NCBI RefSeq assembly: GCF_018678075.1
Contig: NZ_JAHHIR010000071.1
Coordinates: 1 to 64,000 of the forward strand
Direction: 5' to 3'
DNA: 64,000 nucleotides
Source: Epibacterium ulvae
GTDB lineage: Bacteria; Pseudomonadota; Alphaproteobacteria; Rhodobacterales; Rhodobacteraceae
The notes beneath the pieces are model-generated. The model ran no database searches. It worked only from the letters and a program-made list of their open reading frames with translations, and was not told the origin of the DNA. Both the position numbers and the translations under genes were made by a program. Shown here piece after piece: positions 1-64,000 of the stretch; within the stretch, counting starts at the first letter, position 1; each line of letters starts with the position of its first letter.

Positions 1-58
1 GCTATCATGCTGGTTTCACAACTTGAATCCCCTCAACCGATTTGTGCGACAAAGCCCC
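1..58 (-). mobile_element. Probable insertion-sequence end (partial, at window edge)
   Basis: Read on the minus strand, positions 58 to 39 give GGGGCTTTGTCGCACAAATC, which resembles the terminal inverted repeat of IS5-family (IS427-like) elements that are common in Rhodobacterales. The following bases toward position 1 would be the leader in front of a transposase gene outside the window. Only one end is present, so neither the matching repeat nor a target duplication can be seen. Positions 59-239, between this and the histidine kinase stop, hold no gene I can support. The identification rests on remembered similarity of the repeat and is tentative. Confidence 0.3.
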
Positions 59-239
59 TTCAAACAGAGGGCGAACTCTACCCTTTGGCCCGGGTCTGTG
101 ATCCTGCTCTTCTCTCATTAGACAAGTTCGGCCTGAAGCGAACGAGCCGAGGTCGGTGTTCTCCCCTTATCTGCCAACTTGCGTAGCTGGTCACACAGGG
201 GGCACTAGGACACAGCGAAAAAGGACGATTTGGTGGTGG

Positions 240-2753
240 CTATTCCGCAGCGATTTGGTTGAGTTCCGCCATCAAGATGGCATCCGCTTCTTGCCAGACC
301 TCACCGAATTGATCGCAAGCAGGTGGGCGGTCTTCGGCTCCGACCTCGATGTCCTGCAAACACTTCCTGAGGCTCGCAAGGCCAAGAACGGCTGCCGATC
401 CGGCAAGGCGATGTGATTCCGCGCGCAAATCGCGCGAGATCCCGGTTCCTTTGGCCAATTCGCCCGCAAATGTTGCGATTTCATCTAGGAACCGCATCAG
501 GAATTCATTTGCCTTCTCAGGTCCCAAGGCCTCGAAGAATTGGGCGATATCGGATCCGTTCTCTTCGTCCTCACCATCGGCTTCGTGGCGCAGGGCGCGT
601 CGACCGATGACTTCGATCAGCTGGCGTTTGTTCACCGGTTTGGTCAGGATTTCTGCGAACCCCGCAGCCAAGACCCGTTTATGATCCTCGGCCGCCGCAT
701 GGGCAGTGAGCGCGACGATATCGGTATGTGGCGCCAGTTTTCGGGCGCGAATACGGCGGATGGCTTCGATGCCGTCCACTTCGGGCATGCTGATATCCAT
801 CAACACGAGGTCGAAGTGGTTCTTGGCCACCAAGGCAACAGCCTCGGCCCCGCCCGCAGCAGCGATAACGTTGTGGCCCATCAATTCCAGCATTTTCAGC
901 AGAAGCTCGCGGTTCACGTCATTGTCTTCGACGATCAACAAACGGGCTGAGCGGCGGTCGACCTCGGACCGGCTCATGACGCCGGGCGCTGTATTGTCGA
1001 CAACGGGAAGTGGTGCGTGGATGTAGAAGGTACTGCCCTCGCCCAGCACGCTTTCGCAGGTGATTTCACCGCCCATGCTGGCGACCATACGGCTGGTGAT
1101 TGCTAGGCCAAGCCCGGTGCCTTCGCTCATCCGGCCATAGCTGGAATCCAAGGTTACAAAATCCTCGAAAATGCGTTCCAGATGTTCAGGTGCGATTCCT
1201 TTGCCGGTGTCGGCCACTTGGAAGTCAACAATGTCGCTGTTCTCCCGGCGGCTGATTTCCACCATCACGGCTCCGTTGCGGGTGAATTTCAACGCGTTGC
1301 CCACAAGGTTCAGCAATGTCTGTTGCACTGCGCGTGGGCTGCCATCGACGAAACGAGATCCACCGAGATTGCAATAGACTGAAAGGTCATTGCCGGTGGA
1401 TTGCGCGGTCGCTTGCTGGCTTGCAACCAGTCCTTCGACCAAATCCACCAAGTCAAAATGGGTGGTTTCTTCTGGTAGGGCGTCCGCTTCGAGGCGGGAC
1501 AGTTCCAGAACGTCGTTGACGTGTTGCAGCAACAATTCACCCGACACCCGCATGGCGCGTAGGTATTTGCGTTGTGTCTCGGTGGGTTGTTCGCTTTCCA
1601 TAATTTCGATCGCGCCGAGCACGCCGGTCAGCGGCGTGCGCATCTCGTGGCTCATGACGGTCAGCAGATTGGCTTTGGCCCGTTCGCCTGCCAGCGCGTC
1701 ATCGCGAGCGGCGCGCAGTTCGGCCTCGGCCTCATAACGGTCAGAGATGTCGCGCAGAAAACTGACAAAGACCGTGTCATCGCCAGAAGCGGTCGGCGTG
1801 ATGGAGAGTTCAACCGGGAAAACCTCACCCGATTTGCGCATGGCTTCCAGCTCGATCCGGCCTTTGCCGGCTACTGTTGAAATCCCTGTCTTAAGGAAGC
1901 GTGCGAGCCCGCGTTTGTGCGCCTCTCGGTGGTGGGTTGGGACAATCAACTGGGCCATGTCAGACCCCAAAGCTTCCTCGCGGGAATAGCCAAATACGGT
2001 TTCTGCCGCACCGTTGTATTCGATCAACTGTCCGTCGCTGTTGACCACCAGGATCGCATCCAGGGAAGAGGCCACCATGGCCTGCATCCGGGCGGCGGTG
2101 CGCACACTGTTCGCCGCCATCGACCGCACGCGGCGATAGAGGACCGCCAGCAACAATGCGGTCAGACCCAGCGCCGTGACCAACACAAAGACAACTGCCG
2201 CCAGCTGGGACAGCAATCGGTGGAGGTCGAGGCGTTTGGCCTCATTCTGAGCGGCGTAAACCGAAAGGCCTGCGATGGCCAGCGCGCGCATATCGGCGCG
2301 GTTTTCTACCACCTGCTTTTTGAAGACCTCCATATTGGCCATGAATTGGCCGTCGGGCGCATCCACAAAGGACGCCAGCTCATCCAATCGGTCCTGAACA
2401 TGCAGCAGATGTCGGTTGGCTTCGACATCATTGCGCAGAGGCGCAAAGACCGAGCTTTCGCGCACGGTAGTAATGCGGCTGTAGAACACGTCAAATGCGC
2501 GGCGTAGCGCGCGCAGGTCAGCCTCACTCTCAACCGCGAGGGCGCGGTTTTCGACCCTAAGGTATTCGACCTCAATCTGGGTGAGGTTCCATTGCAGATT
2601 GTCCGTCTGGGCGGTTGAGAGCCCCTCGAGACGCTGCAAGATTTTGCTGCCGAGCCAAATCGACTCGCCAGACAGCAAGAGCAGAATGATAAATCCGAAA
2701 CCAGCGATGGCGCGACGGAAGCGTCGCAGTTTCCGCTCTTGCTTTTCATTCAT
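240..2753 (-). CDS. Membrane hybrid sensor histidine kinase with PAS, receiver and Hpt domains
   Basis: An 837-residue hybrid kinase that would sense a signal at the inner membrane and relay phosphate internally. Domains: TM1 at about 15-36, a periplasmic helical segment at 37-180, TM2 at about 184-206, PAS at about 225-340, HisKA with His369 in SHEMRTP, and HATPase with an N box (NLVGNALKFT) and G boxes (DTGKGI, GTGLGLA) at about 470-585. A receiver domain follows at about 603-720 with phospho-acceptor Asp653 (LMDISMP), then an Hpt domain with His781 (ESHRLAGSA). It starts 15 nt after the stop of the upstream SUOX-fold gene and is almost certainly co-transcribed with it. The LuxR-type regulator divergent from that pair is the likely output, accepting phosphate from the Hpt histidine; this link is inferred from position. 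The signal sensed is unknown. Confidence 0.93.
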   Translation of the reverse strand: MNEKQERKLRRFRRAIAGFGFIILLLLSGESIWLGSKILQRLEGLSTAQTDNLQWNLTQIEVEYLRVENRALAVESEADLRALRRAFDVFYSRITTVRESSVFAPLRNDVEANRHLLHVQDRLDELASFVDAPDGQFMANMEVFKKQVVENRADMRALAIAGLSVYAAQNEAKRLDLHRLLSQLAAVVFVLVTALGLTALLLAVLYRRVRSMAANSVRTAARMQAMVASSLDAILVVNSDGQLIEYNGAAETVFGYSREEALGSDMAQLIVPTHHREAHKRGLARFLKTGISTVAGKGRIELEAMRKSGEVFPVELSITPTASGDDTVFVSFLRDISDRYEAEAELRAARDDALAGERAKANLLTVMSHEMRTPLTGVLGAIEIMESEQPTETQRKYLRAMRVSGELLLQHVNDVLELSRLEADALPEETTHFDLVDLVEGLVASQQATAQSTGNDLSVYCNLGGSRFVDGSPRAVQQTLLNLVGNALKFTRNGAVMVEISRRENSDIVDFQVADTGKGIAPEHLERIFEDFVTLDSSYGRMSEGTGLGLAITSRMVASMGGEITCESVLGEGSTFYIHAPLPVVDNTAPGVMSRSEVDRRSARLLIVEDNDVNRELLLKMLELMGHNVIAAAGGAEAVALVAKNHFDLVLMDISMPEVDGIEAIRRIRARKLAPHTDIVALTAHAAAEDHKRVLAAGFAEILTKPVNKRQLIEVIGRRALRHEADGEDEENGSDIAQFFEALGPEKANEFLMRFLDEIATFAGELAKGTGISRDLRAESHRLAGSAAVLGLASLRKCLQDIEVGAEDRPPACDQFGEVWQEADAILMAELNQIAAE

Positions 2754-2768
2754 GATCGTTACCCGAAA

Positions 2769-3266
2769 TTATTGATTGATGACCAGTTTTTCCAACTGCC
2801 AAATGCTGCGGGAATAGACCGCTTCGGTGCGATAGGCGGGATCGCTGTCGTAAGGATAGACCACCCACAGCGGACCTTTGTCGCGGATGCTCATCTCGTC
2901 GCCATTGCGTTCAAAGGCGATGATCGGCCCGTTTGCCACGGCATCCGACACCGGGATTTGGACGGAATAGGCGTTGATGGCAACAGCCTCAATCTCACCG
3001 CCGTCCACACCCAGCGCCGCCACGATGGAGGCCAGGGTCACGCCGGTGAAGGTTTGCTCACCTTCGGTCCAGATCGTCTCGGTCTCGAAGGAGGCGGTCT
3101 GCATGGAGCGCAGATCCTCAAGTGAGTAGCTTTCGCTGCTGGTGACGTCCCCATTGGCGGCGACATGTTCAACTGTAAGAATAGTCTCCCCAGCGGCCAG
3201 CGCTGCGGTGCTCAGTGCAAATACGGTTAGAAGCGTTGTTGTAACCGTCTTGATTATACCCTTCAT
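2769..3266 (-). CDS. Secreted SUOX-fold (molybdopterin-oxidoreductase-like) protein without cysteines
   Basis: A 165-residue protein with an N-terminal signal peptide (about residues 1-24, cleavage after ALA). The remainder resembles the oxidoreductase molybdopterin-binding (sulfite oxidase) fold of the COG3915 type, ending in SRSIWQLEKLVI. The start at 3266 is chosen because an AAGGAG ribosome site lies 9 nt upstream and the signal peptide begins there; a longer open frame adds 50 residues without signal features. The protein contains no cysteine at all, so it lacks the thiolate that ligates molybdenum in true sulfite-oxidase domains. It precedes the hybrid kinase by 15 nt. I infer a periplasmic partner or ligand-sensing role for the kinase rather than catalysis. 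Confidence 0.82.
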   Translation of the reverse strand: MKGIIKTVTTTLLTVFALSTAALAAGETILTVEHVAANGDVTSSESYSLEDLRSMQTASFETETIWTEGEQTFTGVTLASIVAALGVDGGEIEAVAINAYSVQIPVSDAVANGPIIAFERNGDEMSIRDKGPLWVVYPYDSDPAYRTEAVYSRSIWQLEKLVINQ

Positions 3267-3476
3267 CAAAATACTCCTTCTCAGACAAAATCCATGAGTT
3301 GACCGAACTATCGCATAGGAAAACCCATACTGCATTGGCCCGTCAGGATACCGGAGTAGTCTTTCGTATATAACTTTCCATCTTCTGAATAAGAGACCTG
3401 ACCAGAGTTGTTTCACCGTAAAAAGACAATTGAATCTAATCTAAAGTGCATAAATTTGAATATTTTGGAGGGCATG

Positions 3477-4193
3477 ATGGATCAGCACGCAGTACAAGCA
3501 TGGGATGAAGTTCAGGATTTAGAAACCAATTCAGCTTTATGCTTGGATACCCGGACAATGAGTAAGGTGTCGCCAGTTATGCGAATTTTGATTGCTGATG
3601 ATCACGACATGGTGCGTGAGACGATTTCTGCCTACCTCTCATCCGAGGGTGGTGCGGATGTCACAACCGCGATCGATTTGCAGTCCGCCTTGCAAGAGGT
3701 GGAGACCAGCGGTCCGTTTGATCTGGTGCTCTTGGACTATAACATGCCCGGCATGATGGGGCTGGATGGCCTGACCCGCACATTGGCCGCCAATGGTGGC
3801 AAAGGGGTGGGCATTCTGTCAGGCACCGCCCCTGCCCGCACCGCGCAGGACGCGTTGGCGGCGGGTGCGATTGGGTTCATTCCTAAAACGATGGGTGCCA
3901 AGTCGCTGTTGAACGCGGTGCGGTTCATGAGCGCGGGTGAAATTTATATGCCGGTGGAGCTGATGCGCGAACAGGCCGCGGCCGAGACGCATCCATTGGC
4001 GCAAAAGCTCAGCCCGCGTGAGTTGGAAGTCCTCGGCGGGCTCAGCCGGGGTCTGTCGAACAAGGAAATCGCCCGCGAGCTGGACCTGCAGGAAGTGACG
4101 ATCAAACTGCACGTGCGCACCCTGTGTCGCAAGCTGAAGGCCAAGAACCGCACTCAGGCGGCCCTGATTGCCAAGGAAGCCGGGCTGTTCTGA
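3477..4193 (+). CDS. NarL/LuxR-family response regulator
   Basis: A 238-residue response regulator. A receiver domain starts around residue 36 (acidic pocket ADDHD, phospho-acceptor Asp87 in LLDYNMP). A LuxR-type helix-turn-helix lies at about 170-235 (LSPRELEVLGGLSRGLSNKEIARELDL, then VKLHVRTLCRKL; quoted in parts). The start at 3477 has GGAGG five nucleotides upstream; an adjacent ATG at 3474 and an in-frame ATG at 3558 are alternatives. It is divergent from the SUOX-fold/hybrid-kinase pair, with about 210 nt between start codons, and is the natural DNA-binding output of that phosphorelay. Target genes cannot be read from the sequence. Confidence 0.92.
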   Translation: MDQHAVQAWDEVQDLETNSALCLDTRTMSKVSPVMRILIADDHDMVRETISAYLSSEGGADVTTAIDLQSALQEVETSGPFDLVLLDYNMPGMMGLDGLTRTLAANGGKGVGILSGTAPARTAQDALAAGAIGFIPKTMGAKSLLNAVRFMSAGEIYMPVELMREQAAAETHPLAQKLSPRELEVLGGLSRGLSNKEIARELDLQEVTIKLHVRTLCRKLKAKNRTQAALIAKEAGLF

Positions 4194-4317
4194 TCACCTT
4201 CCTAAGGCGTTAGCGGCACGTTCAAAGGGGGATCAACGGTCCACCCGAAAGCTCTGAAAACGCGAGATCGGGAAATTACGTGGTGACAGGAGATGCGGCT
4301 GGGCTTATGTTCCCGTT

Positions 4318-4647
4318 ATGTCCAGCCCTATTACATCTATCCGCAATCTTGGCCCCGCGTTTGAAGAAGCCTGCCATAAGGTGGGAATTCTGACGGCCGA
4401 AGAGCTGCGCGAAATTGGGGCGGATGCGGCCTATGCTATGATGCTGCGCGCGGGCACCAAACCCCATTTCATTGGCTATTATGTTCTTGTGATGGGGCTG
4501 CAGGGACGTCCCTGGAACGACTGCAAGGGCGAAGAGAAGAAAGCCCTGCGGGTAAAGTTTGACGCGATCAAGGCCGAAGCCTTTGACAAGGGGCTGTCCG
4601 AATTTGAACGGATCCTGGATACCATCGGCGTGATCGAGAAGCGTTAG
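4318..4647 (+). CDS. TfoX/Sxy C-terminal domain protein
   Basis: A 109-residue protein made only of the TfoX C-terminal domain. It opens with SSPITSIRNLGPAFEEAC and carries the GILTAEELREIGADAAY helix-hairpin-helix-like segment typical of the family. Proteobacterial TfoX/Sxy proteins with both halves promote competence gene expression; stand-alone C-terminal versions have no settled function. The gene stands alone between the response regulator and ndk, ending at a hairpin shared with ndk, which points the opposite way. Confidence 0.8.
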   Translation: MSSPITSIRNLGPAFEEACHKVGILTAEELREIGADAAYAMMLRAGTKPHFIGYYVLVMGLQGRPWNDCKGEEKKALRVKFDAIKAEAFDKGLSEFERILDTIGVIEKR

Positions 4648-4651
4648 ACAC

Positions 4652-4687
4652 AAAAAAGCCGCCCTGACTGAACAGAGCGGCCCTTTA
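4652..4687. terminator. Bidirectional Rho-independent terminator between TfoX-C gene and ndk
   Basis: A GCCGC stem at 4658-4662 pairs with GCGGC at 4677-4681, flanked by an A-run on the left and TTT on the right. On the minus strand the stem is followed by TTTTTT, so the better signal is for ndk. The position between two convergent stops fits a shared terminator. Confidence 0.7.
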
Positions 4688-4709
4688 AAATCAGTGCAGT
4701 CCCAGCGGC

Positions 4710-5132
4710 TTAGCCGACCAGTTCAAGACCTGCAAAGAAGTATGCGATCTCAACCGCTGCGGTTTCCGGTGCGTCGGAACCGTGTACGGAGTTTTCGCCG
4801 ATGGATTCTGCGAATTCTGCGCGGATGGTGCCTGCGTCTGCTTCGGCAGGGTTGGTGGCGCCCATGACTTCGCGGTTTTTCGCGATGGCGTTTTCGCCTT
4901 CCAGAACCTGAACGATGACCGGCTCGGAGCACATGAAATCACACAGTTCGCCGTAGAAAGGACGCTCGGCGTGGACTTCGTAGAATTTGCCCGCTTGTGC
5001 CTTGGTCATGTGGATACGCTTTTGCGCAACGATACGCAGACCAGCTTCTTCGAACTTGGCGTTGATTTTGCCGGTCAGGTTGCGGCGGGTTGCATCGGGC
5101 TTGATGATCGAGAAGGTGCGTTCCAGTGCCAT
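4710..5132 (-). CDS. ndk: Nucleoside diphosphate kinase
   Basis: A 140-residue protein, the usual length for bacterial Ndk, which transfers the gamma phosphate from ATP to nucleoside diphosphates through a phosphohistidine. Visible family features are [15 protein letters not shown] at the N-terminus and the active-site His in [12 protein letters not shown] near residue 117. The start at 5132 has AGGAG upstream at good spacing; the open frame extends further upstream but without family sequence. It is convergent with the TfoX-C gene and divergent from the ABC-F gene. Confidence 0.97.
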
Positions 5133-5324
5133 TGTGGCTCTCCTTGACTGTCGGGTGAGGCCATCCCCCACACCGTAAAACTTTGCGCGCCGGGTAACAT
5201 GCCTGTGCTGTCTTGGGAAGAGGATTGTGTGCGCCTTGTGCGGGAAGTCGCAAGCCGGATGCAATTTGCACAGAATGGCGTGCATACAATTGACAGTTCC
5301 ACCTGCCTGCGCCACACCGCAAAC

Positions 5325-7181
5325 ATGTTAAAGATCCAAGATATCACCTTCTCCATCGACGGGCGCACTTTGATTGAAGGCGCAACGGCGAATATTCCAA
5401 CCGGCCACAAAGTGGGCGTTGTCGGCCGCAATGGCACCGGCAAATCCACCCTGTTTAAACTGATCCGGGGGGAGCTGTCGTTGGAAGGCGGCGAGATCGA
5501 ATTGCCCAACCGGGCAAAGATCGGCGGCGTCGCACAAGAGGTGCCCTCAAACGAGGTGTCGCTGATCAACACGGTTTTGGCCGCCGACAAAGAACGCGCG
5601 GCTTTGCTGGCCGAAGAGACCGAGGATCCGGACCGGATTGCGGAAATCCAGACACGGCTTGCCGATATTGACGCCTGGTCTGCCGAGGGGCGCGCTGCAT
5701 CGATCCTCAAAGGGTTGGGGTTTGACGACGCGGAGCAAAAACGCCCCTGTTCGGACTTCTCCGGTGGTTGGCGGATGCGGGTGGCGTTGGCGGCGGTGCT
5801 GTTTGCCGAGCCGGATCTGCTGCTGCTCGATGAACCGACCAACTATCTCGATTTGGAAGGCGCGCTGTGGCTTGAGGCTTACCTCGCGAAATACCCCCAT
5901 ACGGTGCTGATCGTCAGCCACGACCGCGGTCTGTTGAACCGCTCGGTGAATGCGATCCTGCATCTGGAAGACAAGAAGCTGACGCTCTATCAGGGCTCAT
6001 ACGATACATTTGCCGAAACCCGTGCGGCGCGCATTGCGGTGGCCCAATCCGAGTCCAAAAAGCAGGAAGCGCGACGCGCCCACCTGCAGAAATTTGTCGA
6101 CCGGTTCCAGGCCAAGGCGTCCAAAGCCAAACAAGCCCAGGCACGGGTCAAGATGATCGCCAAGATGACGCCGATCAGCACCCCACAAGAAGCCGCGATG
6201 CGGGCGTTTTCCTTCCCCGAACCCGAAGAGCTGTCGCCGCCTATCATCAATATGGAAGGCGGTATTACCGGATATGGGGACACCGAAGTCCTGCGCAAAA
6301 TGGACCTGCGTATCGACCAGGACGACCGGATCGCGCTGTTGGGTAAAAACGGTCAGGGTAAATCGACACTGTCGAAGCTTTTGGCGGATCGCCTGCCGCT
6401 GATGGCCGGAAAGATGACCAAATCCAACAAGCTGCGGGTTGGGTTCTTTGCCCAGCACCAGGTGGACGAGCTGTATGTGGACGAAACACCGGTGGAACAC
6501 CTGCGCCGTCTGCGCCCCTCGGAAGGGCCTGCGAGATGGCGCACTCGTTTGGCCGGTTTTGGTCTGGGCGCGGAACAGGCCGAGGTTGTTGTTGGGCGGC
6601 TGTCCGGTGGGCAAAAGGCGCGGCTGTCGCTGTTGCTGGCCACTTTGGATGCGCCCCATATGCTGATCCTCGATGAGCCGACAAACCACTTGGACATCGA
6701 AAGCCGCGAGGCGCTGGTCGAGGCGCTGACCGCCTATTCCGGTGCGGTCATTCTGGTCAGCCACGACATGCATTTGTTGTCGCTGGTCGCGGACCGTCTG
6801 TGGCTGGTGTCGGATGGCACGGTAAAACCCTATGATGGCGATCTGGACAGCTATCGTGAATTTTTGCTGACGCAGAACAAGTCGGGGTCCAAGGCCGCTT
6901 CGTCCAAACCGGCCAAGCCGAAACCCAAACGCCCCAGCCGCGATGCTATGTTGACCCTGCGCGCCGAAGTGCGCAAATGTGAAGAACGTGTCGAAAAGCT
7001 GACGGCGATGCAAGATAAGCTGGACGCGAAACTGGCGGATCCTTCGATCTATGAGCCGGAACGTGCGGATGATCTGGGTGTCTGGCAGAAGAAACACGGC
7101 GAATGTATCGACGCGCTGGACCGGGCTGAGGCCATGTGGGAAAAAGCGCAGGAAAAACTGGAACGCGCGGAGGCGTTATGA
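5325..7181 (+). CDS. ABC-F family ATPase (YheS-like)
   Basis: A 618-residue soluble protein with two ABC ATPase domains and no membrane segments, as in ABC-F translation factors that act at the ribosomal E site. Domain 1 has Walker [10 protein letters not shown], signature FSGGWRMR and Walker [12 protein letters not shown]. Domain 2 has [19 protein letters not shown] and [12 protein letters not shown] lysine-rich linker and a predicted coiled coil follow at about 520-618. The FSGGWRMR signature and C-terminal extension point to the YheS group. The start at MLKIQDI is chosen because homology begins there; the ribosome site is weak. marC follows with a 4-nt ATGA overlap. A second ABC-F (Uup type) lies at 39.2-41.0 kb. 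Confidence 0.93.
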
Positions 7182-7810
7182 TCGAAAGCGGATTTCTGAT
7201 TACATCTTTTGTATCGTTATTCGTGATTATCGACCCGATTGGGCTTGCTCCGATTTTCATTGCCCTAACCCAGGGTTTGGATGCCCGGCGGCGGCGCAAA
7301 ATTGCGGTGCGGGCCATTCTGGTGGCCAGTGGCATTCTGGCGCTCTTTGCGGTTCTGGGCGAAGCGGTGTTGGAATTTGTCGGCATCTCTATGTCGGCCT
7401 TTCGGGTTGCCGGTGGCATTTTGCTGTTTCTGACCGCGCTGGACATGTTGTTTGAACGGCGCACCAAGCGGCGCGAAAACACCAGCCAGCCCGATGAAGA
7501 AGACGATTTCGACGACCCTTCGGTCTTTCCGCTGGCGATCCCGCTGATTGCGGGTCCCGGATCGATTGCGACCATGATCCTATTGACCGGGGAACATCCG
7601 GGCGCGTTGGGGTTTGTGTCTGTTATGGGCGTTGCGGCCTCTGTCCTATTGATCTTGTTTGCCTTTTTCCTGTCAGCGGGCCTGTTGGGACGCGCCTTGG
7701 GCAAGACCGGCATCACCGTGGTGACCCGCCTACTCGGCATGTTGCTGGCGGCATTGGCGGTGCAATTTGTGTTGGATGGTTTGCGCGACTTTGGCTTTGT
7801 GGGATCGTAA
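7178..7810 (+). CDS. MarC family integral membrane protein
   Basis: A 210-residue inner-membrane protein with six predicted membrane segments and the MarC signatures DPIGLAPIF near the N-terminus and PLAIPLIAGPGSIATMI in the middle. The two halves are joined by a charged cytoplasmic loop (RRTKRRENTSQPDEEDDFDD). Despite the name, MarC proteins are not shown to confer drug resistance and their substrate is uncertain. The start overlaps the stop of the ABC-F gene by four bases, so the two are translationally coupled; that link is positional, not functional evidence. Confidence 0.92.
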   Translation: MIESGFLITSFVSLFVIIDPIGLAPIFIALTQGLDARRRRKIAVRAILVASGILALFAVLGEAVLEFVGISMSAFRVAGGILLFLTALDMLFERRTKRRENTSQPDEEDDFDDPSVFPLAIPLIAGPGSIATMILLTGEHPGALGFVSVMGVAASVLLILFAFFLSAGLLGRALGKTGITVVTRLLGMLLAALAVQFVLDGLRDFGFVGS

Positions 7811-7851
7811 TTGGCCCCGCGCCTTCCTATCTTAAACGACAGGAGGACCCG

Positions 7852-8433
7852 ATGCCGTCGTTTGAAATTGCCCATGTGATCTATCTTGTCATCCTGCTGC
7901 TGGCCGTTGTGTCGTGGTTTGTCGCGCAAAATCGGCAGCCCCTGAACAAGACGCTGCAACAGGTTGTAATCTGGGTGTTTATCTTCATGGGCGCGGTGGC
8001 GGGTTATGGTCTGTGGGATGACATCCGTGGCGATCTGGTCCCGCAGCAAAGCCTGCATGCCGATGGGCACAGCATCACCGTGCCACGGGCGCGGGATGGG
8101 CATTACTACCTAACGGTTGAGATCGACGGCACGCCGGTGCAGTTTCTGGTCGATACCGGTGCGTCACAGGTCGTGCTGTCGATAAAGGACGCAGCCCGGA
8201 TTGGGTTTGAGCCGGATGAGCTGGCTTTTCTCGGGCGCGCCATGACCGCCAATGGCGAGGTGCGCACAGCGATGGTGGAATTGGATGACGTCGATCTGGG
8301 CGGATTTCGCGACACCCAGGTGCGGGCCTGGGTCAATGAGGCCGAGCTGGAGAATTCCCTGTTGGGGATGAGCTATCTGCAGCGGTGGTCCAGCATCGAA
8401 ATTCGCGACAATGCGCTGGTGCTGACGCGGTAA
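7852..8433 (+). CDS. Membrane-anchored retropepsin-like aspartic protease
   Basis: A 193-residue protein with two N-terminal membrane segments (about 5-25 and 40-58) followed by a periplasmic single-domain retropepsin fold. The catalytic motif is VDTGAS at about residue 101, and a later hydrophobic-Gly motif (NSLLGMSYL) matches the TIGR02281 clan-AA family. Retropepsins work as homodimers, each monomer giving one Asp. A strong AGGAGG site lies just upstream of the ATG. It follows marC by 41 nt, probably in one transcript. The substrate is not known. Confidence 0.9.
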   Translation: MPSFEIAHVIYLVILLLAVVSWFVAQNRQPLNKTLQQVVIWVFIFMGAVAGYGLWDDIRGDLVPQQSLHADGHSITVPRARDGHYYLTVEIDGTPVQFLVDTGASQVVLSIKDAARIGFEPDELAFLGRAMTANGEVRTAMVELDDVDLGGFRDTQVRAWVNEAELENSLLGMSYLQRWSSIEIRDNALVLTR

Positions 8434-8445
8434 GTCTCCGCGCGA

Positions 8446-8904
8446 TCAGGCCTCGGCCTTCTTCTCCCAACGACCGCTTTCTTCGGACCAATATTGCGCG
8501 CTACAGCCCTCATTCGTAAGTGTTTTCCATTGAATGCGGGCGCGTTGCACGGCTTCGGGGTCTGTGCCGTCAAACAGGATGCAGACCCGCTCCAACGTGT
8601 TGACCTCATCTGCGCTGATGTCGGCGCCGTGCACAGCCATCACGCAGACCGGATCATTGGCAGCCGCAGCCGATGTTGTCAAAAGGATCGGTTGCAAAGC
8701 ATCATGGGGGCCGCCCGCCAGACCGTGCGCCAGAAAGCTGTCGTCCGCTCCCTGCCACAGGCGATCATCGAGCCACGCCATGCGGTCGGGCTCTGCCCCC
8801 CGCACGGCAATACGCCAGCCTGCCCCGCGGGCCTTGTCCAGAAGAACCGGCAAGGTCTGTTCCAGCGGGCGGCGGGTCAGATGATAGAAATAGGCGGCCC
8901 CCAT
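8446..8904 (-). CDS. holC: DNA polymerase III chi subunit
   Basis: A 152-residue HolC-type protein. Chi links the clamp loader to single-stranded-DNA-binding protein during replication. The N-terminus (GAAYFYHLTRRPLEQTLPVLL) and the DRMAWLDDRLWQ and DSFLAHG segments are typical for alphaproteobacterial HolC. The start lies 4 nt after the pepA stop, with a GAGG site inside the pepA end, so the gene is the second in a pepA-holC operon, a common arrangement. It is convergent with the retropepsin gene, only 12 nt between stops. Confidence 0.93.
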   Translation of the reverse strand: MGAAYFYHLTRRPLEQTLPVLLDKARGAGWRIAVRGAEPDRMAWLDDRLWQGADDSFLAHGLAGGPHDALQPILLTTSAAAANDPVCVMAVHGADISADEVNTLERVCILFDGTDPEAVQRARIQWKTLTNEGCSAQYWSEESGRWEKKAEA

Positions 8905-8908
8905 TTTA

Positions 8909-10381
8909 TCATTCAGCCTCGTATTGGTCCTGGACCAGACGGCTGAGGGCAAGCACGCCCCATCCGGTGGACCCTTTGGGGGCAAAGGGCGTGCCAGAGG
9001 CAACCGAGGCGACGCCGGCGATGTCCAGATGGATCCACGGCACGCCGTCCTTGATAAAGCGCTGCAGGAACTGCGCCGCAGTAATGGACCCCGCCGGACG
9101 GCCACCGATGTTTTTCATATCAGCAATCGGCGACTTCAGCTTTTTGTCATAGGCCGCGCCGAGGGGCATGCGCCATGCGCCCTCCCCTTCGGCAGCGGCC
9201 GCCGCCAGGAAGTGGTTGCAGATCGTGTCATCATTGGAGAAGACGCCTGCGTTTTCATGGCCAAGACCAATGATGATCGCACCGGTCAGGGTCGCAAGGT
9301 CAATAACGCCTGCGGGTTCAAACCGTTCCTGCGCGTACCACAGCACGTCACACAGAACCAAACGCCCCTCGGCGTCGGTATTGATGATCTCAACTGTATC
9401 GCCCTTCATGGATTTCACCACGTCACCGGGGCGGATTGCATTGCCCGATGGCATGTTTTCCACAATGCCCACCAGACCCACGACATTTGCCTTGGCCTTG
9501 CGCAGCGCAAGCGTGCGCATGGTGCCCGCAACGGTGCCGGCGCCGCCCATGTCCATGGTCATGTCTTCCATGCCACCTGCCGGTTTCAAAGAGATACCGC
9601 CGGTGTCAAACACCACGCCCTTGCCGACCAGCGCCAGTGGTGCGTCACCTTTGGTGCCGCCGTTCCACTGCATCACAACCACTTTGGAAGGGCTGTCAGA
9701 GCCTTGTCCAACCGACAGAAGCGTGCGCATGCCCAGCTCTTCCAGCTGATCTTCGTCCAGAACTTCGACCTCAAGCCCGAGGTCCTGCATCTCAACCAGA
9801 CGGTTGGCAAATTCGGTGGTGGTCAAAACATTTGCAGGCTCGCTCACCAGATCGCGGGTCATATGGACCCCTTCGGCGAGGGCGAGCGTGGTGGCAATCG
9901 CAGCCTCCAGCGTTTCGGGTTTCTTATGGGCAATCACCAAATCCGGCAGCGTGGCTGCGTCGGCGGATTTGTGGTCGTCAAAAGAATAAGAGCGCAGCGC
10001 AAAGCCAAGCGCCAGATCTTCGACGTTGGGCAGAGAGCCGGCCATAAAGGTCACGGTCTCTTCACCCGCACACGCTGCCAGTCTAGCACCAGCGCTGCGC
10101 AGCTGTTCCTGGGTCGCTTTCTTGGGCAGAACCACTACATCTAGCGCTTTGGCCGCCAGACCGGCTGGCCAAGACAAGGACACAACGTCGCCGGCTTTGG
10201 CTTTTTTCAGCCCCTCACCTTCGACCATCCGCGCTAGCGCGCCTTTGCACAAACGGTTGGCAGAGCGCGCGCCGGGGTCCAGATCGCCCTCGGGACTAAC
10301 GATGACCGCCAGGCGACCGGTTACGTCGCCCATGGTTTTGACGTCAAATTCAACGACGCTGACTTTGGGTGATTGGCTCAT
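8909..10381 (-). CDS. pepA: Leucyl aminopeptidase (M17 family)
   Basis: A 490-residue cytosolic M17 metallopeptidase that releases N-terminal residues from peptides. The C-terminal catalytic half carries the two-metal motif in NTDAEGRLVL, a lysine-containing VGKGVVFDTGGIS segment, and the ADMKNIGGRPAGSITAAQFL region. The N-terminal 150 residues form the macrodomain-like part. The start at 10381 follows a GGGGAG site; an upstream open extension has no family similarity. It is divergent from lptF across about 226 nt, which should hold both promoters. PepA of E. coli also binds DNA; nothing here shows whether this one does. Confidence 0.96.
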   Translation of the reverse strand: MSQSPKVSVVEFDVKTMGDVTGRLAVIVSPEGDLDPGARSANRLCKGALARMVEGEGLKKAKAGDVVSLSWPAGLAAKALDVVVLPKKATQEQLRSAGARLAACAGEETVTFMAGSLPNVEDLALGFALRSYSFDDHKSADAATLPDLVIAHKKPETLEAAIATTLALAEGVHMTRDLVSEPANVLTTTEFANRLVEMQDLGLEVEVLDEDQLEELGMRTLLSVGQGSDSPSKVVVMQWNGGTKGDAPLALVGKGVVFDTGGISLKPAGGMEDMTMDMGGAGTVAGTMRTLALRKAKANVVGLVGIVENMPSGNAIRPGDVVKSMKGDTVEIINTDAEGRLVLCDVLWYAQERFEPAGVIDLATLTGAIIIGLGHENAGVFSNDDTICNHFLAAAAAEGEGAWRMPLGAAYDKKLKSPIADMKNIGGRPAGSITAAQFLQRFIKDGVPWIHLDIAGVASVASGTPFAPKGSTGWGVLALSRLVQDQYEAE

Positions 10382-10607
10382 GAAACTCCCCTTTTTGTTC
10401 AATTCTTTCTCCACTGGTACCTTGGACGGCCAGCGGTGACTAGGTAAAACGCAACCGACATAATTTCGGATGGGCTGACAAGGGAAATTTGGGCAAACTC
10501 GACCAAGGCAGCGGCAATTTTCCGACGAATGGAAATTGCAGTTTTCACCACGCATTGAATGCACTAAGGTCGCCGCAATAAGACAAAAGCCGATCTGGGG
10601 GGATTGC

Positions 10608-11750
10608 TTGTCACGTTTCGACAGATATGTCCTGTCTCAATATCTGCTGTTCTTTGGCTTTTTCGCCCTAGTTCTGGTAGCAGTGTTTTGGGTAAACCGC
10701 GCGGTTGTGCTGTTTGATCGCCTTATTGGCGACGGACAATCGGTGCTGGTTTTCCTTGAATTTTCAGCGCTGACGCTGCCGAACTTGATCCGGATGATCC
10801 TGCCGATTGCGGCCTTTGCGGCGACCGTTTGGGTGACCAATCGGCTGAACAGCGAAAGCGAGCTGACGGTGCTGCGGTCCACCGGGTCAAGCCCCTGGCA
10901 ATTGGCGCGCCCTGCACTGACATTCGGCCTGCTCTGTGCGGCGATGATGTTGGTGCTGACCCATTTCCTGTTGCCGCTGTCGATCAGCAAGTTGGATCAA
11001 CGCCAATCCGAAGTGGCCCGCAATGTCACCGCCCGCATCCTGAACGAGGGTGATTTCCTGCACCCTGCGCGGGGTGTGACATTCTACATTCGCAAGATTG
11101 AGGACGACGGGACATTGAACGACGTCTTCCTGTCAGACCGCCGCGATCCCGATGTGACCGTGACCTATACCGGTGCGCGGGCGTTTCTTGTGCGCGACGA
11201 AGATCGCACCCATCTGATCATGGTCGACGGGATGGCACAACGGCTGCACCGCGAAAGTCGGCGTCTGTCGTCCACCGCGTTTGAAGATTTTTCCTATGAT
11301 ATCAGCCTGCTCACCAACAAGGTAGAGAACCCAACCCGCAATATTCGTGCCGTGCCAAGTGTTGAGTTGATGTATAATCGCGACGCAGTGAAAGCTCAGG
11401 AAGGCCACAGCATTGGCGTTCAAACCGAAGAGCTGCACCTGCGATTTGCCCGTGCGCTGGTCTGTATCGCCGTGACGTTGATTGGGTTTTCGGCACTGAT
11501 GCTGGGCAGCTTTTCACGCTTTGGGGTATGGCGGCAGGCGCTGTTGGCCTTTGTCCTGTTGATCATCGTCGAAGGGCTGCGCGGTGTGGTCTCGGAACCG
11601 GTTTTGGAAAACCCGCAGATGTGGCCGTTGATCTATGTGCCAACCGTGTTTGGCATCGGGGTTGCGCTGCTGTTCTTACAATTGTCCGCCCGCCCTGTTG
11701 GGGTGCGGCTGAAACAGCTGCGTCATGCGCGTCAGGAGGCGGCGTCGTGA
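10608..11750 (+). CDS. lptF: LPS export permease LptF
   Basis: A 380-residue inner-membrane subunit of the LptB2FG transporter, which lifts lipopolysaccharide out of the inner membrane. The first half carries three membrane helices (about 10-30, 48-75, 100-125), then comes a periplasmic beta-jellyroll (about 130-280), then three C-terminal helices. The start is taken as TTG at 10608 (reading SRFDRYVLSQY) because the family begins there and a G-rich ribosome site sits about 8 nt before; a longer frame from 10536 lacks family sequence. The stop overlaps the GTG of lptG. Confidence 0.94.
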   Translation: MSRFDRYVLSQYLLFFGFFALVLVAVFWVNRAVVLFDRLIGDGQSVLVFLEFSALTLPNLIRMILPIAAFAATVWVTNRLNSESELTVLRSTGSSPWQLARPALTFGLLCAAMMLVLTHFLLPLSISKLDQRQSEVARNVTARILNEGDFLHPARGVTFYIRKIEDDGTLNDVFLSDRRDPDVTVTYTGARAFLVRDEDRTHLIMVDGMAQRLHRESRRLSSTAFEDFSYDISLLTNKVENPTRNIRAVPSVELMYNRDAVKAQEGHSIGVQTEELHLRFARALVCIAVTLIGFSALMLGSFSRFGVWRQALLAFVLLIIVEGLRGVVSEPVLENPQMWPLIYVPTVFGIGVALLFLQLSARPVGVRLKQLRHARQEAAS

Positions 11751-12850
11751 AGCTGGATCTTTATTATGCGCGCCGGTTCTTCCAATGGTTCTGTGTGATC
11801 AGCGGTGTTTTGATGACATTGGTAGCGCTGATTGACCTCAATGAGCAAATCCGCAAATTTGAAAGCGTGGATCTGAATTTTGCGGAATTGCTGAACCTCA
11901 CCCTGCTGAACACGCCGGCTGCGTTGAATGAGTTTCTGCCGTTGATCATGATTCTGACCACAATTGTTCTGTTTGTAGGGCTGGCGCGCAGCAGTGAATT
12001 GGTGGTGACACGGGCAGCCGGGCGATCAGGGATTCGCGCGCTCTTGCCGCCTTTGTTGGTGGCGCTGCTGATCGGCCTGGTCGCGTTAAGCACGTTGAAC
12101 CCGATCGCGGCGGCCACGGCAAACCGGTACAAAGAGCTGGCGGATGAATATCGCAACGGCAGCAATGCCACCCTGTCGCTGAGCGGCGAAGGTCTGTGGC
12201 TGCGCCAAGGCACGCCAGAGGGGCAATCGGTGATCCATGCGCAGGGGTATCTGGGTCTGGGCGATGAAATTGCCCTGCGCGGCGTGAGCATTTTGGAATA
12301 CACAGGAAGCTCGGGGCCAAAGACGCGCATTCTGGCCGATAGTGCGGTTTTGGTCGGGGACGCCTGGGTGCTCACAAACGCCAAGGTTTGGCCATTGACC
12401 GTGGGCTTTGTGCCGGAAAGCGCGTCCAAAACGCATGAAAGCCTGCGGATTGCCACAACGCTGACCTCGGAACGTATTCGCGACACGATCGGCGCAACCG
12501 AAGGCATCTCGATTTACGACCTGCCGCAAACGATCCGTGATCTGGCCAACGCCGGATTTTCCACCAAACGCTATGAAGTGCTGTTGCAGATTGAACTGGC
12601 ACGGCCGGTGTTTTTGATGTCGATGGTGCTGGTCGGCGCGGCTTTTACCATGCGTCATGCGCGGTTTGGTGGCACGGGGATTGCGGTTCTGGCGGCGGTG
12701 CTGCTCGGATTTGGCCTTTACTTCATTCGAAATTTTGCACAGATCCTGGGCGAGAACGGACAGATCCCGATCGCACTGTCTGCCTGGGCGCCGCCGGTGG
12801 CGTCCATAATGTTGACCCTGGGGCTCTTGCTCCATGCCGAGGACGGATAA
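11747..12850 (+). CDS. lptG: LPS export permease LptG
   Basis: A 367-residue partner of LptF in the inner-membrane LPS extractor. The same layout is visible: membrane helices near 10-35, 55-85 and 100-125, a periplasmic domain, and C-terminal helices around 275-360. The start is GTG at 11747 (KLDLYYARRFFQWF), overlapping the lptF stop in GTGA with AGGAGG upstream. It is followed directly by lptD, so the transport complex and the outer-membrane translocon are encoded in one operon. Confidence 0.95.
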   Translation: MKLDLYYARRFFQWFCVISGVLMTLVALIDLNEQIRKFESVDLNFAELLNLTLLNTPAALNEFLPLIMILTTIVLFVGLARSSELVVTRAAGRSGIRALLPPLLVALLIGLVALSTLNPIAAATANRYKELADEYRNGSNATLSLSGEGLWLRQGTPEGQSVIHAQGYLGLGDEIALRGVSILEYTGSSGPKTRILADSAVLVGDAWVLTNAKVWPLTVGFVPESASKTHESLRIATTLTSERIRDTIGATEGISIYDLPQTIRDLANAGFSTKRYEVLLQIELARPVFLMSMVLVGAAFTMRHARFGGTGIAVLAAVLLGFGLYFIRNFAQILGENGQIPIALSAWAPPVASIMLTLGLLLHAEDG

Positions 12851-12851
12851 T

Positions 12852-15017
12852 ATGCGCCGCGCTCTCTTAATGACCGTCTTCCTGCCCTGGGTCAGCATTG
12901 CCACGCCGGGCATGACGCAGCAATTGACGGATACCGCACCGGTGTCGCAGCAGGCGATTCTGGTTGCGGACAGCGTGTTTATCACCCCGGAACGCCAGCT
13001 GGTGGCCACGGGTGGGGTGGAAGTGTTTCAGGGCAGCGTGCGTCTGCAGGCCGAAAAGATCACCTTTGACGATGCCAATGGCACCCTGAGGATCGAAGGT
13101 CCGATCCGCATCGATCAGGATGGCGATGTCTCCATTTTGGCCGATGCTGCAGAGCTGGACAGCGATTTGCAAAACGGCATCCTGTCATCGGCGCGGTTGG
13201 TGTTTGATCAGCAGGTTCAACTGGCGTCCTTGCAGATGACGCGCGTCAACGGGCGCTACACGCAGCTGTATAAAACTGCCGTAACCTCTTGTGATGTTTG
13301 CAATGATGGGCGTCCGCCGCTGTGGCAGATTCGGGCGGAACGGGTCACACACGACCAGCAGGAACAACAGCTGTATCTCGAAAACGCTCAGCTGCGTGTG
13401 CGCAATGTGCCGATCTTTTACTTTCCTGCCTTGCGTCTGCCGGATCCGACGTTGGACAGGGCCACAGGGTTTTTGGTGCCCACGATCCGCTCCACCTCGA
13501 GCCTCGCAACCGGAATCAAGGTTCCGTATTTCTTTAAGATCGGTGATCACAAGGACCTGACGCTGGCGCCGTATATCTCTTCCAAGACACGCACGTTGGA
13601 TTGGAGATACCGCCAAGCCTTCCGTCGGGGGAGCATCACCTTTGAGGGCGCGTTTACCCGTGATGATCTGCAAAGCGGGGATGACCGAGGATATGGATCG
13701 CTTCAGGGCCAATTTGCGCTGAAACAGGGCTATAAGCTGGCCTTTGACCTCAACGTTGTCTCGGACGATGCTTATTTCGCGGACTACGGCCTGGCCGATG
13801 TGGACCGTCTGCGATCGGACATCACTGTCAGCCGCATCAAGAGAGACGAGTTTCTGCGCGGCAGCATCCTGCACTACAAATCGCTGCGCGACAGTGAGGA
13901 GCAAGACGAAGTTCCGTCGATCATTGCGGATGTTGGCTATGAAAAACGCATCCATCCCGCGTGGTCGCAGAACGGCGAGCTTCGCCTTGGTCTTGAGGCG
14001 CACAACCACCGCCGCACATCCAATGAATTGGCAACAGCCACGGATGCCGCCGGACGTGATGTCGCGCGCGTGTCGACAGATTTCAGCTGGCATCAGGATT
14101 GGCGGTTTTCCAGTGGCCTTGTCACTGAATGGGAAGTTGGTGCGACATTTGACCAGTTTTCGATCAATGACGATGCCGTCTTTGCAAACAGCAGTTCTCG
14201 TGCTGTGCCGCGTAGCGCATTGACCTTCCGTCTGCCGATGACGCGGGTCACCGTTGGTGGCGCGTCGCAGTATCTGGAGCCCATTGCCCAGCTCGGCTGG
14301 TCCAATGTGACCGGCGACGACGTGCCCAATGACGAGAGTAACTTTGTAGAATTTGACGAGGGCAATCTGTTGTCCCTGTCGCGGTTCCCGGCCTCGGACC
14401 AACGTGAAGATGGGCTACAGCTGGCGTACGGTGTGAACTGGGCGCATTTTGATCCCAGTGGCTGGCAAGCCACCGCGACCATTGGTCAGGTCTTCCGGCA
14501 AGACGCTGAGGACAGTTTCACCAAGACCTCGGGCCTGAGCGACACCTCGTCTGACCTGTTGTTGGCAGGCCAGTTGAAACTGAACCAAGGCGTTGCCCTG
14601 ACCGCGCGGGGGCTGTTGAACGGCTCGCTCAATGTCTCAAAGGCTGAGTTCCGCGGCGATGTGAGATACAAGAAAGCCAACGTGCGCGGCAGCTATCTGT
14701 GGCTTGGCAGCGATGCCGAAGAAAACCGCGATGATCCGACCTCGGAACTGTGGTTTGACGGAAATTACGAGGTCAACGCTAATTGGCTGGCCAGCGCCAA
14801 CCTGCGTTATGACGTCTCGGACGGGCGGGCAACACGCGCGGGCCTTGGCGTGGCCTACCAAAACGAATGTGTAACGGTCGACCTCTCGGTAAATCGGCGC
14901 TATACCTCCACAACAAGTGTTGAGCCGTCGACCGATTTCGGCTTTACCATTTCGCTAAACGGGTTTTCCGTGAACAGCGGCACCAATAAGTACAGGCGAT
15001 CATGCAGCAATACTTGA
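12852..15017 (+). CDS. lptD: LPS-assembly outer-membrane protein LptD
   Basis: A 721-residue outer-membrane barrel that inserts LPS into the outer leaflet. It has a signal peptide (about residues 1-23), an N-terminal OstA/LptA-like beta-jellyroll (about 30-150; ITPERQLVATGGVEVFQGSVRL), then the LptD barrel containing NVPIFYFPALRLPDP and many amphipathic strands to a C-terminal end. Four cysteines are visible in two clusters (CDVC near residue 143, and ECV plus a terminal SCS), consistent with disulfide-linked LptD. ATG at 12852 lies one base after the lptG stop. The end overlaps the next gene by 16 nt. Confidence 0.95.
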   Translation: MRRALLMTVFLPWVSIATPGMTQQLTDTAPVSQQAILVADSVFITPERQLVATGGVEVFQGSVRLQAEKITFDDANGTLRIEGPIRIDQDGDVSILADAAELDSDLQNGILSSARLVFDQQVQLASLQMTRVNGRYTQLYKTAVTSCDVCNDGRPPLWQIRAERVTHDQQEQQLYLENAQLRVRNVPIFYFPALRLPDPTLDRATGFLVPTIRSTSSLATGIKVPYFFKIGDHKDLTLAPYISSKTRTLDWRYRQAFRRGSITFEGAFTRDDLQSGDDRGYGSLQGQFALKQGYKLAFDLNVVSDDAYFADYGLADVDRLRSDITVSRIKRDEFLRGSILHYKSLRDSEEQDEVPSIIADVGYEKRIHPAWSQNGELRLGLEAHNHRRTSNELATATDAAGRDVARVSTDFSWHQDWRFSSGLVTEWEVGATFDQFSINDDAVFANSSSRAVPRSALTFRLPMTRVTVGGASQYLEPIAQLGWSNVTGDDVPNDESNFVEFDEGNLLSLSRFPASDQREDGLQLAYGVNWAHFDPSGWQATATIGQVFRQDAEDSFTKTSGLSDTSSDLLLAGQLKLNQGVALTARGLLNGSLNVSKAEFRGDVRYKKANVRGSYLWLGSDAEENRDDPTSELWFDGNYEVNANWLASANLRYDVSDGRATRAGLGVAYQNECVTVDLSVNRRYTSTTSVEPSTDFGFTISLNGFSVNSGTNKYRRSCSNT

Positions 15018-16264
15018 TTTCTCCGCATTTCCTTTCCGCAAAAGCGGGTCAATTCGCACGGCGTGCATTGGCCACGTTGGCGGTTGCAGCCCTTGTGGGC
15101 ACAACGGTTCCCGCAGCCTCGGCGCAGGGGTTGTTTTCACCGGTCATCCGGGTGAACGATCAGGCGATCACCGAATATGAGCTGCAACAGCGCGCGCGTT
15201 TCCTGACGGTCACCGGCACCCCTGGCAATCCGCTGGAGCAGGCCCGCGAGGTGTTGATCGAAGACAAGCTGAAATTGCAACTGATGAACGAGGTTGGTCT
15301 TCTTCCTACCGAAGAAGAGGTGATCGAGGGCATGACAACGCTGGCGCAGCGCACCAATCTGTCGCTGGACGAATTCCTCGCGACGCTGGGCCAAGCCGGT
15401 GTTGACCCGCAGACCCTGCGCGATTTCACCCGTGTCGGCATCGGCTGGCGCGAATATATCGGGGCGCGCTTCCTGGGGCGGGCTCGCCCGTCGGATGCGG
15501 AAATTGACCAGGCCATGGGCAGCGCAGGCACCGGTGGCGTTCAGGTTCTGTTGTCCGAGATCATCATCCCGCTGACCCGTGAAAATGCCCCTCAGGTCGA
15601 GGATTTCATTGAGGAGGTTCGCGCGCGCGGCGGTGTGGATACCTTCTCAGCCGCGGCCTCGCAGGTCTCTGCCGCGGACAGTCGCGAAAATGGCGGTCGT
15701 TTGCCGTGGATGGATCTGACCAACCTGCCGCCGCAGTTGCGTGATGTGGTGTTAAACCTGAAGAACGGCGAAATTTCCGAACCGATCAGCTTGCAAGGTG
15801 CCGTTGCCCTGTTCCAAATGCGCGGTATTCGTGAGATCGAGGGGAGCGCGCCTCGGTTTGCAGCAATTGAATATGCGACCTATTTGATCCCCGGTGGTCG
15901 CAGCCCCGAAGGCCTGGCGACCGCACAGGATGTGATCAACCGCGTCGACACCTGCGATGATTTCTACGGCGTGGCCCAGGATCAAGCCCCCGAAGTTCTG
16001 ACCATCGATAGCCTGCCCCCGACCGATATCCCCCGCGATATCGCGCTGGAGCTGGCCAAACTGGATCCGGGCGAGACCTCGACCGCTGTTACCCGCAACA
16101 ACGGCCAGACCCTGGCGCTTGTTATGTTGTGTGGCCGCACCAGTGAATTGGCCGGTGAAGCGGACCGTCAGTCGATTGCCAATGCGTTGACACAACAACG
16201 GCTCGAGACTTTCTCTAACAGCCTGTTGTCGCAGCTGAAATCCGAAGCGCGCATTATCGAATGA
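15002..16264 (+). CDS. surA: Periplasmic SurA-like peptidyl-prolyl isomerase
   Basis: A 420-residue periplasmic chaperone for outer-membrane proteins such as LptD. A signal peptide spans about residues 1-41 (cleavage near ASA-QG), followed by a SurA N-terminal helical domain (VNDQAITEYELQQRARFL) and one parvulin-type rotamase domain at about 175-275 (LLSEIIIPLTRENAPQ through NGEISEPISLQGAVALFQM). E. coli SurA has two parvulin domains; a single one is usual in alphaproteobacteria. The ATG lies inside lptD with a 16-nt overlap, and its stop overlaps pdxA by four bases. Confidence 0.9.
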   Translation: MQQYLISPHFLSAKAGQFARRALATLAVAALVGTTVPAASAQGLFSPVIRVNDQAITEYELQQRARFLTVTGTPGNPLEQAREVLIEDKLKLQLMNEVGLLPTEEEVIEGMTTLAQRTNLSLDEFLATLGQAGVDPQTLRDFTRVGIGWREYIGARFLGRARPSDAEIDQAMGSAGTGGVQVLLSEIIIPLTRENAPQVEDFIEEVRARGGVDTFSAAASQVSAADSRENGGRLPWMDLTNLPPQLRDVVLNLKNGEISEPISLQGAVALFQMRGIREIEGSAPRFAAIEYATYLIPGGRSPEGLATAQDVINRVDTCDDFYGVAQDQAPEVLTIDSLPPTDIPRDIALELAKLDPGETSTAVTRNNGQTLALVMLCGRTSELAGEADRQSIANALTQQRLETFSNSLLSQLKSEARIIE

Positions 16265-17235
16265 CCCCCTCTGCGCGCCCGATTGCATTAAGCTGTGGAG
16301 AGCCCGCAGGCATCGGGCCAGAGATCGCTGTCAAAGCCTGGACAGAGCTGCGTGGGCGCTGTCCCTTTGTCTGGCTGGGCGATCCGCGTCATCTGCCCGC
16401 GGGCACGCCGATCTCTGTCGTTCGTGATCTGGATGCGGTTGGCGATGTGGTGGACACCGCCCTGCCCGTCTGGAAAATCCCGTTTCACGGGCGCGCCACC
16501 AAAGGCACCGCAGATCCGCGCAATGCATCGGGTGTGATCCAAGCGATTGAGACCGGGGTTGAGCTGGTGCAATCCGGTCAGGCCTCGGCGCTGTGCACCG
16601 CGCCCATTCACAAGAAGGCGCTGATTGACGGTGCCCAGTTCGCCTATCCCGGCCATACCGAGTTTTTGGCCCATCTGGGCGGGCGCAGCCGTGTGGTGAT
16701 GATGCTGGCAAGTCCCGCCCTGCGCGTGGTGCCGGCAACCATTCATATCGCCCTGTCCAAGGTGCCAAAGGTTCTGACACAGGATCTGTTGGAAGAGGTA
16801 ATCGCCATTACCGCCGCGGGCCTGCGGGATCAATTTGGCATCGCACATCCGCGTATTGCAGTCGCCGGGTTGAACCCCCATGCGGGCGAAGGTGGCGCGA
16901 TGGGACGCGAGGAGCTGGATTGGATCGCGGATTGTCTGACGCAGCTTGATCTGGGGGCGACAACGATCACTGGCCCCCATCCGGCAGACACGTTGTTTCA
17001 CGCAACCGCGCGCAAGACCTATGATGCCGCCGTCTGCATGTATCATGATCAGGCCCTGATCCCGATCAAGACGCTGGACTTTGACCGGGGTGTGAATGTG
17101 ACGCTGGGGCTGCCATTTATCCGCACCTCGCCCGATCATGGCACCGCGTTTGACATTGCAGGACAAGGCATTGCCACGCCCACCAGCCTGATCGAAGCGC
17201 TGCTACTGGCACAGCGGATGGCGGCCAGCACTTGA
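16261..17235 (+). CDS. pdxA: 4-hydroxythreonine-4-phosphate dehydrogenase
   Basis: A 324-residue PdxA, which oxidises 4-phosphohydroxy-threonine in the DXP-dependent pyridoxal phosphate pathway. Metal-binding histidines are recognisable in PGHTEFLAHL, in HPADTLFH and in YHDQALIPIK. The N-terminus SCGEPAGIGPEIAVKAW and the C-terminal IRTSPDHGTAFDIAGQG block match the family. It starts with an ATGA overlap to surA and is followed by rsmA after 81 nt; surA-pdxA-rsmA is a conserved proteobacterial order. Confidence 0.96.
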   Translation: MTPSARPIALSCGEPAGIGPEIAVKAWTELRGRCPFVWLGDPRHLPAGTPISVVRDLDAVGDVVDTALPVWKIPFHGRATKGTADPRNASGVIQAIETGVELVQSGQASALCTAPIHKKALIDGAQFAYPGHTEFLAHLGGRSRVVMMLASPALRVVPATIHIALSKVPKVLTQDLLEEVIAITAAGLRDQFGIAHPRIAVAGLNPHAGEGGAMGREELDWIADCLTQLDLGATTITGPHPADTLFHATARKTYDAAVCMYHDQALIPIKTLDFDRGVNVTLGLPFIRTSPDHGTAFDIAGQGIATPTSLIEALLLAQRMAAST

Positions 17236-17316
17236 CGCCTGCCGGGCACGCTCCTAAGCACGCAGAACAATTTGGCGCAGCCTCGCGCCCCAGTATTCGG
17301 TCAGAACAGAGATAGT

Positions 17317-18162
17317 ATGAGCGCCATTGATTCCCTGCCCCCTCTGCGTGAGGTCATCGCCGAACATCAGCTGTCGGCGCGCAAGTCCCTTGGGCAGAAC
17401 TTCTTGTTGGATCTGAACCTGACAGCCAAAATCGCCCGCCAGGCTGGTGATCTAAGTGAGTGTGACGTGCTGGAAATCGGCCCCGGTCCGGGTGGTTTGA
17501 CCCGTGGGTTGCTGTCCGAAGGCGCGCGCCGGGTGCTGGCAATTGAAAAGGACCAACGCTGCTTGCCCGCCCTTGCAGAAATTGCGCAGGCCTATCCTGG
17601 CCAGTTGGAAGTGATCAACGGCGACGCGCTGGAGATTGATCCGCTGTCGCATCTGACACCGCCGATCCGCGTGGCGGCCAACCTGCCCTATAACGTGGGC
17701 ACCGAATTATTGGTGCGCTGGCTCACCCCCAAGGAATGGCCGCCGTTCTGGCAAAGCTTGACGTTGATGTTCCAGCGCGAAGTGGCCGAGCGGATTGTGG
17801 CGCAGCCCGGCAGCAAGGTCTATGGCCGTTTGGCGATCCTGGCCCAGTGGCGTGCTGAGGCCAAGATCGTGCTGTCGCTGCCACCCGGTGCCTTTACCCC
17901 GCCGCCCAAAGTCAGCAGCGCCGTGGTGCATCTGAACGCCCTGCCCGAACCGCGCTTCCCAGCGGATGCCAAGACCCTGTCCCATGTTGTGGCTGCTGCG
18001 TTCAACCAACGGCGCAAAATGCTGCGCGCTGCGTTGAAATCTGTGAGCCCCGATATCGAAGATCATCTGAAGGCCGCAGGCATCCCGCCCACCGAACGGG
18101 CTGAACAGGTCAGCCTGGAGGCGTTCTGCGCCCTCGCGCGTAGTCTGAAGCCGCTAGACTAA
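17317..18162 (+). CDS. rsmA: 16S rRNA (adenine1518/1519-N6,N6)-dimethyltransferase
   Basis: A 281-residue KsgA/RsmA enzyme that dimethylates two adjacent adenines of 16S rRNA helix 45. The SAM-binding motif is [15 protein letters not shown], the catalytic motif IV is [11 protein letters not shown], and the C-terminal helical domain holds [13 protein letters not shown]. The start [10 protein letters not shown] is preferred; an open frame from 17272 adds 15 unconserved residues. It ends the lpt-surA-pdxA operon just before a strong hairpin terminator. Confidence 0.96.
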
Positions 18163-18202
18163 CGCCGCAGGCTCTCCTGCGCATACACAGCCCCATCAAT
18201 AC

Positions 18203-18241
18203 AAAAAAGCCCCGCGTACCAGAACGGCCGCAGGGCTTTTT
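18203..18241. terminator. Bidirectional Rho-independent terminator after rsmA
   Basis: AAAAAAGCCC at 18203-18212 pairs with GGGCTTTTT at 18233-18241 around a GC-rich loop that can form extra pairs. The run of A on one side and T on the other lets it serve both rsmA (plus) and the DUF4167 gene (minus), whose stops flank it. Confidence 0.8.
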
Positions 18242-18261
18242 CATGTCATGTCGAAAGATGC

Positions 18262-18969
18262 TTATTCCGCAGCTTCTGCGGGACCGCCCGTGTCAGCGGG
18301 GGTCTCGGCCTTGGGCGCGTCTGCGGATGCAGTGTCGCCTTCGGGCTTTGGCTTGGGCTTGCGCGCGCGGCTTTTGGGCTTGGGCGCATCGTCGCCATCG
18401 GCGGCAGGCTTGCGTCCACGTGGTTTGCGGGCCGGTTTGCGTGGCTTGTCGGCGACGGGTGCCTCTTCGGACGCCACAGGTGCGCCTGGGACAGCGGCGC
18501 TGTCCTCGGGTGTTTCCACCAGACCGCTGCTGTCCTCGGACGCAGGCTGGGCCTCGCGGGGGTCGATCACCTCGGGACTGCTGTCAGGAATGGCCGCCGC
18601 CGCTTCGGCCTTGGCCGCAGCTTCGCGTTCCTGACGTTCAAGACGCTCGATGCGTTCACGATCGCGCTCGGCTTGGCGTTCGCGGTTTTGACGCTCCTGC
18701 TCTTCCCGGCGCGCGTCGATCTCACGCTGAGCTTCGTTGAGCAGGCGCAGGTAATGCTCGGCGTGTTGCTGAAAGTTTTCAGCCGCCACGCGGTCATTCC
18801 CCAACTGCGCATCACGAGCCAGTTGATTGTATTTGTCGATGATTTGCTGCGGCGTACCGCGCACTTTGCCCTCGGGACCAGAGCTGTCAAACACGCGGTT
18901 GACAACATTTGCACCGTTGGGACGGTTCCGGTTCGATTTCGACCGGGAACGGGATTTAGACGATCTCAT
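18262..18969 (-). CDS. DUF4167 domain protein, basic low-complexity
   Basis: A 235-residue protein. The first 75 or so residues match the alphaproteobacterial DUF4167 domain (basic start, NVVNRVFDSSGPEGKVRGT, then QIIDKYNQLARDAQ). A predicted coiled coil rich in Arg, Glu and Gln follows at about 80-130, and an Ala/Pro/Lys-rich tail fills the rest. The function is not established; the basic ends suggest nucleic-acid or ribosome binding, which is only an inference. It lies downstream of prfA-prmC in the same direction, as in many Rhodobacterales, separated from prmC by 224 nt. Confidence 0.88.
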   Translation of the reverse strand: MRSSKSRSRSKSNRNRPNGANVVNRVFDSSGPEGKVRGTPQQIIDKYNQLARDAQLGNDRVAAENFQQHAEHYLRLLNEAQREIDARREEQERQNRERQAERDRERIERLERQEREAAAKAEAAAAIPDSSPEVIDPREAQPASEDSSGLVETPEDSAAVPGAPVASEEAPVADKPRKPARKPRGRKPAADGDDAPKPKSRARKPKPKPEGDTASADAPKAETPADTGGPAEAAE

Positions 18970-19193
18970 AAGCCTAACGTCAGCCTTAGTTCATTATGTC
19001 TGAGACCCAAAAGATGCGCGCCTCTGCGCAGGGTCGTCGACGATTTTGGGCTTGATGTCCCCGCAGAGGAAATTTGATCCTCACTCTCTGGCGACAACCC
19101 TGAGTAACCATGTAATGGGTCGTGACACAAGGGGTCGCAGCCAAATTTATACAATTTTCCGAGCCTAAACGCGATTTTTTGAAGTTGTGTGGG

Positions 19194-20036
19194 TCAATTC
19201 GGCTCGAAACCGCAGATCACCCGGTCGCGCCCGTCCAGATCCTGGATCGTGCGCACATTGTCCAATCCGGCAGACAGAAAGAGATCGGTCACCGCCAAAG
19301 CCTGTGTTGGCCCGATCTCAACCATCACCCGCCCGTTTGGGGCCAGATGTTTGCGCAAACCCTTGCTGATCGCGCGGTAAGCCTCCAACCCGTCGGCCCC
19401 ATCGGTCAGGGCCATTTCGGGTTCGTACTTACGTACCTCAGTGCTGAGGTCATCCATCTCGGACTTTGCGATGTAAGGCGGGTTTGAGACGATCAGATCG
19501 AATTCTCCCTCAACATGTGCAAACCAGTCAGAGGCTCTGATCTCAACCCGGTCCTGAACCCGGTGCATGATCGCATTGGCGCTGGCCTGCAAACAGGCGG
19601 CCTCGCTCAGATCCACGCCAAGGCCACGGGCGCCAACCTGTTCCGCCAACAAGGTCACCAGAATACAGCCCGACCCAACTCCAAGGTCCAAAACCCGCTC
19701 AAACCGTTGACCGAGCGCGGTTTCGACCAGGATCTCAGTCTCGGGACGTGGGTCCAACACATCGCCGGAGACCTTAAAACGCCGGCCATAGAACGCACGC
19801 TCTCCGACCAGATGTGAGACAGGCACCCGAATGGCCCGCAGGGAGATCAGCTGTTCATAGCGGTCCGCGACCTCATCCGACAATTCTTCGGGCGCGATCA
19901 GGGTCACGCGACTGGCCTCGATCCGAGCGGCATGGGCCAACAGGACACGGGCGTCGCGTGCGGGATCTGTTACGCCTGCCGCGCGCAAGCGGTGGGTAGC
20001 GTCCACCATGGCTTGCGCTGCGGTTCCCGCGCTCAT
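19194..20036 (-). CDS. prmC: Peptide chain release factor N5-glutamine methyltransferase
   Basis: A 280-residue PrmC/HemK, which methylates the glutamine of the GGQ motif in release factors. The N-terminal helical domain recognises RF1. The catalytic domain has SAM motif [15 protein letters not shown] and the NPPYIAKSE motif that positions the target glutamine. Its ATG overlaps the prfA stop by four bases, so enzyme and substrate are translationally coupled. Confidence 0.96.
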
Positions 20037-21088
20037 TGATCCATCTCAGCCATCATGCGGGATTGGGCATCCGCAGTCAGTGCGTCGATGGTTTCATCCA
20101 GATCGCCCTGCAAAATCTGATCCAGCTTATAAAGCGTCAGGTTGATGCGGTGATCGGTCATCCGCCCTTGGGGGAAGTTATAGGTGCGGATGCGTTCGGA
20201 ACGGTCGCCAGAGCCCACTTGGCTCGCACGATCTGCCGAGCGTTCATTGTCGATACGCTGGCGTTCCAGATCATAGAGCCGGGTTTTCAGAACCTGCATC
20301 GCGATCTCGCGGTTGCGGTGCTGGGATTTTTCGGAACTGGTGACGATGATGCCAGTGGGCAAGTGGGTGATCCGCACCGCCGAATCCGTGGTGTTCACGT
20401 GCTGCCCACCTGCGCCAGAGGCGCGCATCGTATCAATCCGCAGATCGCCGGGGTTGATGTCGATGTCCACGTCTTCGGCTTCGGGCAGAACAGCGACGGT
20501 AGCGGCCGAGGTATGAATGCGCCCGCCGCTTTCGGTTGACGGCACCCGCTGGACCCGGTGCACGCCGCTTTCGTATTTCATCCGGGCAAAGACGTTTTCA
20601 CCTTTGATATGGGCGACGACTTCTTTGATCCCGCCCAGCTCGGTCGCCTGTTCCTCGATAATCTCAACCCGCCAACCGCGTGCCTCAGCAAAACGCATAT
20701 ACATGCGCAGCAGGTCACCTGCGAACAACGCCGCCTCATCGCCGCCGGTGCCGGGGCGGATTTCCAGGATTGCGGGGCGCGCATCGGCGGCGTCCTTGGG
20801 CAAAAGCGCCAGTTGCAGCGCGTGTTCTGCCGCGGGCAAAGCCTCTTTGAGAGCCGGAATTTCCTCCTCGGCCAGGGCCCGCATGTCGGGGTCGCTCATC
20901 ATCTCTTCGGCGTCGGCCAGATCGGCGACAAGCTGCTGGTAGCTGGTGATTTGCCCCGCTACGGGACGCAGATCCGAGTATTCTTTGGCCAGGGTCGCAA
21001 TATCCTCACCGCTACTGCCGTCAGCCATCGCGGCTTCAAGATATTGAAACCGTTGCAAGATTTGATGCAGGCGTTCTTCGGGGATCAT
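20033..21088 (-). CDS. prfA: Peptide chain release factor 1
   Basis: A 351-residue class I release factor reading UAA and UAG. The GGQ motif ([15 protein letters not shown]) that triggers peptidyl-tRNA hydrolysis lies near residue 227, and the codon-recognition PxT tripeptide appears as PST in [10 protein letters not shown], identifying RF1 rather than RF2. The C-terminal [13 protein letters not shown] block is typical. It is first in the prfA-prmC pair and divergent from a small secreted protein gene across 60 nt. Confidence 0.97.
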
Positions 21089-21148
21089 TGGCGTTCATCC
21101 GTAGTCATGCGCATGGGCGAAGTCTGGCTTATGTGATATGCTAGACCC

Positions 21149-21436
21149 ATGCAACATACCAGTCTTCTTGTTTCTTTGGCCCTTTTGGTCGGTGGTCTTC
21201 CCGCTCTTGCCGATGTGACCCGACCGGGCGGCAAGGTTATTGAGTGCTTTTGCACCGATACCTCGGGGGCGCGCGTGGAATTGGGCCAGACCATCTGCCT
21301 GTTTGTGGATGGCAATATGTTCATGGCCCAATGTCAGATGTCGTTGAATGTGCCCATGTGGCGCAAGGTCGAGGATGGCTGCCTCTCGGCGCAGGTTATA
21401 CAGTCCCCTGCGCCAAGCGAGTTGCCCCGGCTTTAG
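21149..21436 (+). CDS. Small secreted cysteine-containing protein
   Basis: A 95-residue hypothetical protein with a clear signal peptide (about residues 1-21, cleavage after ALA). The mature part of about 74 residues has five cysteines (ECFC, one in TICLF, one in MAQC, one in DGCLS), an odd number that would leave one unpaired or allow a dimer. It is divergent from prfA and convergent with the ureohydrolase operon. I do not recognise a family. The clean signal peptide and coding-like composition make it likely real. Confidence 0.72.
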   Translation: MQHTSLLVSLALLVGGLPALADVTRPGGKVIECFCTDTSGARVELGQTICLFVDGNMFMAQCQMSLNVPMWRKVEDGCLSAQVIQSPAPSELPRL

Positions 21437-21460
21437 CCGCATGATTTGCCTTTAGTCGCG

Positions 21461-22408
21461 TTATTTGCGCGCAACCCCTGGCAGGATGCACAGCATCTCA
21501 TACATCAGGTTCGCCGCCGTCAGCGCGGTGTTGCCATTGGTGTCATAAGGCGGTGAGACTTCAACCATATCTGCCCCAACAACGCTGACCCCTGTGAGGG
21601 AGCGGATCAGCTCCAAGGCTTGCATCGTGGTTAGACCGCCGATTTCCGGCGTGCCGGTGCCCGGTGCAAAGGAAGGATCCAACCCGTCGATATCAAAGGA
21701 AATATAGGTCGGCCGGGTGCCAATATCGCGCCGGATCTCAGCGCCCATACCAGACAATGACCGCCCCCAGAGTTCCGCCGCAGGGAAATGTTGGAACCCC
21801 CAGCCGGTGGCCTCGGCAAAGTCTTCTGCGGAATAGCCCGTGCCGCGCAGACCAATCTGATAGGTCTTGTCGGGGACAATCAACCCTTCCTCATAGGCAC
21901 GACGAAAGACGGTGCCGTGGGTCTCTTTCTCACCGAACATCTCATTATTGGTGTCGGCGTGGGCGTCGATGTGGATCAGTGCAAGCGGGCCATATTTGCG
22001 CGCCATTGCTCGCAAGATCGGCAAAGTGATCGAGTGATCGCCCCCCATCGCAATCGGTGTGCAGCCGGTTGAGACAATGGCATCGTAGCTGTCTTCGACA
22101 ATGCGCATCGAGTCTTTGAGCGAGAAGGTATTGATCGCCAGATCCCCGATATCCGCGACATTGAGGTAATCAAACGGCGCGGCCTTGGTGGTCATATTAT
22201 AGGGGCGCAGCATTGCGCTTTCGGCGCGGATCTCTTTGGGACCAAACCGTGTGCCCGACCGCCAAGAGGTGCCAATATCCATCGGAACACCCAGAAAGGC
22301 CACATCGAGCCCATCCAGAGACGTGGCCTGTGGCAGACGCATAAAGGTGTTCGGACCCGAGAAACGTGCGAGATCGTTGCCGCTGATCGGTTGGTTGAGT
22401 TGTGTCAT
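21461..22408 (-). CDS. Ureohydrolase family enzyme (guanidinobutyrase/agmatinase-like)
   Basis: A 315-residue arginase-superfamily enzyme that hydrolyses a guanidino compound to urea and an amine at a binuclear Mn site. Metal motifs are MGGDHSI, DAHADTN and SFDIDGLDP. The segment after the second motif (NEMFGEKETHGTVFRRAYEEGL) resembles guanidinobutyrase more than SpeB, so the substrate may be 4-guanidinobutyrate or a related guanidino acid; this is inference from remembered sequences. The start overlaps the stop of the upstream speB-like gene by four bases. Confidence 0.9.
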   Translation of the reverse strand: MTQLNQPISGNDLARFSGPNTFMRLPQATSLDGLDVAFLGVPMDIGTSWRSGTRFGPKEIRAESAMLRPYNMTTKAAPFDYLNVADIGDLAINTFSLKDSMRIVEDSYDAIVSTGCTPIAMGGDHSITLPILRAMARKYGPLALIHIDAHADTNNEMFGEKETHGTVFRRAYEEGLIVPDKTYQIGLRGTGYSAEDFAEATGWGFQHFPAAELWGRSLSGMGAEIRRDIGTRPTYISFDIDGLDPSFAPGTGTPEIGGLTTMQALELIRSLTGVSVVGADMVEVSPPYDTNGNTALTAANLMYEMLCILPGVARK

Positions 22409-23370
22409 TTGTTCAAGATGTTCCAGCCCAGTAGGCAGATGATTTCAGTTGCGACATGGGCGCCAGCGATCGCCGTGGCCCCCGAGGTGTCATACGGAGG
22501 AGAGACTTCTACAATATCGCCGCCCTTGATGTTGATACCAGCAATTTCGCGCAAAATGCGCGCCGCCTGTGCCGAAGAAAGCCCACCCCACACAGGGGTT
22601 CCGGTTCCGGGGGCAAATGCGGGGTCTAGACAGTCGATATCAAAGGTCAAATAGGCCGGGCGATCGCCGAGAATGGCCTTGATCCGGCGCGCGGTTTCGG
22701 CCGCGCCAATTTCATGAACGGTTGCGGCGTCAATGATATTGACCCCCAAAGTATCCGCATTGGTGGTGCGGATCCCCACCTGGACCGAGGTTTTCGGATC
22801 AATCAGCCCCAGTTTGACCGCCTTGTAGAACATGGTGCCGTGATCGACCCGGTCGAAATCATCATCCGGCCAAGTGTCGCTGTGGGCATCAAACTGCAGC
22901 AAAGAGATCGGCCCGTAGCGTTCCGCATAGGCCTTGAGGATCGGGAAAGAGATATAGTGATCGCCGCCAATGGCCACCGATGCGGTGTCACTGTCCAGAA
23001 TACCCCGGATATGATCAGTCAGCGCCTTTGGGAAGGCGGCGACATTGGCATAGTCAAAAGCCAGATCGCCGTAATCGACAATCGCCAGCTCGCTCAGGGC
23101 GTCAAAGGACCAGCCATAGGGGGCGTCCGGGCTTTGCAGGGCGCTGGCCTCACGCACCGCGCGCGGGCCAAGGCGCGTGCCGGGTCGGTTGGTCACCGCT
23201 TGATCAAAAGGCACGCCTGTGACGGCAATATCCGCCTTTCGCAGATCCTTGGTGTAACGGCGTCGCAGGAAGGATGTCGCCCCCGCAAAGGTGTTCTCAA
23301 AGCTTGCACCCTTGAGGTCTTCGCGGGTGAATGCCTCATCCACCTGATTTTTTGCATCTTCCAACGCCAT
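22405..23370 (-). CDS. speB: Agmatinase
   Basis: A 321-residue ureohydrolase converting agmatine to putrescine and urea. Metal-ligand motifs are IGGDHYISFPIL, DAHSDTW and TFDIDCLDPAFAPGTGTP. The DRVDHGTMFYKAV segment resembles E. coli SpeB, and for that reason I assign agmatinase here rather than to its downstream neighbour. An AAGGAT site precedes the ATG. It is the middle gene of an M20 amidohydrolase, speB, ureohydrolase run, with 58 nt to the upstream gene. Confidence 0.9.
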   Translation of the reverse strand: MALEDAKNQVDEAFTREDLKGASFENTFAGATSFLRRRYTKDLRKADIAVTGVPFDQAVTNRPGTRLGPRAVREASALQSPDAPYGWSFDALSELAIVDYGDLAFDYANVAAFPKALTDHIRGILDSDTASVAIGGDHYISFPILKAYAERYGPISLLQFDAHSDTWPDDDFDRVDHGTMFYKAVKLGLIDPKTSVQVGIRTTNADTLGVNIIDAATVHEIGAAETARRIKAILGDRPAYLTFDIDCLDPAFAPGTGTPVWGGLSSAQAARILREIAGINIKGGDIVEVSPPYDTSGATAIAGAHVATEIICLLGWNILNK

Positions 23371-23428
23371 AACGTGATCCTTTTCTCACCCTGGACATTT
23401 GATCAAATAACCGAGTGAGACGTTCATG

Positions 23429-24592
23429 TCATCCCACAGGCTGCAGACGTTCGACGAGCCGCGCAAAGAAGGAGGCGCCAACGGGGGAAATCTCATCGTT
23501 GAAATTGAACTTGGGGTGGTGAACGCTGGGCCCTTCGCCCTGCCCCACAAAGAGATAGCAGCCGGGGCGTTTTTCAAGGAAGAAGCTGAAATCCTCGCCG
23601 CCCATCTGACGCTCGTAATCATCGATGACCATCGCATCCCCCACAACTTCGCGCGCAACATCCGCCGCAAAGGCGGCTTTGTCGTGGTTGTTGATGGTGG
23701 GCGGGTAGCCGACCTCGTAATTCAGAACCGCGTCCACGTTGTATGAGACCGAGTGGCCTTTGACGATCTCTTCCAGACGGCGGATCACCATGGCCTGCAC
23801 TTCTTTGTCAAAGGTGCGCACGGTGCCGTTGATATAGGCGGTGTCGGGGATCACATTGTCAGCGCTGCCGGTGTGTATCTGGGTGACCGAAACCACCAGA
23901 TCATCCAGCGCGAAATGGTTGCGGCTGACGATGGTTTGGATGGCCTGGGCGATGCCACAGGCAGCGACAACGGGATCTTGGGTCTCATGCGGCAATGCGC
24001 CATGACCGCCGAGCCCTTGGATATTGATATGAAACTCATCCACCGCCGCCATGATCGGGCCGGGCGTCGTCACGATCTGGCCTTCGGGAAAGCCGGGCGC
24101 GGTATGCAAGGCATAGACCTGCGAGATGTCGAACGTCTCCAGCACGCCTTCGTTGATCATGATTTCTGCGCCGCCAATCGCCTCTTCGGCGGGCTGAAAG
24201 ATCAGGGCCACGCGGCCTTTGAAATTGCGGGTCTCAGTCAGGTATTTGGCCGCCCCCAGCAGCATCGTGGTGTGCCCGTCGTGCCCGCAGGCGTGCATAT
24301 TGCCCGCATGGGTCGAGGAGTAATCGACGCCGGTTTCCTCAGGAATGGGCAGCGCATCCATATCAGCGCGCAGGCCGATCGTCTCCCCTGCGCCCTGGCC
24401 GTTGATGATCGCAATCATGCCGCAGGTGGCAAAGCCCTCGTGCAGCTCATCCACGCCGATGGCTTGCAGCTGTTCCTTCACATAGGCCGATGTTTTGGGC
24501 AAATCGAGCGCAAGTTCCGGGATCGTGTGCAAATGCTGTCGCCACGTGCGCATCTCACCGGCATAATCCGCGATACGGTTCACAATTGGCAT
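23429..24592 (-). CDS. M20 family amidohydrolase (hippurate hydrolase-like)
   Basis: A 387-residue metal-dependent aminoacylase/carboxypeptidase of the M20D type, which removes acyl groups from amino acids or related amides. Metal ligands are seen in ACGHDGHTTML, the catalytic Glu pair in PAEEAIGGAE, and a His in GEDFSFF through VHHPKFNFND. A dimerisation domain spans about 185-300. The start at 24592 has AGGAG upstream. Position ahead of two ureohydrolases suggests a role in catabolism of acylated or guanidino nitrogen compounds, but the exact substrate is unknown. Confidence 0.9.
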   Translation of the reverse strand: MPIVNRIADYAGEMRTWRQHLHTIPELALDLPKTSAYVKEQLQAIGVDELHEGFATCGMIAIINGQGAGETIGLRADMDALPIPEETGVDYSSTHAGNMHACGHDGHTTMLLGAAKYLTETRNFKGRVALIFQPAEEAIGGAEIMINEGVLETFDISQVYALHTAPGFPEGQIVTTPGPIMAAVDEFHINIQGLGGHGALPHETQDPVVAACGIAQAIQTIVSRNHFALDDLVVSVTQIHTGSADNVIPDTAYINGTVRTFDKEVQAMVIRRLEEIVKGHSVSYNVDAVLNYEVGYPPTINNHDKAAFAADVAREVVGDAMVIDDYERQMGGEDFSFFLEKRPGCYLFVGQGEGPSVHHPKFNFNDEISPVGASFFARLVERLQPVG

Positions 24593-24656
24593 GGGGTGGA
24601 CTCCTGCATTCGACTCGGTGATTGATGCATGTGACACTGGAACAAGGGCGACTGCA

Positions 24657-25478
24657 ATGTCAGATAATTCAATCATCTACGATGAAAGCGCGGGAATTGA
24701 ACGGCTGCTCGAAATCATGCGCCACTTGCGTAACCCCGAGACAGGTTGCCCCTGGGATATCGAACAGAATTTCGCCAGCATCGCGCCCTATACCATTGAA
24801 GAAGCCTATGAAGTTGCCGATGCGATCGAGCGTGAGGCCTTTGATGAATTAAAGGGCGAGCTGGGCGATTTGCTGTTCCAATCGGTCTTTCACGCGCAGA
24901 TGGCGGCCGAGGCCGGGCATTTCACCTTTCAGGATGTGGTGACCGCCATGTCCAACAAGATGGTAAGCCGCCACCCGCATGTGTTTGGCGATGAGAGCCG
25001 CGAGAAATCCGCAGAACAGCAAACCGCCGATTGGGAAGCGATCAAGGCGGCGGAACGTGCCGGACAAAACCAACAAGGCACGCTGGATGGTGTGGCCGTT
25101 GGCCTGCCGGCCCTGTTGCGGGCCTATAAGCTGCAAAAACGTGCAGCGCGGGTTGGGTTTGACTGGCCATCCGCAAGCAATGTGATCGAAAAAATCGCCG
25201 AAGAATCCGCAGAACTGGTCGAGGCCCGCGATGAGCTGACCCAGGATGAGGTGGAAGAAGAGTTCGGCGATCTGATGTTTGTCATGGCCAATCTGGGCCG
25301 TCATCTGGGGGTCGAACCCGAGGCGGCACTGCGCAAGGCCAATGCAAAATTCACCCGCCGCTTTCACGGGGTCGAGGCAAAGCTGGCCGAACGTGGCAAA
25401 ACCCCAAGCAACAGTGATCTGGCCGAGATGGACGCCCTGTGGGACGCGGTGAAGGTTGACGAGCGGGCAAAGAGTTAA
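24657..25478 (+). CDS. mazG: Nucleoside triphosphate pyrophosphohydrolase MazG
   Basis: A 273-residue tandem-MazG protein that hydrolyses non-canonical or excess NTPs to NMP and pyrophosphate. The first domain holds CPWDIEQNF, EEAYEVADAIE and ELGDLLFQ. The second holds EESAELVEARDE and EEEFGDLMFVMANL with the metal-binding acidic residues. The start at MSDNSIIYDE is chosen since the family begins shortly after. It is divergent from the M20 gene, with about 64 nt between start codons. Confidence 0.95.
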   Translation: MSDNSIIYDESAGIERLLEIMRHLRNPETGCPWDIEQNFASIAPYTIEEAYEVADAIEREAFDELKGELGDLLFQSVFHAQMAAEAGHFTFQDVVTAMSNKMVSRHPHVFGDESREKSAEQQTADWEAIKAAERAGQNQQGTLDGVAVGLPALLRAYKLQKRAARVGFDWPSASNVIEKIAEESAELVEARDELTQDEVEEEFGDLMFVMANLGRHLGVEPEAALRKANAKFTRRFHGVEAKLAERGKTPSNSDLAEMDALWDAVKVDERAKS

Positions 25479-25501
25479 GGGTTTCAGGATAAAAGCAGCA
25501 C

Positions 25502-26443
25502 ATGAGCCGACGTAAGATCATAATCGACACTGACCCTGGCCAGGATGATGCGGTGGCCATCCTTCTGGCGCTGGCCTCACCGGATGAACTGGACATTATA
25601 GGGATCACCTGTGTTGCCGGCAATGTCCCCCTGCCCCTGACACAAAAGAACGCGCGGATTGTCTGCGACGTTGCGCAGAAGACCGATGTGGCGATCCATG
25701 CGGGTTGCGACGCGCCGATGCGGCGCCCGCTGGGGACGGCGGAACATGTTCATGGAAAGACGGGCCTGGATGGGCCGGACCTGTTTGAGCCGACGATGCC
25801 CCTGGCCGAACTCCATGCGGTGGATTTCATTATTGAGACCCTGCGCCGTGAACCCGCAGGCAGTGTGACCTTGTGCACACTGGGGCCGTTGACCAATGTC
25901 GCCACCGCCTTTGAGCGCGCGCCGGATATCATTCCCAAACTGCGCGAACTGGTGATGATGGGTGGGGCGTATTTTGAAGTGGGCAACATCACGCCAGCTG
26001 CCGAATTCAACATCTACGTCGACCCGGAAGCCGCTGAGATTGTGTTTAAATCCAACGTCCCACTGGTTGTCATGCCCCTGGATGTCACCCACAAAGTTCT
26101 GGCCACCAAAGAGCGCGTAAACGCATTGCGCGCGCTTGGCAGCCGGGTCGGTATTTTCACCGCCGAGATGCTCGATTTCTTTGAACGGTTTGACGTGGCA
26201 AAATATGGCTCTGATGGCGGTCCGCTTCATGATCCTTGTGTGATCGCTTACCTGCTTAAACCCGAGTTGTTTCAGGGCCGCCATATCAATGTGGAAATCG
26301 AGACAGAGTCCAAATTGACACTTGGCATGACCGTTGCGGATTGGTGGCGGGTGACAGATCGCGCGCCCAATGCCATGTTCATGGGAGACGTGGACACTGA
26401 TGGGTTCTTCACCCTTCTCACCGAAAGGATCGCGCGACTATGA
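25502..26443 (+). CDS. Inosine/uridine-preferring nucleoside hydrolase
   Basis: A 313-residue nucleoside hydrolase that splits ribonucleosides into base and ribose. The calcium-binding signature DTDPGQDDAVAILLAL is at the N-terminus, with GPLTNVATAF, MMGGAYFEVGNITPAAEFN and LHDPCVIAYLL further on. The length is typical. It follows mazG by 23 nt and overlaps the next GNAT gene by four bases, so mazG, the hydrolase and the GNAT probably form a nucleotide-salvage operon. Base preference cannot be read reliably. Confidence 0.94.
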   Translation: MSRRKIIIDTDPGQDDAVAILLALASPDELDIIGITCVAGNVPLPLTQKNARIVCDVAQKTDVAIHAGCDAPMRRPLGTAEHVHGKTGLDGPDLFEPTMPLAELHAVDFIIETLRREPAGSVTLCTLGPLTNVATAFERAPDIIPKLRELVMMGGAYFEVGNITPAAEFNIYVDPEAAEIVFKSNVPLVVMPLDVTHKVLATKERVNALRALGSRVGIFTAEMLDFFERFDVAKYGSDGGPLHDPCVIAYLLKPELFQGRHINVEIETESKLTLGMTVADWWRVTDRAPNAMFMGDVDTDGFFTLLTERIARL

Positions 26444-26904
26444 GCGCTCAATTGCACCTCGCCAAACCCGCGAACCTGGAGAAAATCGTTGAATTGGTTG
26501 AGGCCTTCCATACCGAGACAGGAATACCCAGCGATGACGCCCATCGCCGCGCCGCTGTTGAACCCTTGCTGCACGGTCACCCTTATGGCGCGGTATATCT
26601 GATTGGCCCGCCGCGCGCGCCGGTTGGCTATATTGTTTTGACCTTTGGCTGGTCGATCGAATTGGGCGGCATGGATGGATTCGTAGATGAGCTTTACATC
26701 CGCCCGCCCGTACGTGGCCGAGGGATCGCCACAGAAGTGTTGCAAACCCTGCCCAAGACATTGGCAGGTGTGGGTCTAAAAGCGCTGCATCTTGAGGTGG
26801 ATTACGAGAATGAAACCGCACTGCGCCTTTATGGGCGGGCCCGATTTGAACCGCGCGAGCGGTATTTTCTGATGACCAAAGTGCTGAGCAAACCGGGCGG
26901 TTAG
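26440..26904 (+). CDS. GNAT family N-acetyltransferase
   Basis: A 154-residue GNAT protein. The acetyl-CoA pyrophosphate loop is in PPVRGRGIATEVLQTL, followed by LHLEVDYENETALRLYGRARF, the typical beta-5/alpha-4 end of the fold. The start overlaps the nucleoside hydrolase stop by four bases. The acceptor substrate is not known. Confidence 0.88.
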   Translation: MSAQLHLAKPANLEKIVELVEAFHTETGIPSDDAHRRAAVEPLLHGHPYGAVYLIGPPRAPVGYIVLTFGWSIELGGMDGFVDELYIRPPVRGRGIATEVLQTLPKTLAGVGLKALHLEVDYENETALRLYGRARFEPRERYFLMTKVLSKPGG

Positions 26905-26909
26905 TGGCG

Positions 26910-27479
26910 TTAGCGCAGGCGGCGGGTGAACTGAGGGAAATCTGTCGCCAGCTCGGTCCCAGACAGGGCCTGACGATCCGCGTCCTGCGAGAGCACAGCG
27001 GCTGCAAACTGGGCGTCCGCCTCCGCCAGGATCGACACCAGCGGTCCGGTCATCAATTCGGGATTTTCCTTGAGCTGGGCGGCAAGATCGATGCGAATGC
27101 GCGCGCCGTCCTCCACATAGCGTTCCTGCCCCAGGGCAAAGATCACCAGACAGGGCAGATCACAATGGCCATTGCCCGCAACCAAAGTCGCAATGCGGGT
27201 CCCGTCGGCCTGAAGGTCGCGAATGACCTGACCGACGCGCAAGGCCTCGTCCAATGTGCCACCCGAACTGTTGAGCCAGATACCAATGGGTTGCCCGCGT
27301 TTTTCGCTAAGGGCCGCAGACCAGAAGGAATGGAGGAAGGCGCCGTGAAAAGCCTCATCCAGGGGTCCGTCCAGCCTGAGCCCGCCTTGAACCCTGCGCC
27401 AATCTGCAGCCGCCGGATCCCCCAGCACAACCAAAAAGCCCAACATCCCAAGCCCGAACACGCGGCGCAACAAAACCAT
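26910..27479 (-). CDS. Secreted ClpP/crotonase-fold protein with degenerate active site
   Basis: A 189-residue protein with a signal peptide (about residues 1-25) and a ClpP-like core of the COG3904 type: GIWLNSSGGTLDEALRVGQVIR, then NGHCDLPCLVIFALGQERYVEDGARIRIDLA. In active relatives the CxSAC-type block carries the nucleophilic Ser and the following strand carries His; here those positions read CDLPC and IRID, so both residues seem lost. ATG at 27479 is preferred over an in-frame TTG at 27491 because a GAGG site is spaced for the ATG. It is convergent with the GNAT gene, 5 nt between stops. Function unknown. Confidence 0.75.
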   Translation of the reverse strand: MVLLRRVFGLGMLGFLVVLGDPAAADWRRVQGGLRLDGPLDEAFHGAFLHSFWSAALSEKRGQPIGIWLNSSGGTLDEALRVGQVIRDLQADGTRIATLVAGNGHCDLPCLVIFALGQERYVEDGARIRIDLAAQLKENPELMTGPLVSILAEADAQFAAAVLSQDADRQALSGTELATDFPQFTRRLR

Positions 27480-27622
27480 GACCAATCGCAATCCTCATCC
27501 GTTCACATAACGTCAAGGAATAGAATGTCATAAAAGGTTTACAAAACAACCCTGAGGACCAGCTGAAAGCACGAATTCATGATGTCTTGTCTATTTTGAC
27601 GTCACGCTTTCAACAAATCGGC

Positions 27623-28216
27623 TTAGATCAGCGGGATTTGCGGCGCTTTGTCCGTGCCAATTGTACCGGTGAGGCGGGGATCCTCCATCAGCTCGATAGC
27701 GCGGCGATAGGGCTCAAACCCCGAGCGGACATAGAAATCCAACGCCTGCGCACTGTCGAGCGAGCAGGTATGGACGTAAAACCGTGAAACGGGCCGCGCA
27801 AAGGCGCGATTGATGGCGTGGTTCATCAGCCAGCGGCCAATGCCACCGCCGATCAGCGCGGGCGAGAGGCCAAAGAACGACAATTCACAATCGCCGCCCG
27901 CCTGCCATTCCAGCTCCAACAGGCCGAGGTCCGCGCCGTCTTTTTGCACCGACCAGACCTCTACACTGTCCTTGGCCAGATGCGCCGCCAGCTCTGCGCC
28001 GTCACGTTCGAGCCGCGAAAACCACAGGTAGTCCTCTCCGATCAGGCGAAAGAGTGTGCGATACCATTCCGCATCCGGCGCTGCATGAGGCTGCAGCGTG
28101 ACGCCCGCGGGCGCGGTCACTGCACGTGTTTCTGGGCGGTCAAACATCTGCAAATATGTCACCACCGCAGCCAGCTTACCTGCGGGGAGTTCGGTGATAC
28201 CGTCGGTAATGGTCAT
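27623..28216 (-). CDS. GNAT family N-acetyltransferase
   Basis: A 197-residue acetyltransferase. The CoA-binding segment is PALIGGGIGRWLMNHAINRAF, followed by VHTCSLDSAQALDFYVRSGFEPY, the usual end of a GNAT fold. The N-terminal 60 residues form an extension. A GAGAGGG site lies upstream of the ATG. It sits 33 nt downstream of the MEKHLA gene in the same direction, likely one transcript. Substrate unknown. Confidence 0.88.
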   Translation of the reverse strand: MTITDGITELPAGKLAAVVTYLQMFDRPETRAVTAPAGVTLQPHAAPDAEWYRTLFRLIGEDYLWFSRLERDGAELAAHLAKDSVEVWSVQKDGADLGLLELEWQAGGDCELSFFGLSPALIGGGIGRWLMNHAINRAFARPVSRFYVHTCSLDSAQALDFYVRSGFEPYRRAIELMEDPRLTGTIGTDKAPQIPLI

Positions 28217-28249
28217 ATGAGCCCTCTCGTGTCCGTGCCAGAGTCCATG

Positions 28250-28702
28250 TCAGAGGAAGTCATACTCACTAAATGTCGCGGCTTCACCCTGCTTTTCGCC
28301 CGAGGCGTCGCGCAGGGTCCAGATCACCGCATTGCGGATTTCAAAACGCTTGCCCGTCGCGGTCACCCGGATGCCAGAGTAATCATCAACAAAGCCCTGC
28401 TGGCGCATTCGGTCAAACATCGCAGCACGCGCGTCACGGTGTTGCGGCTCGGCGGTCAGGCGCGAGGGCATCTGGGTCAGCTCGTCCCATCCCAATTGCC
28501 ACAACTTCTGTGCGGCCAGATTGGCGTAGGTCAGGATCGGATCCGCATCCGTGCTGTGGGACAGGATTGGAAAGGGCGCATGATAGAGCGCTTGCGGTTG
28601 CCCATAGCGATAGAGCGCGCGTCCCATCAGCTGGATATAGCTGGTGGTCAGTAGCTGCGTATGGGCGCTTTGGTAATCGTTGTCGGGTCCGGGTTCCTGC
28701 AT
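28250..28702 (-). CDS. MEKHLA domain (PAS-like) protein
   Basis: A 150-residue protein composed of a MEKHLA domain, a PAS-related sensor fold. Family sequence is evident in HSTDADPILTYANLAAQKLWQ and in DDYSGIRVTATGKRFEIRNA. Stand-alone bacterial MEKHLA proteins have no defined function. The start at 28702 has AGGAG 6 nt upstream; the gene begins just past the enolase terminator hairpin. Confidence 0.85.
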   Translation of the reverse strand: MQEPGPDNDYQSAHTQLLTTSYIQLMGRALYRYGQPQALYHAPFPILSHSTDADPILTYANLAAQKLWQLGWDELTQMPSRLTAEPQHRDARAAMFDRMRQQGFVDDYSGIRVTATGKRFEIRNAVIWTLRDASGEKQGEAATFSEYDFL

Positions 28703-28718
28703 CTTGGCTCCTGCGCAA

Positions 28719-28755
28719 GACAAAAAGGCCCCACCATCCGGCAGGGCCTTTTGTC
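28719..28755 (-). terminator. Rho-independent terminator of eno
   Basis: On the minus strand AAAAGGCCCTGCC at 28753-28741 pairs with the GGGGCC and TTTTTGTC at 28731-28719, giving a GGCC-core hairpin followed by five T. It begins 17 nt beyond the enolase stop and overlaps the leader of the MEKHLA gene. Confidence 0.75.
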
Positions 28756-28771
28756 GTCAATTGATCAGAGA

Positions 28772-30061
<1,290 letters not shown>

Positions 30062-30097
30062 CTAAGCTGTGACTAACGGTTGCAGACGTCATACCAG

Positions 30098-30119
30098 CCG
30101 GTTTGTAAAAGTAAACCGG
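30098..30119. promoter_or_regulatory. Inverted repeat upstream of eno
   Basis: CCGGTTT at 30098-30104 and AAACCGG at 30113-30119 form a perfect 7-bp inverted repeat with an 8-nt AT-rich spacer about 50 nt upstream of the eno start. It could be an operator, a 5-prime leader hairpin, or the terminator of the DMT gene behind it. Nothing in the sequence decides between these. Confidence 0.35.
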
Positions 30120-30210
30120 GTTCGTTACCGCTAACGCCCATTAAAAGGGCGGTTTAGGGCTAACAATTGAATTGTTTGCGCCAACAGATTGAAATTAAAC
30201 TGCAAAGCCG

Positions 30211-31095
30211 TCAGGCCGCGAGTCTCGCTGTTGCACGTTGGATGCGGCGCTCGCGCAAAAACGTGTAAAGACCGGAGCCGATGACCAGCGTGGATCCTGC
30301 CAAAGTCCACAGGTCAGGACGTTCGGCAAAGACAATCGCACCGACCAGAATGGAGAACAAAAGCCGCGTGTAGCGAAACGGTGTCACCACCGCCGCGTCG
30401 CCAATTCGCATAGCGATAACAATGGCGTAGTAACCGCAGACACCGAACATCACCGCGCCTGCAATCATCGACCAATCGGTGGCAACCGGTGTCACCCAGC
30501 CTGCCCCCTTCCACCACATCAACAACAACCCGGACGGCACCACCGTTGCAAAAGCTTGAAAGCTGATGACCGCTGTAGGGACTTCGATATTCAACTTGCG
30601 GGTCATCAGATCGCGTGCCGCAACCCCTAGCACCGCAAGCAGAACCAACAAGGACGAGGGCTGAAACCCGCTCACACCGGGCCGAATGATCATGATGACA
30701 CCGATAAACCCTACCATGATCGCAGTCCAACGACGCCACCCCACCTGCTCTCCCAAGAACAGCGCCGCGCCCATGGTGATCACCAGAGGCGTCGCCTGAA
30801 ACACTGCAGCCACCGTTGAGATTTCAACCAAAGACAATGCTGTGCCGTAGGATATCGCCGACAGGGCCTCGGTCGCGGCACGCATGATAAACAGCGGGGT
30901 CCAAGCCTGCGTCATGAACAGGTTGTGCTTTTGAAACCGTGAGATCAGGAGGAAGATCGAGCTACCACCCAGGCCAATCAAAAACAGGATCTGGCCGACC
31001 TCAAGCCCGCCCGACAGCGCTTTGATAAACATATCTTCCAACGTGAAGCACACCATCGCGAGCAACACAAAAAGGATACCATGAATATTCGTCAT
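30211..31095 (-). CDS. DMT superfamily (EamA) transporter
   Basis: A 294-residue inner-membrane protein with ten predicted helices in two EamA repeats (about 1-135 and 145-285), ending in a short basic tail (RERRIQRATARLAA). EamA proteins export or import small metabolites; the substrate here is unknown. The start at 31095 (TNIHGILFVLLAM) follows a GAGGG site; an upstream in-frame extension of 16 residues looks non-coding. Confidence 0.9.
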   Translation of the reverse strand: MTNIHGILFVLLAMVCFTLEDMFIKALSGGLEVGQILFLIGLGGSSIFLLISRFQKHNLFMTQAWTPLFIMRAATEALSAISYGTALSLVEISTVAAVFQATPLVITMGAALFLGEQVGWRRWTAIMVGFIGVIMIIRPGVSGFQPSSLLVLLAVLGVAARDLMTRKLNIEVPTAVISFQAFATVVPSGLLLMWWKGAGWVTPVATDWSMIAGAVMFGVCGYYAIVIAMRIGDAAVVTPFRYTRLLFSILVGAIVFAERPDLWTLAGSTLVIGSGLYTFLRERRIQRATARLAA

Positions 31096-31211
31096 CAAAG
31101 GGCCCTCACACTGCAGGATATGCACCTCGCGTCCCACATCCATGACATCGGATTGACCTATCTCGGCAATCCCAATTGCGACATTCTGTCATGAAATGAC
31201 GTGGGCGGTGG

Positions 31212-31228
31212 CATCACCAATTGTGATG
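31212..31228. promoter_or_regulatory. Small inverted repeat between fur and the DMT gene
   Basis: CATCAC and GTGATG flank CAATT in the 147-nt space after the fur stop. It may act as a weak terminator for fur or an operator for the DMT transporter gene. The stem is short and no T-run follows, so the call is weak. Confidence 0.25.
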
Positions 31229-31242
31229 AAAGCGCGCGGGCT

Positions 31243-31665
31243 TCAGTCTTGGCGGTCCTTGCGTTTGGGCACACCGTAGAGTTCCAGCTTGTGGCCGCGC
31301 AGCTCATATCCCAGCTTGCGGGCGATCTTTTCCTGCAGGGCCTCAATATCGGGATCGCAGAATTCGATGACTTCACCGCTATTGAGATCGATCAGATGGT
31401 CATGGTGGTCGCGTTCGGCATCTTCATAGCGCGCACGCCCGTCACCGAATTCCAGACGCTCCAGAATCCCTGCCTCTTCAAAGAGTTTCACAGTGCGATA
31501 TACGGTGGCGATCGAAATACCGTCATCCATCGAGCTGGCGCGTTTGTACAATTCTTCCACATCAGGATGGTCCGCGCTGTCTTGCAGGACTTGGGCAATC
31601 ACACGACGCTGGCCCGTCATCCGCAACCCTTTGGCCTCACAACGGGCGATAATCGACGTTATCAT
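31243..31665 (-). CDS. fur: Fur-family metalloregulator (Fur/Mur type)
   Basis: A 140-residue Fur-family repressor. A winged helix spans about 1-85 (MTGQRRVIAQVL, ISIATVYRTVKLFEEAGILE) and a dimerisation domain holds the metal site HHDHLIDLNSGEVIEF. The CxxC that binds structural zinc in E. coli Fur is replaced by DLNS, as in alphaproteobacterial Fur/Mur proteins, which often respond to manganese. So this may be functionally a Mur; the sequence alone does not decide. It is divergent from the RhlE-type helicase gene. Confidence 0.9.
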   Translation of the reverse strand: MITSIIARCEAKGLRMTGQRRVIAQVLQDSADHPDVEELYKRASSMDDGISIATVYRTVKLFEEAGILERLEFGDGRARYEDAERDHHDHLIDLNSGEVIEFCDPDIEALQEKIARKLGYELRGHKLELYGVPKRKDRQD

Positions 31666-31772
31666 CGCAGTCCTCTCTTCTCACTGCAAAACTCATTGAG
31701 CGTACCGTCTCTAACGGATAAGTTTGGGGCCGCAAACAGGCTTTTATTCATCTTAGCCGGTTGACAAGTGTG

Positions 31773-31781
31773 TTATCCACA
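31773..31781 (+). promoter_or_regulatory. Perfect DnaA-box sequence in the fur/rhlE divergent region
   Basis: TTATCCACA matches the DnaA-box consensus TTATNCACA exactly and lies directly after a TTGACA at 31761-31766 that could be a -35 element. It is a single copy, so it may be chance or a regulatory DnaA site, not an origin. Confidence 0.3.
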
Positions 31782-31894
31782 GTCATTTGCGCAGCAACCG
31801 AATTTCTTTGGATGCGGCCTTGCCCATAATGGGAGCGCCGCGCACGACAGCAGCCCCGCCGCACCGGCGCATGCGGCTGCGAAAGGACCACCGC

Positions 31895-33232
31895 GTGAGC
31901 GATTTTACTGAAATGGAGCTGCCTCAGCAGCTTTTGAACCGCCTTGAAGCCATGGAGCTGACTACACCGACGCCAATCCAGGCGCGTGCGATCCCCCATG
32001 CCTTGCAGGGGCGTGATGTCCTGGGCCTGGCGCAAACCGGAACCGGTAAGACCGCCGCCTTTGGCATTCCGCTGGTTGCGCAGATGCTGGAGTATGGCCG
32101 CAAGCCTGCCGCCGGAACCGCGCGCGCGCTGATCCTGGCCCCCACCCGTGAGCTGGTGAACCAGATTTCGGAGGCGTTGAAAGCGCTGACCGATGGCACG
32201 CCTGTACGGGTGACCGTGATTGTGGGCGGTGTTTCGATCAACCCGCAGATCACCCGCCTGTCACGCGGCACTGACATTGTCGTCGCCACCCCCGGTCGTC
32301 TGCTGGATATCATGGATCGCAATGCGATTGATCTGGGCTCCTGCGACTTCCTGGTCTTGGACGAAGCCGACCAGATGCTGGACATGGGTTTTATCCACGC
32401 GCTGCGCAAAATCGCACCGATGTTGCCCGAGAAACGCCAAACCATGCTGTTCTCGGCCACCATGCCGAAACAGATGAACGAGCTGGCCTCGACCTATCTG
32501 GATCGACCGACTCGGATCGAAGTGACACCACCCGGCAAACCCGCCGCGAAAGTCACCCAGTCTATCCATTTTATCGCCAAGGCGGAAAAGCTGTCGTTGC
32601 TCAAAGAGCTACTGGCCGAGCACAAAGAAGAGCGCACGCTGATCTTTGGCCGCACAAAACACGGGATGGAGCGTCTGATGAAGACGCTGGACAAGGCGGG
32701 TTTCTCTGCGGCGGCCATCCACGGCAACAAAAGCCAAGGCCAGCGCGAACGTGCCTTGGCCGCGTTTAAATCCGGTCAGGTGAAATTCCTGGTGGCCACC
32801 GATGTGGCGGCGCGGGGTCTGGACATTCCGGACGTCAAATACGTCTATAACTACGAGCTGCCGAATGTGCCGGACGCCTATGTGCACCGGATCGGCCGGA
32901 CCGCACGTGCGGGCAAAGACGGCCAGGCCGTTGCCTTTTGTGCTCCCGATGAGATGGACGAGCTGAAGGCAATTCAGAAGACAATGAAAATCACCATCCC
33001 CGTGGCTTCTGGCAGCCCGTGGGAGCCGATGCCCGGTGCCAAACCCGCCTCCAAAGGACGGCGCGGTGGTGGCGGAGGCGGCGGTGGTGGCCCCCGTCGC
33101 GGTGGTCGCCCCGGTGGCGGCAAACCAGAGGCAGCCGGTGCCGCAGATGGCAAACCCGGTGGGTTCCGTCGTAACAAAGGGCGCAAACCTGCCAAGCACA
33201 ACGCCCCCTCGCCCGGCCGTCATACCAGCTAA
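31895..33232 (+). CDS. rhlE: DEAD-box RNA helicase (RhlE-like)
   Basis: A 445-residue ATP-dependent RNA helicase. Motifs in order: Q motif (TPTPIQARAIPHAL), Walker A AQTGTGKT, PTRELV, TPGRLLD, DEADQMLDMGF, SATMP, DVAARGLDIP and HRIGRTARAG. The C-terminal 70 residues are Gly-rich then Lys/Arg-rich, a typical RNA-binding tail of RhlE. The start is GTG at 31895 with AAAGGA upstream; a longer frame from 31787 is unconserved. Likely roles are RNA turnover or ribosome assembly. Confidence 0.93.
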   Translation: MSDFTEMELPQQLLNRLEAMELTTPTPIQARAIPHALQGRDVLGLAQTGTGKTAAFGIPLVAQMLEYGRKPAAGTARALILAPTRELVNQISEALKALTDGTPVRVTVIVGGVSINPQITRLSRGTDIVVATPGRLLDIMDRNAIDLGSCDFLVLDEADQMLDMGFIHALRKIAPMLPEKRQTMLFSATMPKQMNELASTYLDRPTRIEVTPPGKPAAKVTQSIHFIAKAEKLSLLKELLAEHKEERTLIFGRTKHGMERLMKTLDKAGFSAAAIHGNKSQGQRERALAAFKSGQVKFLVATDVAARGLDIPDVKYVYNYELPNVPDAYVHRIGRTARAGKDGQAVAFCAPDEMDELKAIQKTMKITIPVASGSPWEPMPGAKPASKGRRGGGGGGGGGPRRGGRPGGGKPEAAGAADGKPGGFRRNKGRKPAKHNAPSPGRHTS

Positions 33233-33270
33233 GCGCGCGCAGCGCTCCGCACAATGACCACCTAAAACAT

Positions 33271-33302
33271 GTTCTGCCGCACCGGATTAGGTGCCGCAGA
33301 AC
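33271..33302. terminator. Hairpin overlapping the selO stop codon
   Basis: GTTCTGCCGCACC at 33271-33283 pairs with GGTGCCGCAGAAC at 33290-33302 with one mismatch, and the loop contains the selO stop codon (TAA on the minus strand). It lies between the convergent rhlE and selO stops. No T-run follows, so it may protect transcripts from exonucleases or act with Rho rather than as a classic terminator. Confidence 0.45.
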
Positions 33303-34705
33303 GTCGCGTTCACCACTTCGCTGTCTGCAGGTGGGCGCGCCAGATCCATGTCCGCGTCCTGACGATCATATGGCGTGGCTAAGACGCGGTTCATCCGCTC
33401 AAACAAGCTGAAATCACCCGCCACAGCCGCCGCGATCATCTCTTCCACGCGGTGATTGCGCGGAATGAACACAGGGTTTGCGGCTCTCATCGTGGCGTCT
33501 GGATCCTCTTCGCGGGCGAGACGCGCGCGCCAGTCCATCTCCCATGTGTCAAAGGCTTCGGGGTCGGTGAATTGGTCTCGCGCCGCGCCGTCGGACAAAG
33601 CCCTAAAGCTGTTGGTGAAATCCGCCTGTCCTTGCGCCATGCGATCCAACAGCGATGTGATCAGCGCCTCATCCCCGTCTTCTTTGGTCGCAAGGCCGAT
33701 CTTGGCGCGGAATGTCTCACGCCAGGCTGCGTGCAACAGATCGGGCATCGCATGCACGATCTCGGTCGCTTCCTCCACTGCGTCTTCCGGCGCGTCCATC
33801 TGTTGCAACAGTGCGGTTGCCAGTTGCGCCAGGTTCCAGACGATGATCTGCGGCTGGTTGCCATAGGCGTAGCGGCCCATCCGGTCGATCGAGGAAAAGA
33901 CCTGGTTCGGGTGGAACTCATCCATAAAGGCACAAGGTCCATAATCAATGGTCTCGCCCGAGATCGTGCAATTGTCCGTATTCATGACGCCGTGGATGAA
34001 GCCCACCCCCATCCAGGCGGCAATCAGCGCGACCTGCCGGTCTCGGACCGCTTTCAGCAGGCCCATCGGCCCCTGCGCGTCCGGATAGTGACGGTCGATC
34101 GCATATTGGGTCAGGGATTTGAGCGCCTCCGTTTCACCGCGTACGGCAAAGATCTGGAAGCTTCCGACCCGCAGGTGGCTTTGAGCGACCCGCGTCAGGA
34201 CCGCGCCGGGAAAACCACGCTCGCGCCACACCGTCTCTCCGGTCTCGACCACGGCGAGGGCGCGGGTGGTTGGGACCCCCAAGGCATGCATCGCCTCGGA
34301 CACCACATATTCGCGCAACACGGGGCCCAGCCAGGCGCGCCCGTCCCCTTGACGGGAATAGGGTGTGCGCCCCGATCCCTTCAGCTGGATGTCGCGGCGT
34401 ATCCCGTCGGTACCGACCACCTCCCCCATCAAGATCGCGCGCCCATCACCAAGCTGCGGATTATAGGTGCCAAATTGATGGCCACTGTAAAGCTGCGCCA
34501 ATGGGTCGGCCCCTGTGGGCAGTTGGTTGCCGCCAAAGGCCTGTGCCATCTCGGCGCTGTCCCCTTCGCTGATGTTCAACAGGTGTGCGAGGTCGCGATT
34601 GAACGCCCGCAGTTTCGGCGCGTCTACCGGTTCGGGCGCAAGCTTGGTGTAAAACAGCGGATCAAGCTGGGCGAATGTGTTGTCAAAGGGGATACTGAAT
34701 GTCAT
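33287..34705 (-). CDS. selO: Protein adenylyltransferase SelO (YdiU family)
   Basis: A 472-residue pseudokinase-fold enzyme that transfers AMP to Ser, Thr or Tyr of proteins. Family motifs: PLAQLYSGHQFG, QLKGSGRTPYSRQGDGRAWL (nucleotide-binding loop), and HGVMNTDNCTISGETIDYGP with the metal-binding Asn/Asp. The length fits bacterial SelO. The mammalian and E. coli forms act in redox regulation; the E. coli protein ends in a cysteine region, and here the C-terminus reads NATFCGT. It is divergent from the DUF985 cupin gene across 53 nt. Confidence 0.95.
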   Translation of the reverse strand: MTFSIPFDNTFAQLDPLFYTKLAPEPVDAPKLRAFNRDLAHLLNISEGDSAEMAQAFGGNQLPTGADPLAQLYSGHQFGTYNPQLGDGRAILMGEVVGTDGIRRDIQLKGSGRTPYSRQGDGRAWLGPVLREYVVSEAMHALGVPTTRALAVVETGETVWRERGFPGAVLTRVAQSHLRVGSFQIFAVRGETEALKSLTQYAIDRHYPDAQGPMGLLKAVRDRQVALIAAWMGVGFIHGVMNTDNCTISGETIDYGPCAFMDEFHPNQVFSSIDRMGRYAYGNQPQIIVWNLAQLATALLQQMDAPEDAVEEATEIVHAMPDLLHAAWRETFRAKIGLATKEDGDEALITSLLDRMAQGQADFTNSFRALSDGAARDQFTDPEAFDTWEMDWRARLAREEDPDATMRAANPVFIPRNHRVEEMIAAAVAGDFSLFERMNRVLATPYDRQDADMDLARPPADSEVVNATFCGT

Positions 34706-34758
34706 GGGGCCAAGATATGCAAAGCCTGTGAGAATACCAGTGGCATTGGAGGGCCCAG

Positions 34759-35175
34759 ATGACTGCAGATGAGATTATCGCAAAACTAGAGCTGCTGCCG
34801 CATCCCGAAGGGGGCTGGTACCGCCAGACCTGGGTGGCCGAAAACGCGGGCCGCCCCAGCGGGACCTGCATTTATTTCCTGCTGAAGGCCGGTGAAAACA
34901 GCCATTGGCACCGGGTGGATGCGGTCGAAATCTGGCTCTTCCATGCGGGTGCGCCGCTGATGTTGTCACTGGCAGCAGATGAAAGCGGCCCGGCGACGGA
35001 TCATCTGTTGTCGCCAGATCTATCCGCAGGTGCCCCACAGGTGATTGTGCCCAAAGACCATTGGCAAGCGGCCCGCACAACTGGGGATTGGACCTTGGTC
35101 AGCTGCACCGTAAGCCCGGGATTTCAATTCGAAGGGTTCGAGCTTGCTGAACCTGGGCTTGACATCCCACGCTAA
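34759..35175 (+). CDS. Cupin family protein (DUF985)
   Basis: A 138-residue single-domain cupin of the DUF985 (Cupin_5) family. Typical sequence is HPEGGWYRQTW near the start, GENSHWHRVDAVEIWLFHAG carrying the metal-site histidines and Glu, and a terminal FQFEGFELAE. A GGAGG site precedes the ATG. These proteins have no settled function though some resemble sugar-epimerase-like cupins. It ends at a hairpin-rich intergenic element. Confidence 0.9.
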   Translation: MTADEIIAKLELLPHPEGGWYRQTWVAENAGRPSGTCIYFLLKAGENSHWHRVDAVEIWLFHAGAPLMLSLAADESGPATDHLLSPDLSAGAPQVIVPKDHWQAARTTGDWTLVSCTVSPGFQFEGFELAEPGLDIPR

Positions 35176-35201
35176 GCGAATTGTCTCTGACGTGGGAGAC
35201 T

Positions 35202-35306
35202 TAGGTGTTTCGCTTCGGGCTCTGCCCGAAGCGACCGGCGCGCCGACGCCCAAAGGGCGTCGGCGCGCTTGGCCCAACTGGACACGGGGTTTCTTTGAAA
35301 CACCTA
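35202..35306. repeat. Compound-hairpin intergenic element, copy 1
   Basis: The element lies between the convergent DUF985 and anmK stops. Outer arms TAGGTGTTTC (35202-35211) and GAAACACCTA (35297-35306) are perfect inverted repeats. Inside are a hairpin GCTTCGGGC...GCCCGAAGC (35213-35233) and a long GC hairpin GCGCGCCGACGCCC with loop AAA (35239-35269), followed by TTGGCCCAA. The same order of modules appears inverted at 39066-39131 and in part at 60196-60255. A further TCCCACG/CGTGGGA stem lies just left at 35165-35197. Confidence 0.65.
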
Positions 35307-35329
35307 TGGATAGGCGGGAGCGGTTGGTT

Positions 35330-36442
35330 TCAGATCTCACTGGGGCGGCTGACGATCCCGCCGCCCACGCAGGCACTCACCCCGGTGGTGCCGGGGGCAG
35401 AGGTCGCCATGCCTCGCGCAACGCGTACTGCCAGGAAGCCAAAGGCCTGGGCCTCCAGCATGTCACCGTCCAAACCTACCGCCTCAACCGGCTCGACCGC
35501 GCAGTCCAACGACACGCGCAGCATCTCCATCAACACCGGATTGTGCCGCCCGCCGCCAGTGACCAGAATCCGACGTGGTGCCTGGGGGCAATGGGCCATG
35601 CCTTCGGCAACCGAGGCCGCGCACATGGCGGTCAGCGTCGCAGCTGCATCCGCATCAGACAGCTCCCGCACAAGACCCACCATTTCCGCAAAATCGTTCC
35701 TGTCCAAAGATTTGGGCGGCACACGTGAGAAGTAGGGTTCGGCCAGGAACAGCTCCAACGCGCCATTTTCCACGGTTCCGGACATCGCGATCTGCCCCCC
35801 TTGATCCATCGCCAACCCCAGACGTTCCATCATCAAATCATTCACCGGCGCATTGGCAGGCCCGGTGTCAAAAGCCAGCAATGCACCCGGATCCTCCGGG
35901 CGATCAAACCGTGGATCCACATAGGTCAGATTGCCCACACCGCCGAGGTTCAAGAAACAGACCGGCTCGCGCGCATCAATGTATTTGGCGCAAGCAAAGT
36001 GAAAGAACGGCGCCAACGGCGCGCCCTCACCACCCATCGCCACATCATCAGAGCGGAAATCCCAGACCACCGGTTTTTGCAACGCCTCGGCCAGCTTGGC
36101 GCCATCCCCAACCTGCAAGGTGCCCTGCAATCGTGGCGCATGAGCCAGGGTCTGCCCGTGAAACCCCAACAGATCTGCGTCACCAAACTGGGCAAGGATG
36201 TCCAGATGCGCGGCGTCCACGACCTGGCCCGCGGCTGCAACCTCAGCTCCGTTCCATTTGCCCAATGCAGCACGCAGGGTGGATTGTTCCTCGGCACTAT
36301 AGGCGCGGTAGTCATGGCGGCCAAACTGCGCGATGCGTTGACCGTCGGTCACCACTTCGGCCGCATCCACCCCATCCAGAGAGGTTCCGCTCATCGCGCC
36401 CACGGCGCGGATCATGGCTGTTTTTGAAACTTGCTGCCTCAT
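35330..36442 (-). CDS. anmK: Anhydro-N-acetylmuramic acid kinase
   Basis: A 370-residue AnmK that phosphorylates and opens 1,6-anhydro-MurNAc during cell-wall recycling. Family motifs: [14 protein letters not shown] at the N-terminus, [42 protein letters not shown] and [17 protein letters not shown] at 36442 follows GAGGTGGG. It complements nagZ at 52 kb in the same recycling route. It is divergent from tyrS, with 161 nt between. Confidence 0.95.
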
Positions 36443-36603
36443 ACCCACCTCATTTGCGCCAGTTCACCTGGCGACTTTGGTGCAGTTCTATCACGTCGCT
36501 CTTGCCCCTTAACCTACAGCGGTAATTTTCGCAGGAAAATAGGTTCCCCCCAAAACAAATGCGCTTTATACACCGGTTCGCAATTCCATAGCCGAGGCAT
36601 AGT

Positions 36604-37860
36604 ATGACCTACCATCCAAAATCGGATTTCGTCGCAGTCATGATGGAACGTGGTTTCCTGTCTGATTGCACCGATTATCAGGGCCTTGATGAGGCGCTCC
36701 TGAAGGGTGTGCGTCCGGCCTATATCGGCTTTGATGCCACGGCGAAATCGCTGCACGTAGGCTCGCTGATCCAGATCATGATGCTGCGCTGGTTCCAGAA
36801 ATGTGGCCACCAGCCGATCACCCTGATGGGCGGCGGCACCACCAAGGTCGGCGATCCCTCATTTCGCGCGGATGAGCGCCCCTTGCTGGATGAGGCGGCG
36901 ATCAACGACAATATCGCGGGCATCAAAAAAGTTTTCTCGGCCTATATCGATTATGATTCGGACGCGCCCAACAAGGCGCTGATGCTGAACAATGCCGAAT
37001 GGCTTGATGATCTGAACTACCTGGAGTTTCTGCGCGACATCGGGCGTCACTTCTCGGTCAACCGGATGCTGGCGTTTGAGAGCGTGAAATCGCGTCTGGA
37101 CCGCGAGCAATCGCTGTCCTTCCTCGAGTTCAACTACATGATCCTGCAGGCCTATGACTTCCTGGAGCTGAACCGTCGCTATGGCTGTATCCTGCAGATG
37201 GGCGGCTCGGATCAATGGGGTAACATCGTCAACGGGATCGACCTGACACGCCGCGTGTTGGACAATGGCATCTACGGGCTGACCTCACCGCTTCTGACCA
37301 CATCCGACGGCAAGAAGATGGGCAAATCCCAGGACGGTGCTGTCTGGCTCAATGCTGAGATGCGCAGCCCGTATGAATTCTGGCAGTTCTGGCGCAACAC
37401 CACCGACGCCGATGTGGGCCGCTTCCTGAAGCTTTATACCGAGCTGCCGGTGGATGAATGCGACCGTCTGGGTGCCCTGTCAGGGTCTGAGATCAACGCC
37501 GCCAAAGTGATCCTCGCCAATGAGGTCACCGGCTTGTTGCACGGGGCCGACTCCGCCGCCGCTGCCGAAGCCACCGCACGCGAAGTTTTTGAAAAAGGCG
37601 GCGTCGGTGACGACCTGCCAACCTTGTCGCTGACGGCCGCGGATCTGGGCGATGGCATCTCTATCGTGCAGCTGATCGTGAAATCGGGCCTTGCGAAATC
37701 CGGCAAAGAAGCAAAACGCCTGATCTCGGAAAACGGCGCAAAATTGGATGATCAACCGCTGACCGATGCCGGCATGATGATCGATGCGGGCGCGCTGGCC
37801 TCGCCCATCAAATTGAGCGCGGGCAAGAAACGCCACGCCCTGGTGCAGCTGGACGGCTAG
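36604..37860 (+). CDS. tyrS: Tyrosyl-tRNA synthetase
   Basis: A 418-residue class I synthetase charging tRNA-Tyr. The HIGH-type motif is HVGS in [11 protein letters not shown], the tyrosine pocket shows [14 protein letters not shown] and GGSDQWGNI, and the KMSKS loop appears as KKMGKSQDG. An S4 RNA-binding domain occupies about 350-418. A GAGG site lies 8 nt before the ATG. A terminator follows 29 nt after the stop. Confidence 0.97.
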
Positions 37861-37889
37861 TCACTGTTTACCAAGTTTAGCACAGATCT

Positions 37890-37919
37890 GGGGGCGCATG
37901 TTTTGCGTCCCTTTTTTTT
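37890..37919 (+). terminator. Rho-independent terminator of tyrS
   Basis: GGGGCGCA at 37891-37898 pairs with TGCGTCCC at 37904-37911 (one G-T pair), followed by eight T. This is a strong intrinsic terminator directly after tyrS. Confidence 0.85.
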
Positions 37920-37931
37920 CATGCGCAGGCG

Positions 37932-38069
37932 TCACAACAGGACAAGCTCGATAACCGTCAACACGACAAACACTGGTACCGACAAACCTGCTGCGATCAA
38001 AAAAGCAGCTGTTTTGGTCATCCGCGAACAAGGTGCCTCGACACCATAGACTTTATTTCGATTTCTCAT
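37932..38069 (-). CDS. Possible 45-residue single-pass membrane protein
   Basis: A short open frame encoding a basic, polar N-terminus (MRNRNKVYGVEAPCSRMTKT) and one hydrophobic segment of about 24 residues to the C-terminus. The layout is that of small inner-membrane proteins with the N-terminus inside. The ribosome site is weak; an internal Met at residue 17 would give a 29-residue version. It lies antiparallel between tyrS and an acetyltransferase gene. Real expression is uncertain. Confidence 0.4.
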   Translation of the reverse strand: MRNRNKVYGVEAPCSRMTKTAAFLIAAGLSVPVFVVLTVIELVLL

Positions 38070-38114
38070 GGGACCATTAACCATCAATTAGGTTTCGCTG
38101 GAGTTAATGACGCC

Positions 38115-39041
38115 ATGTTTGATCTCAGCTCTGCCGCTCACATGCCACATGATCTTCTTGCCGACGCGCGCGATCGCGCGTTGCCGCAGTCACAGGAATT
38201 TGCCGCCGCTCTTCGCTTCACCGGCCTGTCGCCGCTTCAATTGGAGCGGATGCAGGATATGGTGGTGCTGCGACGAAAATTCTTTGGCCGCATTCCGGTG
38301 GCGATGATCAACCGCGCTCGGATGGACAAGCCCGAACGCCTGCTGGAAATCCTGCAGGAAGAGGGCATGCCGCGCACGCCAGTGCTGCTGTCGCCGGAAC
38401 AGCCTTCCCCGGAGCTGGCGCGTCTGGGCGCGCTGCCGCTGATGACGCCGGCCTCGGTTGCGATGCTGGATCTGTCCGGCAATACAGACACGCGACGCGC
38501 CCGGCTGCAACAGAAATGGCGTAACCGGTTGAACATGGCAGAACAGGGTGATCTGCGGATCACCCGGCAGAACATGCCAGTGGACGCAGGACATTGGTTG
38601 TTGCAAGCGGATGCATCCCTGCAAAAAGCACGCGGATATCGCAGCTGGCCCATCGGCCTCACCCTCGCGTATGCCAAAGCGAACCCCGGACAGGCCAAAC
38701 TGTTCCAAGCCTTTCAGGGAAAAGACATTGTGGCAGGTATCCTCGTCTTCACCCACGGGGACCGCGCGACCTATCACATCGCCCACAGCACGGACGCGGG
38801 CAAAGCCTGCAACGCTCATAACCTGTTGATGTGGTCGGCGATGGAATGGCTCGCCGCCAAAGGTATGCACAGCCTCGACCTTGGGGTGGTCAACACAGAA
38901 GACGCCGAAGGTCTGGCCCGTTTCAAACTTGGCACTGGCGCGCGGGTCAAGGCTTTGGGCGGCACCTGGATCTACTGGCCGCCCCTGGGGCGCAAACTGG
39001 CCCCACTTGCTGCAATTGACCTGCGGCTGATGCGCGCCTGA
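38115..39041 (+). CDS. GNAT/FemAB-like acetyltransferase
   Basis: A 308-residue protein with an acetyltransferase-like C-terminal half (about 165-300): VAGILVFTHGDRATYHIAHS, then NAHNLLMWSAMEWLAAKGMHSLDLGVVNTEDAEGL, here given in parts, resembling the BioF2/FemAB-type domain (Acetyltransf_6). The N-terminal half has no clear match beyond a helix-rich segment. It stands alone, convergent with uup. The substrate is unknown. Confidence 0.78.
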   Translation: MFDLSSAAHMPHDLLADARDRALPQSQEFAAALRFTGLSPLQLERMQDMVVLRRKFFGRIPVAMINRARMDKPERLLEILQEEGMPRTPVLLSPEQPSPELARLGALPLMTPASVAMLDLSGNTDTRRARLQQKWRNRLNMAEQGDLRITRQNMPVDAGHWLLQADASLQKARGYRSWPIGLTLAYAKANPGQAKLFQAFQGKDIVAGILVFTHGDRATYHIAHSTDAGKACNAHNLLMWSAMEWLAAKGMHSLDLGVVNTEDAEGLARFKLGTGARVKALGGTWIYWPPLGRKLAPLAAIDLRLMRA

Positions 39042-39065
39042 TATTGTCCCACTCGATTGGCGTTA

Positions 39066-39131
39066 GAGCGCCAAAGCGCCGCGCCCAAAGGGCGCGGCGC
39101 TGGTCGTTTCGGGCAAAGCCCGAAGCGAAAT
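39066..39131. repeat. Compound-hairpin intergenic element, copy 2 (inverted relative to copy 1)
   Basis: Between the convergent acetyltransferase and uup stops. It carries GCGCCGCGCCC with loop AAA and GGGCGCGGCGC (39076-39100), then TTCGGGC AAA GCCCGAA (39108-39124) and GCGAAAT. Read on the minus strand the module order TTTCGCTTCGGGCTTTGCCC, CGACC, GC-rich hairpin, TTGGC matches copy 1 at 35202-35306, with compensating differences in the stems. Confidence 0.65.
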
Positions 39132-39167
39132 CCCTCTGGATCCTTTCGCATCACGCACGGGGCATGA

Positions 39168-40976
39168 TCAAGATCCGGCTTTTTCTTCCAAAATCAGCCA
39201 CTCTTCTTCAAAATCCGCCAGTTTCTCCTGACGCTCCACCAGGGCCTCAGTCGCTTTTTGGAACTTAACTGGCTCTCGCATAAACAGCTGCGGATCGGCC
39301 ATCAGCTCTTCCAGCTTGGCGATTTCCTTCTCCAACCGCTCAATCTCCCCCGGCAGCGCTTCAAGGCGGTGTTTCTCCTTAAAACTCAACCCTTCGTTGG
39401 GCTTAGCTTCCGCCTTGGCTTTGGGTTTTGCGGCTTTCGACTTAACCTGCGCATCGTCCACCTCATCCGGTTGACGTTGCGCCAGATAATCGCTCCACCC
39501 GCCCGCATAGACCGTGGCCTGCCCGTCACCTTCCATTGCAATGGTGGTCGTGGCAATCCGGTCCAGAAAGTCACGGTCGTGGCTTACCAACAAAACCGTG
39601 CCGTCATAGGCATCCAGCAATTCCTGCAACAGATCCAGCGTTTCTACATCCAGATCGTTGGTCGGCTCATCAAGTACCAATAGGTTCGAACTGCGCGCCA
39701 TCAATCGCGCCAACAACAGCCGTGCTTTCTCGCCACCCGACAGCGACCGCACCGGCGCGCGGACTTGGCGTTCGTCGAACAGAAACTCCTTGAGGTAGCC
39801 GACCACATGTTTTGGCTGCCCACGCACCATGACCTGATCCGCCTTGCCCGAGATGCGCATCGACGGGTCTGAGGTCAGGTTTTCCCACAGGCTCATATCA
39901 CCGTCCAACTGATCGCGTGCCTGGTCAAAAACTGCGATTTCCAGATTGGTGCCCTGTTTGACGTGACCCTCATCCGGAGCCTCCTGGCCCAAAAGCATTT
40001 TCAACAGAGTGGTCTTGCCAACACCGTTAGGTCCGACAAAAGCCACCCGGTCACTGCGCTGCACCTTGAGGTCAAAGCCGGACAGAATCACCTTGTCGCC
40101 AAAGGATTTGGACAGGCCTTCCGCCTCGATCACCTTGCGACCTGATTTGAGCCCGCTGTCCAACGCCAGTTCTGCCGCCCCCTGTCGTTTGATCTGCGAT
40201 GAGCGTTCGGCCTTTAGATCCTGCAACGCCCGCACACGTCCCATGTTGCGCTTGCGCCGGGCACTGATGCCTTCCACCGCCCAACGGCTTTCGGATTTGA
40301 TCAGCCGGTTCAATTTGTGGCGGGCCTGGTCTTCTTCATCCCACACCTTGTCGCGCCAGGCTTCAAAGGCCGCGAACCCTTTTTCCTGACGACGGACCTG
40401 CCCGCGATCCACCCAAAGGGTGGCACGGGTCAATGCGTTCAAAAACGCCCGGTCGTGCGAGATCAAAACAAAGCCCGCGCGGGTGCTTGAAAGTTCAGCC
40501 TCAAGCCATTGAATTGCTGAGATATCCATGTGGTTGGTCGGCTCATCCAGCAGCATCAGATCGGGCGCTTCGGCCATCAGTTTGGCCAGTGACGCGCGAC
40601 GCCGTTCGCCCCCGGACGCCGTCTCAACCGCGCGGGAGGGGTCGAATTGCAATCCCTCGCCCGCGCGCTCCACCTTGTACATCTCACCCGGCTCCAGAGC
40701 GCTGGCGGCAAAATCACCAAGCGTCGCAAAGCCTTCCATCTTGGGATCCTGCTCCATATAGCCGACCGATTTGCCCGGCGGCACCACGATGGAACCAATG
40801 TCGGCCTCCACCAGGCCCGCCATGACTTTCATCAGCGTCGATTTGCCGGAGCCATTGCGCCCAACCAGCGCCACCCGGTCGCCGGGTTGAACCACCAAAT
40901 CAAGGTCGGAAAAGATGGGATCACCGCCAAAGGTCAGTGAAATCCCGCTCATCTGGAGAAGAGGAATACGTGCCAT
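39168..40976 (-). CDS. uup: ABC-F family ATPase Uup
   Basis: A 602-residue soluble double-ABC protein. Domain 1 has Walker A GRNGSGKST, signature SGGERRRAS and Walker B LLDEPTNHMD. Domain 2 has GPNGVGKTT, LSGGEKARLL and LVLDEPTNDLD. A Lys/Ala linker and a coiled-coil C-terminal domain follow (about 535-602; LPGEIERLEKEIAKLEELM), the hallmark of Uup, which binds branched DNA and affects ribosome function. It is distinct from the YheS-like ABC-F at 5.3-7.2 kb. Confidence 0.94.
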   Translation of the reverse strand: MARIPLLQMSGISLTFGGDPIFSDLDLVVQPGDRVALVGRNGSGKSTLMKVMAGLVEADIGSIVVPPGKSVGYMEQDPKMEGFATLGDFAASALEPGEMYKVERAGEGLQFDPSRAVETASGGERRRASLAKLMAEAPDLMLLDEPTNHMDISAIQWLEAELSSTRAGFVLISHDRAFLNALTRATLWVDRGQVRRQEKGFAAFEAWRDKVWDEEDQARHKLNRLIKSESRWAVEGISARRKRNMGRVRALQDLKAERSSQIKRQGAAELALDSGLKSGRKVIEAEGLSKSFGDKVILSGFDLKVQRSDRVAFVGPNGVGKTTLLKMLLGQEAPDEGHVKQGTNLEIAVFDQARDQLDGDMSLWENLTSDPSMRISGKADQVMVRGQPKHVVGYLKEFLFDERQVRAPVRSLSGGEKARLLLARLMARSSNLLVLDEPTNDLDVETLDLLQELLDAYDGTVLLVSHDRDFLDRIATTTIAMEGDGQATVYAGGWSDYLAQRQPDEVDDAQVKSKAAKPKAKAEAKPNEGLSFKEKHRLEALPGEIERLEKEIAKLEELMADPQLFMREPVKFQKATEALVERQEKLADFEEEWLILEEKAGS

Positions 40977-41046
40977 AACCAGCCAGCTAAACCGCCGGCT
41001 GCATCAGGTCAACGCTCCCGCTTTCATCTTTTTCCAAATACTTAAA

Positions 41047-41787
41047 TCACCCGGCCACAGCACGCAGCAAACGCTTGCGAGAGGCCGGAATGGCGCCAAT
41101 TTCAAGCCCGGTAAAGACGTGCAGCGTGTTCAGATGGGTGTCGACCACCGCATGATCGCTAACCCAGCCCCCCATCATCAGATAGGTCCGCAGCAGGGGT
41201 GGCATCCGCAACATCGCCTTTTTTGCATCCGGCTTGCGCCGCAGCCGCGCGGCAAAGCGGAACACATTGGGGGCCTTTACACGGGGCAACCAGCGTTTGG
41301 GCGCCAGATGACGGTGTTTCAACATGGCAAAAGCGTCCAGATAATCCTCGGTCTCGGTGCCCGCAAAGGACGAACAGCCAAACAACATCTGGATATCGTT
41401 TTGATCCACAAAGGCGGTCATCGCGCCCCAGGCGACGCGCAGGATATCGGCGTCGTTATAGGCCTGGTGAATGCAGAACCGGCCCATTTCGACCATGCGG
41501 CCTTCGAATTCATTCAAGGCCGCCAGATCGTAAAACTGCGCCGAATAGCTGGTGTCCACGTGGGTGCCGCCGTCCAGAACCAACATGCGAAAGCAACACA
41601 CCAGCGCGCCACTGCGGCTGTCTTCGACCAGCACATGGGCGCAATTGGGGTCAAAATCGTCTTGGTCCGGATTGGACGTACGAAAGCACAGCGTCCTGAG
41701 CGCTTGGGCGGCGGCGATATCGGCATCGCTGGATGCCAATCGCGCCACATACCGGCCTTTGCTCAGCAACAGTTCACCATCAGCCAT
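41047..41787 (-). CDS. olsB: OlsB-like ornithine-ACP acyltransferase (GNAT)
   Basis: A 246-residue protein of the Acetyltransf_5/hemolysin-like GNAT group that includes OlsB, which acylates ornithine with a 3-hydroxy fatty acid from ACP to make lyso-ornithine lipid. Visible family blocks: RYVARLASSDADIAAAQALR, LRTLCFRT, VEMGRFCIH, GCSSFAGTE and PPLLRTYLMMGGWV. The start at 41787 follows GGAGCGA. The usual neighbour olsA, which completes ornithine lipid synthesis, is not in this window. The assignment among lysophospholipid-type acyltransferases is good but not certain. Confidence 0.82.
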   Translation of the reverse strand: MADGELLLSKGRYVARLASSDADIAAAQALRTLCFRTSNPDQDDFDPNCAHVLVEDSRSGALVCCFRMLVLDGGTHVDTSYSAQFYDLAALNEFEGRMVEMGRFCIHQAYNDADILRVAWGAMTAFVDQNDIQMLFGCSSFAGTETEDYLDAFAMLKHRHLAPKRWLPRVKAPNVFRFAARLRRKPDAKKAMLRMPPLLRTYLMMGGWVSDHAVVDTHLNTLHVFTGLEIGAIPASRKRLLRAVAG

Positions 41788-41891
41788 GCTATCGCTCCAC
41801 CTGATCCGGGTTGGTGTCTTCACCATATTCCGCCCGATTTACATAGGCTCCGTGACAGGCAAATGAAGGTCAGTGTCGCAGCGTCGCTAAA

Positions 41892-42380
41892 TTAATTATC
41901 CGCGTCGATAAAGTTTCCGGGACCAAAGTTGCCAAGGTTGCCAAGCAACTGACGCAGGAACGTCTTATCCTCGATGCTTGAACTTGTGACACGGCGTTGC
42001 AAGGGAATCACCTTTCCGTCTTCAAGACCAAAGCGCTGAATACCGGTCACGGTGCCTGCGTCGCTAAAGTTGATCGCCACCAATTCGCGTGAGATCGTCT
42101 TGGGCTCCAACCCGCCGCGGTGACGGATGACAGAGGACACATAGTAAAAGCCGCTGTCGTTCAGCACGCCAGAAGCAGATGGGATACCAACGGTTTGCGC
42201 CACCGAATCCTTGTCGTCGACGCCTGGCACGATATCGGCCAGCTCGTCTTCTTTGGGGACATAGCCATGTTTGCGATCAACCGCGCTACAAGCGGTGACG
42301 GCTGTGAGAACCAACGCAAGCGTTGCCCCTTTCAGAGCTGTATTCAATCTGTTGCTCTGCTTTAAAAGACCTGCTCGCAT
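41892..42380 (-). CDS. bamE: Outer-membrane assembly lipoprotein BamE
   Basis: A 162-residue lipoprotein of the SmpA/OmlA family, part of the BAM complex that inserts barrel proteins such as LptD. The signal peptide ends in lipobox LTAC with lipid-modified Cys near residue 31. The BamE fold follows: KEDELADIVPGVDDKDSVAQTVGIPSA, given here as the GxxxxxVxxxxGxPS-type motif, then strand segments through about 125. The C-terminal tail ends in NFGPGNFIDADN. It is divergent from the yceD-rpmF operon. Confidence 0.9.
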   Translation of the reverse strand: MRAGLLKQSNRLNTALKGATLALVLTAVTACSAVDRKHGYVPKEDELADIVPGVDDKDSVAQTVGIPSASGVLNDSGFYYVSSVIRHRGGLEPKTISRELVAINFSDAGTVTGIQRFGLEDGKVIPLQRRVTSSSIEDKTFLRQLLGNLGNFGPGNFIDADN

Positions 42381-42467
42381 TTACCGATAACCCTCTCTGG
42401 CTTGAACCCGGCTCTGAACCCGATTACCTAAACCGAAGGCCCGGTTCAAGAAATGAAAGAGTTCACA

Positions 42468-43004
42468 ATGTCACAAAGCGCTATATTCCGCGTGTCCGAC
42501 CTGGATCAGAACGCACCGACGCCCTTTGATTTGCGTCCCGATGCAGAGGTTTTGAAGCCTTTGATCGCCGAATTCGGCGTCGAAGACCTGCGCAAAGTAC
42601 GCTTTGCCGGGGAAATCCGCTCTCGTGGCAAACGTGACTGGGAGCTGAAAGCCACCCTTGGCGCTACCATTGGTCAAATCTGCGTTGTCACGCTGGATCC
42701 TATGAACACCCGCATCGACGAGCCGGTGGTGCGGACCTTTGTGGCCAATATCTCCACCCCGGATGAGACAGAGGTGGAAATGACCGAAGATGACAGCATC
42801 GAGCAACTGGGCACAGAGATCGATGTCTCTGCTGTCATGAGCGAGGCGCTGGCCTTGTTTATCCCCGAATTCCCCCGCAAAGAGGGCGCGGCCCTGGGTG
42901 AGGCGGTTTATGCAGAACCCGGTGTAGAGCCCATGCGCGACGAAGACACCCGCCCCTTTGCTGGTTTGGCCGCTTTGAAAGACGCGCTGGAGAAAGACAC
43001 ATAA
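42468..43004 (+). CDS. yceD: YceD family (DUF177) protein
   Basis: A 178-residue DUF177 protein, the usual neighbour upstream of rpmF. The conserved core GATIGQICVVTLDPMNTRIDEP and the terminal RPFAGLAALKDAL are typical. In plants and some bacteria this family is linked to 23S rRNA processing; in proteobacteria its role is less clear. The start at 42468 has AAAGAG 6 nt before; an ATG 15 nt upstream is the alternative. rpmF begins 216 nt downstream, and that space probably holds a second promoter. Confidence 0.92.
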   Translation: MSQSAIFRVSDLDQNAPTPFDLRPDAEVLKPLIAEFGVEDLRKVRFAGEIRSRGKRDWELKATLGATIGQICVVTLDPMNTRIDEPVVRTFVANISTPDETEVEMTEDDSIEQLGTEIDVSAVMSEALALFIPEFPRKEGAALGEAVYAEPGVEPMRDEDTRPFAGLAALKDALEKDT

Positions 43005-43220
43005 TTTTGCGCAACCGTGCATTTTTGAGTGGAACAGAATGTGCCCCTGCCCTAAAAACCGCTTGCGCTATTGAAGATTCTGAGTATTTTCGCGCGCTCA
43101 TCGGATTTATCGTTGGACATCGGACAGGCCGCGGCCTAAACGCACGTCACACCGATTGAAAACGGAACACGAAACGCGCCGCGGGGATGCCCCAAGGCCC
43201 TTATGAACAAAGGTTGAGAC

Positions 43221-43427
43221 ATGGCCGTCCAACAGAACAAAGTATCCAAATCACGCCGCAACAACCGCCGCGCGCACGATGCTCTGGTTGCTGCAAACCC
43301 GAACGAATGCTCCAACTGTGGCGAACTGAAGCGCCCGCACCACGTCTGCCCGTCGTGCGGTCACTACGACAGCAAAGAAGTCGTTGCACAAGCCAACGAA
43401 ATCGATCTGGACGAAGACGCAGCATAA
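43221..43427 (+). CDS. rpmF: 50S ribosomal protein L32
   Basis: A 68-residue L32 of normal length for alphaproteobacteria. It opens [20 protein letters not shown] and carries a four-cysteine zinc ribbon, CSNCG and CPSCG. The acidic tail ([10 protein letters not shown]) is typical of the group. It leads into plsX after 34 nt, the conserved rpmF-plsX-fabH order tying ribosome and lipid synthesis. Confidence 0.98.
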
Positions 43428-43461
43428 GCACTCTTCCAATTGACGTCAGGCAGGCCTTCGG

Positions 43462-44565
43462 ATGACCGGTACTACCGCTTCCCGTCAGGATAAGTCTGAC
43501 CGCATAACCATTTCGGTTGACGCCATGGGCGGAGATGCCGGTCCCGCTGTTGTGGTGGCCGGCATTGCTAAATCCGCCAAGAAGAACCCGAAGATCGGGT
43601 TCATTCTACATGGTCCTGAAGAACAGCTCGCACCTCTTGTCGCACGGCGTAAATCGCTGCGTGGATGTGTAGAGATTCGTGACTGCCGAGGTGTGGTCAC
43701 GATGGAAGATAAGCCCAGCCAGGTGATGCGCAATGGCAAGGGGACCTCGATGTGGTCCACTGTCGATTGCGTGCGCAATGGTGAGGCTGACGGCGCAGTG
43801 TCCTGTGGCAACACGGGCGCGCTGATGGCGATCAGCATGCTGCGCCTGCGCAAGATGCCCGGCATCAACCGTCCCGCCATTGCGATTCTATGGCCGTCGC
43901 GCAATCCACAAGGCTTCAACGTGATGCTGGATGTTGGTGCGGATGTGCGGGCAGATGCAGGCGATCTGCTGCAATTTGCCTTGATGGGTGTGTCCTATAC
44001 GCGCAATTCCATGGATATTGTCCTGCCGCGCGTTGGCCTGTTGAATGTCGGCACCGAAGAGCACAAAGGGCGCGCAGAGCTGAAAGAAGCCTACAGTCTG
44101 ATCGAAGAAAAGGCAGATGGTGCGAATTTCGAATTCGTGGGCTTTGTTGAAGGCAGCGATATTCCCGGTGATATCGCAGATGTGATCGTCACCGATGGGT
44201 TCACCGGCAATGTTGCAATTAAGACCGGCGAAGGCACCGCAAGCCTGATCCGTACCGCAATGCGCGACGCGTTTGAATATTCGCTGCTGTCGCGGATTGC
44301 TGCCGTCTTGGCCTATACCTCGCTCAAACGTCTGTCCAAACGCATTGACCCACGCCGGGTAAATGGCGGTGTTTTCCTGGGGCTGAACGGAACCGTGGTG
44401 AAATCCCATGGCGGGGCCGACGCAACCAGCGTGTCGGCCGCAGTCAAGCTGGCCTTCCGTCTGGCCGAGCAAGGATTCGCACAAAAACTAGCCGCGCGGG
44501 TTGCATCCGCCGGGGAGCTTACCCAAGATGGTGCCGCTACGGTCAAAGCCGCTGCACCCAAATAG
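43462..44565 (+). CDS. plsX: Phosphate acyltransferase PlsX
   Basis: A 367-residue PlsX converting acyl-ACP to acyl-phosphate for glycerophospholipid synthesis. Motifs: ISVDAMGGDAGPAVVVAGI at the N-terminus, DKPSQVMRNGKGTSMW, AVSCGNTGALMAI, and IVTDGFTGNVAIKTGEGTA. The protein is peripheral to the membrane. It is followed by fabH after 23 nt. Confidence 0.97.
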   Translation: MTGTTASRQDKSDRITISVDAMGGDAGPAVVVAGIAKSAKKNPKIGFILHGPEEQLAPLVARRKSLRGCVEIRDCRGVVTMEDKPSQVMRNGKGTSMWSTVDCVRNGEADGAVSCGNTGALMAISMLRLRKMPGINRPAIAILWPSRNPQGFNVMLDVGADVRADAGDLLQFALMGVSYTRNSMDIVLPRVGLLNVGTEEHKGRAELKEAYSLIEEKADGANFEFVGFVEGSDIPGDIADVIVTDGFTGNVAIKTGEGTASLIRTAMRDAFEYSLLSRIAAVLAYTSLKRLSKRIDPRRVNGGVFLGLNGTVVKSHGGADATSVSAAVKLAFRLAEQGFAQKLAARVASAGELTQDGAATVKAAAPK

Positions 44566-44588
44566 AAGACATAAAAAGGCAGGCACAG

Positions 44589-45560
44589 ATGACGCGACGC
44601 GCAGTGGTTATCGGAACCGGACACTACCTACCCGAACGCGTGGTCGAGAACGCCGAATTCGAAGACAAGCTGGACACAAGCGACGAATGGATTCGCTCTC
44701 GCTCTGGGATCGAACGTCGCCATATTGCCGCTGATGATGAAACAACATCCGATATGGCCACCCAAGCCGCGCTTGCTGCGTTAACCGACGCAGGCCTCGA
44801 GGGATCTGACGTGGATGCCATCGTCTTGGCAACCTCAACCGCTGACCTCACCTTTCCGTCTGCTGCAACCATGGTTCAAGCCGCGATTGGCATGACCAAA
44901 GGCTTTGCCTTTGACGTGCAGGCGGTTTGCGCAGGATTCGTTTACGCCCTGAGCAATGCCAATGCTTTGATCGCATCCGGCCAGGCAAACCGTGTTTTGG
45001 TGATTGGTGCAGAAACGTTCAGCCGCATCATGGATTGGACCGATCGCTCCACATGCGTCCTGTTTGGCGATGGCGCGGGCGCTGTGCTTTTGGAAGCGCA
45101 GGACCAGCCCGGCACCACCGATGATCGCGGCATCCTGGCCACCGATCTGAACTCGGACGGGCGCTACAAGGATCTGCTTTATGTGGACGGCGGCGTTGGC
45201 ACCCGCAGTACCGGACATCTGCGCATGCAAGGCAATCAGGTTTTCCGCCACGCGGTGGAAAAACTCGCCCAAACCGCCCATACAGCCTTAGAAAGCGCGG
45301 GTCTTGGCGCTGATGACGTGGATTGGATCGTGCCGCATCAGGCAAATATCCGCATTATTCAGGGGACGGCCAAAAAGATGGGTCTGCCGATGGAAAAGGT
45401 CGTGGTAACGGTACAAGATCATGGTAACACGTCGGCTGCGTCCATTCCTTTGGCCCTGTCCGTCGGAAAGAAACGTGGTCAAATAAAAGAGGGTGATTTG
45501 GTCGTAACCGAGGCCATAGGTGGCGGTCTGGCCTGGGGTTCAGTGGTGTTGCGCTGGTAA
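44589..45560 (+). CDS. fabH: 3-oxoacyl-ACP synthase III
   Basis: A 323-residue KASIII that condenses acetyl-CoA with malonyl-ACP to start fatty acid synthesis. The Cys-His-Asn triad is visible in DVQAVCAGFVYAL, VPHQANIRII and DHGNTSAAS. The N-terminal GTGHYLPERVVEN and SRSGIERRHIA are typical. It ends 93 nt before ihfA, which has its own promoter. Confidence 0.98.
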   Translation: MTRRAVVIGTGHYLPERVVENAEFEDKLDTSDEWIRSRSGIERRHIAADDETTSDMATQAALAALTDAGLEGSDVDAIVLATSTADLTFPSAATMVQAAIGMTKGFAFDVQAVCAGFVYALSNANALIASGQANRVLVIGAETFSRIMDWTDRSTCVLFGDGAGAVLLEAQDQPGTTDDRGILATDLNSDGRYKDLLYVDGGVGTRSTGHLRMQGNQVFRHAVEKLAQTAHTALESAGLGADDVDWIVPHQANIRIIQGTAKKMGLPMEKVVVTVQDHGNTSAASIPLALSVGKKRGQIKEGDLVVTEAIGGGLAWGSVVLRW

Positions 45561-45601
45561 AGCGGTCTTACGAGTAAGATTTTGTAAGCAATTCATTGAT
45601 A

Positions 45602-45631
45602 TTGACAGGTAAAATCTCTGCACCCTATGTT
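45602..45631 (+). promoter_or_regulatory. Sigma-70-type promoter of ihfA
   Basis: A perfect -35 TTGACA at 45602-45607 is followed after an 18-bp spacer by TATGTT at 45626-45631 (17 bp if CTATGT is taken). It lies 23 nt before the ihfA ATG at 45654, which argues against any longer ihfA start and gives ihfA and the MerR-like gene independent transcription from plsX-fabH. Confidence 0.65.
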
Positions 45632-45653
45632 TTTCAAAACAACGGGGACTGGA

Positions 45654-45956
45654 ATGAGCGAAAAAACACTTACACGTATGGATTTGAGCGAGGCTGTCTT
45701 TCGCGAGGTTGGCCTTTCACGAAATGAAAGCGCGCAGTTGGTTGAAAGCATGTTGCTTCACATGTCGGATGCTTTGGTGCGCGGGGAACAAGTCAAAATC
45801 TCCTCCTTTGGTACGTTCAGCGTTCGGGATAAAACCGCACGCGTCGGGCGAAACCCGAAAACAGGTGAAGAAGTGCCGATCCAACCGCGACGTGTTCTAA
45901 CGTTCCGGCCGTCTCACCTGATGAAGGACCGCGTAGCAGAGGGCAACCGTAAGTAA
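45654..45956 (+). CDS. ihfA: Integration host factor alpha subunit
   Basis: A 100-residue HU/IHF-family DNA-bending protein. It starts [16 protein letters not shown], and the arm carrying the intercalating proline reads [23 protein letters not shown], matching IhfA. The start at 45654 is chosen from the family start and the promoter upstream. A MerR-like gene follows at 17 nt, the same neighbour as in many proteobacteria. Confidence 0.97.
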
Positions 45957-45973
45957 CAACGGGACCCGAACGA

Positions 45974-48781
45974 ATGTCGAAATCACCAGATGCCTTCCGC
46001 ACCATCAGCGAAGTTGCGGAATGGCTGGCGGTCCAAGCGCACGTCTTGCGCTTTTGGGAAAGCAAGTTTCCCCAGTTGAAACCAGTCAAACGGGCAGGTG
46101 GTCGTCGTTACTACCGCCCGGCTGATATGCTGTTGCTGGGCGGCATTCGCTATTTGCTCCACGATAAGGGCCTATCCATCAAAGAAGCGCAGGCCTTGTT
46201 GCGCGACAAAGGTGCGGCTTTCATGTCGGACTTGTCGCACCCGTTGGAAGAGGCCTATACGCCGGGATCCGCCGGGCCCAGCAGTGGCACGTTTGAATAC
46301 GATGGCGGCACTTCCACTGCCGAGGCCGCACCCGAATCTCCCAGCCCTGTGCCGGAAATCGCCTCTGTGGAACCTCCGGTCGTAGAAACCGTGGCCGCGC
46401 CAGAAGCTCTGCAACCCGTGCCTGAGGTTCAACCCGCTGCACCCGAACTGGTGCCCGAACAGCCGCCAGTATCCGCGCCAGTCGCGCCCGAGCCCATGGC
46501 CACCCAGGCTGTCGAGGTCGCGACTGCGACACCGCAATCGCCTGCGGATCCGGCCCCGGTTGGTGCACCCGTCGCAGCACCTGCTCCTGCGGCAGAAACC
46601 TCATCTGCGGCTGCTCCAGTGGCTGCGTCTTCAGCACCTGCGCCAGCGGCAACGCCTGTGGCGCCATCAACGCCACCTGCAGGTCCGACTTCGGTTGCGT
46701 CACCGGCAACTCCCGTTGCATCCGCGCCGGCATCCGCCGCACCGGTCACCGCAGCCCCCGATACGACGCCTGTTCCCGCAGCGCCAACACCCGCGCAATC
46801 TGTAGCGAGCCCTTCTGCGCCTATGGCAGCGCCCGCTGTTGAACAGACCTCGCTTGACTTGGGTCCAGCAGCAGCGGCACCGCAGGAAAGCTCAACACAA
46901 AAAGCAGAGCGTTTGCAAACCGCACTGACGGGCAACCCCTCTGCCGCTCCGGCGGCGACACCAGCAACAACTGCGCAACCCAGCCTGTGGGATGACACCG
47001 CGCCTGCTGAAACGCCAACGCCCGTCGCGGCGCAGCCAATCGCGGTCGCCAGCGCGCCTCAAACGGTTCCTACCGGTGCCCCTACGATAGCACCAAGCGC
47101 TGCGCAAACTCCTGCACCAGTTGAAATGGCGACCACAGCTGATGCCAGCACAGATCAGGTACAGCCCGCGCCTGTTCCGCCAGTAGCGGCAGCATCGCCG
47201 GTGCAAACAACATCAGAGGTCGTCGAACCAGCGCCAAACCAAGTTGCTGCGCCCCCCGTGACGCCCCCCTCAACTCCGGCGGCGAGCCCGGTGCACGATG
47301 GTGATGTGCCCACCGATACAGGCACCCTGCAGCCACAGACGGACACGCCCTCGCCTGCCCCAGCCGCTTTTGCTGAGGCTGCGGAAACAGTTGAACACGT
47401 GGCTCCGGCGCCGGCACAGTCTCAAAGCGCTCCGTTCACAGACCCTGCGCCACAAGCCGCGCCGGGTTCGGTGCCAACACAGGTTGAACCGCAAAACACG
47501 GTCGCACACGCCGCAGCACCCGAACCTCAGGCTGAGGCTCCCGTCGCCCAGCCTGTCGTTGCGCAATCCGTGACTGCCCAGTCAGCAGTGTCGCAACCCA
47601 CTGCAACACAGCTGCAGCCTGTAGGCGTGGTAACTGCGCCGGCACCTGTTGAACCACTCGCTTCATCTCCTCAAGTCAGTGCACCAACGGAACAAGTCGC
47701 AGAGAGCGCAGCAGCCCAGCCGGTACTTGCCGAACATGAGAGTGACAACGTCCCAGTGACATTTGCAGCCGCGGCTCCAAACACAGAGGCACCGCAAAAC
47801 GTAACTCCGTCCCCACCAATGCCGACTCAGGCTCAGCCAACTGAAGTATCGGCAGCACCTGTTGAGCCTGCAGTGGCACGAGCCCAGCCCGCGCCTGTAG
47901 CGTTCGAAGCCGCGCCAACACCACCACCTGCAGAGCCCACCATGGCGGCCCCTGAACCGGTCGCGCCTCATCCAGAGTTGCCAACGGCTGAGGTTACCGC
48001 TCCGCCTGCACCGTCTGCCCCAATGACCGACCCGACCCCAATTGCGCCAGCAGCTGTTGAACCTGCGATTGTGGCCACGCCAGAAGCGCCGCAAGAGGCC
48101 TCTGGTTGGGTCACCGAAGACAGCGATCCAACCCCTGAACCGGCTGCAACCAGCGTAGACACGGTTGACGCAGCCCCCGTCGTGGCGGCGGTTGAAACGC
48201 TTAGTCCTGAGTTCAGTGAGGCTGTTGTCGCCGAGGCTCAGGTTGTTAACCAACCGGACGTGGCCACTGCACCAGTCGAACACAGTGCCGAGGCCCCTGC
48301 CGAAATAGTGGATGCATCGCCAATGGTCCCGGCCGCAGAGCTAAGGGTAGAGGCAGATCCAGCGGACAACGTTGAAGCGGTTGCAAGCTTGCCTCCAGTT
48401 GCGGAAGACACGGACGTCGCCCCCGAGCTGGAACCGGCACCGGAGGTCGAGCCTGCACCAGAGTTAAGCGTTGAAGCGCTCGCTGATGAGGTCGACACGC
48501 CCGTCGCTGAATTGGACGTCGCGCCCGAGATTGAAGAGCCCGCGGCGGAAAAACCCGTAGCCGATGCGGAACTGGAACCCGCGAAACCAACAGCGGAACC
48601 AGCGCCAGAGGCACCGCGCGCACGGGTGATCGAGGTCGCAGACTTTGATCCAAATACGCTTTTGTCCGATCGCGTGGGCGCTTTGGGACTTTTGGCACGG
48701 CTGGCGCAAATTCCTTCGCAAAATCAAAAACCTATCGCGCAATCTCTGGGCGAGCTGCGCGCATTGGTTGAGCGCGTATAA
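45974..48781 (+). CDS. MerR-type regulator with giant Ala/Pro-rich tail
   Basis: A 935-residue protein. Residues 1-80 are a MerR-type winged helix ([54 protein letters not shown]), matching the small regulator found after ihfA in alphaproteobacteria. From about 95 to 880 the sequence is low-complexity, dominated by Ala, Pro, Val, Glu, Thr, Ser and Gln, almost without Lys, Arg or aromatics, so disordered and acidic. The last 55 residues ([20 protein letters not shown], then LLARLAQIP, then [12 protein letters not shown]) look folded and helical. Family members with short tails are 150-300 residues. No frameshift or stop interrupts the frame. It ends at a long hairpin. Confidence 0.88.
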
Positions 48782-48785
48782 ATTT

Positions 48786-48824
48786 GGGTCAAGATGGAAA
48801 AAAATCAGTTTTCCCTCTTGCCCC
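48786..48824 (+). terminator. Long imperfect hairpin after the MerR-like gene
   Basis: GGGTCAAGATGGAAAA at 48786-48801 pairs with TTTTCCCTCTTGCCCC at 48809-48824 with two mismatches and a 7-nt loop. It begins 5 nt after the stop. There is no T-run, so it may be a Rho-assisted stop or a stabilising 3-prime hairpin. Confidence 0.45.
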
Positions 48825-48855
48825 TGCCGTCAGAACAAGTAGAAACCTCCCTCAG

Positions 48856-48932
48856 CGGGCTATGGCGCAGCCTGGTAGCGCGTCCGTCTGGGGGACGGAA
48901 GGTCGCAGGTTCGAGTCCTGCTAGCCCGACCA
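48856..48932 (+). tRNA. tRNA-Pro (anticodon GGG)
   Basis: A 77-nt cloverleaf with encoded CCA. The acceptor stem CGGGCTA (48856-48862) pairs with TAGCCCG (48922-48928), followed by ACCA. The D arm is GCGCAGCCTGGTAGCGC. The anticodon stem TCCGT/ACGGA encloses loop CTGGGGG with T33 and anticodon GGG. The T arm has GCAGG TTCGAGT CCTGC. GGG reads CCC and CCU proline codons. Confidence 0.96.
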
Positions 48933-48943
48933 AACAAACCCTC

Positions 48944-48979
48944 AAAAACGCCTGGGTGTCTTTCACCCGGGCGTTTTGT
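48944..48979 (+). terminator. Terminator after tRNA-Pro
   Basis: AAAACGCC, GGGTG and CACCC, GGCGTTTT form a long stem with one T-G mismatch and loop TCTTT, ending in TTTTG. It starts 12 nt after the tRNA CCA. Confidence 0.8.
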
Positions 48980-49068
48980 GTATCTTGCGTCTGGATTTTA
49001 TTCGACCAACCAGACATTGCGAAACGCAGGAGCAACGCTGTAAATTGCTCACTCGGGAGGACAGGATC

Positions 49069-50160
49069 ATGACCACGCAGACCACAGGCGTTTTGCCCAG
49101 CCAAGACATCCAAACCATGTTGGACAGCGGCGAGATTCGTGTCGACCGCCCCACGGTGGACGGGCAGATCCAACCCGCGAGCCTGGACCTGCGTTTGGGT
49201 ACAGTTGCTTACCGGGTGCGAGCGTCGTTTTTGGCGGGGCAGTCCACATCTGTTCTGGACCGTCTAGAAGAGTTCGAGATGCACCAGATTGCCCTTGAAG
49301 GCGGTGCCGTTCTGGAAAAAGGCTGCGTTTATGTTGTGCCTTTGATGGAAAACCTTGCGCTGCCTGACGATATTTCCGCCGTGGCCAATGCGAAATCCTC
49401 CACCGGGCGGCTTGACCTTTTGACACGTACGATCACCGACGGCGGGGAAGAGTTCGACCGGATCAAACCGGGCTATCAGGGACCGCTTTATGCGGAGATT
49501 TGCCCGCGCTCTTTCTCGGTTCTGGTGCGTCCGGGCATGCGGTTGAATCAGATCCGCTTCCGTCGCGGTCAGGCCGTCCTGCCCGATACCGAGCTGCGCG
49601 CACTGCATGCGGATGCGCCGCTGGTGGATGGCACGGCCGTTATCGAAGACGGGTTGGGATTCTCGGTGGATCTGAAACTGCCGGGCACCGACCTGGTGGG
49701 ATACCGCGCAAAACCCCATACCAGCGTGATCGATCTGGACCGGATCGGGGCCTATGATCCCAAGGACTACTGGGAAGAGGTGCGCAGCGACAATGGTCGT
49801 ATCATCCTGGATCCCGGCGCATTCTATATTCTGGTCAGCCGCGAGGCGGTGCATATCCCGCCGGCTTATGCCGCAGAAATGGCCCCCTATCTGGCTATGG
49901 TGGGTGAATTCCGGGTGCATTACGCGGGCTTTTTTGACCCGGGCTTTGGTCATGCCGCCGCAGGTGGCGCAGGCTCACGCGGTGTGTTGGAAGTGCGCTG
50001 CCATGAAGCTCCGTTTGTGTTGGAGCACGGGCAGATCGTTGGCCGACTGGTCTATGAGAAAATGGCGGCGATCCCGGATCAGCTGTATGGCGCAGGGATT
50101 GCGTCAAACTACCAAGGTCAGGGGCTGAAACTGTCCAAACATTTCCGCGCGCCCGCATAA
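49069..50160 (+). CDS. dcd: Two-domain dCTP deaminase
   Basis: A 363-residue 2-deoxycytidine triphosphate deaminase of the double-length type, twice the size of E. coli Dcd. The first half contains IQPASLDLRLG, ANAKSSTGRLDLLTRTI and GPLYAEICPRSFSVLVRPGMRLNQIRF (in parts). The second half repeats the fold with ILDPGAFYILVSREAVHIPP and MVGEFRVHYAGFFDPGFG. The protein makes dUTP from dCTP for dTMP synthesis. The start follows a GGGAGGA site; an upstream frame overlapping the tRNA terminator is rejected. Confidence 0.94.
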   Translation: MTTQTTGVLPSQDIQTMLDSGEIRVDRPTVDGQIQPASLDLRLGTVAYRVRASFLAGQSTSVLDRLEEFEMHQIALEGGAVLEKGCVYVVPLMENLALPDDISAVANAKSSTGRLDLLTRTITDGGEEFDRIKPGYQGPLYAEICPRSFSVLVRPGMRLNQIRFRRGQAVLPDTELRALHADAPLVDGTAVIEDGLGFSVDLKLPGTDLVGYRAKPHTSVIDLDRIGAYDPKDYWEEVRSDNGRIILDPGAFYILVSREAVHIPPAYAAEMAPYLAMVGEFRVHYAGFFDPGFGHAAAGGAGSRGVLEVRCHEAPFVLEHGQIVGRLVYEKMAAIPDQLYGAGIASNYQGQGLKLSKHFRAPA

Positions 50161-50180
50161 CGGGCCGCATTTGCCAGGGG

Positions 50181-50387
50181 TCAGGAGTTGGAATTGCGTT
50201 TGGCGCGGCGGGCCTGGCGCATAGCGCGGATACGTTCCCGCTCGGCACGCTCTTCGTCGGTCTCAACCCGTTTGCCAGCCGATTGCGGCTTGTCGCTCAT
50301 CGCGCGGAACCCTGCATCAACGCCGCGATTGACCAAACGCCCGATGACACGGCGCAACACCATATTGATCAGCCAATTTGCGTTCAT
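50181..50387 (-). CDS. Small basic conserved protein
   Basis: A 68-residue hypothetical protein. It has a short hydrophobic/amphipathic N-terminus (MNANWLINMVLRRVIGRLVN) and a charged, Arg-rich C-terminal helix (EERAERERIRAMRQARRAKR). It lies between dcd, which it faces, and scpB in the same direction. It resembles small proteins seen at this place in other Rhodobacterales, but I do not recognise a function. Confidence 0.75.
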   Translation of the reverse strand: MNANWLINMVLRRVIGRLVNRGVDAGFRAMSDKPQSAGKRVETDEERAERERIRAMRQARRAKRNSNS

Positions 50388-50438
50388 GGGCGCGTCTCCT
50401 TGCTGTTGCCAATCTGCTTACACAGGATTGCGGTTTTT

Positions 50439-51158
50439 TCAGGGCGTCTCACCCGGGCTGTCGGACGCCGCTGGCGCACTGTCGCCTTCTGGGAACAGCT
50501 CTGCCTGTTCTTCATCCGGCTCATCCTCGTCACGTCCCCCCATCGGCAAGGCACCGGGCGGTGGCCTGCTTTCGAGTAGACCTGCAGATCGCAACTCTTT
50601 CAAGCCTGGCAGATCACGGGCGCTTTCGAGGCCAAAATGATCCAGAAAACCCGGCGTCACGACAAATGTCACCGGACGGCCCGGCGCCATTTTGCGTCGT
50701 CCCAGTCGGATCCATTCCATTTCCAACAGTTGATCGATGGTGCCGCGCGCGACAGAGACGCCACGAATCTCTTCGATCTCGGCCCGCGTGATCGGCTGGT
50801 GATAGGCGATGATCGCCAAAGTCTCGATCGCAGCGCGGGACAGTTTGCGCTGTTCGACAGTTTCACGCTCCATCAGGAAGCCAAGGTCCGGCGCGGTGCG
50901 CATGGCCCAGGCCTCACCCACGTTTACAACGCGGACCCCGCGCCCTTCATAGCGGCTGCGCACATGTTCTATCGCTTGTGCCGGGTTACAGCCATGGGGC
51001 ATGCGGGCGGCAAGATCGCGCAGGGTCACAGGTTCGGCGCTGGCGAATAAAACCGCTTCGACCATACGTTCCTGTTCGGCAATTGGTGGCGCGTCAAACA
51101 ACGTATCGGTATCAAGTTGTTTCGGGTCGGTGGTCTGGTTCGTCTGAATATCCATCAT
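50439..51158 (-). CDS. scpB: Segregation and condensation protein B
   Basis: A 239-residue ScpB, the winged-helix dimer that binds the ScpA C-terminus and the SMC complex for chromosome condensation. Typical sequence: MVEAVLFASAEPVTLRDLA, RAAIETLAIIAYHQPITRAEIE and YVVT-like TFVVTPGFLDHFGL. An acidic, proline-rich tail of about 45 residues ends the protein. The start overlaps the scpA stop (ATGA); the next ATG 3 nt later is possible. Confidence 0.94.
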   Translation of the reverse strand: MMDIQTNQTTDPKQLDTDTLFDAPPIAEQERMVEAVLFASAEPVTLRDLAARMPHGCNPAQAIEHVRSRYEGRGVRVVNVGEAWAMRTAPDLGFLMERETVEQRKLSRAAIETLAIIAYHQPITRAEIEEIRGVSVARGTIDQLLEMEWIRLGRRKMAPGRPVTFVVTPGFLDHFGLESARDLPGLKELRSAGLLESRPPPGALPMGGRDEDEPDEEQAELFPEGDSAPAASDSPGETP

Positions 51159-51949
51159 TCACCTTCGTTGAGGCTGCGCAATTTGATCGGGGCAAAATTT
51201 TCACCCTGTCGCAATTCCAGCTTGCCTTCCTTGGCCAATTGCAGCGCCGCCGCAAAGGTGGCCGCCGTGGCAGAGCGCCGTTTCACCGGGTCGCTGTGCC
51301 AGCCATCGGGCAGATAGCTGATCATATCAGTCCAGTCGCCGGTAAAACCGATCAGGCTGCGCATACGTTCCAAAGCCTCCTCCATGGTGTAGACCGACTC
51401 GCGGTCCATCACGAAGGGGCGAAAATCATCCTTGGTGCGGATCCGGGCGTAGGCCTGCATCAGATCCAACAGGTTGGCGGAATAAGTCACGGATTTGACC
51501 CGTGTCACGCCCTCGCACATGCCACGTACAAAGAAGTCGCGACCGCGCTGGTCCCGCCCCAAAAGCCGGGCTGCCGCGTCTCGCATCGCCTGCAGACGTT
51601 CCAGTTGGAACGCCAGATGCGCGGCAAGCTCTTCACCAGACGGGCCGTCTTCGGTTGGATCGGGCGGCAACAGCAGACGTGATTTCAAAAAGGCCAGCCA
51701 AGCCGCCATCACCAGATAATCAGCGGCCAGTTCGATCCGCAGCTCTTTGGCGCGTTCCACAAAGGTCAGATATTGCCGCGCCAGCTCCAGCACGGAAATC
51801 TTGCGCAGGTCGACCTTTTGGGTGCGCGACAGCATCAGCAAAACGTCGAGCGGTCCTTCAAAACCGTCGACGTCCACAATCAGCGCTTCAGCCGCAAGCC
51901 GGTCTTCGACCGATTGCGTATTTTCGGGAAAAAGCGTGTCTTCAGCCAT
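51155..51949 (-). CDS. scpA: Segregation and condensation protein A
   Basis: A 264-residue kleisin that bridges SMC heads with ScpB. The N-terminal domain holds VDGFEGPLDVLLMLSRTQKVDL (in part FEGPLDVLL), the middle LAADYLVMAAWLAFLKSRLLLP, and the C-terminal winged helix SATAATFAAALQLAKEGKLELRQ (in parts). It overlaps nagZ by 8 nt upstream and scpB by 4 nt downstream, so the genes are translationally linked. Confidence 0.95.
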   Translation of the reverse strand: MAEDTLFPENTQSVEDRLAAEALIVDVDGFEGPLDVLLMLSRTQKVDLRKISVLELARQYLTFVERAKELRIELAADYLVMAAWLAFLKSRLLLPPDPTEDGPSGEELAAHLAFQLERLQAMRDAAARLLGRDQRGRDFFVRGMCEGVTRVKSVTYSANLLDLMQAYARIRTKDDFRPFVMDRESVYTMEEALERMRSLIGFTGDWTDMISYLPDGWHSDPVKRRSATAATFAAALQLAKEGKLELRQGENFAPIKLRSLNEGE

Positions 51950-52949
51950 ATACCTGTCCGCTCATGAGAGCGGATAGTTCGTCCTCTGCGGCGGAAATGT
52001 CAAGCGGTTGAGGTGGCTTTCGCAGGGCCAAGGCGGCGGATGCACGCCGCTGGGCGGCCTCCCCCATCTCTCCTGCGGCGCCTGCCACGGCGCTACGTTC
52101 GGCCAGATCCGCATTGCACAGCAGAACAACGTCACAGCCCGCCGCCAGCGATTTCCGGGAAATGTCGGCATAGGATCCGGACAAGGCTTTCATCGAGATA
52201 TCGTCTGTCATCAACAGACCGTCAAACATCATCTCGGTCCGGATCAGGTCGACCACTTTCGGCGACAAAGTCGCGGGCTGTTCGTCAATTGCGTCAAAGA
52301 CCACATGGGCCGTCATCGCCATGGGCAGATCATGCAGCACTTTGAATGCGGCGAAATCCTGGGCCGACAATTCATCTTGCGATGCGCTGACACGGGGCAG
52401 ATCCAGATGGCTGTCAGAGACCGCGCGCCCATGACCGGGAATGTGTTTCAGAACCGGCAGAACGCCGCCATCCAGATGCCCGTCCGACACCGCGCGGGCA
52501 ATGGACACCACATCTGGCGTCGCCTCCCCGTAGCAGCGGTTTTTCAAAAACGGGTGGGTGTCGGCCATGGCAACATCCGCAATTGGCGCGCAATTGCTGT
52601 CAATACCAAGGCTGCGCAGCTCATCCGCGATCAAACGATACCGCAGATACATGGCGCGCGCGGCGTTTTCGCCGGCTTGCGCTACGTGATCCAGCGGCGC
52701 TTTCCATTCGCGGGCGAGCGGTTTGCGCAAACGTTGCACACGGCCGCCTTCTTGATCGATGGTGATCAGACACTCATGGCCCGCAGCTTCGCGAAACTCA
52801 TCACACAGCGCGCGCACCTGATCGGCGCTGTCGATATTGCGCGCAAACAGGATGAAGCCAAAAGGTTTGGTGTCGGCAAACAGGGCCTTTTCCTCGGCCG
52901 TCAGGCGTAGCCCTTCAGCATCCAGGATCGTGGCCCCGTAGCGTGTCAT
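51942..52949 (-). CDS. nagZ: Beta-N-acetylhexosaminidase NagZ
   Basis: A 335-residue GH3 enzyme that removes GlcNAc from muropeptides in the cytoplasm during peptidoglycan recycling. The catalytic-loop signature KHIPGHGRAVSDSHLDLP contains the general acid/base His and Asp pair, and MTDDISMKAL carries the nucleophile Asp. The N-terminal TIDQEGGRVQRL block is typical. It works in the same pathway as AnmK at 35.3-36.4 kb. The start overlaps the upstream SPOR gene by four bases. Confidence 0.95.
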   Translation of the reverse strand: MTRYGATILDAEGLRLTAEEKALFADTKPFGFILFARNIDSADQVRALCDEFREAAGHECLITIDQEGGRVQRLRKPLAREWKAPLDHVAQAGENAARAMYLRYRLIADELRSLGIDSNCAPIADVAMADTHPFLKNRCYGEATPDVVSIARAVSDGHLDGGVLPVLKHIPGHGRAVSDSHLDLPRVSASQDELSAQDFAAFKVLHDLPMAMTAHVVFDAIDEQPATLSPKVVDLIRTEMMFDGLLMTDDISMKALSGSYADISRKSLAAGCDVVLLCNADLAERSAVAGAAGEMGEAAQRRASAALALRKPPQPLDISAAEDELSALMSGQVYG

Positions 52950-54136
52950 CGTGTGGTCACCGGAATACAATCGGCGCTGCCTGCCACCAATGCGGCGCAG
53001 AAGCGGCGTGCATCAGAGAGATCGTCAAACCCCATGGCGCGCAAACGGTAGAATGTCCGGCCACCGCTTTCGGCGCGTTGGATCACCCGTTGTTTGCCCG
53101 TCAGATAGTCGGAAAACCGAGCGGAAATCCGGGTCCATTCAGACCGTGCAACCTCTGCGCTTTCATATGCACCAAGCTGGGCCAATCGGGTGCCGGTTGG
53201 CAGGCTGGTTGGATCCACGTCGATGGCCTGGCTGGTGGCTTCGGCGGGGGCTGATGCTGACAGGCTCGCCGGGGTGAAACGCGCCGGACGAGCGGCGGGG
53301 CGCAGCGACACGCGAACGCCGGGAGCATCAAGCACAATAGATGCCACAACCGGTTCGATTTGTGTCAGCGGCTCTGGCGGGACGATCGCAGGTGCAAGCG
53401 CCGCAACCTGGGTCACATTTCCGGCTATGTCGGACACCCCAGCAATAGGCTCCACCCCTTCGGTTAGGCGGGCCACCAATGCGTCTATATCATTGCTTTG
53501 AACACCTTCGGGCCGGGCCGGAGTGGGCCGTGTTGGAGCAATATCCGCAACTGCCAGATCAAGGTTCACTGGCGTGTTCAACGTCTCAATCTCGCTCAGC
53601 TGAGCAAAGGTTTTGTCATCCGCGCTGAGATCCAGTTCTGCCGGTGCCAGCGTCAGTCGGTCAGCGGGAGCGGCGGCGGTTCCGGTGGCGGCCACCTCGT
53701 TCACGGCCAGACCCTGATTGTCTGCCGGGCGTCCGCCGGGCTCTTCGGGAGAAATCCGCAAAGGTCCTTCGGCGGCGCGCACAACCGGAATTCCGGTCAC
53801 ATCGCGGGTAATCAGATTGTAGCCCCAATAACCAACGCCGATCGCCAGCGCCAAGGAGGCAACGCCGCCCATGATGCCCAGGGTGCGGGTCCAGTCGCGT
53901 TTTTCCGCTGAGGGCGGTGCGTAGTCTTGCGCGCCTGCTGCGAACCCTTGTGACGGCGCCGCGTATAACGTGCTGTCATACGCGGATTGCGCATAAGTTT
54001 CGGTCCCCGGACCGCTGTAGCTGCTGTTCGGGGTGTCGGTGGACTGTTGAAAATTGTTATTTGACGAGGAATCCCGCTCTTGGAATCCCTCTTGGGAATA
54101 GGCCTGGTGCGCACCAGCCTGCGTAAAATACGCCAT
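52946..54136 (-). CDS. SPOR-domain membrane protein
   Basis: A 396-residue protein. Residues 1-85 are a Ser/Tyr/Gln-rich cytoplasmic region, one membrane helix spans about 88-110 (LGIMGGVASLALAIGVGYW), and a long Ala/Pro-rich periplasmic linker leads to a C-terminal SPOR domain at about 325-396 (RLAQLGAYESAEVARSEWTR). SPOR domains bind denuded peptidoglycan at the division septum. It is the first gene of the SPOR-nagZ-scpA-scpB operon, the common alphaproteobacterial order. Confidence 0.92.
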   Translation of the reverse strand: MAYFTQAGAHQAYSQEGFQERDSSSNNNFQQSTDTPNSSYSGPGTETYAQSAYDSTLYAAPSQGFAAGAQDYAPPSAEKRDWTRTLGIMGGVASLALAIGVGYWGYNLITRDVTGIPVVRAAEGPLRISPEEPGGRPADNQGLAVNEVAATGTAAAPADRLTLAPAELDLSADDKTFAQLSEIETLNTPVNLDLAVADIAPTRPTPARPEGVQSNDIDALVARLTEGVEPIAGVSDIAGNVTQVAALAPAIVPPEPLTQIEPVVASIVLDAPGVRVSLRPAARPARFTPASLSASAPAEATSQAIDVDPTSLPTGTRLAQLGAYESAEVARSEWTRISARFSDYLTGKQRVIQRAESGGRTFYRLRAMGFDDLSDARRFCAALVAGSADCIPVTTR

Positions 54137-54246
54137 ATCCGCCTCTCTGCCCACGCGCAGGCCTCGATTAAGCCATGCAACGGGTCTCGTTTGAACTCTG
54201 CCTCAGTCCAGCGGTAGCGTTTATTAGTTGCGAATTTGTTTTCGCG

Positions 54247-55992
54247 TTATCGCATTTCTTCCGCCGGTTTCACGCCAAGAATACCAAGACCTGCGGAAAT
54301 GACAACGGAAACGGCACGCGCGAGCGCCAAATTTGCATGTGTTGCCGAATGGTCGCCCTCGTTAACAAAACGTAAACTCTGGTTAGATTTGCCAAGGTGA
54401 TAAAGCCCGTGCAGCTCGGAGGCGAGGTCATACAGGTAAAACGCCACCCGATGCGGTTCATTGGTGCGCGCGGCGATCTCAACCAGACGGGGCCATTCAG
54501 CCAGCTTTTTGATCACGGCCAATTGCGTTGGATCAGACACCAAAGTCAGGTCCGCCGCAGACAGTGTCTCATCCGAGGCGGCAACGCCCTGCTCTGCCGC
54601 TTTGCGCAATGTCGAACAGATCCGCGCATTGGCGTATTGGACGTAGAACACCGGGTTGTCCTTGGACTGTTCCAGTGCTTTGTCGAGGTCAAAGTCCAGC
54701 CCTTGATCGTTTTTGCGTGTCAGCAGCATAAACCGGGTGACGTCTGCGCCGACGGCATCGACCACGTCGCGCAGGGTGACAAAGGTCCCTGCCCGTTTGG
54801 ACATTTTGAATTCTGCGCCATCTTTGAACAGTTTCACAAGCTGGCACAATTTGACATCGAGCGGCACCCGACCGTCAGACAGCGCCGAAACGGCTGCCTT
54901 CATCCGTTTGACATAGCCGCCGTGATCCGCACCAAAGACATCGATCAGCTCGTCAAAGCCACGCGAGACTTTGTCATAGTGATAGGCAATGTCGGGCGCG
55001 AAATAGGTCCAAGAGCCGTCCGATTTCATCACCGCACGGTCCACGTCGTCGCCGTGATCTGTGGATTTGAACAATGTCTGTTCGCGCGCTTCCCAATCGT
55101 CCGGTTTCTTGCCCTTTGGCGGCTCCAACACGCCGCGGTAGACAAGGCCTTTGGCCTTCAACTCCTCCAACGCCGCTTCGATACGGCCGGTGCCATAGAG
55201 CGATTTTTCGGAGTAAAAGACGTCCATCTCGATCCCCAACAGGGCGAGATCTTCGCGGATCAGCTTCATCATTTCGTCGGTGGCAAACAGGCGGAACGTC
55301 TCTAGCCAGGCGTCTTCGGGCTGGTCGATATAGGCGTCGCCGTATGTCGCCTTGAGCGCCTCACCCACGGGTTTGAGATAATCCGCCGGATAGGTCCCAT
55401 CAGGGAATTCAACGGTCTGACCGTGTGCTTCGAGATAGCGCAGATAGGCAGAGCGCGCCAGGACATCGACCTGTGCGCCGCCGTCGTTGATGTAATATTC
55501 GCGGGTCACGTCATAACCGGCATAGTCCAGCAGGCTCGCCAGCGCGTCGCCAAAGACCGCACCACGCGTGTGGCCCACATGCAGCGGGCCGGTCGGGTTG
55601 GCAGAGACGTATTCCACGTTCACGCGTTTGTTCTGGCCCATGGTTGAGCGGCCGTAAGCCTCACCTCCGGCCAAAACGGTGCCCAGCACAGACTGCCAAA
55701 CCCCATCCGCAAGGCGCAGGTTCAAAAAGCCGGGGCCTGCAACCGATGCTTCGGTGATGCGCGCATCCTCGGCCAATTTGGCGGCAAGCGTGTCGGCAAT
55801 GTCACGGGGTTTCATCTTGGCCGGTTTGGCCAGAACCATCGCCGCGTTGGTCGCCATGTCGCCATGCGCCGCATCGCGCGGCGGCTCTACCGCGACATTG
55901 GCAAAGTCGAGCCCATCGGGCAGCGCCCCATCCGCAACCATAGCGGTGAGGTTTTCGATCACAAGCGAATGAATATCGGTAAAGAGGTTCAT
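54247..55992 (-). CDS. argS: Arginyl-tRNA synthetase
   Basis: A 581-residue class I synthetase for arginine. It has the N-terminal Add-1 domain ([20 protein letters not shown]), the HIGH motif in [18 protein letters not shown], the catalytic core with [14 protein letters not shown] and [13 protein letters not shown] (the KMSKS-like loop), and the anticodon-binding DALR domain at about 455-581. It starts at MNLFTDIHS. It lies between dgt and the SPOR gene, all in one direction. Confidence 0.97.
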
Positions 55993-56095
55993 ATCCGGCG
56001 TCCTATTGTTCACTCCAGCGGATACCCACGCCCCGGCACAGGGTCAACCTCTCGGAGGGAATTTGATCAATCGAGACGATGGCTCCGCACCTGAG

Positions 56096-57259
56096 TTACA
56101 GCGGTGAGGCCGCCGCGCGTTCTGGAAACAAGCGTTCATGCAGCTGCAAGGCAAAGCGGTCCGTCATCCCGGCTATATAGTCCGACACCAACCGCACCCG
56201 TGCGAGGGTATCGGGACAGGCCTGAATTTCCGGATGCCACCGCGCCGGCATCTCCATCGTGTTCTCAAGGTAATAACCAAATAGATCCTCAACCACAGTG
56301 GCGACATGGCTGCGCACCACCATGACCGAAGGCGCGCGATACATTCGGGTGAACAGGAAGGCGCGGATTTCTTTCAGGTCCTGCCAAAGCGGTGCGGAAA
56401 AGGCCACAATGGGCCTGCCCAAGGCTCGCACCTCTTCGACGGATGCAACGCCCGAGGATTTCAGGTTGGCCTGCGACGTATCAATCACGTCTGACACCAG
56501 CGCTCCAAAAACACGCCGCAACGCTTCATGCCGTCTACGGGTGGGCTCCAGTTCGGGATACGTCTTGTCGACCACGGCAAACGCGTCCGAGACTATCGGC
56601 AGAGCGCAGATATCGTCGTCCGTAAACAGCCCCGCCCGCAGACCATCGTGTAGATCGTGGTTGTTATAGGCGATATCATCGGCCAATGCGGCAACCTGCG
56701 CCTCGGTACTGGCGTGGGTTTCAAGTTCCAAATCGAACTGTGTATTACACGCGGCCAAGGCCCAGGGCAGCTCCCCCAGAACCGGGCCATTGTGTTTGGC
56801 AATCGCCTCCAACGTCTCCCAGGTCAGGTTCAACCCATCAAATTCAGCATAGTGTTTTTCCAACTGGGTCACGATCCGGATGGCCTGCGCGTTGTGATCA
56901 AACCCGCCGTAAGGTTCCATCAGAGCATGCAGGGCGTCCTCGCCCGTGTGGCCAAAGGGCGTGTGGCCAAGATCATGCGCCAACGCCACGGCTTCGGTCA
57001 GTTCTTGGTTCAACCCCAAAGCGCCGGCAATAGTGCGCGCGACCTGTGCGACCTCAATGGAATGGGTCAGACGGGTGCGGTAATTGTCGCCTTCATGTTC
57101 CACAAAGACCTGCGTCTTGTGTTTCAACCGGCGAAAGGCGCTGGCATGGATGATCCGATCACGATCTCGCTGGAACGGGGAGCGAAAACTGCTTTCTTCT
57201 TCAAAGATGCCCCGGCCTCGGGTACGATCGGGCATGGTCGCGTAAACCGCATGGGTCAA
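56096..57259 (-). CDS. dgt: Deoxyguanosine triphosphate triphosphohydrolase-like protein
   Basis: A 387-residue HD-domain dNTPase of the dGTPase type 2 family. Metal motifs: RLTHSIEVAQVAR and HDLGHTPFGHTGEDAL, with NNHDLHDGLRAGLF later. The start is taken as TTG at 57259 (THAVYATMPDRTRGR) with AAGGA upstream, because relatives begin about 13 residues before the RGR block and any upstream frame would run into the erpA leader. It is divergent from erpA; the dgt/erpA pair is conserved in alphaproteobacteria. Confidence 0.93.
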   Translation of the reverse strand: MTHAVYATMPDRTRGRGIFEEESSFRSPFQRDRDRIIHASAFRRLKHKTQVFVEHEGDNYRTRLTHSIEVAQVARTIAGALGLNQELTEAVALAHDLGHTPFGHTGEDALHALMEPYGGFDHNAQAIRIVTQLEKHYAEFDGLNLTWETLEAIAKHNGPVLGELPWALAACNTQFDLELETHASTEAQVAALADDIAYNNHDLHDGLRAGLFTDDDICALPIVSDAFAVVDKTYPELEPTRRRHEALRRVFGALVSDVIDTSQANLKSSGVASVEEVRALGRPIVAFSAPLWQDLKEIRAFLFTRMYRAPSVMVVRSHVATVVEDLFGYYLENTMEMPARWHPEIQACPDTLARVRLVSDYIAGMTDRFALQLHERLFPERAAASPL

Positions 57260-57346
57260 TGATCTTTTCCTTGAAGTAACCTTGTCGCCTGGTTCGCACC
57301 TTTCTATATAATGAGTTGCGCTGCAACACGGCATTGGAGAGATCAC

Positions 57347-57670
57347 ATGCAATTGCCTCCCAAAGTGACAGAACGGGCCTTTGAACGGCTGGCCGAAATC
57401 GGCGCCGCCTCCCAAGGGCAGGCGCTGCGCATTGCGGTCGAAGGCGGCGGCTGTTCGGGCTTTCAATATCAGATCGAACTGGACGCCCCTGCGGCCGAAG
57501 ACTTGGTGCTGGAAGGCAACGGCGAAAAAGTAGTGGTCGACAGCGTGTCGCTGCCATTTCTGGCCGATGCGGTTATCGATTTCACCGAAGAGCTGATCGG
57601 CGCGCGGTTTGTGATCAACAATCCAAACGCCACTGCAAGCTGCGGCTGCGGCACCTCGTTCTCGATGTGA
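57347..57670 (+). CDS. erpA: Iron-sulfur cluster insertion protein ErpA
   Basis: A 107-residue A-type Fe-S carrier. The three cluster-binding cysteines lie in GGGCSGFQY and SCGCGTSF. GGAGAG precedes the ATG. The divergent dgt neighbour and nearby xthA favour erpA over iscA. A nine-G run at 57675-57683 follows the stop. Confidence 0.92.
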   Translation: MQLPPKVTERAFERLAEIGAASQGQALRIAVEGGGCSGFQYQIELDAPAAEDLVLEGNGEKVVVDSVSLPFLADAVIDFTEELIGARFVINNPNATASCGCGTSFSM

Positions 57671-57699
57671 GCTTGGGGGGGGGCACGTCCGCCCGTCGC

Positions 57700-58755
57700 C
57701 TATGCCACGCGTCCGTTGCGCGCGAATGCTTCAAAGAAACGTTCGAAATGCGGCGAACCCTGCTCTGCACTGCGCAGCAGTTCGCCATCATCGGGTGATA
57801 GGGACGCCATAATCCGTGGCCTTGCCGCGCTCCAAGGCAGGCGCCCAAAATTTTCGTTGCTGAACATCACTTGTGACAGGGTACGCATCACCCCTTGTGT
57901 GCGCGCAGCCCGGATCATCATTGCACCGCCCGGAATGGTTGGCTCAAACCCGCCTCTACCTGCGAGCATGGCCCACCAGGCTCCGACAAAATACATGTGA
58001 TAGTCATCATGGTTGCCATCAAAGGCACCCGGAATGAACCGATAGCGTCGCATCGAGGCGGCCAGCGTATCTTCCCACAACTTAGGCACAGTGCTGCCCG
58101 CATAGCGCAACGCGATACACACCTCAGCCAAGAGATCCATGTTCTGATCCAAATAGGCCAGCGTACCAACGTGCCGCAGACTGACCAGCGCCGCGCCTGG
58201 CAGCTGCGGATCCTTACGACCATATTCCGACAGGTAAAACACAATATGTGTCAGCTCATATGCGATTTTGGTGTTAGGAATGGCAAATTGAGCGCTACAA
58301 TCGGTAAATGCCCGGAGCCGATCATTGAGGCCCATGTCATCCAAGGCGAGATTACGCCGTTTCAACAACCGATGAGCTTCGGCGCGTTGCAAATCTGACA
58401 GCTCGGCCTCGACTATATTTTCCTTCAATACCCATTGGGCGAGTTTTTCGGATTTTATTCCGGGATAGCCCAAGTCCTCCAAATCCATACATATCGACAG
58501 GTAGAACCGATAGTATTGGCGGAAGAACAAAAGTCGGCGATCTATGTCTTCATAAAAATTTTCGAATACATCCACGCAGTCTTTATCTATGTCGCCTGCG
58601 CATTCCAATATATTCAACAATTCCGCATTTTCCTTCAACCAGAAGACGTCACTCTCTTGCCTTCGGGAATTGCAGAATGAATCCAGAAGGATATCGGGCG
58701 TAGCTGCAATAGGGTGGCCTTGAACTCTGTCGCGTAAGAAAACAATATTTCCCAT
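57700..58755 (-). CDS. Uncharacterised 351-residue helical protein paired with a repeat peptide
   Basis: A soluble, mostly helical protein with no signal peptide or membrane segment. I do not recognise a family with confidence. Features seen: an aromatic-rich stretch at 76-90 (LFFRQYYRFYLSICM), a ELTHIVFYLSEYG motif with His170, a DDYHMYFVGAWWAML motif with His253, and an Arg/aromatic C-terminal end. The His-bearing helical motifs recall uncharacterised helical proteins found beside ribosomal peptide genes in actinobacteria, but that is memory, not evidence. The start at 58755 has GAGGG 4 nt upstream. It follows the repeat-peptide gene by 58 nt in the same direction. The 5-prime half is AT-richer than neighbouring genes, suggesting acquisition. 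A maturation, export or immunity role for the peptide is my inference. Confidence 0.85.
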   Translation of the reverse strand: MGNIVFLRDRVQGHPIAATPDILLDSFCNSRRQESDVFWLKENAELLNILECAGDIDKDCVDVFENFYEDIDRRLLFFRQYYRFYLSICMDLEDLGYPGIKSEKLAQWVLKENIVEAELSDLQRAEAHRLLKRRNLALDDMGLNDRLRAFTDCSAQFAIPNTKIAYELTHIVFYLSEYGRKDPQLPGAALVSLRHVGTLAYLDQNMDLLAEVCIALRYAGSTVPKLWEDTLAASMRRYRFIPGAFDGNHDDYHMYFVGAWWAMLAGRGGFEPTIPGGAMMIRAARTQGVMRTLSQVMFSNENFGRLPWSAARPRIMASLSPDDGELLRSAEQGSPHFERFFEAFARNGRVA

Positions 58756-58813
58756 CACACCCTCATATATGAATAGGATCTGCGCCAGGACATAACCCGG
58801 CGCAGAAAGTCGG

Positions 58814-59038
58814 TTAGCTGCCTGACGAAAACAGCATTACGGCTTCACCACTATGGGTTTGTGCCGAACAGGTTGGCGCAGAGCCTGAGGAGAACAATTC
58901 AGTTCTGCCACCACCAAACTCTGAAGTCGCATTTTCAACAATGGACCCTGATGAGAACAAAGACGCCCCCTCACCAGAAAACGCGTCCATTTTCGGTGCG
59001 CTGTTGTTCGAGAATTCTTGTTTTACTAAAGCAGTCAT
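58814..59038 (-). CDS. 74-residue peptide of three 21-residue repeats ending in LFSSGS (putative ribosomal peptide precursor)
   Basis: A short leader-like segment (residues 1-11, MTALVKQEFSN) is followed by three units of exactly 21 residues (12-32, 33-53, 54-74). Each ends in Leu-Phe-Ser-Ser-Gly-Ser, the last at the C-terminus, preceded by a Gly-rich spot (SGEGAS, FGGGRTE, HSGEAVM). The six repeated residues use different synonymous codons in each unit (Leu TTG/TTG/CTG, last Ser TCC/TCT/AGC), so the conservation is at protein level. One Cys (57) is present. ATG at 59038 has GGAGGT four nt upstream, an ideal site; an in-frame GTG at 59062 is possible. It looks like a precursor of a modified or secreted peptide, inferred. 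Confidence 0.82.
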   Translation of the reverse strand: MTALVKQEFSNNSAPKMDAFSGEGASLFSSGSIVENATSEFGGGRTELFSSGSAPTCSAQTHSGEAVMLFSSGS

Positions 59039-59385
59039 TTCGACCTCCACAATTTTAGCCACCCCTCAATTGCGTTTCAAAATGAGTAAATAATCAACAA
59101 GAAAAATTACGAGCCGCGGTTGGCGAATTCAGGGAGTGGCAATATCCACAAAATAAGTCACTAAAAATCATGATCGATTTAAACTTATGAATATTTAATA
59201 CATAACTTCTCAACAAGACAAAAATGCAAAGCTTGAATTGGAAAATGTTATACATCCTTAGATTGCCGCAATGCGGCAACAAACACCTCAGAGTTCGAAT
59301 CGCCGCTGAACGCGAAGCCGGGCTTGCCCAACCCCGCCGCATCGGCGATAGAACAACCAACCAGCCTTGATGCGGAGAGACCACT
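59039..59385. other. 347-nt AT-rich intergenic region between the peptide cassette and xthA
   Basis: No gene is seen. The region should hold the divergent promoters of the peptide cassette and of xthA. It is clearly AT-richer than the flanking core genes, especially 59070-59260. It contains a perfect palindrome at 59263-59279 (listed separately) and an RBS for xthA (GGAGAG) at its right end. Confidence 0.6.
59263..59279. promoter_or_regulatory. Perfect palindrome upstream of xthA and the peptide cassette
   Basis: TTGCCGCAATGCGGCAA is an 8-bp inverted repeat with a single central base, positioned 107 nt before xthA and 225 nt before the peptide gene. The shape suits a dimeric repressor operator; a small hairpin is the other option. 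Confidence 0.4.
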
Positions 59386-60192
59386 ATGAAAATCGCAACC
59401 TTCAACATCAACGGGATCAAGGCCCGCGTAAACGCGCTGCCAGAATGGCTGGACGAAGCACAGCCCGATGTCGTCGTTTTGCAAGAAATCAAATCCGTGG
59501 ACGAGGGTTTCCCACGCGAGATCTTCGAAGAGCGCGGCTATAACGTCGAAACCCACGGACAAAAGAGCTTCAACGGCGTCGCGATCCTCTCCAAACTGCC
59601 ACTCGAAGATGTCACGCTCGGCCTGCCAGGCGATCCAGAAGATGAACAGGCCCGCTGGATAGAAGCCACCGTTGTTGGCAAGACAGCCATTCGGATTTGC
59701 GGGCTTTATCTGCCCAACGGCAACCCGGTCGAACTCACCGCTGACGGCACCCCGGTGTCTGGTGGTAAATATGATTACAAACTGCTCTGGATGGCCCGGA
59801 TGCAGAAACGCGCCGAGGATCTGCTGTCGCAAGAGATGCCGTTTTTGATGGCCGGGGACTATAACATCATCCCGCAAGCCGAAGACGCCAAACGGCCAGA
59901 GGCCTGGCACGAAGACGCGCTTCACCGACCCGAAAGCCGCGCGGCTTATCAATGCCTGCTCAATCTTGGCCTGACCGAGGCGTTCAGAGCCCGTACTCAG
60001 GCCAGTGGCCACTACTCTTTCTGGGATTATCAAGCCGGGGCCTGGAACCGCGACGATGGCATCCGCATCGACCACTTCCTGCTCAGCCCGCAGGTGGCAG
60101 ACCTGTTGCGGGACTGCCAAATCGACAAAGAGATCCGCGGTCGGGAAAAACCCTCGGATCACGTGCCTGTTTGGGTCGACCTCGACATTTAA
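59386..60192 (+). CDS. xthA: Exodeoxyribonuclease III
   Basis: A 268-residue AP endonuclease/3-prime exonuclease for base-excision repair. Motifs: TFNINGIKAR, VVLQEIKSVD with the metal-binding Glu, NGVAILSKLP, DYNIIPQAED, and the terminal SDHVPVWVDLD with the catalytic His. A GGAGAG site lies before the ATG. Confidence 0.96.
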   Translation: MKIATFNINGIKARVNALPEWLDEAQPDVVVLQEIKSVDEGFPREIFEERGYNVETHGQKSFNGVAILSKLPLEDVTLGLPGDPEDEQARWIEATVVGKTAIRICGLYLPNGNPVELTADGTPVSGGKYDYKLLWMARMQKRAEDLLSQEMPFLMAGDYNIIPQAEDAKRPEAWHEDALHRPESRAAYQCLLNLGLTEAFRARTQASGHYSFWDYQAGAWNRDDGIRIDHFLLSPQVADLLRDCQIDKEIRGREKPSDHVPVWVDLDI

Positions 60193-60195
60193 GCG

Positions 60196-60290
60196 ATCCC
60201 CCTCAGCGGGCGCCACCTGCGCTGCGCCACGCGCAGCGCTTGGCCCAAGGGGGATGTGTCTTCTCATAGAAGACATATATCCCGCGCGGG
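60196..60290. repeat. Compound-hairpin intergenic element, copy 3
   Basis: Between the convergent xthA and monooxygenase stops. Outer arms ATCCCCCT (60196-60203) and AGGGGGAT (60248-60255) enclose a hairpin GCGCTGCGC CAC GCGCAGCGC and the TTGGCCCAA end also seen in copy 1. A second stem GTCTTCT CAT AGAAGAC (60258-60274) and a CCCGCGCGGG palindrome (60281-60290) follow. Confidence 0.6.
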
Positions 60291-60314
60291 AGACCCGCCT
60301 TTTTGGGGGCCAAA

Positions 60315-61484
60315 TTAGGCCGCTGTCACATCGTGGCGGTAGATCCAGTCAAACTGGCGAACCATCTTTTCTGGGGCCAGTTGTCCTGAGAGTTTCAACC
60401 CAAAATGCGCAGGCCAAGAGAACGGTGAGCGCAGGTGAAACTTCCAGGCATTGCGATTGGCCGCACCCACAACTTTTGCCGCGCGTGACCGACGCAAGCT
60501 TTGATAGCGTTCCAGCCCTTCTGCTATATTCGGGGTCGTCTCAAGGCTTTGGGCCAGAACCCAGGCGTCTTCCAACGCAAGATTGGCCCCTTGAGCCATA
60601 AACGGCAACGTAGGATGCGCCGCATCCCCCAATATGGCCACGCCGGGCGCATGCCAGGACTTGGCGACCGGGTGGCGGAACAGCCCCCACAACCCAACCG
60701 TTTCAACCGCATTTATCAACTGCGCCGCCTCACCCCCAAAACCTGCAAACGCATCGCGCAGGTTTTGCGGATCATCCGCATGCGACCAGCCTTCGTCGAC
60801 CCAGGCGCGTTGTTGCTGCACCGCCACCAGATTGACAAGGCTGCGGTCGCGCAAAGGATAGGCCACCAGATGTCGCCCCGGCCCCATAAAGACCTGCGCC
60901 TCGGCTGGAAGGTCAATCACATTGGGAACCACCGCGCGCCAGGCCACCTGCCCGGTGAAAAACGGTCGATCCTCCCCGTTCAGGGCGACCCGTGTGTGTG
61001 AATGCAACCCATCGGCGCCAAGGATCAGATCCGCCGCACAGGACGATCCATTGGCCAGCCGCACCAGCGGCTTGGGCCCGAGCGTGACCTCTTCGACCTG
61101 TTGCAACAGCCGCACCTGCACCCCGGCGGCGCGCGCCGCATCTGCCAGAATACGGATGAGATCCGAGCGATGGCTAAAGAAATAGGGCTGATCGGGCGCG
61201 TATTGGTCGAAATCCAACCGGACCACTGGTGTCCCGTCACGATGTTTGCGCAGCACCACCCCGTGGGAGCGTGGACATTTCCACGCCAGCTGATCCTCAA
61301 GGCCAAGGGCGCGCAAAACCGCAACCCCATTGGGCGTGATCTGCAGACCTGCGCCCACTTCGGAGATTTCCTCGGCCTGTTCCAGCACGGTTACGCTGGC
61401 CCGATGGGCGCGCAACGCCAGCGCTGCGGCCAGCCCACCGATACCTGCACCGATAATAAGGATCTTCTGGTCTTTGAGTGTCAT
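60315..61484 (-). CDS. FAD-dependent monooxygenase (salicylate hydroxylase-like)
   Basis: A 389-residue group A flavoprotein hydroxylase. FAD-binding motifs: GAGIGGLAAALALRA at the N-terminus, LGADGLHSHTR (DG motif) and GVAILGDAAHPTLPFMAQGAN (GD motif). It resembles salicylate and 3-hydroxybenzoate hydroxylases, but the aromatic substrate cannot be told, and no other aromatic-degradation genes lie nearby. The start at 61484 follows AGGTGTC. Confidence 0.9.
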   Translation of the reverse strand: MTLKDQKILIIGAGIGGLAAALALRAHRASVTVLEQAEEISEVGAGLQITPNGVAVLRALGLEDQLAWKCPRSHGVVLRKHRDGTPVVRLDFDQYAPDQPYFFSHRSDLIRILADAARAAGVQVRLLQQVEEVTLGPKPLVRLANGSSCAADLILGADGLHSHTRVALNGEDRPFFTGQVAWRAVVPNVIDLPAEAQVFMGPGRHLVAYPLRDRSLVNLVAVQQQRAWVDEGWSHADDPQNLRDAFAGFGGEAAQLINAVETVGLWGLFRHPVAKSWHAPGVAILGDAAHPTLPFMAQGANLALEDAWVLAQSLETTPNIAEGLERYQSLRRSRAAKVVGAANRNAWKFHLRSPFSWPAHFGLKLSGQLAPEKMVRQFDWIYRHDVTAA

Positions 61485-61521
61485 GACACCTATTCCGTGC
61501 CCCCCACCCAAAGTCATAAAG

Positions 61522-61556
61522 AAAAAGACGCCAGAGCAAAAGAGCCCGGGCGTCTT
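61522..61556 (-). terminator. Rho-independent terminator of dksA
   Basis: On the minus strand AAGACGCC at 61556-61549 pairs with GGCGTCTT at 61532-61525, followed by TTTTTC. It begins 40 nt after the dksA stop. Confidence 0.8.
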
Positions 61557-61595
61557 ATAAATTTTGTCGCGTCATCACGTGATCTGACAGATTGG

Positions 61596-62018
61596 TCAGT
61601 CGTCGCGATGAACCTTTTCCCGGCGCTCGTGGCGTTCCTGGGCTTCCAGGCTCATCGTGGCGATCGGTCGGGCGTCCAACCGTTTCAACGAGATCGGCTC
61701 ACCTGTGACATCGCAATAACCGTATTCACCTTCGTCGATGCGGCGCAGGGCGGAATCGATTTTTGCAACCAGTTTGCGTTGACGATCACGGGTGCGCAGT
61801 TCAAGCGCACGGTCGGTTTCTTCACTGGCACGGTCTGCAACATCTGGGATATTGCGCGTGCCATCCTGCAGGCCTTCGATCGTATCACGGCTGTCTGCGA
61901 GGATGTCATGTTTCCAGTTGATCAACTTGCGGCGGAAGTATTCAACCTGCCTTTCATTCATGAAAGGCTCATCTTCGGCCGGGCGATAGTCATCCGGCAG
62001 AAACACTTCTTGCTTCAT
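61596..62018 (-). CDS. dksA: RNA polymerase-binding transcription factor DksA
   Basis: A 140-residue DksA that binds the RNA polymerase secondary channel and with ppGpp adjusts rRNA and amino-acid promoters. Visible parts: LPDDYRPAEDEPFMNERQVEYFRRKL, given in parts, the coiled-coil with the tip Asp pair region (PDVADRASEETDRALELRTRDR), and the zinc-finger region GYCDVTGEPISLKRLDARPI followed by ATMSLEAQERHERREKVHRDD. Only the first of four zinc-finger cysteines remains (C, T, S, A), as reported for the Rhodobacter sphaeroides protein. The start at 62018 has AAGGAG at ideal spacing; upstream in-frame Met codons are less likely. Confidence 0.95.
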   Translation of the reverse strand: MKQEVFLPDDYRPAEDEPFMNERQVEYFRRKLINWKHDILADSRDTIEGLQDGTRNIPDVADRASEETDRALELRTRDRQRKLVAKIDSALRRIDEGEYGYCDVTGEPISLKRLDARPIATMSLEAQERHERREKVHRDD

Positions 62019-62205
62019 TTCGGCTCCTTCGGTCTGGCCCATAATGTCAGTCTCTTTATTGCTCTTTTCAAACATATGGCGTCCCATATCGCAGCGTTTA
62101 TCGTCTCAACGACCAATTGTCACTACACAATCATACCTACGTGAGGTTAAAACGGCCCTTAACATCATACGTGCGCAGCAAGTTCAAGTTCCAGGAGCGA
62201 AATAC

Positions 62206-63045
62206 ATGCATTTTCAGGGCACTAAAGAATATGTCGCCACCGATGACTTAAAGGTCGCGGTCAACGCCGCTGTCACTTTGGAACGTCCGCTGCTGGTCAA
62301 AGGGGAGCCGGGAACAGGCAAGACCGAGCTTGCCAAACAGGTTGCAACCGCGCTGGATCTGAAAATGATTGAGTGGAATGTCAAATCCACAACCCGCGCG
62401 CAACAGGGGTTGTATGAATATGATGCCGTCAGCCGTCTGCGGGACAGCCAGCTGGGCGATGAACGCGTTCATGACGTGAAGAACTATATCAAAAAAGGAA
62501 AACTGTGGGAGGCGTTTGAAGCCGGCGAAAAAGTGGTTCTGTTGATTGATGAGATCGACAAAGCCGATATTGAGTTTCCCAATGACCTGCTGCAGGAACT
62601 CGACAAGATGGCGTTCCACGTCTACGAGACCGGCGAGACCGTCACCGCGCTGCACCGACCGATCATCATCATCACGTCAAACAACGAAAAGGAACTGCCG
62701 GACGCCTTCTTGCGGCGCTGTTTCTTCCACTACATCCGCTTTCCAGATGCCGACACCATGCGCCAAATCGTCGAGGTTCATCATCCCGGCATCAAAGAGG
62801 TGCTGCTGACCACCGCGTTGACCCAATTCTACGAGATCCGCGACACGCAGGGTTTGAAAAAGAAACCCTCCACCTCGGAAGTGCTGGATTGGCTCAAGCT
62901 GCTTTTGGCAGAGGACCTGTCACCCGAGGACCTGAAACGCGATGGTGCCAACGCCCTGCCCCGCCTGCACGGCGCGTTGCTGAAAAACGAACAAGACGTG
63001 CATCTGTTTGAACGGCTTGCCTTTATGGCGCGCAAAAACCGCTAA
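62206..63045 (+). CDS. MoxR family AAA+ ATPase
   Basis: A 279-residue AAA+ ATPase. Walker A GEPGTGKTELA, Walker B VVLLIDEIDKAD, sensor 1 IIITSNNEKELPDAFLRR and arginine finger follow in order. The start at 62206 has AGGAG 10 nt upstream. It is the first gene of a set with a 55-residue membrane protein and a VWA-domain protein. MoxR-VWA pairs act as chaperones that insert metals or assemble complexes; the client here is unknown. Confidence 0.93.
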   Translation: MHFQGTKEYVATDDLKVAVNAAVTLERPLLVKGEPGTGKTELAKQVATALDLKMIEWNVKSTTRAQQGLYEYDAVSRLRDSQLGDERVHDVKNYIKKGKLWEAFEAGEKVVLLIDEIDKADIEFPNDLLQELDKMAFHVYETGETVTALHRPIIIITSNNEKELPDAFLRRCFFHYIRFPDADTMRQIVEVHHPGIKEVLLTTALTQFYEIRDTQGLKKKPSTSEVLDWLKLLLAEDLSPEDLKRDGANALPRLHGALLKNEQDVHLFERLAFMARKNR

Positions 63046-63098
63046 CTCTGATCTCCGCGTGCGGCATTGGCTGCACCCACAACACAAGGCAATACTTC

Positions 63099-63266
63099 AT
63101 GTTGGTTATCCTACCGATCATCTCTGGCGTCGTACTTGGGGCGTATCGCGCCAAGAAACGCGGCGGCAACACGTTGGACATGCTGCAATACGGCGCGGCA
63201 TATGGCATTATCTTTGGCCTGGTTGGCCTTGCCATCACCATCATCGCCCACCGCATGCTGAGCTAG
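63099..63266 (+). CDS. 55-residue membrane protein between MoxR and VWA genes
   Basis: A small protein with two hydrophobic segments (about 2-14, LVILPIISGVVLG, and 33-51, GIIFGLVGLAITIIA) separated by a basic loop (YRAKKRGGNTLDMLQYG). It is 53 nt after the MoxR stop and 8 nt before the VWA start, so it is almost certainly in the operon. Small proteins of this kind occur at this position in other Rhodobacterales. It could anchor the MoxR-VWA machinery at the membrane, which is inference. Confidence 0.78.
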   Translation: MLVILPIISGVVLGAYRAKKRGGNTLDMLQYGAAYGIIFGLVGLAITIIAHRMLS

Positions 63267-63274
63267 GTTCGCCC

Positions 63275-64000
63275 ATGTTCCAGCCCTTCTTTGAAAACCT
63301 CCGGTCAGAATCGGTGCCTGTCTCCTTGCGGGAATATCTGACGTTTCTGGAGGCCTTGAAGCGGGGGCTGGTGACCTATGACATCGACGGGTTCTACTAT
63401 TTGGCGCGTGCGGCCATGGTAAAGAACGAACGCCACATCGACCGGTTTGATCGCGCTTTTGCCACCACCTTCCAAGGATTGGAACAGATCCCGCATGACG
63501 CCGTGGCCGAGGCTGTGGATCTGCCCGAGGAATGGCTGCGCAAGATGGTGGAACGCCACCTGAGCGCGGATGAGAAGGCGGAGATCGAAGCCCTTGGCGG
63601 TTTTGATAGGCTGATGGAGACGCTCAAAGAGCGCCTGAAAGAACAGGAAGGCCGCCATCAGGGGGGCAACAAGTGGATTGGCACCGGTGGCACCTCCCCC
63701 TTTGGGGCCTATGGCTACAATCCCGAAGGCGTGCGCATTGGCCAGAACGAAAGCCGCCACCAACGGGCGGTCAAAGTCTGGGACAAACGCGAGTTCCGCA
63801 ATCTGGACGGCGACGTTGAACTGGGCACCCGCAATATCAAAGTCGCGCTGAAACGCCTGCGCCGCTGGGTGCGCGACGGCGCCCATGAAGAGCTGGATCT
63901 GGACAACACCATCCGCGCCACGGCTGAACATGGCTATCTGGACGTCAAAACCCGCCCCGAGCGCCACAATGCGGTGAAAGTACTGTTGTTTCTGGATGTG
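63275..64000 (+). CDS. VWA-domain protein, CoxE-like (partial, runs off the window)
   Basis: The first 242 residues of a VWA protein that pairs with MoxR. An N-terminal helical region (SVPVSLREYLTFLEALKRGL, then YDIDGFYYLARAAMVK) and the WIGTGGTSPFGAYGYNPEG block are typical for the CoxE-like group. The sequence stops at KVLLFLDV, exactly where the MIDAS motif DxGGS of the VWA domain would begin, so about 150 C-terminal residues are missing. It starts 8 nt after the small membrane gene. Confidence 0.92.
   Translation, partial: MFQPFFENLRSESVPVSLREYLTFLEALKRGLVTYDIDGFYYLARAAMVKNERHIDRFDRAFATTFQGLEQIPHDAVAEAVDLPEEWLRKMVERHLSADEKAEIEALGGFDRLMETLKERLKEQEGRHQGGNKWIGTGGTSPFGAYGYNPEGVRIGQNESRHQRAVKVWDKREFRNLDGDVELGTRNIKVALKRLRRWVRDGAHEELDLDNTIRATAEHGYLDVKTRPERHNAVKVLLFLDV

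Follow-up and report, generated by a model that had tools for sequence, protein, structure and literature searches.

A widespread two-gene cassette of the Rhodobacteraceae pairs a tandem-core peptide with a DUF6902 protein and is likely a RiPP system

Introduction

Several known ribosomal peptides are encoded as multi-core precursors, in which a leader is followed by tandem conserved cores with variable spacer; cyanobactins, dikaritins, orbitides and yeast alpha-factor all follow this plan. The FxSxx-COOH cyclophane RiPPs have a C-terminal Phe-x-Ser-like ending and a radical SAM enzyme. Peptide epimerisation has been described for lasso peptides: the accessible part of one report presents MslH as a lasso-peptide epimerase with Ca(II), two His/Asp pairs and a calcineurin-like fold that acts on a C-terminal Trp (PMC10406935), and a further study, to which the accessible part of PMC13352647 refers, calls DUF6895 in its title a 'distinct' family of lasso-peptide epimerases (Shi et al., ACS Catal. 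2026). RiPP clusters with DUF692, P450 and S9 peptidases are described for Sulfitobacter in the accessible part of another source (PMC11278168).

Here we analyse a two-gene cassette in a 64,000-nucleotide stretch of DNA from Epibacterium ulvae (assembly GCF_018678075.1, contig NZ_JAHHIR010000071.1, positions 1 to 64,000), hereafter the window, in which a gene for a short repeat peptide is followed by a gene for a protein of the family DUF6902. The precursor consists of a leader and tandem cores, as in cyanobactins, dikaritins, orbitides and yeast alpha-factor, but its cores, leader and enzyme differ from theirs. Its ending is similar to that of the FxSxx-COOH cyclophane RiPPs, although the partner belongs to DUF6902/DUF6895 and not to the radical SAM enzymes, and the window peptide matches no Pfam family and no NCBIfam model. 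The DUF6895 lasso-peptide epimerase, as far as the accessible part of PMC13352647 describes it, represents a sister enzyme family, and all 68 of the 68 DUF6902 proteins scanned also match DUF6895; unlike that system, however, DUF6902 is paired with a precursor in which several cores of a different kind follow one another in tandem. Lasso systems combine a cyclase with a leader peptidase, and because neither occurs among the 11 window neighbours scanned, a lasso peptide was rejected as an explanation. The literature searched, including sources accessible in part, yielded no description of the peptide cassette and no assay of any DUF6902 enzyme or product.

Results

The repeat peptide and its conservation

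A preliminary description, made from the DNA letters alone, had divided the 74-residue product into 11 residues of leader and three 21-residue units ending in LFSSGS, the last of them at the C-terminus. All of these elements are present (Table 1), as are the good ribosome site that it had noted and the partner gene on the same strand, 58 nt away. The cassette had also been called AT-richer than its surroundings; this is true from the region upstream of the peptide gene through to the early part of the partner gene (GC 0.45 at 59000-59499, 0.47 at 58500-58999 and 0.52 at 58000-58499, compared with 0.57-0.62 in the surroundings) but not for the last part of the partner gene, where GC is 0.59 (57500-57999).

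Table 1 Features of the cassette in the window (positions are those of the window)
Feature	Position	Strand	Remark
DUF6902 protein (putative enzyme), 351 aa	57700..58755	(-)	Pfam match
Stem-loop between the two genes, 10-bp stem	58780..58805	(-)	z -3.99
Precursor-like peptide gene, 74 aa, leader and 3 repeat units	58814..59038	(-)	sequence
Repeat unit 3, 21 aa, core LFSSGS at 58817-58834, C-terminal	58817..58879	(-)	
Repeat unit 2, 21 aa, core LFSSGS at 58880-58897	58880..58942	(-)	
Repeat unit 1, 21 aa, core LFSSGS at 58943-58960	58943..59005	(-)	
Leader MTALVKQEFSN, 11 residues	59006..59038	(-)	M[TSN]A[QL]xK start seen again among relatives, where start picking partly favoured exactly that motif
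GGAGG ribosome-binding site of the peptide gene	59044..59048	(-)	5 nt before ATG
One-mismatch DnaA-box-like 9-mer TGTGGATAT	59142..59150	(-)	about 110 nt before peptide start

The three cores of the window differ in synonymous codons, as had been pointed out earlier (TTG TTC TCA TCA GGG TCC, TTG TTC TCC TCA GGC TCT and CTG TTT TCG TCA GGC AGC), so that at least here the identity of the core is kept by selection on the peptide and not by recent DNA copying. Comparison with L112, the nearest relative (partner 86% identical), gives 15 synonymous and 0 non-synonymous changes in the three cores, whereas the peptide outside the cores has 25.3 and 26.7; against L113 the values are 10 and 2 in the cores and 29.9 and 57.1 in the remainder. 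The contrast between core and remainder in both comparisons implies strong selection on the core and much weaker selection elsewhere, and the core changes against L112 bear out the earlier proposal that selection holds the repeat peptide sequence.

All 80 named loci, the top 80 among 286 relatives, have a repeat peptide upstream of DUF6902. In 157 unique loci from all sets, repeats were scored as 4-mers that recur exactly and in tandem at repeat spacing. At least three copies were found upstream in 145 of these loci but in none of 832 control stretches taken from the same loci, and at least two copies in 152 compared with 185 of the 832 controls; the loci are related, so that neither these counts nor those of the boxes reported below are independent. 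Seven of the 12 loci with fewer than three copies have two; the 12 also include L267 and L268, with two-copy peptides of wider spacing, and L060, which has N in that region. No repeat peptide was seen upstream in L094 and L111, the most divergent loci. The core-to-core spacing is 21 in 410 and 20 in 324 of 799 cases, and the number of units, whose variation had been named as a check in the preliminary description, ranges from 2 to 20 (median 7, 148 precursors). The co-occurrence of the two genes, named there as a further check, is also clear: a precursor query found the peptide in 28 of 29 genomes with DUF6902 and in 0 of 31 genomes without it, six of which (G295, G297, G298, G300, G302 and G304) were judged by a search for DUF6895 and the others by one for DUF6902. 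The single genome with DUF6902 that the query missed, G293, has SSTC cores. The small frame is thus conserved, its repeats are open and the two genes occur together, contrary to the ways in which the preliminary description had considered that the pairing might fail. In Roseovarius litorisediminis the DUF6902 frame is only 140 residues long (L160:8001-8423) though the match spans residues 1-348, and here the DUF6902 gene looks broken while the repeat peptide persists.

Core types differ between lineages, including SSGS, TSGS, TSWS, TSSL, SSTC, TTSC, TCGA, SSCS and others, and their residues are mostly Ser, Thr, Cys and Gly. About 38 types were distinguished in 150 precursors, with about 57 changes on a FastTree phylogeny of 150 labelled rows that has many open forks and in which the labels of L099, L267 and L268 were set by hand and L093 is mislabelled. 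Across 148 precursors, 983 of 1,015 units equal the majority core of their own precursor, an approximate figure because spacer or frame matches are counted and units without a preceding F, Y, V or M are missed; 22 of the 148 have at least one differing unit, some of them through spacer or frame matches and others being truly mixed. The clearest mixed precursors are those of three Ruegeria loci (L130, L145 and L183), which have FSSGS units at both ends and STSC cores inside. Close relatives can also differ in every unit together, as do L129 (TSGS, seven units) and L133 (SSGS, six units), and this concerted switching suggests that the core may be matched to a reader, enzyme or receptor.

The partner and its sister family

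The preliminary description had recognised no family for the 351-residue partner, which was mistaken: the protein matches Pfam DUF6902 (PF21843; E 1.7e-129, 432.2 bits against a gathering score of 27) and its sister DUF6895 (7.5e-23, 81.8 bits against 23.8). These are its only Pfam matches, and none is to a radical SAM family. A structure predicted with 68 sequences (alignment A1 comprises 67 of the 80 named loci and the window) is nearly all helical, with a mean pLDDT of 89.7 and a pTM of 0.89. Foldseek returned nothing for this model at E<=0.001, and a second structure comparison placed Rab geranylgeranyl- and farnesyltransferase chains at the top (Z 11.2-12.5), followed by terpene cyclases and complement C4b, although for helical models a Z below about 13 may reflect just a common arrangement. 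The top matches listed are mostly helical toroids, and an (alpha/alpha)6 fold like that of the protein prenyltransferase beta subunit and the terpene cyclases is a possibility. No Prenyltrans family is among the nine families listed for 68 DUF6902 members (E<=10), a PDB sequence search with the partner gave 0 matches, and no calcineurin-like row is among the structure matches listed, which in itself shows nothing. The fold comparison that had been put forward as a possible refutation therefore produced no match strong enough to name a housekeeping enzyme.

An alignment of the window protein with five other DUF6902 proteins and four DUF6895 proteins, the latter at 16-17% identity, has nine invariant columns (M1, Y166, H170, F173, G179, D207, E211, Y252 and H253), of which H170, D207, E211 and H253 are, judging from their conservation, candidates for a metal or acid-base centre. 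The residues Y, H, F, G, D, E and YH are in this way common to DUF6902 and the four DUF6895 proteins directly, and not by way of the published epimerase itself. The same four proteins adjoin small precursor-like genes, as DUF6902 does: in L244, L245, L247 and L207, which come from other families of the same phylum, the DUF6895 gene lies behind one or two small precursor-like ORFs with endings such as GPWFVL or NYVYKG, and three of the four loci have two unit copies (as two genes in L244 and within one frame in L245 and L247). That DUF6895 genes also pair with precursor-like ORFs supports a peptide-modifying role for the whole superfamily, and these small, often duplicated ORFs constitute a wider peptide family that is worth a look.

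Distribution and chromosomal site

The cassette is real and widespread in the Rhodobacteraceae. DUF6902 was found in 82 of 295 genomes of the family, a set with nearly one genome for each genus, and in 81 of the 294 genera; 80 of the 82 gave loci, the other two being the window's own genome and G139, which has a partial match at a contig start. It is present in 16 of 18 genomes of the window's genus. In a sample of the class, 4 of 385 genomes scored above the cut-off, each of them a member of the same family, and at the limits used DUF6902 was not found in 72,556 plasmids or 50,697 phages.

Among 147 unique loci with a neighbourhood, where flanking genes were named after those of the window, exonuclease III (xthA) lies divergently upstream in 136 and dGTPase is present in 130, with both in 120, and the cassette is mostly at one chromosomal place. 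In 22 of 30 genomes of the family that have no DUF6902, xthA has an erpA-type gene no more than 1.5 kb away; the gap is below 450 nt in 12 of these and 0.6-1.35 kb in 10, and the 12 shorter gaps look like the empty cassette site. The 11 neighbours scanned in the window (50.4-63.0 kb) encode exonuclease III, ErpA-type, dGTPase, ArgS, SPOR, glycosyl hydrolase 3, ScpA, ScpB, FAD-binding, DksA and AAA proteins. When the neighbouring genes of the other loci were clustered, none for a protease or an exporter proved constant in the cassette. A gene for an EamA-type transporter directly follows DUF6902 in 37 of the 147 unique loci, and in L192, L193 and L252 it begins at or near the DUF6902 end; at least 28 changes of state on the tree mark it as optional, and it is possible that it acts as an optional exporter.

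The intergenic stem-loop is strong in the window, L112 and L113, and perhaps sets the ratio of precursor to enzyme in the window. As a general feature of the family it was rejected (median z -0.64, with z below -2 in 23% of 141 stretches), as was an Rfam RNA element (0 matches).

DnaA-box-like sites before the peptide gene

The DnaA-box consensus is the 9-mer TGTGGATAA/TTATCCACA; the preliminary description had made no mention of such boxes in the promoter regions of relatives. The 400 nt before the peptide contain 127 perfect copies across 137 loci against 0.42 expected, with at least one in 75 loci and none in 62, and 143 loci together (2.2 Mb) contain 138. When up to one mismatch is allowed, a box lies within 300 nt at 100 of 137 loci, compared with 11 of 137 after shuffling. 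Two same-strand boxes start 76 nt apart (67 bp between) in 23 of 36 measured cases. The proximal box, measured in 50 cases, is 109.6 +- 5.0 nt away from the start of the peptide and 197 +- 70 nt away from xthA; as only boxes 85-135 nt before the peptide had been admitted, the selection by itself would keep the spread to about 14, and some peptide starts were set wrongly in the box measurements (e.g. L087 and L134). That the boxes belong to xthA was rejected, since the distance of the selected proximal boxes from the peptide start varies less than that from xthA and since no box was found upstream of xthA in any of the 30 genomes that lack DUF6902, 28 of which offered 1,497 nt or more of readable sequence.

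The window itself has no perfect box before the peptide. Its TGTGGATAT site stands where many relatives carry the perfect proximal box; taken alone it is not significant, as the 64 kb contain 11 sites with up to one mismatch and 7 are expected. Genome-wide, the same-strand pair occurs at six places in 20 genomes, five of which are the cassette: it is found there in 5 of 16 DUF6902 genomes, and the four genomes without DUF6902 have no pair. A second perfect pair in G141, outside the cassette (G141:C1:1867497-1867561), could mark oriC or a different target. Four genomes were found to have 15 to 25 single boxes each, a number similar to that of the reversed control; G141 and G200 have two of them at the cassette, and G055 has one.

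Given one or two perfect boxes in the promoter regions of many relatives, the cassette is probably expressed under the influence of DnaA or of a regulator that recognises the same site, and judging from these motifs the cassette is possibly under a DnaA-type promoter. E. coli DnaA favours box pairs 2-3 bp apart according to the accessible part of one report (PMC11317965), whereas the commonest pair at the cassette is 67 bp apart. A narrow literature search found no precedent linking a ribosomal peptide to chromosome replication.

Discussion

With moderate confidence, we read the cassette as a multi-core RiPP system in which a metal-dependent, helical DUF6902 enzyme epimerises the core and expression is probably coupled to DnaA or a regulator that shares its site. 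The precursor would consist of a leader and tandem units of about 20-21 residues, each ending in a short core, and DUF6902, predicted to be mostly helical and perhaps toroid-like, would be the one dedicated modifying enzyme; a metal ion is probably bound by its invariant His, Asp, Glu and His residues, and the enzyme would invert the alpha-carbon within or beside each core. The RiPP nature of the cassette is likely: it has a ribosomal precursor, a leader, a core under purifying selection and a dedicated, co-occurring partner gene. Adjacency, co-occurrence, repeat variation and selection on the core give strong support to the original proposal of a repeat peptide that is made ribosomally and has a dedicated partner; this partner would modify the peptide.

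Epimerisation is our best single guess and is made by analogy, being the only function that we have seen reported for the DUF6895/DUF6902 superfamily; the report, accessible in part, concerns the sister family DUF6895. The metal-dependent acid/base epimerisation with His/Asp described in the accessible part of the MslH report (PMC10406935) is the same chemistry as we propose for DUF6902, but MslH is calcineurin-like and acts on a C-terminal Trp whereas DUF6902 is predicted to be mostly helical, so that any likeness would be one of mechanism and not of descent. A different and perhaps metal-dependent core reaction, such as hydroxylation, dehydrogenation, crosslinking or cleavage, would involve the same enzyme family and precursor logic. 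We consider this somewhat unlikely: the cores, mainly Ser, Thr, Cys and Gly, and the restriction of the epimerase link to the sister family in the part of the source accessible are compatible with it, but epimerisation is the one function reported in the sources as accessed, and no second conserved gene is constant in the cassette.

One may also postulate an unmodified, disordered repeat protein that binds its partner, for example as a replication-coupled regulatory or toxin-antitoxin pair, which would agree with the DnaA-like boxes in the promoter region of many relatives and with the inconstancy of exporter and protease genes. This appears quite improbable given that the sister family has a reported peptide-modifying member (in a source accessible in part) and that the cassette keeps a chromosomal site with both flanks in most loci, while the plasmid and phage collections hold no match. 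Precursors with 2 to 20 repeats and near-identical cores are also unlike the antitoxins known to us. A defence or toxin-antitoxin system was rejected as first choice on the evidence of the plasmids and phages and of PADLOC, which gave no match. An interpretation of the small frame as a random or degenerating ORF, for which its shortness, its repetitiveness and its lack of Pfam or NCBIfam matches might speak, has a negligible probability in view of the controls, none of which had three tandem copies, the synonymous/non-synonymous contrast and the co-occurrence with DUF6902.

Returning to the epimerised multi-core RiPP, its most likely role would be that of a lineage-specific signal or self-recognition peptide. 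A bolder form of this idea, unlikely to hold in full, is that replication-coupled multi-core D-amino-acid peptides serve as lineage signals of the Rhodobacteraceae, with as many as 20 identical cores in one precursor that switch together and form a recognition code for a receptor, and that they represent a new class of RiPP.

Although DUF6902 occurs in 81 of 294 sampled genera of the family, no paper naming it was found in the literature searched. The cassette is small enough to fit on one plasmid, and nature offers precursors with 2-20 cores and dozens of core variants; it would tell whether a two-gene peptide-epimerase system exists outside the lasso peptides. The boxes in its promoter region suggest that chromosome replication and a ribosomal peptide may be connected, and, as the sister family includes a reported peptide epimerase, the cassette points to an unstudied class of modified ribosomal peptide in the Rhodobacteraceae.
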